This document shows, one piece after another, positions 1-33,448 of a stretch of 33,448 bases of DNA. Under the pieces are notes generated by a model. That model was not told the origin of the DNA. It worked only from the letters and a program-made list of their open reading frames with translations, and did no database searches. How positions within the stretch are numbered: position 1 is the first letter of the stretch; every line of letters begins with the position of its first letter. The position numbers were made by a program, and so were the translations under genes. The stretch covers positions 1 to 33,448 of the forward strand of contig CAMTOK010000012.1 in the NCBI GenBank assembly GCA_947074115.1. Direction: 5' to 3'. Source of the stretch: an uncultured Erysipelotrichaceae bacterium. Its GTDB lineage: Bacteria; Bacillota_I; Bacilli_A; Erysipelotrichales; Coprobacillaceae.

Positions 1-28
1 AAAAGACAGATTGGAAACAATCTGTCTT
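1..28 (-). terminator. Rho-independent terminator of clpP
   Basis: An 11-bp perfect stem (3-13 with 18-28) closes a GAAA loop; on the minus strand it is followed by a run of at least four T before the window ends. The clpP stop codon lies in the stem's outer edge. Confidence 0.85.
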
Positions 29-617
29 ATGAATCATCATCATTTTTTAGAACTTCATCTATGATTCCATAGTCTAAAGCTTCATCAGAATCCATAAAGT
101 AATCTCTTTCTGTATCCTTTTTGATTTTCTTTAATGGCTGACCCGTTCTTTTAGAAAGAATATGATTAAGTCTTTCTTTTTGTTTTAAAATCCTCTTGGT
201 TGATATCTCAATATCTGTTGCTTGTCCTTGAGCACCGCCAAGTGGTTGGTGTATCATAACTTCGCTATTTTCTAAAGCATAGCGTTTACCTTTTTTTCCT
301 GCTGCTAATAAGAATGCACCCATACTTGCAGATAACCCAACACTTATTGTTGACACATCGCACTTAATGTAGTTCATAGTGTCAAAAATAGCGAGTCCGC
401 TTGAAATGGATCCGCCCGGTGAGTTGATATACATGAATATATCCATTGTAGGGTCAACAGATTCTAAATAAAGCAATTGGCTAACAATAGAACTTGACAT
501 TTCATCGTTTATTTCCCCACAAAGCATGATTATCCGGTCTTCTAAAAGTCTTGAATAAATATCGTATGAGTATTCTTTTGTGTTTTTTTTAAGAATAACT
601 GTTGGTACAAGATGCAT
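27..617 (-). CDS. clpP: ATP-dependent Clp protease proteolytic subunit ClpP
   Basis: ClpP is the serine peptidase core of the cytoplasmic Clp protease; it forms a tetradecamer that degrades proteins fed to it by Clp ATPases. The 196-residue protein has the usual family length. The catalytic triad is visible as Ser98 (in [11 protein letters not shown]), His123 (in MIHQPLGG) and Asp172 (in ERDYF), and the INSPGG oxyanion-hole segment is present. I chose the ATG at 617 because GGAGG lies 7 bases upstream. A longer frame begins at 638, but that ATG overlaps a TATAAT that probably is the -10 box. The gene stands alone, ends in its own terminator and is divergent from gap. No CtsR heptad repeat (GGTCAAA) was found upstream, although ClpP is CtsR-controlled in many relatives. 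Confidence 0.97.
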
Positions 618-636
618 ATTAAAACCTCCATAGTTC

Positions 637-642
637 ATTATA
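637..642 (-). promoter_or_regulatory. Probable -10 box of clpP
   Basis: TATAAT on the minus strand, 20 bases upstream of the ATG at 617. The -35 position 17 bp further up reads TGAATA, a weak match, so only the -10 is called. Confidence 0.4.
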
Positions 643-761
643 GGGTCATTCGTACTAATTATTCATTGAATTCATTTTATTTTTACGAATGAAAAATGGC
701 CCGAGTGCTTAAGATAACATTGGTGGCTTGTCTAATGTTGTCGCTATATGAAATGAATTTT

Positions 762-775
762 TGGAAGTGTTTACA
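762..775. promoter_or_regulatory. cre-like sequence upstream of gap
   Basis: TGGAAGTGTTTACA differs from the CcpA cre consensus TGWAARCGYTWNCA at two positions. It lies about 55 bp upstream of the gap -35 box. HPr kinase, the signalling enzyme for CcpA control, is encoded in this window, so cre control is plausible in the organism, but the match is imperfect. Confidence 0.25.
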
Positions 776-830
776 TTTTATATATCGTGTTTTTTCTTGT
801 GAATTTTTTTATATAATGTAATAACTTTTA

Positions 831-859
831 TTGATTTATTCTTTTTAGTAGACTATAAT
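831..859 (+). promoter_or_regulatory. Sigma-A promoter of gap
   Basis: TTGATT (831-836), 17-bp spacer, perfect TATAAT (854-859). Transcription would start near 866, leaving a leader of about 30 bases with AAGGAGG before the ATG at 896. Confidence 0.85.
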
Positions 860-895
860 AAAGCCATAAATCAAATCAAGGAGGATGTCAGAAAA

Positions 896-1912
896 ATGGC
901 AGTAAAAGTAGCGATTAATGGTTTCGGACGTATCGGACGTCTTGCATTCAGACAAATGTTTGGAGCAGAAGGTTATGAAGTAGTTGCAATCAATGATTTA
1001 ACAGATCCTAAAATGTTAGCTCACTTATTAAAATATGATTCAGCACAAGGTAGATATGAATTAGCTGATACAGTTGTAGCAGGAGAAGATTCAATTACTG
1101 TAGATGGTAAAGAAATCAAAATCTATGCACAAAGAGATGCAGCAAACTTACCATGGGCAGAATTAGATGTAGATGTAGTATTAGAATGTACTGGATTCTA
1201 TGTATCTAAAGCAAAATCTCAAGCTCATATCGATGCAGGAGCTAAAAAAGTAGTTATCTCAGCACCAGCTGGTGATGATTTACCAACAGTAGTATTCGGA
1301 GTAAATGAAGGAATCTTATCAGCAGATGATAACATTATCTCAGCAGCTTCTTGTACAACTAACTGTTTAGCACCAATGGCTGATGCTTTAAATAAATTAG
1401 CAGCAATCAAATCAGGTATCATGTTAACAGTACATGCTTACACTGGTGACCAAATGGTATTAGATGGTCCTCACGCTAAAGGTGACTTAAGAAGAGCACG
1501 TGCAGCAGCAGTTAATATCGTTCCTAACTCAACAGGAGCAGCTAAAGCAATCGGTTTAGTTATCCCTGAATTAAATGGAAAATTAATTGGTTCAGCACAA
1601 CGTGTACCTGTACCAACTGGTTCATTAACTATCTTAACAGCAGTTGTTGATGGTGCAGTTACAGTTGAAGAAATCAACGCAGCTATGAAAGCAGCAGCAA
1701 CTCCATCATTCGGATACACTGAAGAAGAATTAGTATCTTCTGATATTATCGGAATCACTTACGGTTCATTATTTGATGCAACTCAAACAATGGTTAAAGC
1801 ATGTGATAACGGAACTACTGAAGTTCAAACAGTTGCTTGGTATGATAATGAAAATTCTTATACTTCAAACATGGTTAGAACAATCAAATATTTCGCTGAA
1901 TTAAGCAAATAA
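896..1912 (+). CDS. gap: Glyceraldehyde-3-phosphate dehydrogenase, type I
   Basis: This glycolytic enzyme oxidises glyceraldehyde 3-phosphate to 1,3-bisphosphoglycerate with NAD. The 338-residue length is typical. The Rossmann start [13 protein letters not shown], the active-site [12 protein letters not shown] with the catalytic Cys, and the C-terminal [15 protein letters not shown] are all present. The codon choice is visibly biased (almost exclusively TTA, GCA/GCT, CCA, ACA), as expected of a very highly expressed gene. It is monocistronic: a strong promoter precedes it and a terminator follows 8 bases after the stop. The lack of neighbouring pgk or tpi means the usual glycolytic cluster is split here. 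Long antisense frames over the gene are by-products of the codon bias. Confidence 0.98.
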
Positions 1913-1920
1913 TAATGTTT

Positions 1921-1948
1921 AAAAGGACAACGTCGTTGTCCTTTTTTT
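1921..1948 (+). terminator. Terminator of gap
   Basis: Perfect 11-bp stem (1921-1931 with 1935-1945), three-base loop, then a run of T to 1948. Confidence 0.92.
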
Positions 1949-1966
1949 ATTTTCTATGCGTATTTT

Positions 1967-1995
1967 TTGATATTTTAAAAAAGATTTGTTATGAT
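1967..1995 (+). promoter_or_regulatory. Sigma-A promoter of the ZIP-DtxR pair
   Basis: TTGATA (1967-1972), 17-bp spacer, TATGAT (1990-1995). Transcription would start near 2002. The upstream in-frame ATG at 1991 lies inside the -10 box, which rules it out as the start codon of the next gene. Confidence 0.75.
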
Positions 1996-2014
1996 ACTAC
2001 AAAGGGGTGAAGAT

Positions 2015-2785
2015 ATGGAAGCTTACTTATGGACATTAATAGGGACTGGTGTTGCCTTTTTAGCGACAACATTAGGAAGTGCACTTGTCTACTTTGTTAA
2101 AAAAGAAAATAAGAAGATGAATATCTTGAGCCTTGGTTTTGCGAGTGGAATAATGATCGCTGCTGCAGTATGGTCGTTATTGATTCCATCAATAGAAATG
2201 GCGAATGATAACATTCTCCCTGTATTAATTGGTTTTTCGTTAGGTGGTTTGTTTCTTTATGGATTAGATCATCTTATTCCGCATCTTCACGCTCATGAAG
2301 ATGCACCAGAAGGACCAAAAAGTGAAATGAACCGTTCAACAATGATGTTCTTAGCTGTAACCTTACATAATATTCCCGAAGGGATGGCGTTAGGGTTAGC
2401 GTTTGCGTTAGGAACACAGGGTGGAAGTTTCTCACTTGTAGGAGCGATGGCGTTAGCAATTGGGATGGCACTGCAAAATTTTCCAGAAGGGATGGCAATA
2501 TCAATCCCTTTATACCAGCAAGGTAAAACCAAAAATCAAGCATTTGTCATGGGGACACTATCTGGCATAGTTGAACCAATAGCGGGTATTATAACAGTTG
2601 TGTTGGTGGGCTCAATTGGACCGTTAATGCCGTATTTCTTATCGTTTGCGGCAGGTGCTATGATTTATGTTGTTGTTGAAGAATTAATACCTGAAAGTCA
2701 AAATGGTCATCATGGTCATTTGGGTGTGATTTCTTTTATGATTGGTTTTATGTTAATGATGGTTTTAGACATAACTTTGGGATAA
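2015..2785 (+). CDS. ZIP-family divalent metal transporter (ZupT/GufA type)
   Basis: ZIP proteins move Zn, Fe or Mn into the cytoplasm across the membrane. The 256-residue protein has about eight hydrophobic segments and the family's metal-site signatures: HNIPEGMALGLAF in transmembrane segment 4 and NFPEGMAISIPL in segment 5, plus the EELIPES segment. A His-rich loop (HLIPHLHAHED) and a GHHGH cluster near the C terminus may bind metal. The start at 2015 follows AAAGGGGTGA. It shares a transcript with the DtxR-type regulator 15 bases downstream. The pairing suggests metal-controlled import; which metal cannot be told from sequence, though the regulator's iron-type ligands favour Fe or Mn over Zn (inference). 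Confidence 0.9.
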   Translation: MEAYLWTLIGTGVAFLATTLGSALVYFVKKENKKMNILSLGFASGIMIAAAVWSLLIPSIEMANDNILPVLIGFSLGGLFLYGLDHLIPHLHAHEDAPEGPKSEMNRSTMMFLAVTLHNIPEGMALGLAFALGTQGGSFSLVGAMALAIGMALQNFPEGMAISIPLYQQGKTKNQAFVMGTLSGIVEPIAGIITVVLVGSIGPLMPYFLSFAAGAMIYVVVEELIPESQNGHHGHLGVISFMIGFMLMMVLDITLG

Positions 2786-2800
2786 GGAAGAGGAAAAATT

Positions 2801-3166
2801 ATGGACTTACATGAATCTGGAGAAATGTACTTAGAGACAATACTCATGTTGAAAAATCAAAACGAATTTGTTAAATCTATTGATGTTGCACACGCTTTAA
2901 ATTATTCAAAGCCAAGTGTATCAAGAGCAATGAAATTGTTAAAGGATGCAAACTTAATCGTCGTTGATGATAAAGGATATATTGATTTTACTGAAGAAGG
3001 AATCAATAAAGCAAATAAAGTATTAGAGAGGCATCACACAATCAAAGAATTCTTAATGAAGATTGGTGTGACAAGTGAAACGGCTGAAAGCGATGGGTGC
3101 CGTTTAGAGCATGTCATTAGTGATGAAACTCATGAATGTATGAAAAAGTTTTTAAAAGGGTTATAA
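2801..3166 (+). CDS. Short DtxR/MntR-family metal-dependent transcriptional regulator
   Basis: The 121-residue protein has an N-terminal winged helix-turn-helix (residues about 20-65) and a DtxR dimerisation and metal-binding helix region. It resembles DtxR rather than MntR at the metal sites: Met9 stands where DtxR has Met10 (Bacillus MntR has Asp8), and Cys100, Glu103 and His104 reproduce the DtxR Cys102-x-x-Glu105-His106 site. His79 and Glu83 match DtxR His79/Glu83, but the DtxR His98 position is Glu. It stops right after the dimerisation helices, so the SH3-like third domain of the 226-residue DtxR is absent. These points suggest an iron-type sensor (inference from ligands). AAGGAAGAGG precedes the ATG. 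It follows the ZIP gene in one operon and is closed by a terminator overlapping its stop codon. Confidence 0.88.
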   Translation: MDLHESGEMYLETILMLKNQNEFVKSIDVAHALNYSKPSVSRAMKLLKDANLIVVDDKGYIDFTEEGINKANKVLERHHTIKEFLMKIGVTSETAESDGCRLEHVISDETHECMKKFLKGL

Positions 3167-3180
3167 AATAACCCTTTTTT
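3154..3180 (+). terminator. Terminator overlapping the DtxR-type gene's stop codon
   Basis: GGGTTAT (3158-3164) pairs with ATAACCC (3168-3174) across a 3-base loop, extended by A/T pairs and followed by six T. The stop codon TAA (3164-3166) lies at the top of the stem and loop. Confidence 0.85.
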
Positions 3181-3220
3181 CAAATAAAGAGGCTGTACTG
3201 TTATAATTTTATGAAAAATA

Positions 3221-3229
3221 TGTTAGAAT
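3221..3229 (+). promoter_or_regulatory. Probable extended -10 promoter of the ctpA-rel operon
   Basis: TGTTAGAAT fits the extended -10 pattern TGnTATAAT. The -35 region (TTATAA, 3201-3206, 17 bp up) is weak, which is usual for extended -10 promoters. It lies 20 bases before the ctpA start. Confidence 0.5.
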
Positions 3230-3249
3230 ATATAGACGAGGTGTAGGAA

Positions 3250-4671
3250 ATGGATCAATTAGAAGAAAAGAAAAGAAGACGATTAAAACGTGAACCCGTT
3301 TATGTTTGTCTATGTATTCTATGCTTAATTATTGGTGGTGCAAGTGGATACATTTATGGCAACAAAACAAAGACAGTACAACAACAGGAATATGAAGAAA
3401 TTTTGGAAATCAAATCTATATTAGAAAGTGGATTTGTCGATACAACAGATAGTGAAACAACGTTGTATGAACGCATGATAGCGGGGATGGTATCAGGAAT
3501 TGGCGATCGATATACATCATATTTAACAACGAAAGCAGCAATGGAATTAACTTCATCTATTAATGGTTCATTTCAAGGAATTGGTGTGTCATTTACAGTT
3601 TTAAAAGAAGGTGCATTGGCGTTAGAAGTGTATCAAGGAACACCAGCAAACCTAGCAGGCGTTCTAGCGGGTGATATCATTACCCATGTTCAAGGAACTT
3701 CAATTGCAGGGTATTCATCAGACAAGATCAAAACGACAATTCAAGGTGAAAAAGGGACTGATGTCACACTGCGTTTGTTACGTAATGGTAAAGTTCTTGA
3801 ACTGACAATGCAAAGAGAAAGTTTAGATACTTCAGCAAGTTATGAAATCAGAGATAATGGAGACAACAAGGTTGGTTACATAAGAATGACAACATTTGGT
3901 GAGGGAACAACATCATTAGTTGAAAAAGCATTGATTTCATTTAAAGCTGCAGGTGTTGAAACATTGGTTATTGATTTAAGAGGTAACGGTGGTGGATATT
4001 TAACTGCTGCGACGGGTATACTAGATTTACTTGTGGATAAAGACAAAAGAGTTTTAAGTGTAGAATACGGTGATAATAGTGTTCATAATTATGAAACAAG
4101 TAATAACCCGAAATACAAATTTACGAATAACTTTATCCTTTGTGATAATGATTCAGCAAGTGCTTCTGAAGTGACTATTGCAGCCTTGACTGAATTAGAA
4201 GGATTTAAAACAATTGGAGAAAAAACATTTGGTAAAGGTATTGTTCAAAGTGAAAAGACATTATCAAGTCAAGCCGTTCTTAAGTATACATCTGCGAAGT
4301 GGTACACACCTAGTGGGAAGTGTATACAAGGAGAAGGAATTGACGTTGATTATGAGGTGTCACAGACAACGCTTGATCAATTCGGTTACTCACAAATAAC
4401 AGAATCTTATTCATTTGATCAAGTGAATAAAGATATCTTATTAATGCAAAAGATGTTAATTGAACTTGGTTATCAAGTCGATAGAGAAGATGGTTATTTC
4501 TCAAAACAAACTGAAAATGCTTTAAAGGCTTTTGAAAAAGATTATGGATTAAGTACTGATGGTATTTATTCACAAGAAGATGGGTTATATTTATTGAGTG
4601 CTATTACTCATAAAATACTCGTCAAAGATAAAGATTTAGCGTATGAAAAAGCCTTATCTTTAATTAAATAG
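3250..4671 (+). CDS. C-terminal processing peptidase, S41 family, with PDZ and peptidoglycan-binding domains
   Basis: S41 peptidases cut exported proteins near their C termini. The 473-residue protein has a basic cytoplasmic N terminus, one membrane segment (about 17-37), a PDZ domain (about 95-190), the S41 catalytic domain (about 205-375) and a C-terminal peptidoglycan-binding domain (about 393-450, with [19 protein letters not shown]). The Ser-Lys dyad is visible: Ser304 in DSASASE and Lys329 in TFGKGIVQ, 25 residues apart as in Tsp and CtpB. It is therefore probably a membrane-anchored, wall-associated enzyme of the CtpA/CtpB group. It is the first gene of a seven-gene operon and lies 11 bases upstream of uvrB, a pairing seen in several Firmicutes. 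Confidence 0.93.
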
Positions 4672-4682
4672 GAGGGCGAGAA

Positions 4683-6659
4683 ATGGAAACATTTCAACTT
4701 GTATCAGAGTATAAGCCAATGGGTGATCAGCCAACGGCAATTGATAAACTCGTAAAAGGTATTCATGACAATAAGAAAACACAAGTCTTATTAGGTGGAA
4801 CAGGAACAGGTAAAACTTTTACTGTCTCTAATGTCATAGCACAAGTGAATAAGCCAACTCTCGTATTAGCGCATAATAAAACTCTTGCAGGTCAGTTATA
4901 TTCTGAACTCAAAGAGTTTTTTCCGCATAATCGAGTAGAATACTTTGTGTCAAACTTTGATTTTTATCAACCAGAAGCTTATATTCCTAAAAGTGATACT
5001 TATATAGATAAAACAGCACAAACAAACTATGAAATAGAAATGTTACGATCATCTTCAATGAACTCGTTACTAGAAAGAAATGATACAATCGTTGTTGCGT
5101 CAGTTGCGTCAATTTATGGTTTATCTAATCCAGAACAATACAAAGAGATGTTCTTTTCAGTGCGCGTGGGTCAAGAGATTGACAGACGAGAATTATTAAC
5201 GTTTCTTGTTGACCGTCAATATCAAAGAAATGATATTGACCAAGTCAAAGGAACATTTAGAGTCCGTGGTGATGTTGTAGAAATCGTGCCTGGGCATACA
5301 GAAAAGTGGATAATAAGAGTAGAAATGTTTGGTGATGAAGTGGAAAGAATTAGTGAAGTTGATCCACTCACTGGAAAAATATTAAACAGTTATCCATCAT
5401 ATACAATCTATCCAGCTTATGGATATGTCACAAAAAGAGAACAAATGTTAAAAGCTTGTGAAACAATTAGTGCAGAACTCTTAACACGTTGTCAATATTT
5501 TGAAGAGAAAATGTTACCATTAGAGTTAGAGAGAATTGATCACCGCACACGCCATGATGTTGAAATGTTACGAGAAGTCGGAATGTGTCCAGGTATAGAA
5601 AATTATTCTCGTCACATAGACGGTAGACAAGAGGGAGAAAGACCATATACTTTAATTGACTATTTCCCCGATGACTTTTTACTCGTTGTTGATGAAAGCC
5701 ACGTTATGTTACCGCAAATACGCGGCATGTTTAACGGTGACCGTAGTCGAAAGGAAACACTCGTTGAATATGGATTCCGATTACCAAGTGCTTTAGACAA
5801 TAGACCATTAAAGTTTGAAGAATTTGAAGGATTGATCAATCAAGCCATCTTTGTTTCAGCAACACCAGGTGATTATGAAATTGAGAGTGTCGATGGTGAT
5901 GTTGTTGAACAAATTATAAGACCGACAGGATTACTTGATCCTATTATAGATATACGTCCAATAGAAAACCAAATCGATGATATTATCGATGAAATTAATG
6001 ATCGTATAGAAAAAAATGAACGTGTTTTAATTACAACCCTAACAAAAAGAATGGCAGAAGATTTATCTGCATATTTAAAAGAATATGGTTTAAAAGTTGC
6101 TTATTTACATTCAGATACAAAAACATTAGAACGTACCGAAATCTTAAGAGATTTACGTGTAGGTAAATATGATGTTCTTATAGGAATTAACTTATTAAGA
6201 GAAGGATTAGATTTACCTGAAGTCTCTCTTGTTTGTATTTTAGACGCAGATAAAGAAGGTTTTTTACGTAGTGAACGCTCATTAATTCAGACGATTGGTC
6301 GTGCAGCGAGAAATGAACATGGGCGCGTTATTATGTATGCGGATCGGATAACTGATTCTATGCAAAAAGCGATTGATGAAACTCAACGTCGCCGCGATAT
6401 ACAAATAGCTTACAATGAAAAACATGGTATTACACCAACAACAGTTAAAAAAGCAATACGTGATGTTATCCGCGGTAAAGATGAAACGACACAAGGCGTG
6501 AGTCTTGTTGAGAAAGCGAAGAAGAAAGATAAGAAATCAAGACAACAATTGGTTGATGATTTAGAAAAAGAAATGAAACAAGCTGCAAAAGATCTTGATT
6601 TTGAACGTGCAATGGAATTAAGGGATATCATTATTGAGTTGAAAGGTGAAAACTCATGA
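4683..6659 (+). CDS. uvrB: Excinuclease ABC subunit B
   Basis: UvrB is the damage-verifying helicase of nucleotide excision repair; it receives the lesion from UvrA and recruits UvrC. The 658-residue length is standard. Visible are Walker [10 protein letters not shown], the beta-hairpin region around residues 90-115 ([12 protein letters not shown]), the DEAD-type VVDESH, the helicase motif VSATPGDYE, motif VI (QTIGRAARN) and a C-terminal UVR domain ([19 protein letters not shown]) that contacts UvrC. AGGAGG lies 7 bases before the ATG. It overlaps the next gene by 4 bases, so translational coupling is likely. Confidence 0.98.
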
Positions 6660-7999
6660 TATTTAATGAACTCGCAAAAACAATATTTAATGATATAGAT
6701 CTTCAAGGTGGAAAAGTATATATCGTTGGAGGAAGTGTCAGAGATTATATCTTAAAAAAAGAAACATTTTATGATATAGATGTAGAAATCTATGGACTGT
6801 CATATGAATCATTACATGATATCTTAGAAAAATATGGACATGTTTTAACCTTTGGTAAAAGTTTTGCGATCATGCAGTTAGATTGTTTAAAAGGTTATGA
6901 TTTTGCATTACCAAGAACAGAAAAGAAAATAGGGGATAAACATCAAGACTTTGAAGTCATCGTTGATCCATTCTTACCTATAAATAAAGCAATCCTTAGA
7001 CGTGATTTAACAATGAATGCACTTATGTATGATGTAAAAGAAGACAAAATTATAGATATGGTTAACGGGATTCAAGATATCCATGACCATATCATTCGCG
7101 TCGTACATGAGAGAACGTTTATAGAAGATCCATTACGCATTTTACGCATTGCTCAAATGATGTCACGCTTTTTAATGGAAGTTGATGACAATGCAAAAGC
7201 GTTGTGTAAGAAAATGGTTCAACAAGGTATGTTGGAACATTTATCTAAGGAACGCATCTCACAAGAATATAACAAAATGTTGATGGGGGAGAAACCCTCA
7301 CTTGGTATTCTATTTTTAAATGAAATAGGCGCACTGCCACCCTATTTAAGTATATTAAAAGAGACTGCTCAGAGACTGGATTACCATCCAGAGGGTGATG
7401 TGTTAGCACATACATGCTTGGTTGTGGATATCGCAGCGTTGACAAAACACAAAGCAGATCTCCCGTTAAGTTTTATGTGGGGCGCATTATTACACGATAT
7501 TGGTAAACCCCAAGTGACGAATGAAAAAGGAAGTGCCCCGCTTCATAATGAAGCAGGAGTTGAAGCTTTCAAACACGTTGATCTGATTTTAAATCAGAAA
7601 ATGAGAAAAGAAGTTGAAACATTTATAATGTATCACATGCATTTGATGAATATGGCAAGACGAAATGCATCAGATCAAAAATATTTACTTTTATTAAAAA
7701 AGATTGAAGGAAAGATCACACTTAATGATTTAATATTATTAAGTCGTTGTGATAAACTCGGTAGAGGTGCTGTTTCATATCAACAGTATCAAATGTTTGG
7801 TCCTTATATAGAGGATAAGATAAGTCGATTGGGTTCGTCTGCACCTATCCCGCTTATTAATGGACATGATTTAATAGAATTAGGAATAGAATCTCATTCC
7901 CTTTTTAGAAAAATTCTCAATGATGCATACACAATGCAATTAGATGGGAAAGATAAGGATGAGATATTAAGGAGTGTGAAAGAAAAGTATGAGACATGA
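6656..7999 (+). CDS. cca: tRNA nucleotidyltransferase (CCA-adding) family protein with HD domain
   Basis: Class II nucleotidyltransferases of this family add or repair the 3' CCA of tRNA; some members are poly(A) polymerases. Of 447 residues, the head domain is clear: GGSVRDYIL, the two catalytic aspartates in YDIDVEIYG, and [13 protein letters not shown] neck element ([12 protein letters not shown]) and an HD phosphohydrolase motif ([10 protein letters not shown], followed by YHMH) come after. It overlaps uvrB by an ATGA and uvrA by 11 bases, so it sits inside the uvrB-uvrA unit. All seven tRNA genes in this window already encode CCA, so if it is a CCA enzyme its role is mostly end repair. 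CCA-adding versus poly(A) activity cannot be settled from sequence alone. Confidence 0.87.
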
Positions 8000-10814
8000 T
8001 AATATAACAATAAAAGGAGCAAGGGTAAATAACCTTAAGAATATAGATATAGACATCCCAAGAGATCAACTTGTCATTATGACAGGATTATCAGGAAGTG
8101 GGAAAACATCACTCGCTTTTGATACAATTTATGCTGAAGGTCAAAGACGTTATGTAGAATCTTTGAGCGCATATGCTAGACAGTTTTTAGGTGGAGTGGA
8201 AAAACCTGATGTAGACAGTATTGAAGGTCTTTCACCAGCAATTGCGATTGATCAAAAGACAACATCAAACAATCCAAGATCTACTGTAGGAACAGTGACG
8301 GAAATTTTTGACTTTTTAAGACTGTTATATGCTCGCGTTGGACATGCATATTGCCCTACGCATAATGTCAAAATCGATTCACAAACAATCAAACAAATGG
8401 TTGATACGATTGACTTATATGAAGATGGTACAAAGTTACAAGTTCTTGCAAGAGTTTGTAAGAGCCAAAAAGGAACACATAAAGATTTATTAGAAGAATT
8501 AATGAAAGATGGTTTTGTCAGAGTTAAAGTGGATGGTGAAATGCATCTTTTAGAAGATGAAATTCAATTAGATAAAAATAAGAAGCATACAATTGATATT
8601 ATTGTTGACCGTATAATAAAAAAAGAAGGATATCGTACACGACTCGCTGATTCACTAGAAGTTGCTCTTAAACATACTGGTGGCGAAGCAATCGTAGAGA
8701 ATCTTAATGATCAAAGTGAAAAACTCTTTTCTCAACACTTAGCATGTCCACATTGTGGATTTAGTGTCCCTAAGTTAGAACCAAGATTGTTCTCATTTAA
8801 TAATCCACTAGGTGCTTGTCCTGATTGTAAAGGGTTAGGTGTTAAAAATGAAGTGGATATTGATTTGTTAATCCCAGATAAAAACTTAAGTATCAATCAA
8901 GGTGGTATTCGTTATTTTAAAACTTCTGTTGGGACTGATCGTATTGAATGGCAAAGATTCTTAATTTTATGTGAGAATTATGATATAGATTTAGATAAAC
9001 CATTAAAAGACTTTACGAAAAAAGAAATGGGCGTGATTCTTTATGGTTCAGATCGACCAATTCGTTTCACGATAGAGTCAAGTTCAGGGAACGTCAATCA
9101 TCAAACAAAATTTATAGAAGGTATTAAAACATTAATCGAAAGACGTTTTACCGAAACATCATCAGCATGGTCTAAAGAATGGTATGCGTCATTTATGGCG
9201 GAACACACATGTCCATCATGCGATGGGAGACGTTTAAATCAAGAAGTTTTAAGTGTATTGGTTGCAGGAATCAATATTAGTGAATTTACAGAAATGTCTA
9301 TTGAAAAGGCACTGTATTTTGTTGATCATATTGAATTATCAGAAATGGAAAAACAAATCGCAAATCTGATTTTAAAAGAAATACATGATCGTTTAACATT
9401 TTTAAATGATGTTGGGTTAGGATATCTAACGATGTCAAGACGTGCTGGAGGTTTATCGGGGGGAGAAGCGCAACGTATTCGCCTTGCGACACAAATCGGT
9501 TCACGTTTAACAGGTGTTTTATATGTCCTTGATGAACCATCAATTGGGCTACATCAGAGAGATAATGAAAAATTAATACAAACGTTATGCAATATGAGAG
9601 ATTTAGGAAATAGTGTATTGGTTGTTGAACATGATGAAGATACAATGCGCGCATCAGATTACATTATTGATATTGGACCTGGCGCAGGTGTTCATGGTGG
9701 AGAAGTTGTCGCTGCAGGGACGCCAGAAGAAGTGATGAACAATCCAAATTCTATTACGGGGCGTTATCTCAGTGGAGAACTTAAAATTCCAGTACCTAAG
9801 AAAAGAAGAAAAGGGAATGGAACGTTTATAGAAGTAAAGGGTGCAAAAGAAAATAACTTAAAGAACCTAAATGTTAAATTTCCTCTTGGAACAATGATCT
9901 GTGTCACAGGAGTATCAGGAAGTGGAAAATCGACATTAGTCAATGAAGTCTTATCTAAAGCGTTACGTGCACACGTTTATCACTCTAAAGATAAACCAGG
10001 TGCTCATAAAGAAATTATAGGTATGGACAATATTGATAAAGTGATTGAGGTATCACAAGATCCTATTGGGAGAACACCACGTTCTAATCCTGTCACATAT
10101 ACAGGTGTATTTGATGACATTCGTGATCTATTTGCGAAAACTTCAGAAGCAAAATTAAGAGGATATGACAAAGGGCGTTTTTCTTTCAATGTCAAGGGTG
10201 GACGTTGTGAGGCATGCCAAGGAGATGGAGTTAAAAGAATCAGTATGCATTTCTTACCAGATGTTTATGTTCCATGTGAAGAATGTAATGGACATAGATA
10301 TAATGAAGAAACATTACAAGTCACATATAAAGACAAATCAATCTTTGATGTATTAGAAATGACTGTAGAAGATTCAATATCTTTCTTTGATAATTTACCT
10401 AAGATCAAACAAAAGTTACAAACGATTGATGATGTTGGATTGGGTTATGTGAAACTTGGACAAAGTGCAACCACTTTATCGGGAGGAGAAGCACAACGTG
10501 TCAAATTAGCAAGTGAACTTCAAAAGCGAGCTACAGGAAAAACAATTTATATATTAGATGAACCGACAACAGGTTTACATAGTCATGATGTCGCTAAATT
10601 GATTGATGTTTTAAATCGTATAGTTGAACAAGGTGACACAGTGATTGTCATTGAACATAACTTAGATGTCATTAAGGTTTCAGATCATATCATCGATTTG
10701 GGATTGGAAGGTGGAGACAATGGTGGTACAATAGTTGTATCAGGGACTCCAGAAAAAGTCGCTAAGAATCAAGAAAGTCATACAGGACGTTTCTTAAGAG
10801 AAGTCCTTAAATAG
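7989..10814 (+). CDS. uvrA: Excinuclease ABC subunit A
   Basis: UvrA is the damage-recognition ATPase of nucleotide excision repair. The 941-residue protein contains both ABC modules: Walker A GLSGSGKTS near the N terminus and GVSGSGKST around residue 640, signatures GGLSGGEAQRIRLA and TTLSGGEAQRVKLA, and Walker B YVLDEPSIGL and YILDEPTTGL. Zinc modules are visible as CPHCGF with CPDCKG, and CEACQGDG with CEECNG. Only the ATG at 7989 is possible, since an in-frame TGA lies 12 bases upstream. Its AAGGAG is 14 bases away, an unusually long gap, which suggests that initiation relies on coupling to the overlapping cca gene. Confidence 0.98.
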   Translation: MRHDNITIKGARVNNLKNIDIDIPRDQLVIMTGLSGSGKTSLAFDTIYAEGQRRYVESLSAYARQFLGGVEKPDVDSIEGLSPAIAIDQKTTSNNPRSTVGTVTEIFDFLRLLYARVGHAYCPTHNVKIDSQTIKQMVDTIDLYEDGTKLQVLARVCKSQKGTHKDLLEELMKDGFVRVKVDGEMHLLEDEIQLDKNKKHTIDIIVDRIIKKEGYRTRLADSLEVALKHTGGEAIVENLNDQSEKLFSQHLACPHCGFSVPKLEPRLFSFNNPLGACPDCKGLGVKNEVDIDLLIPDKNLSINQGGIRYFKTSVGTDRIEWQRFLILCENYDIDLDKPLKDFTKKEMGVILYGSDRPIRFTIESSSGNVNHQTKFIEGIKTLIERRFTETSSAWSKEWYASFMAEHTCPSCDGRRLNQEVLSVLVAGINISEFTEMSIEKALYFVDHIELSEMEKQIANLILKEIHDRLTFLNDVGLGYLTMSRRAGGLSGGEAQRIRLATQIGSRLTGVLYVLDEPSIGLHQRDNEKLIQTLCNMRDLGNSVLVVEHDEDTMRASDYIIDIGPGAGVHGGEVVAAGTPEEVMNNPNSITGRYLSGELKIPVPKKRRKGNGTFIEVKGAKENNLKNLNVKFPLGTMICVTGVSGSGKSTLVNEVLSKALRAHVYHSKDKPGAHKEIIGMDNIDKVIEVSQDPIGRTPRSNPVTYTGVFDDIRDLFAKTSEAKLRGYDKGRFSFNVKGGRCEACQGDGVKRISMHFLPDVYVPCEECNGHRYNEETLQVTYKDKSIFDVLEMTVEDSISFFDNLPKIKQKLQTIDDVGLGYVKLGQSATTLSGGEAQRVKLASELQKRATGKTIYILDEPTTGLHSHDVAKLIDVLNRIVEQGDTVIVIEHNLDVIKVSDHIIDLGLEGGDNGGTIVVSGTPEKVAKNQESHTGRFLREVLK

Positions 10815-10822
10815 GAGGAATT

Positions 10823-11755
10823 ATGAGCAAATCCGTGAAAGTCAAAGAGATTGTCAAACCACCATTATTTAAACAAGTGACGGGTGATCAATCATCTTTA
10901 GAAAGAGAAATAAGTATTGCAGAAATAAACAGACCAGGTTTTGAACTTGCTGGTTTCTTTAAACATACTGATTTTAGGAGAATTATGTTGTTTGGAGAAA
11001 AAGAAATGGCCTTTGTAAGAGAAATGAGCAAAGACCATTTAGAAGAACGTTTTGAAAAATTAACAAGTTTAGATACACCATGTATCATTATTGCAAGAGG
11101 ATACCCTTGCCCAGAATTATTAAAAGAAATCGCAAGTCAAAAGAACTTCCCAATCTTTGAAATAGATCAAGAAACAGGACGTGTACAAATAGATTTAATC
11201 AGTGCATTAGATGAAGCGTTAGCGCCAGAAACATTGATCCATGGTGTTTTCTTAAATATTTATGGAAAAGGTGTTGTCATTAGAGGAGATAGCGGTATTG
11301 GTAAATCTGAAATTGCATTAGAGTTGATCAAAAAAGGACATCTTCTGATCGCGGATGATGCAATTGAACTTTATCATATAGGGAAACGTATCGTTGGAAA
11401 AGCACCAGAAGTTTTAAAGAACTTATTAGAAATAAGAGGAATTGGTGTTATTGATGCATCAAAAATGTTTGGTGTTGCCTCTGTTCTACCGAAAAATAAT
11501 GTGGATTTAATTATTCAATTAGAAAGATGGTTACCATCAAGAGAATATACACGTTTAGGAATTGAAGAAGATGATGTTGTTGAAGATATTTTAACAGTAC
11601 AAATTCCTAAAATCGTTGTACCAGTAACAGGTGGAAGAAGTATGTCTGCTATTATTGAAGCAGCAGTTATGAATATGCAATTAAAAGACAGTGGATTTGA
11701 TTCAAGTAAAGAATTCGTTAATAGAATTCTGGAAAACATAAAGAGTAAATCATGA
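10823..11755 (+). CDS. hprK: HPr kinase/phosphorylase
   Basis: This bifunctional enzyme phosphorylates or dephosphorylates Ser46 of HPr in response to glycolytic metabolites, and so sets CcpA-dependent catabolite repression. The 310-residue length is typical. The P-loop GDSGIGKSE and the family signature LEIRGIGVIDASKMFG are present. TAGGAGG ends 5 bases before the ATG and only 8 bases separate it from uvrA. It overlaps lgt by ATGA, the usual hprK-lgt pairing in Firmicutes. Confidence 0.97.
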   Translation: MSKSVKVKEIVKPPLFKQVTGDQSSLEREISIAEINRPGFELAGFFKHTDFRRIMLFGEKEMAFVREMSKDHLEERFEKLTSLDTPCIIIARGYPCPELLKEIASQKNFPIFEIDQETGRVQIDLISALDEALAPETLIHGVFLNIYGKGVVIRGDSGIGKSEIALELIKKGHLLIADDAIELYHIGKRIVGKAPEVLKNLLEIRGIGVIDASKMFGVASVLPKNNVDLIIQLERWLPSREYTRLGIEEDDVVEDILTVQIPKIVVPVTGGRSMSAIIEAAVMNMQLKDSGFDSSKEFVNRILENIKSKS

Positions 11756-12561
11756 GTTTATTTCCTAGTTTTGATACCTTTGTTAAAATAGGACCGTTAT
11801 CTATTCAATGGTATGCGGTACTTATTTTAACAGGGGCATTTATTGCATATCTACTTGGTACACATAGATTTAAGAAGTTAGGATATTCCACTGAGATCTT
11901 TTCTGATTATTTCTTCTTACTCATGTTTATAGGGATTGCTGGAGGAAGAATCTGGTATGTCATCTTTACATTTAGTGAGTATTACATTATGAATCCAATT
12001 GAAATCTTTGCGGTTTGGCACGGTGGTCTTGCGATTCAAGGTGCAGTTATTGCAGGTTTAATATTTAGTTATTATTTCTTTAAGAAACATGATATTCCAT
12101 TTTTAGTTGCTGGTGACGCGATAATGCCAGGTGTATTGGTTGCACAAGCATTGGGAAGATGGGGGAATTTCTTTAATCATGAAGCTTATGGAAGTGTCGT
12201 TTCATTAGAATTTTTACAGGGATTACATCTTCCTCAATTTATTATTGATAATATGTATATTAAAGGAGCGTATCATCATCCAACATTTCTTTATGAATCA
12301 ATAGGTAATTTAATCGCTTTCTTTATTATTATTCTTGTCATCAAACGATTCCAAAAATATACTGGAACTCAATTCTTTAGTTATTTTATCCTTTATGGAC
12401 TTGTAAGAATACCAATTGAAGGGTTAAGAACGGACAGTTTAATGTTAGGACCAATTCGTATGGCACAGTTAACATCTCTTGTGTTTATTCTATTTGGTAT
12501 TATTGGGATTTGGTATATTTATAAACAAAACAAAGAAGTTCATGATAATGACATAAGTTAA
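11752..12561 (+). CDS. lgt: Prolipoprotein diacylglyceryl transferase
   Basis: Lgt transfers diacylglycerol from phosphatidylglycerol to the lipobox cysteine of prelipoproteins in the membrane. The 269-residue protein has seven or so hydrophobic segments. The essential HGGLAIQG segment and the Lgt signature GRWGNFFNHEAYG are visible. It overlaps hprK by 4 bases. Candidate substrates in this window are the lipoproteins at 15073, 26619 and 30456. Confidence 0.97.
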   Translation: MSLFPSFDTFVKIGPLSIQWYAVLILTGAFIAYLLGTHRFKKLGYSTEIFSDYFFLLMFIGIAGGRIWYVIFTFSEYYIMNPIEIFAVWHGGLAIQGAVIAGLIFSYYFFKKHDIPFLVAGDAIMPGVLVAQALGRWGNFFNHEAYGSVVSLEFLQGLHLPQFIIDNMYIKGAYHHPTFLYESIGNLIAFFIIILVIKRFQKYTGTQFFSYFILYGLVRIPIEGLRTDSLMLGPIRMAQLTSLVFILFGIIGIWYIYKQNKEVHDNDIS

Positions 12562-12588
12562 CTCTATACTAAATGTGAGGTGAAGCTC

Positions 12589-13641
12589 ATGTACAATGAT
12601 GCAAAAAAAATTATTCAACAGTATCACGATAAACAAGAAATCTATCGATCGTTAAAAGACGATATCGAGGATATTTGTTCAAGAATTATATCAACACATC
12701 GATTTCGTATTTCGAATATGTCTATTCGTATAAAAACAGAAGAGGCATTATTGAAAAAAATCACATATAAAAATAAATATCAGGATATAGACGAAATTAC
12801 AGACGTTGTTGCTTGTCGTATTATTACATTGTTTGAAGACGATGTAGATGAAATCTTCAAATGCATTCAAGATACATTTGAAGTTGTTGAAGTCAATGAC
12901 AAAAGAAAAAAGAACTACGAAGATCGTATAGATTTTGGTTACAATTCTCTACATATCTTAGTTAAGTTCAATGAAGAAAGATGTCAGTTAATTGAGTATG
13001 CAGATTATAAAAACATAGTCTTTGAACTTCAAATTAGAACAACATTACAACATTCATGGGCAGAGATTGAACATGGATTAGGGTACAAATCACAATATGA
13101 AATCCCAAAAGAAATTAGAAGACGATTAACACGTCTTGCGGCTTCTTTAGAATTATTAGATGAAGAATTTGTGAGTATCGCTAAAGATGTTGAAGAATAT
13201 AATAAGGGTATTGTTCATATAGAAAAAATCTTAAAAACAGATATCAATGTTAACTCATTGGTTCAATATGTGAATACATCACCTAAAATAAATAATTTAT
13301 TAGAATCTTTGCATAGTCAATATCAGTTTAGATTTGAAAGAGATTCTGAATTAATTTCACAATCTCGCTTAATTCAAAGGTTTCATTATATGGGGTATAC
13401 TTATATTAATGAATTAGATGATTTTGTTGAAGATCATAAAAAAGAGATAGAGTGGATTTGTCGCGAAAGAGTTGAAAATTTAAAAGAGAAACATGTTCTT
13501 AACATTTATCATATTTTAAATTGGATTTCTCTTGTTATTTTAGCGAAAGTTGGATCAAGTGATCCTGAAGACATTTTCTCAAGAGATGTTATTGATAAAA
13601 TCCATGATTGGACATCTAGTGCCAATGAAACAGTCTCGTAA
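12589..13641 (+). CDS. RelA/SpoT-domain (p)ppGpp synthetase with C-terminal extension
   Basis: The 350-residue protein carries a RelA/SpoT synthetase domain (about 40-185) and no HD hydrolase. Residues that bind ATP or GDP or act in catalysis are kept: Arg47 and Lys49 (SIRIKTEEALLKK), Asp72 and Arg77 (TDVVACRI), Tyr118-x-Ser120-Leu-His122, Glu146 with QIRT, and His155/Glu159 (HSWAEIEHGLGY). Ordinary RelP/RelQ small alarmone synthetases are about 210-260 residues, so about 100 extra, mostly helical residues follow the core. GAGGTGA lies 6 bases before the ATG at 12589; a GTG at 12580 overlaps that site and is less likely. It is the last gene of the ctpA operon. It could be a housekeeping alarmone synthetase or a toxSAS-type enzyme; the operon context favours the former (inference). 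Confidence 0.85.
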   Translation: MYNDAKKIIQQYHDKQEIYRSLKDDIEDICSRIISTHRFRISNMSIRIKTEEALLKKITYKNKYQDIDEITDVVACRIITLFEDDVDEIFKCIQDTFEVVEVNDKRKKNYEDRIDFGYNSLHILVKFNEERCQLIEYADYKNIVFELQIRTTLQHSWAEIEHGLGYKSQYEIPKEIRRRLTRLAASLELLDEEFVSIAKDVEEYNKGIVHIEKILKTDINVNSLVQYVNTSPKINNLLESLHSQYQFRFERDSELISQSRLIQRFHYMGYTYINELDDFVEDHKKEIEWICRERVENLKEKHVLNIYHILNWISLVILAKVGSSDPEDIFSRDVIDKIHDWTSSANETVS

Positions 13642-13667
13642 GATAATCGAAAGATTATCTTTTTTTA
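13641..13667 (+). terminator. Terminator of the ctpA-rel operon
   Basis: Perfect 8-bp stem AGATAATC/GATTATCT with a GAAA loop and seven T. It begins at the last base of the rel stop codon. Confidence 0.93.
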
Positions 13668-13674
13668 TTTTGAA

Positions 13675-13703
13675 TTGACATAATACAATAAACATTATAT
13701 TAT
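13675..13703 (+). promoter_or_regulatory. Sigma-A promoter of the AraC-type gene
   Basis: Perfect TTGACA (13675-13680), 17-bp spacer, TATTAT (13698-13703). Transcription would start near 13710, inside the palindrome at 13705-13722. Confidence 0.85.
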
Positions 13704-13704
13704 T

Positions 13705-13722
13705 AGTTAGTCTGTGCTAACT
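13705..13722. promoter_or_regulatory. Palindromic operator candidate, AraC-type gene
   Basis: AGTTAG-N6-CTAACT, a perfect 6-bp inverted repeat over the likely transcription start. The same core (GTTAG, then GCTAACTT) recurs at 14168-14185 before the haem operon. Confidence 0.55.
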
Positions 13723-13734
13723 TACGGAGGGTTT

Positions 13735-14070
13735 ATGTATTTAAGAAAGAATCAATTAAATAAATTGGAGAAGGTTAAGGATGAACTGATATGTGATTTT
13801 TTAACTAGAAGAACAATTAAAGAATTATCAATAAAACATGGTATAGCTGAAACAACACTAAAAATGCAATTTAAAAGTGTTTATGGATTATCAATCTATG
13901 AATATTTAAAGACACATAAAATGACTGTTGCGAGTGAACTCTTACTGTCTAGTGAAATGAGTATACTTGAGATTTCAATGCATTTAGGATATAACAATCC
14001 AAGTAAGTTCTCTTCAGCATTTAAGAGTATTTATGGTGTAACACCAAAAGCATTTCGATCAGTTGTCTAA
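13735..14070 (+). CDS. Minimal AraC-family transcriptional regulator
   Basis: Only 111 residues, of which about 80 form the AraC DNA-binding domain with two helix-turn-helix motifs: TIKELSIKHGIAETTLKMQF and SILEISMHLGYNNPSKFSSAF, ending YGVTPKAFRSV. There is no effector-binding or dimerisation domain, although most AraC proteins are about 250-300 residues. The start at 13735 follows GGAGG by 4 bases. The gene stands directly upstream of, and in line with, the haem-uptake operon, and near-identical palindromes precede both, so it probably activates that operon. AraC-type activators of iron or haem systems are known (for example PchR, YbtA, Btr). How a sensor-less version gets its signal is not visible here. 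Confidence 0.85.
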   Translation: MYLRKNQLNKLEKVKDELICDFLTRRTIKELSIKHGIAETTLKMQFKSVYGLSIYEYLKTHKMTVASELLLSSEMSILEISMHLGYNNPSKFSSAFKSIYGVTPKAFRSVV

Positions 14071-14097
14071 ATGGAGTGTTTTTTGAACAAATGGAGT
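14069..14097. promoter_or_regulatory. Direct-repeat operator candidate for the AraC-type protein
   Basis: AAATGGAGT occurs at 14069-14077 and again at 14089-14097, 20 bp start to start, about two helical turns. AraC-family monomers typically bind such tandem half-sites on one face of the helix. An overlapping inverted repeat AACAAATG (14086-14093)/CATTTGTT (14106-14113) is also present. Confidence 0.5.
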
Positions 14098-14119
14098 AGA
14101 AAACACATTTGTTATTCTG

Positions 14120-14164
14120 TATACTATCTACGAATAAAGCCTGAGGGCTTATCTATTTTATACA
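14120..14164 (+). promoter_or_regulatory. Haem-operon promoter region
   Basis: Two -10-like hexamers, TATACT (14120-14125) and TATACA (14159-14164), both lack a good -35, as expected of an activator-dependent promoter. For TATACT, the downstream AAATGGAGT repeat ends at the expected -35. For TATACA, the palindrome at 14168 falls on the start site exactly as at the AraC promoter. A small hairpin (AAGCC-TGAG-GGCTT, 14137-14150) lies between them. Confidence 0.4.
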
Positions 14165-14167
14165 TAG

Positions 14168-14183
14168 GTTAGCGATTGCTAAC
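14168..14183. promoter_or_regulatory. Palindromic operator candidate, haem operon
   Basis: GTTAGC-GATT-GCTAAC, perfect 6-bp arms, ending 3 bases before the AAGGAG of the Shp-like gene. The left flank TAGGTTAGC matches nine positions of the DtxR/IdeR half-site WAGGTTAGS, and the right flank GCTAACTTTA matches nine of ten. The spacing between halves is 5 bp longer than in the classical site. Confidence 0.6.
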
Positions 14184-14201
14184 TTTAAGGAGTTAGGGAA
14201 A

Positions 14202-15086
14202 GTGAAAAAAATATTATTAGTTATATTTATGTTGTTTGTATCGATACAAACAACACAAGCATTTGATTTTTCGAGTGTTAAAGAAGGTGAATACAAGTTA
14301 AGCGCATCTTTATCATGTTATGTTCACGCGATGGGTGGTATTGAATTTGGAGCCAATTTGTTAGAAAGTGCTCATCTTAAAGTAGCGGGTAACGGTGACA
14401 AATCGATTGTTCTTAATCTTGGGAAAAGTTCGGTTACAATCTATAACATTGAATGTGATGTTTTTGTAGATGCTTCGCCAAATACACAAGGGACGACAAA
14501 TCCATCCGCAGGAACAATTGGTCTGTATCAAAATGGAAGTCTTATAACAAGTGGGATTCGTTATACACTGAGTTCAGATACAGCATTAAACGCTGCTGGA
14601 GAAAGTGTTAAGTATGTTAAACAAATCGTTATACCTATATCAAGTCAATCTAACACTTATGATTTGACTTTGTATATCAACTCAAATGTTATGGGTGTTC
14701 AATTTGGCGCAATAGACAATGATTATAAAGGAACGCTCACGATAGATTGGTCAAAAATATCCGCACTGAATTCAACAACGCAAAGTGGAATGATTTCAAC
14801 GCAACAAAACACGTCAAATCAATCAACGGATCAATCGGTTGAAGATTTAAATGAGGAAGCGGATGTTCAAGAAGAAAGTGGTTTGATAGAGAGGGATGAA
14901 AATGATGGGTTAAATGTTTATTTTGCAGACAGTGCTGATGAAGATCAGCAAATGACTGTTTATATTAATCAAAATACATTACTCATTATGACAGTGATCT
15001 CCGGGTTATTTATTTTTATTGGGGTCCTATGTTTATTAGTTCCAATGGTTATAAACAGAAAGGAAACTAAGAATGAAAAAGATTAA
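14202..15086 (+). CDS. Membrane-anchored Shp/NEAT-like haem-binding protein
   Basis: The 294-residue protein has a signal peptide (cleavage probably after TTQA, residue 20), a beta-rich domain (about 27-187), an acidic linker (about 190-250), a C-terminal membrane segment (about 259-284) and a basic tail. This is the architecture of streptococcal Shp, whose NEAT-like domain holds haem with two methionines. Met44 (CYVHAMGGIEFG) and Met164 (NVMGVQFG) are conserved in the paralogue at 18246 and are good ligand candidates; His42 is not conserved. The domain ends in LTIDWSKI, also shared. It is followed by a haem-type lipoprotein and ABC importer, as shp is followed by htsABC. It starts with GTG, 9 bases after AAGGAG. 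Function is inferred from architecture and context. Confidence 0.75.
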   Translation: MKKILLVIFMLFVSIQTTQAFDFSSVKEGEYKLSASLSCYVHAMGGIEFGANLLESAHLKVAGNGDKSIVLNLGKSSVTIYNIECDVFVDASPNTQGTTNPSAGTIGLYQNGSLITSGIRYTLSSDTALNAAGESVKYVKQIVIPISSQSNTYDLTLYINSNVMGVQFGAIDNDYKGTLTIDWSKISALNSTTQSGMISTQQNTSNQSTDQSVEDLNEEADVQEESGLIERDENDGLNVYFADSADEDQQMTVYINQNTLLIMTVISGLFIFIGVLCLLVPMVINRKETKNEKD

Positions 15087-15948
15087 ATTAATTATGGTAT
15101 TGTGCATAAGTGTTCTCACACTATCAGGGTGTGGATTAAAAAATAAAGTAGACATACCAGAAGATCAAAATATAAAAATAGTCGCAACATCACCTGTATT
15201 GTGCGATATCCTTAATGCATTAGGATATATGAATGTTGTTGGTGTTCCAGAAACAAGTGAAGAATTACCCGTTGCATATAGAAATGTCCAAAGTGTGGGA
15301 TCACCTATGAGTCCAGATTTAGAAATAATTAAAAGTTTAAATCCTGATTTGGTACTATCACCACAATCATTAGAAGACAGTTTAAGTCAGCAATATTTAA
15401 AAGCAGGTATCAATTCAGCTTTTCTTGATTTGAGTACAGTGGAAGGTATGTATAAGGGGATTGTGTCATTAGGTAATTTATTAGATTGTCAAGATGCTGC
15501 AAAGATATTAAATGATGATTATAAACTCTATATGGAAAATTTAAAACAAAAACAAATAGATGAAAAAGTTCTCTTGATAATGGCATTCCCAGATGGATTC
15601 TATTTGGGTGGAACAAGTCATTCATATGTAGGGCATTTGGTTGAAATGGCAGGATATACAAATGTGTATGGTACAAATACTGTTACAGATAGTACTGGGT
15701 TTGTGAGTTTAAATCCTGAGGATATGTTAAAACAGAATCCTGACAAGATATTGGTCTTCGCTCATTATAATGAAGACGCAGCATTTGATTATATGAAAAA
15801 TGAAATATCTACACAAAAGTCATGGAGTTTCTTTAACGCTGTAAAGAATGATGAGGTTTATTACTTACCTTCATCACATTTTGGAATGAGTTGTACACTT
15901 GACTGGGATCAAAGCTTAGTGTACTTGATGGAGTTATTAAATCAATGA
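15073..15948 (+). CDS. isdE: Haem ABC transporter substrate-binding lipoprotein (IsdE/HtsA type)
   Basis: The 291-residue lipoprotein has a lipobox LSGC (Cys20) and the bilobal helical-backbone fold of iron/haem binding proteins. Its haem-ligand context is clear: Met79 in VGSPMSPDLEIIKSLNPDLV and His231 in VFAHYNEDAAFDYM, which correspond to the Met/His pair of HtsA (Met79, His229) and IsdE (Met78, His229). It would take haem from the Shp-like partner and deliver it to the permease. It overlaps the Shp-like gene by 14 bases and the permease gene by 4, so the complex is translated as a unit. Confidence 0.85.
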   Translation: MKKIKLIMVLCISVLTLSGCGLKNKVDIPEDQNIKIVATSPVLCDILNALGYMNVVGVPETSEELPVAYRNVQSVGSPMSPDLEIIKSLNPDLVLSPQSLEDSLSQQYLKAGINSAFLDLSTVEGMYKGIVSLGNLLDCQDAAKILNDDYKLYMENLKQKQIDEKVLLIMAFPDGFYLGGTSHSYVGHLVEMAGYTNVYGTNTVTDSTGFVSLNPEDMLKQNPDKILVFAHYNEDAAFDYMKNEISTQKSWSFFNAVKNDEVYYLPSSHFGMSCTLDWDQSLVYLMELLNQ

Positions 15949-16949
15949 TGTTAAATAATATAAAAAAATATAAATCTGTCATTCTTTATCTATTCACAAC
16001 TTTATTACTTTGTGGATTGATACTCTACGCTATGAAATCCGGAGGGATTGAAATTGGGTTTAAAGAGTTGTGGAATGGGTTGTTTGTCGAATATGATGCC
16101 CGTGTTGATGTCATATTCGAAATGAGATTTCCAAGAATAATCGTCGCTATTCTCGCTGGAGCACTTATGTCAATGTCTGGTGTTTTGTTACAGGCTGTTA
16201 TGAGAAATCCATTAGCTGATCCTGGTATTATGGGAATTAATGCTGGAAGTGCGTTTGTGACTGTTATCGTATTGGCTTTATTTCCTACGCTTGCAGGGTT
16301 TACACCCATTGTTGCGTTTGTTGGTGGGATGATTGCATTTGGAATCGTATATTTCCTCGCCTATGACAAAGGGATAAGTCCTATGAAACTTGTCCTTGTC
16401 GGTGTTGGAGTAGAAGCAATCTTTAGTGCTTTATATAAAGGGATAGACGCTTTTACTCGCGGTGGTTATAGCAATGTTGCCAATCTTATTGACGCTAATA
16501 TTTCGCTGAAAGATTGGAATGATGTCACAGTTCTTTGTATTTACGCTTTGATTGTGATTCTATTAGTTATCCTAATTGCTCCTCGTTGTGACTATCTATT
16601 GCTTAGTGATGCGACAACACGTTCACTTGGAATTGATATCCACAAAATGAGAATGATTGTCTCAATTATAGCGGTTTTGATGGCTTCTGTTTTTACTGCA
16701 ATTGTAGGGACTGTCAGTTTTCTAGGGTTGGTTGTGCCACACCTTGCAAGAATACTGGTAGGGAGTCAACATAAACGACTCTTACCATATAGCGCATTGC
16801 TAGGGGCAACAATCTTCTTATTTGCAGATACGGTTGGAAGAATGATTGCCTATCCATATGAAATCAGTTCTTCTATCATAATGGGACTGATTGGTGCACC
16901 ATTATTCTTATATTTACTAAAAAGGAAAAGTGATATATATGAATCATAA
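15945..16949 (+). CDS. FecCD-family haem/iron ABC transporter permease
   Basis: The 334-residue protein has nine or ten membrane segments and FecCD hallmarks: RFPRIIVAILAGALMSMSG, LQAVMRNPLADPGIMGINAG and FLGLVVPHLAR. Such permeases form a homodimer that carries haem or siderophores across the membrane. The ATG at 15945 overlaps the lipoprotein stop; a second ATG follows at 15948. Counterpart of HtsB/IsdF. Confidence 0.93.
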   Translation: MMLNNIKKYKSVILYLFTTLLLCGLILYAMKSGGIEIGFKELWNGLFVEYDARVDVIFEMRFPRIIVAILAGALMSMSGVLLQAVMRNPLADPGIMGINAGSAFVTVIVLALFPTLAGFTPIVAFVGGMIAFGIVYFLAYDKGISPMKLVLVGVGVEAIFSALYKGIDAFTRGGYSNVANLIDANISLKDWNDVTVLCIYALIVILLVILIAPRCDYLLLSDATTRSLGIDIHKMRMIVSIIAVLMASVFTAIVGTVSFLGLVVPHLARILVGSQHKRLLPYSALLGATIFLFADTVGRMIAYPYEISSSIIMGLIGAPLFLYLLKRKSDIYES

Positions 16950-17733
16950 TGCCTTTACATTAAAACGTGTTTGTTTTGAATATGATGAAAGCACACAAAT
17001 ATTTAAACATTTAGATTTATCAATTCAGTCAGGTAAAATAATTGGCATCCTAGGTGAAAATGGGTGTGGAAAATCAACATTATTCAAATTGTTAACAAAA
17101 CAAGAGGAAATAAAGAGTGGAACAATTGAAATGAATGAACAAGATATAACACTCTATAAAAATAAAGAGTATTCAAAGATGGTATCGGTCGTTCATCAAT
17201 ATAACCAAGCGCCGCGTGATATAACGGTCAAAGATCTTGTTTCATATGGAAGAACTCCATATCAAAAAGGTTTGTTTCCTTCGCTGAGTCAAGAAGACTA
17301 TAATCTGATTGAAACAGCAATGGAAGATACTGATTTAATTGACTTGAAAGACAAAAGAGTAAGTGAATTGTCGGGTGGTCAAAGGCAAAGGGTATGGCTC
17401 GCTATGGCACTTGCTCAAAACACAAACATATTATTGTTAGATGAAATGACAACTTATTTAGATATAAAACATCAATTAGATATTTTAAATCTCATTAAAG
17501 AACGTCATGATGATACGAAAACAACAATAGTGATATTGCACGATATCAATCAAGCGATTGAGTATTGTGATGAACTTATACTATTGAAAAAAGGGCAAGT
17601 CGTTGCCCAAGGGAAAACAAATGAAATCATCAATGAATCATTGTTAGAAGAAGTCTTTGATATTCAAACAAAAATCATTGATGTTGAAGAAACGAAAATG
17701 TGCTTATTTAGAAGAACAAGGGAAGGTGTATAA
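16939..17733 (+). CDS. Haem/iron ABC transporter ATP-binding protein
   Basis: The 264-residue FepC-type ATPase has Walker A GENGCGKST (39-47), signature LSGGQRQRVWLAMALAQ, Walker B ILLLDEMTTYLD (Met replaces the common Pro after Glu) and the switch His in VILHDINQAIEY. It powers the permease. The ATG at 16939 is preferred over a GTG at 16930, which lies only 3 bases after AGGA. The gene overlaps the permease by 11 bases. Confidence 0.93.
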   Translation: MNHNAFTLKRVCFEYDESTQIFKHLDLSIQSGKIIGILGENGCGKSTLFKLLTKQEEIKSGTIEMNEQDITLYKNKEYSKMVSVVHQYNQAPRDITVKDLVSYGRTPYQKGLFPSLSQEDYNLIETAMEDTDLIDLKDKRVSELSGGQRQRVWLAMALAQNTNILLLDEMTTYLDIKHQLDILNLIKERHDDTKTTIVILHDINQAIEYCDELILLKKGQVVAQGKTNEIINESLLEEVFDIQTKIIDVEETKMCLFRRTREGV

Positions 17734-18204
17734 ATGAAAACTCAATATATAAGGTTAATAGGGTGTGTGAGTTTGGCTATAGGATTCACATGCTTGTTGT
17801 GCACAATGGTTTTCTATATGTTTGGAGGTTACTTATTTAATGGTGTCAATTTCGAATTAGAGCCCGAACAAACTGTTATATTATCAGCGGATATGGAAGC
17901 AAATATCAGCATTCCAGGTTTCGAAACGATGACTATACCAGAGAATCAAAAAACAGTACAAACAACATTGTATAATCCAGAATCAAATTCTTGTTACTTT
18001 CAAATAAGTTTGGTACTCGAGTCTGGAGAAGTGATTTATCAATCTAAACTTGTTCAACCAGGACAATATTTGTATGAGATTGAATTAAATAGAGGTTTAA
18101 AACAAGGGGAGTATAAAGTGACCATCGTGTATGAAACATTTTCGATGGAAAATTATGCACAGTTAAATGGCGCAAAAGTACCATTTCAACTGATCGTTCA
18201 ATAG
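17734..18204 (+). CDS. Membrane-anchored small protein of unknown function in the haem operon
   Basis: I do not recognise a named family. The 156-residue protein has one N-terminal membrane segment (about 9-34) and then an extracytoplasmic beta-rich domain (about 40-156) ending GAKVPFQLIVQ, with a YNPESNSCYFQISLVLESG strand pair and repeated charged turns. It starts directly after the ATPase stop with GGGAAGG upstream, so it belongs to the operon. It may be an anchor or chaperone for the secreted Shp-like protein encoded next, whose C-terminal domain is also beta-rich; this is inference from position only. Absence of this gene from the Isd and Shp-Hts systems I know makes it a distinctive piece. 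Confidence 0.7.
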   Translation: MKTQYIRLIGCVSLAIGFTCLLCTMVFYMFGGYLFNGVNFELEPEQTVILSADMEANISIPGFETMTIPENQKTVQTTLYNPESNSCYFQISLVLESGEVIYQSKLVQPGQYLYEIELNRGLKQGEYKVTIVYETFSMENYAQLNGAKVPFQLIVQ

Positions 18205-18206
18205 GT

Positions 18207-18225
18207 TTTAAAGCGAAAGCTTAAA
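18207..18225 (+). other. Intergenic hairpin before the secreted Shp-like gene
   Basis: A 7-bp stem (TTTAAGC with one bulged A, against GCTTAAA) caps a GAAA tetraloop, with no T-run, 9 bases before AAGGAGG. It is not a normal terminator. It could be an mRNA processing or 5'-stabilising element that raises expression of the last gene (inference). Confidence 0.4.
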
Positions 18226-18245
18226 TATATAAGGAGGAAAAATAA

Positions 18246-19139
18246 ATGAAAAAAGTTTTATTGAAAATGACAAGTGCTCTTATGGCTCTTGCATTGGTAT
18301 TTGGTTTGGTGAATACACCAGTTCACGCAATTGATAGTGATTCATTAGAAGAGGGACGTTATACTATTGGTGCAAGTTTAAGTTGTTATGTGAATGCAAT
18401 GGGAGGAATAGAATTTGGGACTGCTATTTACGATTCAGCAAGAATTGATGTTGATTCAAATGGTGAGATTCAGATCACAATTAATCTAAAAAGTGGTTCA
18501 ATCAGTATATACGGTGTTAAAGCGTCGATGTATGTTGATCCTCAAGGTATCGTTCAATACCATGATGGAGTAACTTGGGTTGATTCAGAACATACTACAT
18601 ATGACGAAGATGGAACTATTATTGTATCATCTATGACTTTGCCGGTGTCAAAAGATATTTCTGTGTATAACTTAGGATTAAAAATCGAAAGTACAATGAT
18701 GGGTTCACAATTTGGTGGTGAAGGTGCTTCAAGAGAAGCAATCTTAACATTAGATTGGTCGGACTTAACAAAAATTATGGACGCTGATGAAGTGACAACT
18801 CAAAGTTCACAAGTATCATATAATATTAGTGGTTCATATGAAGTTTCAATTCCCTCAACTATTCAAGTTGACACGTTGACGAATACTGCTGATTATACTG
18901 TTGAAGCTAACAATTTTGTATTAGGGTCACAAGCGTATGTTAAGGTAACAACTGAACAAAGTGGAAGTTTATCAAATGGAACAACATCTTTATCATTTAC
19001 TAATGGGTTAGATGGAACAACATTAAGAAAAACAGGTGATGTTTTAAATGGTCAAATTGTGATTGCAGAAACACCATCTCAAACAGGAAATTATATTGGA
19101 ACTGTTGATTTCAACATTGAATATTATTCAGGACAATAA
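18246..19139 (+). CDS. Secreted Shp/NEAT-like protein with C-terminal beta domain
   Basis: The 297-residue protein has a signal peptide (cleavage probably after PVHA, residue 28), a haem-type domain (about 34-175) paralogous to the protein at 14202, and a second beta-sandwich-like domain (about 190-297, with GSYEVSIPSTIQVD and a final YIGTVDFNIEYYSG). The shared blocks are ASLSCYV-AMGGIEFG, MG-QFG and LT-DWS; the candidate haem ligands are Met52 and Met152. It has no C-terminal membrane segment, LPXTG or lipobox, so it should leave the cell or be held non-covalently, as expected for a haemophore. AAGGAGG lies 7 bases before the ATG. The terminator follows at once. Confidence 0.75.
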   Translation: MKKVLLKMTSALMALALVFGLVNTPVHAIDSDSLEEGRYTIGASLSCYVNAMGGIEFGTAIYDSARIDVDSNGEIQITINLKSGSISIYGVKASMYVDPQGIVQYHDGVTWVDSEHTTYDEDGTIIVSSMTLPVSKDISVYNLGLKIESTMMGSQFGGEGASREAILTLDWSDLTKIMDADEVTTQSSQVSYNISGSYEVSIPSTIQVDTLTNTADYTVEANNFVLGSQAYVKVTTEQSGSLSNGTTSLSFTNGLDGTTLRKTGDVLNGQIVIAETPSQTGNYIGTVDFNIEYYSGQ

Positions 19140-19144
19140 AAAAA

Positions 19145-19172
19145 GATTCGCTTCGTAAAGAAGCGAATTTTT
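19145..19172. terminator. Bidirectional terminator between the haem operon and the P-II-like gene
   Basis: A 9-bp perfect stem ATTCGCTTC/GAAGCGAAT (19146-19154 with 19160-19168) is flanked by A6 on one side and T5 on the other, so it serves both converging transcripts. Confidence 0.9.
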
Positions 19173-19506
19173 ATGTGATTAAACCATCAACAAAACTAAT
19201 AGGGAAACCAAACAAAATACCAGTGTTTGGTTTATTGATATCACCAACAACATCATTAACAGTTTTTCTTAAGATATCGACTTGTTCATTATGAACGATA
19301 AAAAATAAGACTTTGTTTTGTGGTAAAGGATCATCTAAGAACAATCTTAGTGAACCGAGGATATAACTTTCTACGGATTCCTCAAGTGATTTCACCATTC
19401 CAGTTCCATCCATGATTGTACCACCTTTAATACCTGCTTTATTTAAACGACTTAACAAATCATCTAAACATTCTATTTTATTTAAGACTAAAAATATTGC
19501 ATGCAT
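19171..19506 (-). CDS. P-II-like small signalling protein
   Basis: The 111-residue protein begins MHAIFLVLNKIECLDDLLSR, followed by AGIKGGTIMDGTGM and ends VGDINKPNTGILFGFPISFV. The alternating pattern and the T-loop-like Gly-rich segment match short P-II/CutA-like proteins of Firmicutes that are annotated as nitrogen regulatory P-II family. The conserved Tyr of the GlnB T-loop is not visible, so uridylylation is unlikely. I chose the ATG at 19506, 8 bases after GGGG, rather than a GTG at 19515 that overlaps the ribosome site. It is transcribed alone, divergently from the aminotransferase gene. The ligand and partner are unknown. Confidence 0.65.
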   Translation of the reverse strand: MHAIFLVLNKIECLDDLLSRLNKAGIKGGTIMDGTGMVKSLEESVESYILGSLRLFLDDPLPQNKVLFFIVHNEQVDILRKTVNDVVGDINKPNTGILFGFPISFVDGLIT

Positions 19507-19552
19507 ATTAACCACCCCTTCTTATATTATACGAGTGTTTTTATATTATTTC

Positions 19553-19581
19553 TAGTTATTCCCATAATTTTAGTATATAAT
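19553..19581 (+). promoter_or_regulatory. Promoter of the aminotransferase gene
   Basis: Perfect TATAAT (19576-19581) with a weak TAGTTA 17 bp upstream (19553-19558). The start codon at 19605 is 23 bases downstream. Confidence 0.55.
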
Positions 19582-19604
19582 ATGGTATCAAAGGGGTGAA
19601 TGAT

Positions 19605-20789
19605 ATGAATTATAAATTTGCAGATAGAATGATGACAATTAAAGCATCAGCAATTAGAGAAATATTAAAGGCGACAGCTGATCCTCAAATGATCAGTTTT
19701 GCAGGGGGAAATCCGGCTGTGGATGCTTTTCCAGTAGAAGAAATAAAGAGAATATCAGCTGAATTATTTGAAACTGATCCTGTCAGTATTCTTCAATACG
19801 GAATAACTGAAGGGGATAAAGACTGTTTAGAAGAAGCGTTAAAATTCTTTAATAGACACGAATGTGTCGTAAGAGAATTTGATAAAGCAATTATGACATC
19901 TGGTTCACAACAAATCATGGAGTTTGCTGCTAAATGTTTATGTAATGAAGGTGATGTTATCCTTTGTGAAAATCCAAGTTTTTTAGGTGCATTAAATGCA
20001 TTTAAATCAGAAGGCGCAATCTTACAAGGAATTGACTATAAACAGGGTGAAATTAACGTTGTAGACGTTGAAAATAAAATAAAGGAATTAGATCCAAAAT
20101 TTATATATGTTATTCCTAACTATCAAAATCCAACGGGAATGACTATGTCACGAAAAAGTAGACAGGCATTATTAGAACTTGCAGTGAAATATGATTTATT
20201 AATATTAGAAGACAATCCATATGGTGATTTAAGATTTGAGGGTGATGCTATTCCATCTATTAAATCAATGGATGAAACAGGGCATGTTATTTATGCAGCA
20301 AGTTTATCTAAAATCTTAGCACCAGGAATGAGGCTTGCTTGTTGTATTGCACCGTCTGAAGTTATTGAGAAGTTTGTTGTTTGTAAACAAGCAAGTGATG
20401 TTCATTCAAATTTATGGTCACAAAAAGTTATGGCCAAATATTTAAAAGAGTGTGATATAGAAAAACATATAGAAAGAATACAAAAAATCTATAAACAAAA
20501 ATGTGATCTTATGTATTCAGAAATGAAAAGAGAATTCCATAAAGATGTTGAGTTTGAAAAACCAACAGGTGGTATGTTTATTTGGGTCACACTTCCAAAA
20601 CATATCAATATGAATGAATTTGTCAAAGCAGCGTTAGAAAAGAAAGTCGCTGTCGTTCCAGGAAATGCATTTTTAGATGATGATACAAAAGAATGTCATA
20701 GCTTTAGAATGAACTTTTCAACACCAACTGATGAAAAAATCAAGCAAGGTGTAAAAATATTAGGAGAATTAAGTCATAAAATGAACTAG
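19605..20789 (+). CDS. PLP-dependent aminotransferase, class I/II (2-aminoadipate or aromatic type)
   Basis: The 394-residue fold-type I enzyme transfers amino groups between amino and keto acids using pyridoxal phosphate. The PLP lysine is Lys236 in AASLSKILAPGMR; other family blocks are SFAGGNPAVDAFP, TSGSQQIMEF, YVIPNYQNPTGMT and LEDNPYGDLRF, and the carboxylate-binding Arg is in SFRMNFSTP. The pattern resembles MocR-like/LysN-type aminotransferases without the DNA-binding domain; substrate cannot be fixed. AAGGGGTGA precedes the ATG at 19605 (a GTG at 19596 overlaps it). The small gene at 20829 follows after 39 bases and may be co-transcribed. Confidence 0.9.
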   Translation: MNYKFADRMMTIKASAIREILKATADPQMISFAGGNPAVDAFPVEEIKRISAELFETDPVSILQYGITEGDKDCLEEALKFFNRHECVVREFDKAIMTSGSQQIMEFAAKCLCNEGDVILCENPSFLGALNAFKSEGAILQGIDYKQGEINVVDVENKIKELDPKFIYVIPNYQNPTGMTMSRKSRQALLELAVKYDLLILEDNPYGDLRFEGDAIPSIKSMDETGHVIYAASLSKILAPGMRLACCIAPSEVIEKFVVCKQASDVHSNLWSQKVMAKYLKECDIEKHIERIQKIYKQKCDLMYSEMKREFHKDVEFEKPTGGMFIWVTLPKHINMNEFVKAALEKKVAVVPGNAFLDDDTKECHSFRMNFSTPTDEKIKQGVKILGELSHKMN

Positions 20790-20828
20790 TCCTGCATATT
20801 ATTGGTTTAGGCTGATAGGAGGAAAGTT

Positions 20829-21113
20829 ATGTTATATATTAATATTATTTCTTCTAAAACACTAACTCTTAAACAAAAAAGATCAATGTACAACAAAATG
20901 TCACATGTCTTGAAAGGTCACAGTGAACAAGTTGTTTTACATGTCGAAGATGATCAAGCAATTTTCTGTGTGGAAGGAGAAGATTGTGTCATTTGTCAAA
21001 TTCGCTTATGTCCTCTTATTGATAATAAAGATGATTTAAGTGAACAATTAAAATGTGTTATAGAAGAAGTGACTCATCTTACTAAGAGTCAAATCTGTAT
21101 GAGTTTGAATTAG
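20829..21113 (+). CDS. Small hypothetical protein
   Basis: The 94-residue protein is not recognised with confidence. It starts MLYINIIS, then a predicted helix (KTLTLKQKRSMYNKMSHVLK), a beta pair and a second helix, an order like the tautomerase fold. The catalytic N-terminal proline of tautomerases is missing (residue 2 is Leu), so I do not claim that activity. It is Cys-rich for its size (five Cys). TAGGAGG lies 6 bases upstream and a terminator follows directly, so it is very probably a real gene. Confidence 0.6.
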   Translation: MLYINIISSKTLTLKQKRSMYNKMSHVLKGHSEQVVLHVEDDQAIFCVEGEDCVICQIRLCPLIDNKDDLSEQLKCVIEEVTHLTKSQICMSLN

Positions 21114-21130
21114 GTCGAAAGACCTTTTTT
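21112..21130 (+). terminator. Terminator after the small hypothetical gene
   Basis: AGGTC-GAAA-GACCT followed by six T, starting at the stop codon. Confidence 0.85.
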
Positions 21131-21149
21131 ATTTTTTTATAAAAAGCTA

Positions 21150-21178
21150 TTGCATAAATATAATATGTGTGTTATTAT
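21150..21178 (+). promoter_or_regulatory. Promoter of the tRNA cluster
   Basis: TTGCAT (21150-21155), 17-bp spacer, TATTAT (21173-21178), 16 bases before the first tRNA. Confidence 0.75.
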
Positions 21179-21194
21179 ATTTAAGCATTAAAGT

Positions 21195-21270
21195 GCTTGA
21201 ATAGCTCAGTTGGTAGAGCATTCGGCTGTTAACCGAACGGTCGTAGGTTCGAGTCCTACTTCAAGCGCCA
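21195..21270 (+). tRNA. tRNA-Asn (GTT)
   Basis: Cloverleaf with acceptor GCTTGAA/TTCAAGC, T-arm GTAGG-TTCGAGT-CCTAC, anticodon GTT at 21228-21230, encoded CCA. Confidence 0.97.
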
Positions 21271-21271
21271 T

Positions 21272-21347
21272 GGCCCGTTGGAGAAACGGTTAACTCACAT
21301 GCCTTTCACGCATGCATTCACGGGTTCGAATCCCGTACGGGTCACCA
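21272..21347 (+). tRNA. tRNA-Glu (TTC)
   Basis: Acceptor GGCCCGT/ACGGGTC, anticodon loop CTTTCAC with TTC at 21305-21307, encoded CCA. One base separates it from tRNA-Asn. Confidence 0.97.
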
Positions 21348-21348
21348 T

Positions 21349-21424
21349 GGGGGTTTAGCTCAGTTGGGAGAGCATCTGCCTTACAAGCAGAGGGTCAGCG
21401 GTTCGAGCCCGTTAACCCCCACCA
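21349..21424 (+). tRNA. tRNA-Val (TAC)
   Basis: Acceptor GGGGGTT/AACCCCC, anticodon loop CTTACAA with TAC at 21382-21384, encoded CCA. Confidence 0.97.
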
Positions 21425-21448
21425 TTTTTTTATTTATAAACACGAAAT

Positions 21449-21524
<76 letters not shown>

Positions 21525-21528
21525 TTTC

Positions 21529-21604
21529 GACCCGCTAGCTCAGTCGGTAGAGCATCTGACTTTTAATCAGAGGGTCAGGCGTTCGAGTCGCCTGCGGGTC
21601 ACCA
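21529..21604 (+). tRNA. tRNA-Lys (TTT)
   Basis: Acceptor GACCCGC/GCGGGTC, anticodon loop CTTTTAA with TTT at 21562-21564, encoded CCA. Confidence 0.97.
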
Positions 21605-21614
21605 TTTTAGATAT

Positions 21615-21697
21615 GCGGATGTGGTGAAACTGGCAGACACGCTAGACTTAGGATCTAGTGCTTCGGCGTGCAGGTTCAAGTCCTGTCATCCGCACCA
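21615..21697 (+). tRNA. tRNA-Leu (TAG)
   Basis: Class II tRNA with a short variable arm (83 bases). Acceptor GCGGATG/CATCCGC, anticodon loop CTTAGGA with TAG at 21649-21651, encoded CCA. Confidence 0.97.
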
Positions 21698-21706
21698 TCG
21701 AGAACG

Positions 21707-21731
21707 ACACCGAATATTCGGTGTTTTTTTA
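21707..21731 (+). terminator. Terminator of the tRNA cluster
   Basis: Perfect 18-bp palindrome ACACCGAATATTCGGTGT followed by seven T; closes the six-tRNA transcript. Confidence 0.9.
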
Positions 21732-21814
21732 TATATGTACCGTCGTCAAATAACGACAAAAAACACGAAATGAAAACAATTCTTTATTTATTTCCATGTT
21801 TTACTAATTTCTCA

Positions 21815-21848
21815 TTGACAATTGAAAGCGGTTTAATTAAAATTGTCA
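21815..21848 (+). promoter_or_regulatory. Promoter with overlapping inverted repeat
   Basis: Perfect TTGACA (21815-21820), 17-bp spacer, TAAAAT (21838-21843). TGACAATT (21816-21823) and AATTGTCA (21841-21848) form an 8-bp inverted repeat that covers the -35 and -10, so a repressor site is possible. Confidence 0.6.
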
Positions 21849-21871
21849 TGTTATTTATGAGAGGGAAAAAT

Positions 21872-22282
21872 ATGAGAAAGATTTTACGGCATGAGTATTT
21901 AGATGAATTGTTAAAATTCGTCAAAAGGAGTAACAAAGGTCTAAGTTTGCTGTCAATTGAAGGGTTTATTCTGGAACAAAATCAACCTACAATTGTATTA
22001 GAAGATTTGCTACTCAGTATTGGTGCAGAAAAACAATATTTAAAACAACTCTTTTTTTGTTTAAAATATTTATGTGGGTTTATATTTTTATTAACGATTA
22101 TGGTTACGCTCAACGCAGTAATTTATAATGCACCAGTCCGATATATCTTTATGTTAGATTTATCGTGGAAACTAATCGTCATAGTGCTTATAGGAGCATA
22201 TTGTATTCACAAACAAAAGTTATTGAATTATATTGAGGATGCATTAGATTATATAGACGAGAATAAAGGGACTTCTTTTTAA
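21872..22282 (+). CDS. Small membrane protein of unknown function
   Basis: The 136-residue protein is not recognised. It has a basic, helical N-terminal half (MRKILRHEYLDELLKFVKRS) and two hydrophobic segments (about 64-86 and 100-119), then a short acidic tail. The ATG at 21872 follows GAGGG. An open frame extends upstream as far as 21668 but runs through the tRNA-Leu gene and its terminator, so the longer version is rejected. A clear promoter lies 29 bases upstream. It converges on the sensor kinase gene and may or may not be functionally linked to it. Confidence 0.6.
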   Translation: MRKILRHEYLDELLKFVKRSNKGLSLLSIEGFILEQNQPTIVLEDLLLSIGAEKQYLKQLFFCLKYLCGFIFLLTIMVTLNAVIYNAPVRYIFMLDLSWKLIVIVLIGAYCIHKQKLLNYIEDALDYIDENKGTSF

Positions 22283-22296
22283 GAAGTCCCTTTATT
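22262..22296. terminator. Bidirectional terminator shared by two converging genes
   Basis: A 16-bp perfect stem (22262-22277 with 22281-22296) with a TTT loop. The stop codons of both converging genes (22280-22282 on plus, 22279-22281 on minus) fall at its loop, so both coding ends form the stem. Confidence 0.85.
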
Positions 22297-23514
22297 TATT
22301 GGTAAACAAACTTTAGCGATAAACTCATGATCATAACTTTTTAGAATCAATGTACCTTTGTAGTGATCAAGTAGTTTTATTGTGTTCTGTAAACCATATC
22401 CATGATTTTTAGAATCCAACTTAGTTGTTTTAAATGTCCCCTCTAAGCAGTCTCTTTTCACTGCAGAATTTTCAAAACAAATAAACATGTAATCATCTGT
22501 CTTCTTTAAACTAATTTTTATTGTCTTTCTTTTTCCTTCACAGTTTTCAATCGCATTTTGGATAAGGTTTCCAAATATGATAAACTGATCAGAAGGAGAG
22601 AGCGGGATATCTTGATCTATATTTAATATAATCATTGTGACATCTTTTGTTTGTTCTTTATATTGGTTAAGTAAAAAGTCAATTGTTTCATTACCTGATA
22701 GAACAGTATGTGTTATATCTTGAATATTGTTTAATTCATTTTGTAGTAATGACACTGCACTTTGTATGTTTTCTTGATTAAGTTCATAAAGAACATGATG
22801 ACAAACATGTTTTAAATCATGTTTAATTCTTTTTGATTCTTCTAATGTTTCTTTGATCATCTCATAACTTTGTTTTTGTTGTAAGAGAATTTGGTTTTGA
22901 AGTTTTGTTTCATATGTTTGTTTAGACTCTAAAGTAAAAGCTTTTACAAGTACCATAGTGAATATAGAGAGAGCGATTAAGTAAATAACAATGATAATGA
23001 GATGAGATGCCTTAAAAAAGATCATTTCAAAGACAAGACTAAACAATTGATTAATAATAATGATAACTATATAAAACAAATAACTTACCTTTTTATTGTA
23101 TTGACTTGATGCAATAAGAATCTTAGAAAGAACGATAGTTAAAAACAAAAAGAGAATTTTAGATATAATAATAAGAGTTTTAAAGGATATATATCCTTGT
23201 AATGCAAAGTTATATGCTAATAAAGAGAGTGAATTCGCTATATTTAAGACAATCAGGGGTAGTGTTGAAATTAATATGTTTTTTAATGATAATCCCTTAG
23301 ATATTGAGGTTGCATATAAAAATATAATAATATAATCAATAACGTTACTTATAGAGTAGGGGAATGAATAATAAGTTTGTGTGATCATACTGATTGTTAA
23401 ACACAATGTATAAACAAAATATTTTGAATATCTTTTGTCTTCGCATGCTATTTTAATAAATAAAAGAACTGTTCCTGCTTGAATAATGTTTTTAAAAATA
23501 TCAAATAGACTCAT
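22279..23514 (-). CDS. AgrC-like GHKL sensor histidine kinase
   Basis: The 411-residue protein has six or so N-terminal membrane segments (residues 10-190), a coiled linker, and a GHKL kinase domain. The phosphoacceptor is His232 in RIKHDLKHV; the N box NLIQNAIENC and G box HGYGLQNTI are present. This is the design of AgrC/ComD/VirS-type receptors for secreted peptides. The start at 23514 overlaps the stop of the regulator gene (TAATG), so the two are co-translated. No agrB or agrD gene is seen nearby, so the system is an orphan within this window. Confidence 0.88.
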   Translation of the reverse strand: MSLFDIFKNIIQAGTVLLFIKIACEDKRYSKYFVYTLCLTISMITQTYYSFPYSISNVIDYIIIFLYATSISKGLSLKNILISTLPLIVLNIANSLSLLAYNFALQGYISFKTLIIISKILFLFLTIVLSKILIASSQYNKKVSYLFYIVIIIINQLFSLVFEMIFFKASHLIIIVIYLIALSIFTMVLVKAFTLESKQTYETKLQNQILLQQKQSYEMIKETLEESKRIKHDLKHVCHHVLYELNQENIQSAVSLLQNELNNIQDITHTVLSGNETIDFLLNQYKEQTKDVTMIILNIDQDIPLSPSDQFIIFGNLIQNAIENCEGKRKTIKISLKKTDDYMFICFENSAVKRDCLEGTFKTTKLDSKNHGYGLQNTIKLLDHYKGTLILKSYDHEFIAKVCLPINKGTS

Positions 23515-24206
23515 TATAAGTCACTCGTATATTGAAGATATGATTCTTTAACAGTATTCTTTTTAGCACGACTAATTGGGATATAGTGACTTTGTATATA
23601 GAGTCCATTTTGTTCAAGATGTGATACTTTTGTAAGATTAACTAAGTATGATTGATGAACTCTACACATTTGAGGAGCATTGATCATACTTTCTATTTCA
23701 TTAAGCTTATTCCATATAATGACCTGATTATTTTTAGTATGCAATGTACATCTATGATTGTGTGATTCGATATAATCTATATCATTCACCTTAATCTTTA
23801 TAAGTCCTGCAGTTGATTTAAATTCAATTGTTTTATCTACCAAAATGTAATATTTTTCTAATGCACGGACTGTTTGTGCTATAGAATCAATAAAGAGTTC
23901 TTTTTTTATAAATTGAAATGGGTGAGCTTGGAATGAATCAAAAACAAGGTCATCTCTATGAGTTATGAAGATTAATTTAGATAATGGATATTTAATATAG
24001 ATTTCATTTGCGAGTTGAATACCGTTTTTAGGCATTTCTATATCTATAAAGATTATGTCATATGAAATTGAAAAATCATAAAGAAAAGGATCATTTAATG
24101 ATGTTATTTCAACATCAAGAGATGTTTGTTGAAACTCTTTTTGTATATGAGAAGAGATAAGTTCTAGTTCTTGTGTATTATCATCTATAATTATGATTTT
24201 TTTCAT
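23514..24206 (-). CDS. LytTR-type response regulator (AgrA-like)
   Basis: The 230-residue regulator has a receiver domain (phosphoacceptor Asp55 in YDIIFIDIEMP, acidic pair Asp8/Asp9) and a LytTR DNA-binding domain (about 130-230, with CRVHQSYLVNLTKV). It is the partner of the kinase encoded next. The frame extends up to 24257, but the ATG at 24206 is preferred because AGGTGGTGA lies just upstream and the protein then starts MKKIIIIDDN, the usual receiver start. LytTR proteins usually bind direct repeats near their own and target promoters; I found none convincing here. Confidence 0.88.
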   Translation of the reverse strand: MKKIIIIDDNTQELELISSHIQKEFQQTSLDVEITSLNDPFLYDFSISYDIIFIDIEMPKNGIQLANEIYIKYPLSKLIFITHRDDLVFDSFQAHPFQFIKKELFIDSIAQTVRALEKYYILVDKTIEFKSTAGLIKIKVNDIDYIESHNHRCTLHTKNNQVIIWNKLNEIESMINAPQMCRVHQSYLVNLTKVSHLEQNGLYIQSHYIPISRAKKNTVKESYLQYTSDL

Positions 24207-24257
24207 AATATCACCACCTAAAAAGATAATAACATAAAATATTTTATATATATACAA

Positions 24258-24899
24258 AATATGTAGTAAAATTACTGAAAATGTAAAGTGTATTAAGTTT
24301 TAAATGCTTTTATTGTATATTATAGGAGATGTCGTAGCTTATTGAGGGGAGGTTTGTGATAAAGCAAACAGAATATTTATAGGCACGTTTTTATAAATTT
24401 CTTGAGCAGTTTCATTTACGATTGATAGTTATAATAGAGTGTGTATAACTCTCTATTTATTAAAACATAATACCAAATATGAAATGGTTATAAAAAATGC
24501 ATAATGTCCTACATGAATTGCTTATTTCTTTATCTATTCCTTATAACAAAGAGACCGATAATAATATCATTCCTATATTTTCTCTGCTTAATGATTGTGT
24601 AATATTGCCCTGTTATGCAATCAAATAAAGATATGAGGTTTTTCCTATGTTGATCAATAAGTGAATAGATAAGCATGTCTGGTTTTTATAATAAGAGATA
24701 TGATACTAAGTCATGATTGTTAGTCATATAACAGTTTCATGAGTGATTATGTTCAACATCGTATTTATACTTTGTTTTCTTTAACATAACTTAAGCAACT
24801 TGTCGTCAGTTCGTTTAGGTAAAGACCCTATTTGTCATCGCCAAGATAAATTGATTCTTCATATCTGCCAATTGTGAAGAGCCCGTCAATAATCGGCAT
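24258..24899 (-). other. Gene-free stretch, possibly a decayed gene on the minus strand
   Basis: No intact gene is found. Broken coding-like pieces appear on the minus strand: MPIIDGLFTIGRYEESIY (24899-24828, stop), then 20 further codons with no start, and a separate open run of 51 codons (24685-24530; KPDMLIYSLIDQHRKNLISL at its start). Frames shift between pieces. In DNA this AT-rich, a 51-codon run can also occur by chance, so decay is only a suggestion. Confidence 0.25.
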
Positions 24900-24900
24900 C

Positions 24901-24939
24901 AAAAAAGACCTTAGAGTGAGTTTATCCCATTCTAAGGTC
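24901..24939 (-). terminator. Terminator of ndk
   Basis: A 12-bp stem (one G-T pair) between 24907-24918 and 24928-24939, followed on the minus strand by six T. Confidence 0.85.
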
Positions 24940-24948
24940 ACTTTTATA

Positions 24949-25422
24949 TTATAAGAAAGAATCTTCCCATATCTGAATTTCTCTTTTTGCGCTTTCATGA
25001 GAATCTGAAGCGTGTATAACGTTATGAACAAGTCTATTATCAATAGAAGCCTTTTCATAATTGTCATCACTAAATTCATGACGGATTGTTCCTTCTTTTG
25101 CGTCTGCAGGATTTGTTTTACCTACAATAGCACGAGTATAGTCTATAATGTCCTCTGGTCCATCGTATTCAACGATCATAGGCATTATTTTTTTATTTCC
25201 ATAGAAATAAAAGGTATTAAACATTTTACCTACAAAATCGAATTCTGGGCCTTTTTCATCAATAACTTGATGATAATGACTGAGTAATGTTTTCATCACA
25301 TGAATATCAACATCAAGTTCTTGTGACTTAATAATACGAATACCATGAGATGTGAGAACATCTAAAATCTTATCTTTGTTTTGGAATGCATCAGGTTTTA
25401 ACATTAAAAAAGTTTTGCTCAT
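24949..25422 (-). CDS. ndk: Nucleoside diphosphate kinase
   Basis: Ndk balances nucleoside triphosphate pools through a phosphohistidine intermediate. The 157-residue protein has LKPDA near the start, the phosphate loop GKTNPADAKEGTIR and the active-site NVIHASDSHESA with catalytic His137. Typical Ndk reads HGSDS there; the Gly to Ala change is a small deviation. The ATG at 25422 follows AAAGGAG. A single gene with its own promoter and terminator. It is longer than most Ndk (about 135-150), with extra residues in the middle (about 50-85). Confidence 0.96.
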   Translation of the reverse strand: MSKTFLMLKPDAFQNKDKILDVLTSHGIRIIKSQELDVDIHVMKTLLSHYHQVIDEKGPEFDFVGKMFNTFYFYGNKKIMPMIVEYDGPEDIIDYTRAIVGKTNPADAKEGTIRHEFSDDNYEKASIDNRLVHNVIHASDSHESAKREIQIWEDSFL

Positions 25423-25452
25423 ATGGTGCTCCTTTACAATATTTATGACATA

Positions 25453-25461
25453 ATTATAACA
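25453..25461 (-). promoter_or_regulatory. Extended -10 promoter of ndk
   Basis: TGTTATAAT on the minus strand, an exact extended -10; no good -35. It lies about 30 bases before the start codon. Confidence 0.6.
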
Positions 25462-25504
25462 AATATTTTATGTAATGTATACGCTTACATAAATATATAT
25501 AAAT

Positions 25505-25520
25505 GATTAGGGGTTAGGGG
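25505..25520 (+). repeat. G-rich tandem TTAGGGG
   Basis: TTAGGGG occurs twice in tandem within GATTAGGGGTTAGGGG, directly before the inverted repeat at 25523. A similar GATTAGGTTAGGGGG lies at 31763-31777 just after an orphan promoter. Function unknown. Confidence 0.4.
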
Positions 25521-25522
25521 TC

Positions 25523-25581
25523 ATTGTCTTTTGTTTTTAATTGTTATAAGTTATGAATTCATTCGATAAACAAAAGACAAT
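25523..25581. repeat. Long inverted repeat, intergenic
   Basis: ATTGTCTTTTGTTT (25523-25536) and its perfect complement (25568-25581) bracket 31 bases that themselves contain the palindrome ATGAATTCAT. There is no T-run of the terminator kind. It could be a cruciform or RNA structure, or a remnant of a small mobile element. The rest of the 25423-25754 gap holds only the ndk promoter and the luxS terminator. Confidence 0.6.
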
Positions 25582-25696
25582 TAAGTATAAAGATTGTGTT
25601 TTCAACAAATAATAAAATTGTTTATACAAATCAGTTAATAGTGAAAACGAAGATGTCATTGGAAAAAGATTATAACCATAAATAATGAATTTATTC

Positions 25697-25747
25697 AAAA
25701 ATAAATAAATAATCCTCCAAAACATGCACAACATGTTAGTGAAGGAT
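25697..25747 (-). terminator. Probable terminator of luxS
   Basis: An imperfect hairpin (AGGAT/ATCCT outside, ACATG/CATGT inside; 25712-25747), followed on the minus strand by a T-rich tract (25711 down to 25697). Confidence 0.5.
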
Positions 25748-25754
25748 CAATAGA

Positions 25755-26201
25755 TTATAAATAATGATATGTGTGTTCTAATGGTGAAGATAAGAAGAAA
25801 TCGACAGATGATTTCGCTGAATCCAAATCCATATATGTATAATTACCACATTCTTCTGCACTTGCACCTGGAATAGAGTCTGTCCAATTTTTAATTTTTA
25901 AAAAAGTCTCTAAAACAATATCAGTTGCTTCTTTAAGTGATGTGTCTTTCATGATTAAATAAAAACCAGTCATACATCCCATAGGTCCAAAATAAAGAAC
26001 TTGATCTTTATGGATGCCATTTCTTAGTAGAGTTGCTCCTATATGTTCAATTGTATGTGCAGCTTCTGGCTTTAATGGTTGATCTTGATTTGGTGTACAC
26101 ATCCTAATATCAAATGTTGTATAATCACCGTCTTGTCTAGAGACGTAAATGCCTTTATTTAATTGTGTATGATCTACACTAAAACTTGTTATTCTTTCCA
26201 T
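25755..26201 (-). CDS. luxS: S-ribosylhomocysteine lyase
   Basis: LuxS splits S-ribosylhomocysteine into homocysteine and DPD, the precursor of autoinducer-2, as part of the activated methyl cycle. The 148-residue protein has the metal site His49-x-x-Glu52-His53 (HTIEH) plus Cys118 (AEECGNYTYMDL), and the catalytic Cys76 in GPMGCMTGFY. The residue after Cys76 is Met, where Arg or Gln is usual. The ATG at 26201 follows AAAGGAG; a longer frame upstream has no ribosome site. No pfs/mtnN gene is nearby. A second possible signalling system here beside the Agr-like pair. Confidence 0.97.
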   Translation of the reverse strand: MERITSFSVDHTQLNKGIYVSRQDGDYTTFDIRMCTPNQDQPLKPEAAHTIEHIGATLLRNGIHKDQVLYFGPMGCMTGFYLIMKDTSLKEATDIVLETFLKIKNWTDSIPGASAEECGNYTYMDLDSAKSSVDFFLSSPLEHTYHYL

Positions 26202-26280
26202 AAATATCTCCTTTGTATGAATATAATATAACATATAAAATTGATTATGAAATTTATAAATATTAAATTTAAAAATAAAA

Positions 26281-26308
26281 TTCATAAAATTTTAAATAAT
26301 TTTATGAA
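26281..26308. promoter_or_regulatory. Perfect palindrome between luxS and the small secreted gene
   Basis: TTCATAAAATT (26281-26291) and AATTTTATGAA (26298-26308) with a 6-base centre. It lies between the divergent luxS and the 59-residue gene, so it may be an operator for one or both; no known consensus is matched. Confidence 0.45.
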
Positions 26309-26343
26309 TAGGATACATAATATAGTGATGGGAGTGAAGAAAA

Positions 26344-26523
26344 ATGAAAAATTTGTTTATTATATGTCTTCTTTCTACAATGATTGTTAATCCGGTTATT
26401 GAAGAGGGTACTCCTGATATCATGGGGCAAGTGATTGATGTTTTTTATACCCAAGGTGACAAACATGATACGGCAGAGTACATATGTGATACACAAGTTG
26501 AACTTGCTGGATCTATTAAGTGA
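26344..26523 (+). CDS. Small secreted or membrane peptide, 59 residues
   Basis: An open frame of 59 residues starts MKNLFIICLLSTMIVNPV, a lysine plus hydrophobic stretch like a signal peptide or membrane anchor, then an acidic polar part (EEGTPDIMGQVIDVFYTQGD) and two more Cys-containing turns to the end (ELAGSIK). GGGAG lies 9 bases upstream and a dedicated strong terminator follows 10 bases after the stop, which argues for a real gene. A minus-strand frame also covers this stretch but lacks these signals. No family is recognised. Next to luxS, it could be a signalling or stress peptide (speculative). Confidence 0.6.
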   Translation: MKNLFIICLLSTMIVNPVIEEGTPDIMGQVIDVFYTQGDKHDTAEYICDTQVELAGSIK

Positions 26524-26532
26524 TGAATTTAT

Positions 26533-26560
26533 AGGTAAACCTAAAGAGGTTTACCTTTTT
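26533..26560 (+). terminator. Terminator of the small secreted gene
   Basis: 10-bp perfect stem AGGTAAACCT/AGGTTTACCT with an AAAG loop and five or more T. Confidence 0.9.
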
Positions 26561-26618
26561 ATTTATTTAGAGTATAGATGTATTAAAATTTGGAAAAATA
26601 GGAATAGGTGGTGATCTC

Positions 26619-27548
26619 ATGAAAAAAATATGTTTATTTATTGTTTGTATTATTCTTTTGTGTTCATGTCAAAATACAAATCAATCGATATTAAATGATC
26701 TCTTAATTGTGAGTGCTGGTCCTAATAGAGGGAATCAAGATGTAAATATTACGGATTATAGACTTTATAATAAAGGGTCACAAGTCATAGAGTATTTTAA
26801 TGTGAGGTTGCCTTACGAAAATTATTATGACTATGTTACACACTCTGTTCTTTATATTCCTTATCCTGTTACTGAGGGAGAAGAAGGTAAATCAGTTATT
26901 TATGCTTATGATTTAGATTCTCAGGTCAAGACAGTCTTTATGGAAGGTGAACAAGTTCCAACTGGAAAACTTTATCCTAGAAAAAGTGATCTCATTTATT
27001 TATCAGGTAAAAATCAAACAATTCTTTGTCGTTATGATCGACAAACAAAAGAATCAATATCATATCATTTAGATAATGAGAAAAGCTACATTCATCAAAT
27101 TATTGAAGATCCAATAAGTGAATATTTATATATTATGGTTCATGATGAGTCTGAAGAAGATGTAAAACAACAATTATATATATTTAAAGAACAACAATTG
27201 AGTTTATTACATGAGTTTGATACTGAAGGTTATATTGAATTTGATGTCACTAATGGTGAATTATTATATTATACTGAAACATTTACAAATGAGTATAAAG
27301 AAGTTTCTAAAATAGGGTATAGCTTTGATTTAGAATTAAAAAATATTGCAAAGATTATTGATTATCCTATAAATAAGAATATGCTTTATGTTTCAAATAC
27401 AGGAGATCTTATCTATTATGTTGAAGACAATATCTTAAAAACGTTTCATGTTTATGATAACATCACAACATTTATTGATTGGGATCAAATGCTTTATTCT
27501 TCAAATACGTTTTATATTTATTCAAAAAATAATATGAATGATAAGTGA
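26619..27548 (+). CDS. Lipoprotein of unknown function, beta-propeller-like
   Basis: The 309-residue protein has a lipobox LCSC (Cys17), so Lgt should anchor it on the outer face. The mature part is a regular series of beta strands with many Tyr, Asp and Ser and blocks such as SDLIYLSGKNQTILCRYD and GDLIYYVEDNILKTF, reminiscent of beta-propeller blades, but I recognise no named family. AGGTGGTGA precedes the ATG. The gene has its own terminator at the stop codon. Role unknown; extracellular sensing or binding is possible. Confidence 0.65.
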   Translation: MKKICLFIVCIILLCSCQNTNQSILNDLLIVSAGPNRGNQDVNITDYRLYNKGSQVIEYFNVRLPYENYYDYVTHSVLYIPYPVTEGEEGKSVIYAYDLDSQVKTVFMEGEQVPTGKLYPRKSDLIYLSGKNQTILCRYDRQTKESISYHLDNEKSYIHQIIEDPISEYLYIMVHDESEEDVKQQLYIFKEQQLSLLHEFDTEGYIEFDVTNGELLYYTETFTNEYKEVSKIGYSFDLELKNIAKIIDYPINKNMLYVSNTGDLIYYVEDNILKTFHVYDNITTFIDWDQMLYSSNTFYIYSKNNMNDK

Positions 27549-27592
27549 ACCCCATTATGAGAACGTTTCATTTATGGAGGTTCATTTTTTTT
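27546..27592 (+). terminator. Terminator after the lipoprotein gene
   Basis: TGAACC/GGTTCA outer stem with an inner CAT/ATG and ATGA/TCAT stem, followed by eight T. It begins at the stop codon TGA. Confidence 0.8.
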
Positions 27593-27682
27593 ATGGTTTG
27601 CTATATAAATTGTTTTTCATATCTTGATATTATATCATTCATTAATTTTATTTATTGTATAATTAATGAAAGGAGAAAGAAA

Positions 27683-28954
27683 ATGACACAATCAATAGAC
27701 CAAGTATTAAAGAAAGCCCAAGTTATATTAAAAGATGAACCGAAATTATTAAAGATGTTTGAACAATGCTTTGTTTCTACAATAGAAACAACATTACAAA
27801 AGATTAATGATGATGAAACTTTTGTAATAACAGGTGATATACCTGCAATGTGGTTAAGAGATTCATCTGCACAAGTGAATCATTATTTACCATTTGTTAA
27901 GGAAGATGAAGAATTGTCTTTATTAATAAAAGGATTAATACAAAAACAAATGACTTGTATTTTATTAGATCCATATGCAAATGCTTTTAATCAGTCGCCT
28001 GTATATGAAAGAGAGTATTATGATCAAACAGATATGAATCCTTATATATGGGAGAGAAAATATGAAGTTGATTCATTATGTTATCCTGTGAAATTAGCTT
28101 ATCAATATTATAAGGAAAGTGGTAATCTTGATATATTTACAAATGAATTTCATCAAGCGATGCATGTGATTGTTGATACTTTTATAGTTGAACAAAATCA
28201 TGAGAATTCTACATATAGATTTGAAAGACCAATCGCAAGAGAATGGGATAGGGAAGAAACGGAAACATTAAAACGTAAAGGGAAGGGACTTCCTGTTAAT
28301 GAAACGGGAATGACATGGAGTGCATTTAGGCCAAGTGATGATGCGTGTCAGTTTAATTATTTAATACCTGCTAATATGTTTGCGAGTGTCATTTTAGAGT
28401 ATATAAAAGAGTTTTCTCTTGATATTTTTAATGATAAAATTTTATATGAGAAAACAAGACAACTTAAATGGGATATTGACTATGGGTTAAAATGTTACGC
28501 AGTATGCAATCACCCTAGATTTGGGCAAGTCTATGCTTATGAAACAGATGGGTATGGAAATTACTGTTTAATGGATGATGCGAATGTTCCATCACTATTA
28601 TCACTACCGTATTTAGGGTATTGTAAGGCAAGTGATCCTATTTATCAAAATACACGAAAGTTTATTTTGAGTCATGAAAATCCTTATTATTATGAAGGGA
28701 CTTGTGCTAAAGGGATAGGGAGTCCACATACTCCAGAAAACTATATATGGCATATCGCTTTATCTATGCAAGGGTTAACGGGAACGACAAAAGAAGCACT
28801 GGAAATAATAAAAACAATTATGGCAACAGACAATGGTGAATGTTTTACTCATGAAGGTTTTGATAAAGATGATCATACTCAATATACAAGACCTTGGTTT
28901 GCATGGTCAAATTCATTATTTGCGGAATTAGTCTATAAAACATATTTTAAATAA
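27683..28954 (+). CDS. Metal-independent alpha-mannosidase, GH125 family
   Basis: GH125 enzymes are exo-acting alpha-1,6-mannosidases that work without a metal ion. The 423-residue protein has the family blocks ITGDIPAMWLRDSSAQVNHY, YIWERKYEVDSLCYP and GMTWSAFRPSDDACQFNYLI, and ends in FTHEGFDKDDHTQYTRPWFAWSN. Likely catalytic residues are the acid in Asp209-Asp210 (SDDAC) and the base Glu381 (THEGF), by analogy to the characterised clostridial enzyme (general knowledge). It has no signal peptide, so it acts in the cytoplasm on imported oligosaccharides. AAAGGAG precedes the ATG at 27683; a longer frame back to 27545 runs through the terminator and is rejected. It stands alone; no sugar transporter is adjacent. 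Confidence 0.94.
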   Translation: MTQSIDQVLKKAQVILKDEPKLLKMFEQCFVSTIETTLQKINDDETFVITGDIPAMWLRDSSAQVNHYLPFVKEDEELSLLIKGLIQKQMTCILLDPYANAFNQSPVYEREYYDQTDMNPYIWERKYEVDSLCYPVKLAYQYYKESGNLDIFTNEFHQAMHVIVDTFIVEQNHENSTYRFERPIAREWDREETETLKRKGKGLPVNETGMTWSAFRPSDDACQFNYLIPANMFASVILEYIKEFSLDIFNDKILYEKTRQLKWDIDYGLKCYAVCNHPRFGQVYAYETDGYGNYCLMDDANVPSLLSLPYLGYCKASDPIYQNTRKFILSHENPYYYEGTCAKGIGSPHTPENYIWHIALSMQGLTGTTKEALEIIKTIMATDNGECFTHEGFDKDDHTQYTRPWFAWSNSLFAELVYKTYFK

Positions 28955-29015
28955 TGGAATCTTAAAGGTCAGTATTTATATTTTTAAGTTATTTGATTTT
29001 TTTTCGTAAAATCTC

Positions 29016-29044
29016 TTTACAAACGACAAATAATCTTATATAAT
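29016..29044 (+). promoter_or_regulatory. Promoter of tRNA-His
   Basis: TTTACA (29016-29021), 17-bp spacer, perfect TATAAT (29039-29044), 22 bases before the tRNA. Confidence 0.85.
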
Positions 29045-29066
29045 CGTACTTGCCTTTAAGGTATAT

Positions 29067-29143
29067 GGCGACCGTGGTGAAGTGGTTAACACACCAGATT
29101 GTGGCTCTGGCATTCGTGGGTTCGATTCCCATCGGTCGCCCCA
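29067..29143 (+). tRNA. tRNA-His (GTG)
   Basis: Acceptor GCGACCG/CGGTCGC with an encoded extra G at the 5' end (29067) pairing C at 29140, the tRNA-His identity mark. Anticodon GTG in loop TTGTGGC; CCA encoded. Confidence 0.97.
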
Positions 29144-29174
29144 TTTAAAATTAAGGCGAAACTAAATAAATTAC

Positions 29175-29210
29175 AAAAGGTGATTATAGGAAACTATGAT
29201 CACCTTTTTT
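29175..29210 (+). terminator. Terminator of tRNA-His
   Basis: Long stem (AAAGGTGAT and ATAG against CTAT and ATCACCTTT, one mismatch) with a GAAA loop and six T. Confidence 0.88.
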
Positions 29211-29253
29211 ATGTTTTCATAGCAGATCAAAATTGAAAAAATTCATTATTTAT

Positions 29254-29332
29254 ACAACAAAGGAACTTTGTTGTTAATTGAACTAAATAAATTAAATTAC
29301 CTTCTTAATGAATATATCAAAGTTACTTTGAT
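29254..29332. repeat. Pair of similar hairpins downstream of the frameshifted gene
   Basis: ACAACAAAG-GAA-CTTTGTTGT (29254-29274) and ATCAAAG-TTA-CTTTGAT (29316-29332) share the CAAAG-N3-CTTTG core. The 29144-29334 gap otherwise contains the tRNA-His terminator and two copies of ACTAAATAAATTA (29161-29173, 29282-29294). No gene is visible. Confidence 0.45.
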
Positions 29333-29334
29333 GT

Positions 29335-29639
29335 TTATTGAGTGGTATATGCGGAGCAGGGAGAAGCAGAAATGATTAAAATAAGAAATATGTAAACTAT
29401 GAAGCGATATATGATTCTAATGATATATGGGCATGGATCTTTTATTAAGTCATACCAACTAGCACCAGCCATTGATATATCTGTAAAATCCCATAAACTT
29501 CTAGTTGGCACTTCTTTTTCAATATAATAATTTAATTCCTTTGATAAATCGTTTGGTTCATTTGCAAAAACATAGAGACTTGAAAAGGATAGGATAAATG
29601 CAGACAATAGTATAATTACTAATTTTTCATTTTATTCAT
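29335..29639 (-). pseudogene. Frameshifted small secreted protein gene
   Basis: The minus strand from ATG at 29639 reads MNKMKN and then meets TAG, although GAGG lies 9 bases before it. One extra A in the A5 run (29623-29627) would join this to the open frame below and give MNKMKKLVIILLSAFILSFS, a textbook signal peptide ending YVFA, then about 70 residues with a C-terminal membrane segment (about residues 75-92) and a Cys in SPCSAY. So the gene is broken by one missing base in a homopolymer. It could be a mutation, a phase-variable off state or a sequencing error. No family recognised. Confidence 0.55.
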
Positions 29640-29909
29640 AAATAATCCTCATTTCTTTGTGTGATTTGCATGGCTATATATGAGCTTTATTATATTTTAA
29701 AACAAGTGTAAAGAAATTATGAAGATACTCTAGGTAATGTTTGTAAAAGGCGTAGCATAGCGGAGTACTATTTACCTTTTAAAAACTCACAAAACACAAA
29801 AGCTACCTCAAGGGGAGGTGGTGTAATTTACCATGGACATGTAGCAAAAAGATTGTATTTTGTTGTATGACAAATGGTAATCGCTTCAGCGTTAAAATTA
29901 AATTATCAA

Positions 29910-29924
29910 TACCAAAAATTGGTA
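29910..29924. promoter_or_regulatory. Palindrome upstream of the 29933 promoter
   Basis: TACCAA-AAA-TTGGTA, a perfect 6-bp inverted repeat, ends 8 bp before the -35 box at 29933, a position typical for an activator or repressor site. The remaining gap 29640-29909 holds only weak partial repeats (for example GGTAA-CGC-like words at 29876 and 29921). Confidence 0.4.
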
Positions 29925-29932
29925 ACGCAATA

Positions 29933-29961
29933 TTGACGCATAATTTCCCAAAATGTATAAT
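29933..29961 (+). promoter_or_regulatory. Sigma-A promoter of the 30006 gene
   Basis: TTGACG (29933-29938), 17-bp spacer, perfect TATAAT (29956-29961). An imperfect TGAAA-ACG-TTTCA repeat follows near the start site; AAGGAGG lies 13 to 8 bases before the ATG at 30006. Confidence 0.85.
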
Positions 29962-30005
29962 GTATGTATGAAAACGTTTCAAAAATAAAAAAGGAGGTTT
30001 AAGTC

Positions 30006-30420
30006 ATGAATTTCAAAAAAGTTTTTTTGTGTGTGTCTTGTTTGTATCTTCATGTTAAATACCTCTCAAGTTTATGCGTTTGAAACAGAGCCAGCTATTC
30101 AGCCTAGATATATAGCAAGTTGTTATGGAGGTGGTAAGCACCGTATGAGACCGACTGGTATCGCCATGATTTATAATGGAACAGCAAAAAATCCTGGAAC
30201 ATTGAACTATAGAGGGACTGCCTCAACATGTGATTTCTGTGATATAATTTTATGTAGTCAATATTATCCAGGCGTTATAATTAGATGTTTAGGTAAGTAT
30301 AACGTTGCGTTTGGAGCGTATACAGGATCTCAAATTTACGTAGGTTTTGGTGGATCAGATGGTGTTTATAATAGCTTAACAGCAGATGATTGGATTAAAG
30401 GCTTTGAATTGTATAATTAA
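30006..30420 (+). pseudogene. Frameshifted secreted cysteine-rich protein gene
   Basis: A strong promoter, AAGGAGG and ATG at 30006 start MNFKKVFL, but this frame ends after 25 codons (TGA at 30081). Removing one T from the T7 run (30022-30028) gives MNFKKVFCVCLVCIFMLNTS and a signal peptide ending QVYA, followed by a 109-residue mature protein (FETEPAIQPRYIASC at its start) that reads without interruption to 30420. It is Cys-rich (C-C spacing ASC, TCDFC, IILC, IIRC) and Gly/Tyr-rich near the C terminus. Function unknown. Because the expression signals are intact, the defect may be recent, reversible (phase variation) or an artefact. Confidence 0.6.
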
Positions 30421-30455
30421 AAGGTTCAATGGTTATTATAGAGGAGGTGAGTAGA

Positions 30456-30917
30456 ATGAAAAAAATATTTTCCCTTTTAGTTTGTACACTCATGTTATTT
30501 GGTTGCTCTTCAACTTCCGATGTAAACTACGAAGAGTTATTTAAGGAAATAGTAAGTTCCTATTCAACAGAATATCTGGAACTATATAATAACCCAGAAA
30601 AGTTTAAAGAAAGTGGGGTAGAGTATCTTAAGGAAAAATTTGATGCTTATTTCACTGATGATACATTAAATTCATTAATAAATAAAAATGAGATTAATGT
30701 ATTCTATGATTATACAGCGAAACACAATCTTCAAATAGAGTGGTTAGATTCAACAATAACTAATGATGATAATCATTATAAATTTAAGATTGATTATAAA
30801 TTAGATGGGGAATCACGTGTTTATTCCGGTAATTTCCAAATAGATGCAGAAGGAAAGATTAATTATTATAAAGTATTGGAATATGGCATTGATCCATCTG
30901 ATTTTATTAAAGAGTAG
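30456..30917 (+). CDS. Small lipoprotein of unknown function
   Basis: The 153-residue protein has a lipobox LFGC (Cys17) after a short signal peptide MKKIFSLLVCTLML. The mature part begins SSTSDVNYEE and is acidic, with a helical first half and a beta-rich second half (KFKIDYKLDGESRVYSGNFQ). GGAGG lies 7 bases before the ATG at 30456. It follows the frameshifted gene by 35 bases, so both probably share the promoter at 29933. No family recognised. A partner or immunity role beside the secreted protein is possible but unproven. Confidence 0.65.
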   Translation: MKKIFSLLVCTLMLFGCSSTSDVNYEELFKEIVSSYSTEYLELYNNPEKFKESGVEYLKEKFDAYFTDDTLNSLINKNEINVFYDYTAKHNLQIEWLDSTITNDDNHYKFKIDYKLDGESRVYSGNFQIDAEGKINYYKVLEYGIDPSDFIKE

Positions 30918-30970
30918 AAAATAATGGTTGAATTCTCGAGTGGTATAATTGGTTTAGTATTTTAATAAAA

Positions 30971-31010
30971 GATGGATCAGATGGATATAAATTCATCTGA
31001 TCTTCTTTTT
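30971..31010 (+). terminator. Terminator after the small lipoprotein gene
   Basis: 9-bp perfect stem GATCAGATG (30975-30983) with CATCTGATC (30994-31002), followed by TCTTTTT. Confidence 0.85.
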
Positions 31011-31384
31011 GTTACACTACTTTGCAAGAATAAAAATTAAAAACAAGGGTTAACTTACAATAATTTTATAAATAATGTATTTTATTGTTAAGAATTAGAA
31101 AAAAGATACAGAACAAATAGTAACGATTTATCGTTCTCATATGTTCGATGTCTTATGCTCATTATATTTCATAAAAAGACTATGAAACAAACGGAAGTTA
31201 TGAGTGGCAAAGTTACCAACAACTTGTTAATACATAAAAAGTATAACAAAAACACTTCTGGAAACAAGGTTCAAGGCTGATGAAATATAATAAAATCAGT
31301 TTTTTTATTAAAAAAATATAAAACAACCTATAATCAGAGTAAAATGTTTCGTCTAAAAGAAAGGCTTTGCCAATTTAATAAATC

Positions 31385-31417
31385 AAGTGATTATTAGCAA
31401 TGATAATCACTTTTTAT
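31385..31417 (+). terminator. Orphan terminator-like hairpin
   Basis: AAGTGATTAT (31385-31394) pairs with ATAATCACTT (31403-31412), followed by a T-rich tract. No gene lies upstream within 350 bases. Confidence 0.6.
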
Positions 31418-31725
31418 TTTTCTTTAATTGAGTTATGTACAAGATGAAAGTAAATAAAAAGTTTTCCTATAATATGTTTATGGTCAGTAATCGTTATAAA
31501 GTATTTCCAGGTTTATGAGATTTTGAGACTTTAGATATTTAAGTTCACATTAGTGGATGATTATGTAATCAAAGTAATAAAAAAACTCTAAACAGCAATC
31601 CTTTGAATAATGGTGATACAAATTGTACTTGGTTATATTAATCATAGCCTAAGAGTGGTGTTTAAGAGTGCGGGATCTCTAATTTTATTTGTAGGACACT
31701 TTGATAAATTAATATTGATAGACAA

Positions 31726-31754
31726 TTGAAAACAAGTTATGTAAATGGTATAAT
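31726..31754 (+). promoter_or_regulatory. Orphan sigma-A promoter
   Basis: TTGAAA (31726-31731), 17-bp spacer, perfect TATAAT (31749-31754). A TTAGGTTAGG word (31765-31774), identical to one DtxR consensus half-site, follows over the likely start site, and AGGGGG lies 7 bases before an ATG whose third codon is a stop. Confidence 0.6.
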
Positions 31755-32209
31755 TTGGTAGTGATTAGGTTAGGGGGACTTGTATGAAGTGAAGCAAAAT
31801 GGAATGTTACAGTCGGTTTCATGATTTATTATGTAAGAATCACGTACAACGGATGTTGTCTTAGGAAAAATATAAGTATTTTGATTTACCATTTTATTAC
31901 ATTAAACATATAAATAAATAATACCAGGAGAAATTTTATTTAAGTGAGTACTAAAAAATGTCATGTAATATCTCAATTTTGCAATCCAAAGCATATTTAT
32001 TGTGATAATGATATATATGATTAATTTAACGTTATGATTACAATAAGGTATCGGATAATAGATGTCTTATAACATGATGCTAGGTATATTATCTCTATTT
32101 AAATAAATAACTATTTATTTGAATTATGGAGAATTAAACTTTTTTTTAATATTTCTGCTAATAATACAAAATATTTGCTGGTTAAAAAAACATAAAAGAG
32201 AGATAAAAT

Positions 32210-33058
32210 ATGAGAATATATTTAAAGTTAATTAAATTAAAAAACAAAAAAATACTCTTACCTATTATAATGGCAATGATTATACCAATGGTTGTTGTTT
32301 TGTTTTATAAGGAATATGCAAATGTATCTATTGAAAATTTTATTATTTTAAAACAAACTATGCCAGAGTTAGGGTTACAATTTTTTTATATTATACAGGA
32401 TGCAGGATTATCATTGATTTTTTTTATTCTATTAATAATTTTAGCACCAAATATAATTGCAAGTGATTTTTTAGAAATGAATAATTCTAAATTTGCTAAT
32501 AGTATTGTAGCAAGAATAGGCAATAAAAATAAAATTAAGTATGAATTGCTCGTGACTTTTATTTATTCGTTTGTGTTAACAGTTTTACTAAACATTATTA
32601 TTTTATGCACAATACAGTTATTTTGTTTTGACTTACATTTTAATCAGGTCGTTAGTCCGAATAATACCTATGATTTATCAATCATTTTTTCTAATAATCA
32701 ATTTTTAAGTTTGGTGATATATATATTGTTATCATCAACAGGTTATGGGGTATTTAGCTGTTTTGTTTATAGTTTGCAGGGGTTGGTGAAGAATATATAT
32801 TTATATAGAGCGATAGGCTTATTTCTCGGTATAGTATTGGTTATTTTACCAAGTTTTATCTCCCAAATTTACAAGATAGAATTTATTTCATCCTTAATTT
32901 ACTTTTTATCCATTTGGTCAATTTTAACGCCGGGTATTGGCTTATCATTGCAAGTTACTCCTATCATACAATTTTGCGGATCAATTTTTTTATACATATT
33001 GATAACGTTACTTATTCTTATGATAAAAGAAAAAACGGAAAAATATTATGGGAATTAA
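32210..33058 (+). CDS. Multi-pass membrane protein, ABC-2-type permease-like
   Basis: The 282-residue protein has about seven hydrophobic segments (about 15-34, 62-85, 108-133, 162-184, 197-217, 223-245, 250-274) and a long extracytoplasmic loop after the third. The shape fits ABC-2-type permeases found in bacteriocin export or immunity sets, but no motif proves it. The ribosome site is weak (AAAGAGAG before the ATG). The next gene overlaps by 11 bases and encodes another membrane protein, so they probably form a pair, with an ATPase expected beyond the window. Base composition is more AT-rich than the housekeeping half. Confidence 0.6.
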   Translation: MRIYLKLIKLKNKKILLPIIMAMIIPMVVVLFYKEYANVSIENFIILKQTMPELGLQFFYIIQDAGLSLIFFILLIILAPNIIASDFLEMNNSKFANSIVARIGNKNKIKYELLVTFIYSFVLTVLLNIIILCTIQLFCFDLHFNQVVSPNNTYDLSIIFSNNQFLSLVIYILLSSTGYGVFSCFVYSLQGLVKNIYLYRAIGLFLGIVLVILPSFISQIYKIEFISSLIYFLSIWSILTPGIGLSLQVTPIIQFCGSIFLYILITLLILMIKEKTEKYYGN

Positions 33059-33448
33059 ATTATTTAAATTGTATAATAAGGTTGACTTTATGCTACTGTT
33101 TTCTTGTTCTATAATGATACCAATTTTTTTAGTGGATATGTCATATACTGAAACGCTTTTTTACGCAAATTATATTGCACTGGTTTGTAATAATATCTTA
33201 TTGATAATATTATATAAAAAAATTGAAGTGATTAACAAAACAAAAGAATTTATTTTATGTAGAAAGACAACTAAAAAGTGTAGGGGGTCTACATCTTTCT
33301 TTTGTATGTTAACAAGTGTACTTTACTTGATAGGTTTATATATGACAGTTTTTCTCATCTCTAGACCTATTGAAATTCATGAATTCATAGTGCTATTGAA
33401 AATTATTCCTTTAAATACAATTGTGTTTGTTATTGAAACAATAATTAT
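33048..33448 (+). CDS. Second membrane protein, partial (runs off the window)
   Basis: From ATG at 33048 an open frame runs without stop to the window end (133 complete codons), overlapping the previous gene by 11 bases with CGGAA upstream. It starts MGIKLFKLYNKVDFML and has hydrophobic segments at about 14-30, 39-59, 90-108 and 115-133, with a basic cytoplasmic loop between (NKTKEFILCRKTTKKC). It is likely the partner of the preceding permease-like protein. No family recognised. Confidence 0.65.
   Translation, partial: MGIKLFKLYNKVDFMLLFSCSIMIPIFLVDMSYTETLFYANYIALVCNNILLIILYKKIEVINKTKEFILCRKTTKKCRGSTSFFCMLTSVLYLIGLYMTVFLISRPIEIHEFIVLLKIIPLNTIVFVIETII

Follow-up and report, generated by a model that had tools for sequence, protein, structure and literature searches.

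Organization of the locus

The window, i.e., the whole stretch of 33,448 nucleotides that was analysed, carries between positions 14202 and 19139 an operon of six genes, all on the forward strand, which encode, in order, an anchored domain protein (DOM1), a lipoprotein of the IsdE type, the FecCD permease and ATPase of the importer, a small protein and a free domain protein (DOM2). DOM1 (14202–15086; GTG start, 294 aa) possesses a signal peptide, a predicted NEAT-like domain (14262–14813, from the AlphaFold2 model and Foldseek) containing Met44 and Met164, and a C-terminus made of a hydrophobic transmembrane segment and a charged tail. DOM2 (18246–19139; ATG start, 297 aa) also has a signal peptide and a predicted NEAT-like domain (18330–18818) with Met52 and Met152, followed by an extra C-terminal beta domain, and lacks both the hydrophobic segment and the tail. 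The original prediction had placed two paralogous domain proteins at 14202 and 18246, the first anchored and the second free, sharing the blocks ASLSCYV-AMGGIEFG, MG-QFG and LT-DWS; all of this was found again in both proteins, and their paralogy is clear (BLASTP E 1e-30, 33% identity over 211 residues). The window's genome contains no third copy of the domain, DOM1 and DOM2 matching only each other. In most DOM1 proteins, the linker before the transmembrane segment shows a common DGL[ND][IV] motif, with YA[DN] as its usual continuation.

Between the two domain genes lie the lipoprotein (SBP, 15073–15948), the FecCD-type permease (15945–16949; PF01032, 1.1e-82) and the ABC ATPase (16930–17733; ABC_tran, PF00005, 5.4e-34), the latter two as announced. 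They are followed by a gene for a small membrane-tethered protein of 156 aa (17734–18204), which is conserved in the operon of other species and reaches the cut-off of no family model; it presents an N-terminal anchor and conserved YNPxxNxCYF and PGQxLYEIEL blocks, and its counterpart sits between the importer genes and DOM2 in most Firmicute loci. Upstream, the operator GTTAGTCTGTGCTAAC (13706–13721, forward strand) is located 2 bases past the −10 of a strong sigma-70-like promoter match (13675–13703, 11/12) and precedes a short AraC-type regulator (13714–14070, forward strand; HTH_18, PF12833, 3.3e-20), whose real start is, judging from the sequence, likely the ATG at 13735. The palindromic operator GTTAGCGATTGCTAAC (14168–14183, forward strand) lies 18 bases 5' of the DOM1 gene. 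These two operators and the small gene add to the parts listed previously.

An importer lipoprotein close to IsdE

The lipoprotein is matched by the IsdE model TIGR03659 (E 1.7e-72, 244 bits, under the curated cut-off of 298.65) and by IsdE of Staphylococcus aureus (PDB 2q8p, E 4e-36). In the phmmer alignment to the latter, Met79 faces the Met of GQPMEP and His231 the His of LPHGM, two residues of the known haem-ligand region of IsdE. The Met79/His231 pair, already pointed out in the original prediction, thus stands at the IsdE haem-ligand positions and is invariant in 11 homologues; the protein is a putative haem-binding lipoprotein. On sequence grounds, these data support an importer of the IsdE/HtsA type, associated with anchored and free carrier domains. 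The SBP and permease of the window are 47–56% identical to those of the Clostridia loci described below, versus 38–42% to those of a NEAT-Shp operon from the window's own bacterial family, while the ATPase identity does not discriminate between the two.

Predicted fold and position relative to NEAT and Shp

The AlphaFold2 model of the DOM1 domain, built from a 27-sequence alignment (pLDDT 90.3, pTM 0.84), is a beta sandwich in which a short helix after the first strand carries Met24 and a turn before the last strands carries Met144 (domain numbering; Met44 and Met164 of the protein). The original prediction had proposed a comparison with Shp and NEAT structures. Searched against the PDB with Foldseek, this model gave NEAT domains as its first 27 matches (IsdH, Hbp2, IsdA, Shp, IsdB), with probabilities of 0.97–1.00, weak E-values (best 4.2e-3, at probability 1.00; none below 0.001) and modest TM-scores (up to 0.60 by target length); Shp 2q7a is among them, at a probability of 0.99. 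The DOM2 model is weaker (pLDDT 67), and its best match by probability is Shp (0.96), amid low-probability noise. A NEAT beta-sandwich fold is thus predicted for the DOM1 domain.

At the sequence level, no Pfam or NCBIfam model matches the domains of DOM1 or DOM2 with any confidence, nor is there a family match among the 27 members. The Shp model (HemeBinding_Shp, PF11545, at E≤1) and the NEAT model (PF05031) each recognize 0/27 members, although both do detect Shp and NEAT proteins, respectively, from the same bacterial family; single-sequence and profile searches of the PDB gave no match either. Profile comparison goes further. Against a reference set of NEAT proteins with three domains each, taken from the bacterial family to which the window belongs and with 9/9 domains Pfam-verified, the domain family reaches an hhalign score of 38.2 (probability 79%), as compared with at most 20.1 for 150 column shuffles of the NEAT profile and 11.9 for the reversed profile; the link covers the N-terminal half, with the lip Met not in exact register. 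Shp itself scores 36.1 against the same set, and a direct hhalign of the domain family to the Shp profile returns no alignment. Since both families score about equally against NEAT and do not align with each other, the domain family appears to lie about as far from NEAT as Shp does, on another branch. The lack of an hhalign and of a PF11545 match speaks against direct membership in Shp. We conclude that the domains are not Shp or NEAT members by sequence and probably form a distinct branch working like Shp: the label "Shp/NEAT-like" given to them at the outset holds for the predicted fold and for the conserved Met pair, and fails for the family models. Overall, the original prediction was largely correct.

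A conserved pair of methionines

Of 36 aligned domains (numbering of 14262–14813), 35 retain Met24 and 34 retain Met144. One copy, L015:4652-5239, has lost both Met together, and Met144 alone is missing from one other domain. The alignment shows no conserved His, and Cys19 and Cys65 are not general. According to the model and to conservation, the two Met sit in the elements expected for Shp-like ligands, i.e., the lip and the late hairpin. The classical NEAT haem motif of the late strands, YXXXY, is absent from both domains of the window and from 22 of the 27 members. The L015 copy devoid of both Met constitutes a natural negative control for haem binding.

A conserved operon with variable anchors in Firmicutes

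About 85,000 species genomes were scanned with peptide patterns, a method that is not exhaustive, and 13 loci were retrieved: three from Treponema and ten from Firmicutes, the latter in metagenome bins that bear labels such as Eubacterium, Clostridium, Ruminococcus and Oscillospiraceae. Eight of the ten Firmicute loci keep the order DOM1-SBP-permease-ATPase-(small)-DOM2. Some of them have additional copies of DOM2, domains in tandem or an ATPase gene at another place, and in two the small gene was not found; of the remaining two loci, one is cut by a contig end and the other is apparently decayed. The C-terminal tail is kept in all DOM1 proteins. Some DOM2 relatives are free; others end in sortase-like APETG/SPKTG sequences (L017, L019), and one bears three SLH domains (L020; PF00395, 1.9e-31). 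The anchor thus varies while the domain remains constant, as expected of a surface carrier. The absence of LPXTG anchors, first put forward as a distinguishing trait, is not one, given these relatives and the fact that streptococcal Shp is also held by a transmembrane segment and a charged tail (PMC1592302). Upstream of the operon, several Clostridia loci present a regulator with weak MntR similarity (L011:6551-7357).

S-layer or sortase-like anchors, together with the weak Foldseek E-values, would also fit structural surface modules, i.e., adhesins or cell-wall proteins of Ig-like fold in which the Met are packing residues and the lipoprotein alone handles haem. However, NEAT and not generic Ig domains head the Foldseek matches, both Met are kept across phyla while their neighbours change and were lost together once, and haem- or iron-type transport genes adjoin the domain genes in 20 of the 21 loci read. 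We therefore consider a purely structural role unlikely and favour carrier domains.

Sporadic distribution and Treponema clusters

The domain was found in none of 97 relatives from the family and order of the window's genome. Of 391 genomes sampled at class level around one Clostridia host, that host alone possesses it, and in a sample of the genus Treponema it occurs in 9/146 genomes (ten Treponema genomes in total). This sporadic distribution suggests that the domain family spread horizontally between hosts. Plasmid and viral collections contain no relatives, and hence give no sign of carriage by such elements. In open-access papers, we found no report of the domain family, of a NEAT-like domain in Treponema, or of the gene arrangement that we describe below for this genus.

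In nine of the ten Treponema loci, the domain is present as a lipoprotein and is encoded close to a TonB-dependent receptor and to a calycin-like lipoprotein (PF13944); these clusters (L021, L023, L066-L072) mostly also comprise ExbB, ExbD, TonB and CydDC-DUF454 genes. In all nine receptors, a His lies between a FRAP-like and an NP[ND]L-like box, a feature typical of haem receptors. The single receptor that was scanned has a haem/haemoglobin model as its best match, under the cut-off, and also scores on a B12 receptor model. From their sequences, the receptors beside the domain lipoprotein are probably haem receptors, and the clusters look like an undescribed outer-membrane haem system.

The B12 score raises the question of the ligand. 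As FecCD importers serve many such compounds, the same fold and the same role in import might be used for another tetrapyrrole or metal complex (e.g., coproporphyrin, cobalamin or a siderophore). Against this, the SBP is nearest to IsdE and keeps its Met/His pair, and the haem/haemoglobin model ranks first for the Treponema receptor; we judge a ligand other than haem improbable, and retain haem.

A CydDC-like exporter pair, often with DUF454, also adjoins domain loci in both phyla and is preceded by an operator copy in the window's genome (L011-L013, L017, L018; L021, L023, L066-L069; L008:3241-6565). A function in cytochrome bd assembly is unlikely, no cytochrome bd subunit I being found in 8 genomes while control genomes were positive. 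Its cargo may be a tetrapyrrole.

A shared operator and putative iron control

The 2.1 Mb genome contains nine distinct copies of the pattern GTTAGN5GCTAAC, for a chance expectation of 0.6 (P about 2e-8, assuming 31% G+C), and none of the reversed pattern. Two of these copies are those at 13706 and 14168, preceding the operon. Others precede feoA and feoB, a FecCD importer, zupT, nrdI, the genes of the CydDC-like exporter pair and a cluster that encodes, among others, a [2Fe-2S] thioredoxin-like subunit. Because the operon shares this operator with feoA, feoB and an iron importer, it is likely under iron control. The genome encodes a DtxR-type regulator (window 2801–3166) and a Fur-type one; the symmetry of the operator suits DtxR types. 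The AraC-type regulator at 13714–14070 consists of the DNA-binding part only and has its own copy of the iron-type operator; it may represent a second layer of control.

Proposed mechanism and significance

Paralogy, gene order, conservation, predicted fold and the shared operator, all computed directly, lead us to propose, with a probability of about 0.8, an iron-regulated haem uptake operon in which two-Met NEAT-like carriers feed an IsdE-type importer. From these data, we infer haem as the ligand, its bis-Met ligation, the direction of transfer and repression by iron, the order of the relay being taken by analogy. In both DOM2, free, and DOM1, membrane-tailed, the NEAT-like beta sandwich would bind haem with two Met as axial ligands, one in the lip that follows the first strand and one in the hairpin that precedes the last strands. 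By analogy, DOM1 would then pass haem to the lipoprotein, where Met79 and His231 may receive it, and the permease and ATPase would take it in. A variant, which we regard as possible but rather doubtful, keeps DOM1 as haem carrier and makes of DOM2 either a store of haem or a receptor of haemoproteins that come from the host or the diet, the secreted-to-anchored order being then wrong in detail. The extra C-terminal domain of DOM2, its lack of a tail and its duplicated or tandem state in relatives would agree with this variant; on the other hand, both Met are kept in DOM2.

Beyond the window, we lean, by a modest degree, towards a branch of the NEAT superfamily, undescribed and with two Met, that would act as a portable haem carrier in monoderm Firmicutes and diderm Treponema and would have spread between phyla. 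In Firmicutes, it would be anchored by transmembrane, sortase-like or S-layer means and feed an IsdE-type importer; in Treponema, it would be a lipoprotein working with a TonB-dependent haem receptor. With this family, Met ligation is predicted far beyond the streptococci, and nature provides a case in which to ask whether bis-Met ligation is coupled to rapid transfer to a Met/His lipoprotein. Should haem be bound by the Treponema members, TonB receptors also work with a fold so far assigned to Gram-positive surfaces. Moreover, none of the curated models searched detects the family, so that haem uptake of this kind goes unnoticed in genomes from gut and rumen.

Comparison with known systems

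In its gene arrangement, the Treponema TonB receptor beside a lipoprotein carrier resembles the HmuY-type haemophore with its TonB receptor HmuR; HmuY itself differs in fold and relies on two His. The NEAT domains of Isd and Shr share with the window domains the predicted fold and a weak but real profile similarity, and two Met are also used in Shr. Unlike them, the window domains stay under PF05031 detection, lack YXXXY and measure about 165–180 residues, versus 119 positions in the NEAT model. In a structural comparison of 2025, all NEAT domains examined use Tyr, except those of Streptococcus pyogenes, which use Met, and both NEAT domains of Shr use two Met (PMC12796733). Clostridial-group NEAT domains also come from anaerobic hosts, lack YXXXY and have a conserved Met in an extended beta7-beta8 loop; in contrast with the window family, they are recognizable as NEAT by sequence (PMC4143258).

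Shp binds haem in streptococci through Met66 and Met153 (PMC2266757), and its Streptococcus equi counterpart is held by a transmembrane segment and a charged tail (PMC1592302). Within the window's own bacterial family, one genome (G003) possesses a NEAT-Shp-SBP-permease-ATPase operon, whose Shp was verified by PF11545 and PDB 2q7a and occupies the slot that DOM1 occupies in the window. The window operon differs from Shp-HtsABC (sia operon) by the lack of an Shp model match and of Shr, and by two additional proteins encoded after the ATPase, namely the small one and the free paralogue. It shares with it the gene of a transmembrane-tailed surface protein just before the SBP gene, a two-Met domain, a Met/His SBP, a permease, an ATPase and a probable iron-linked control.
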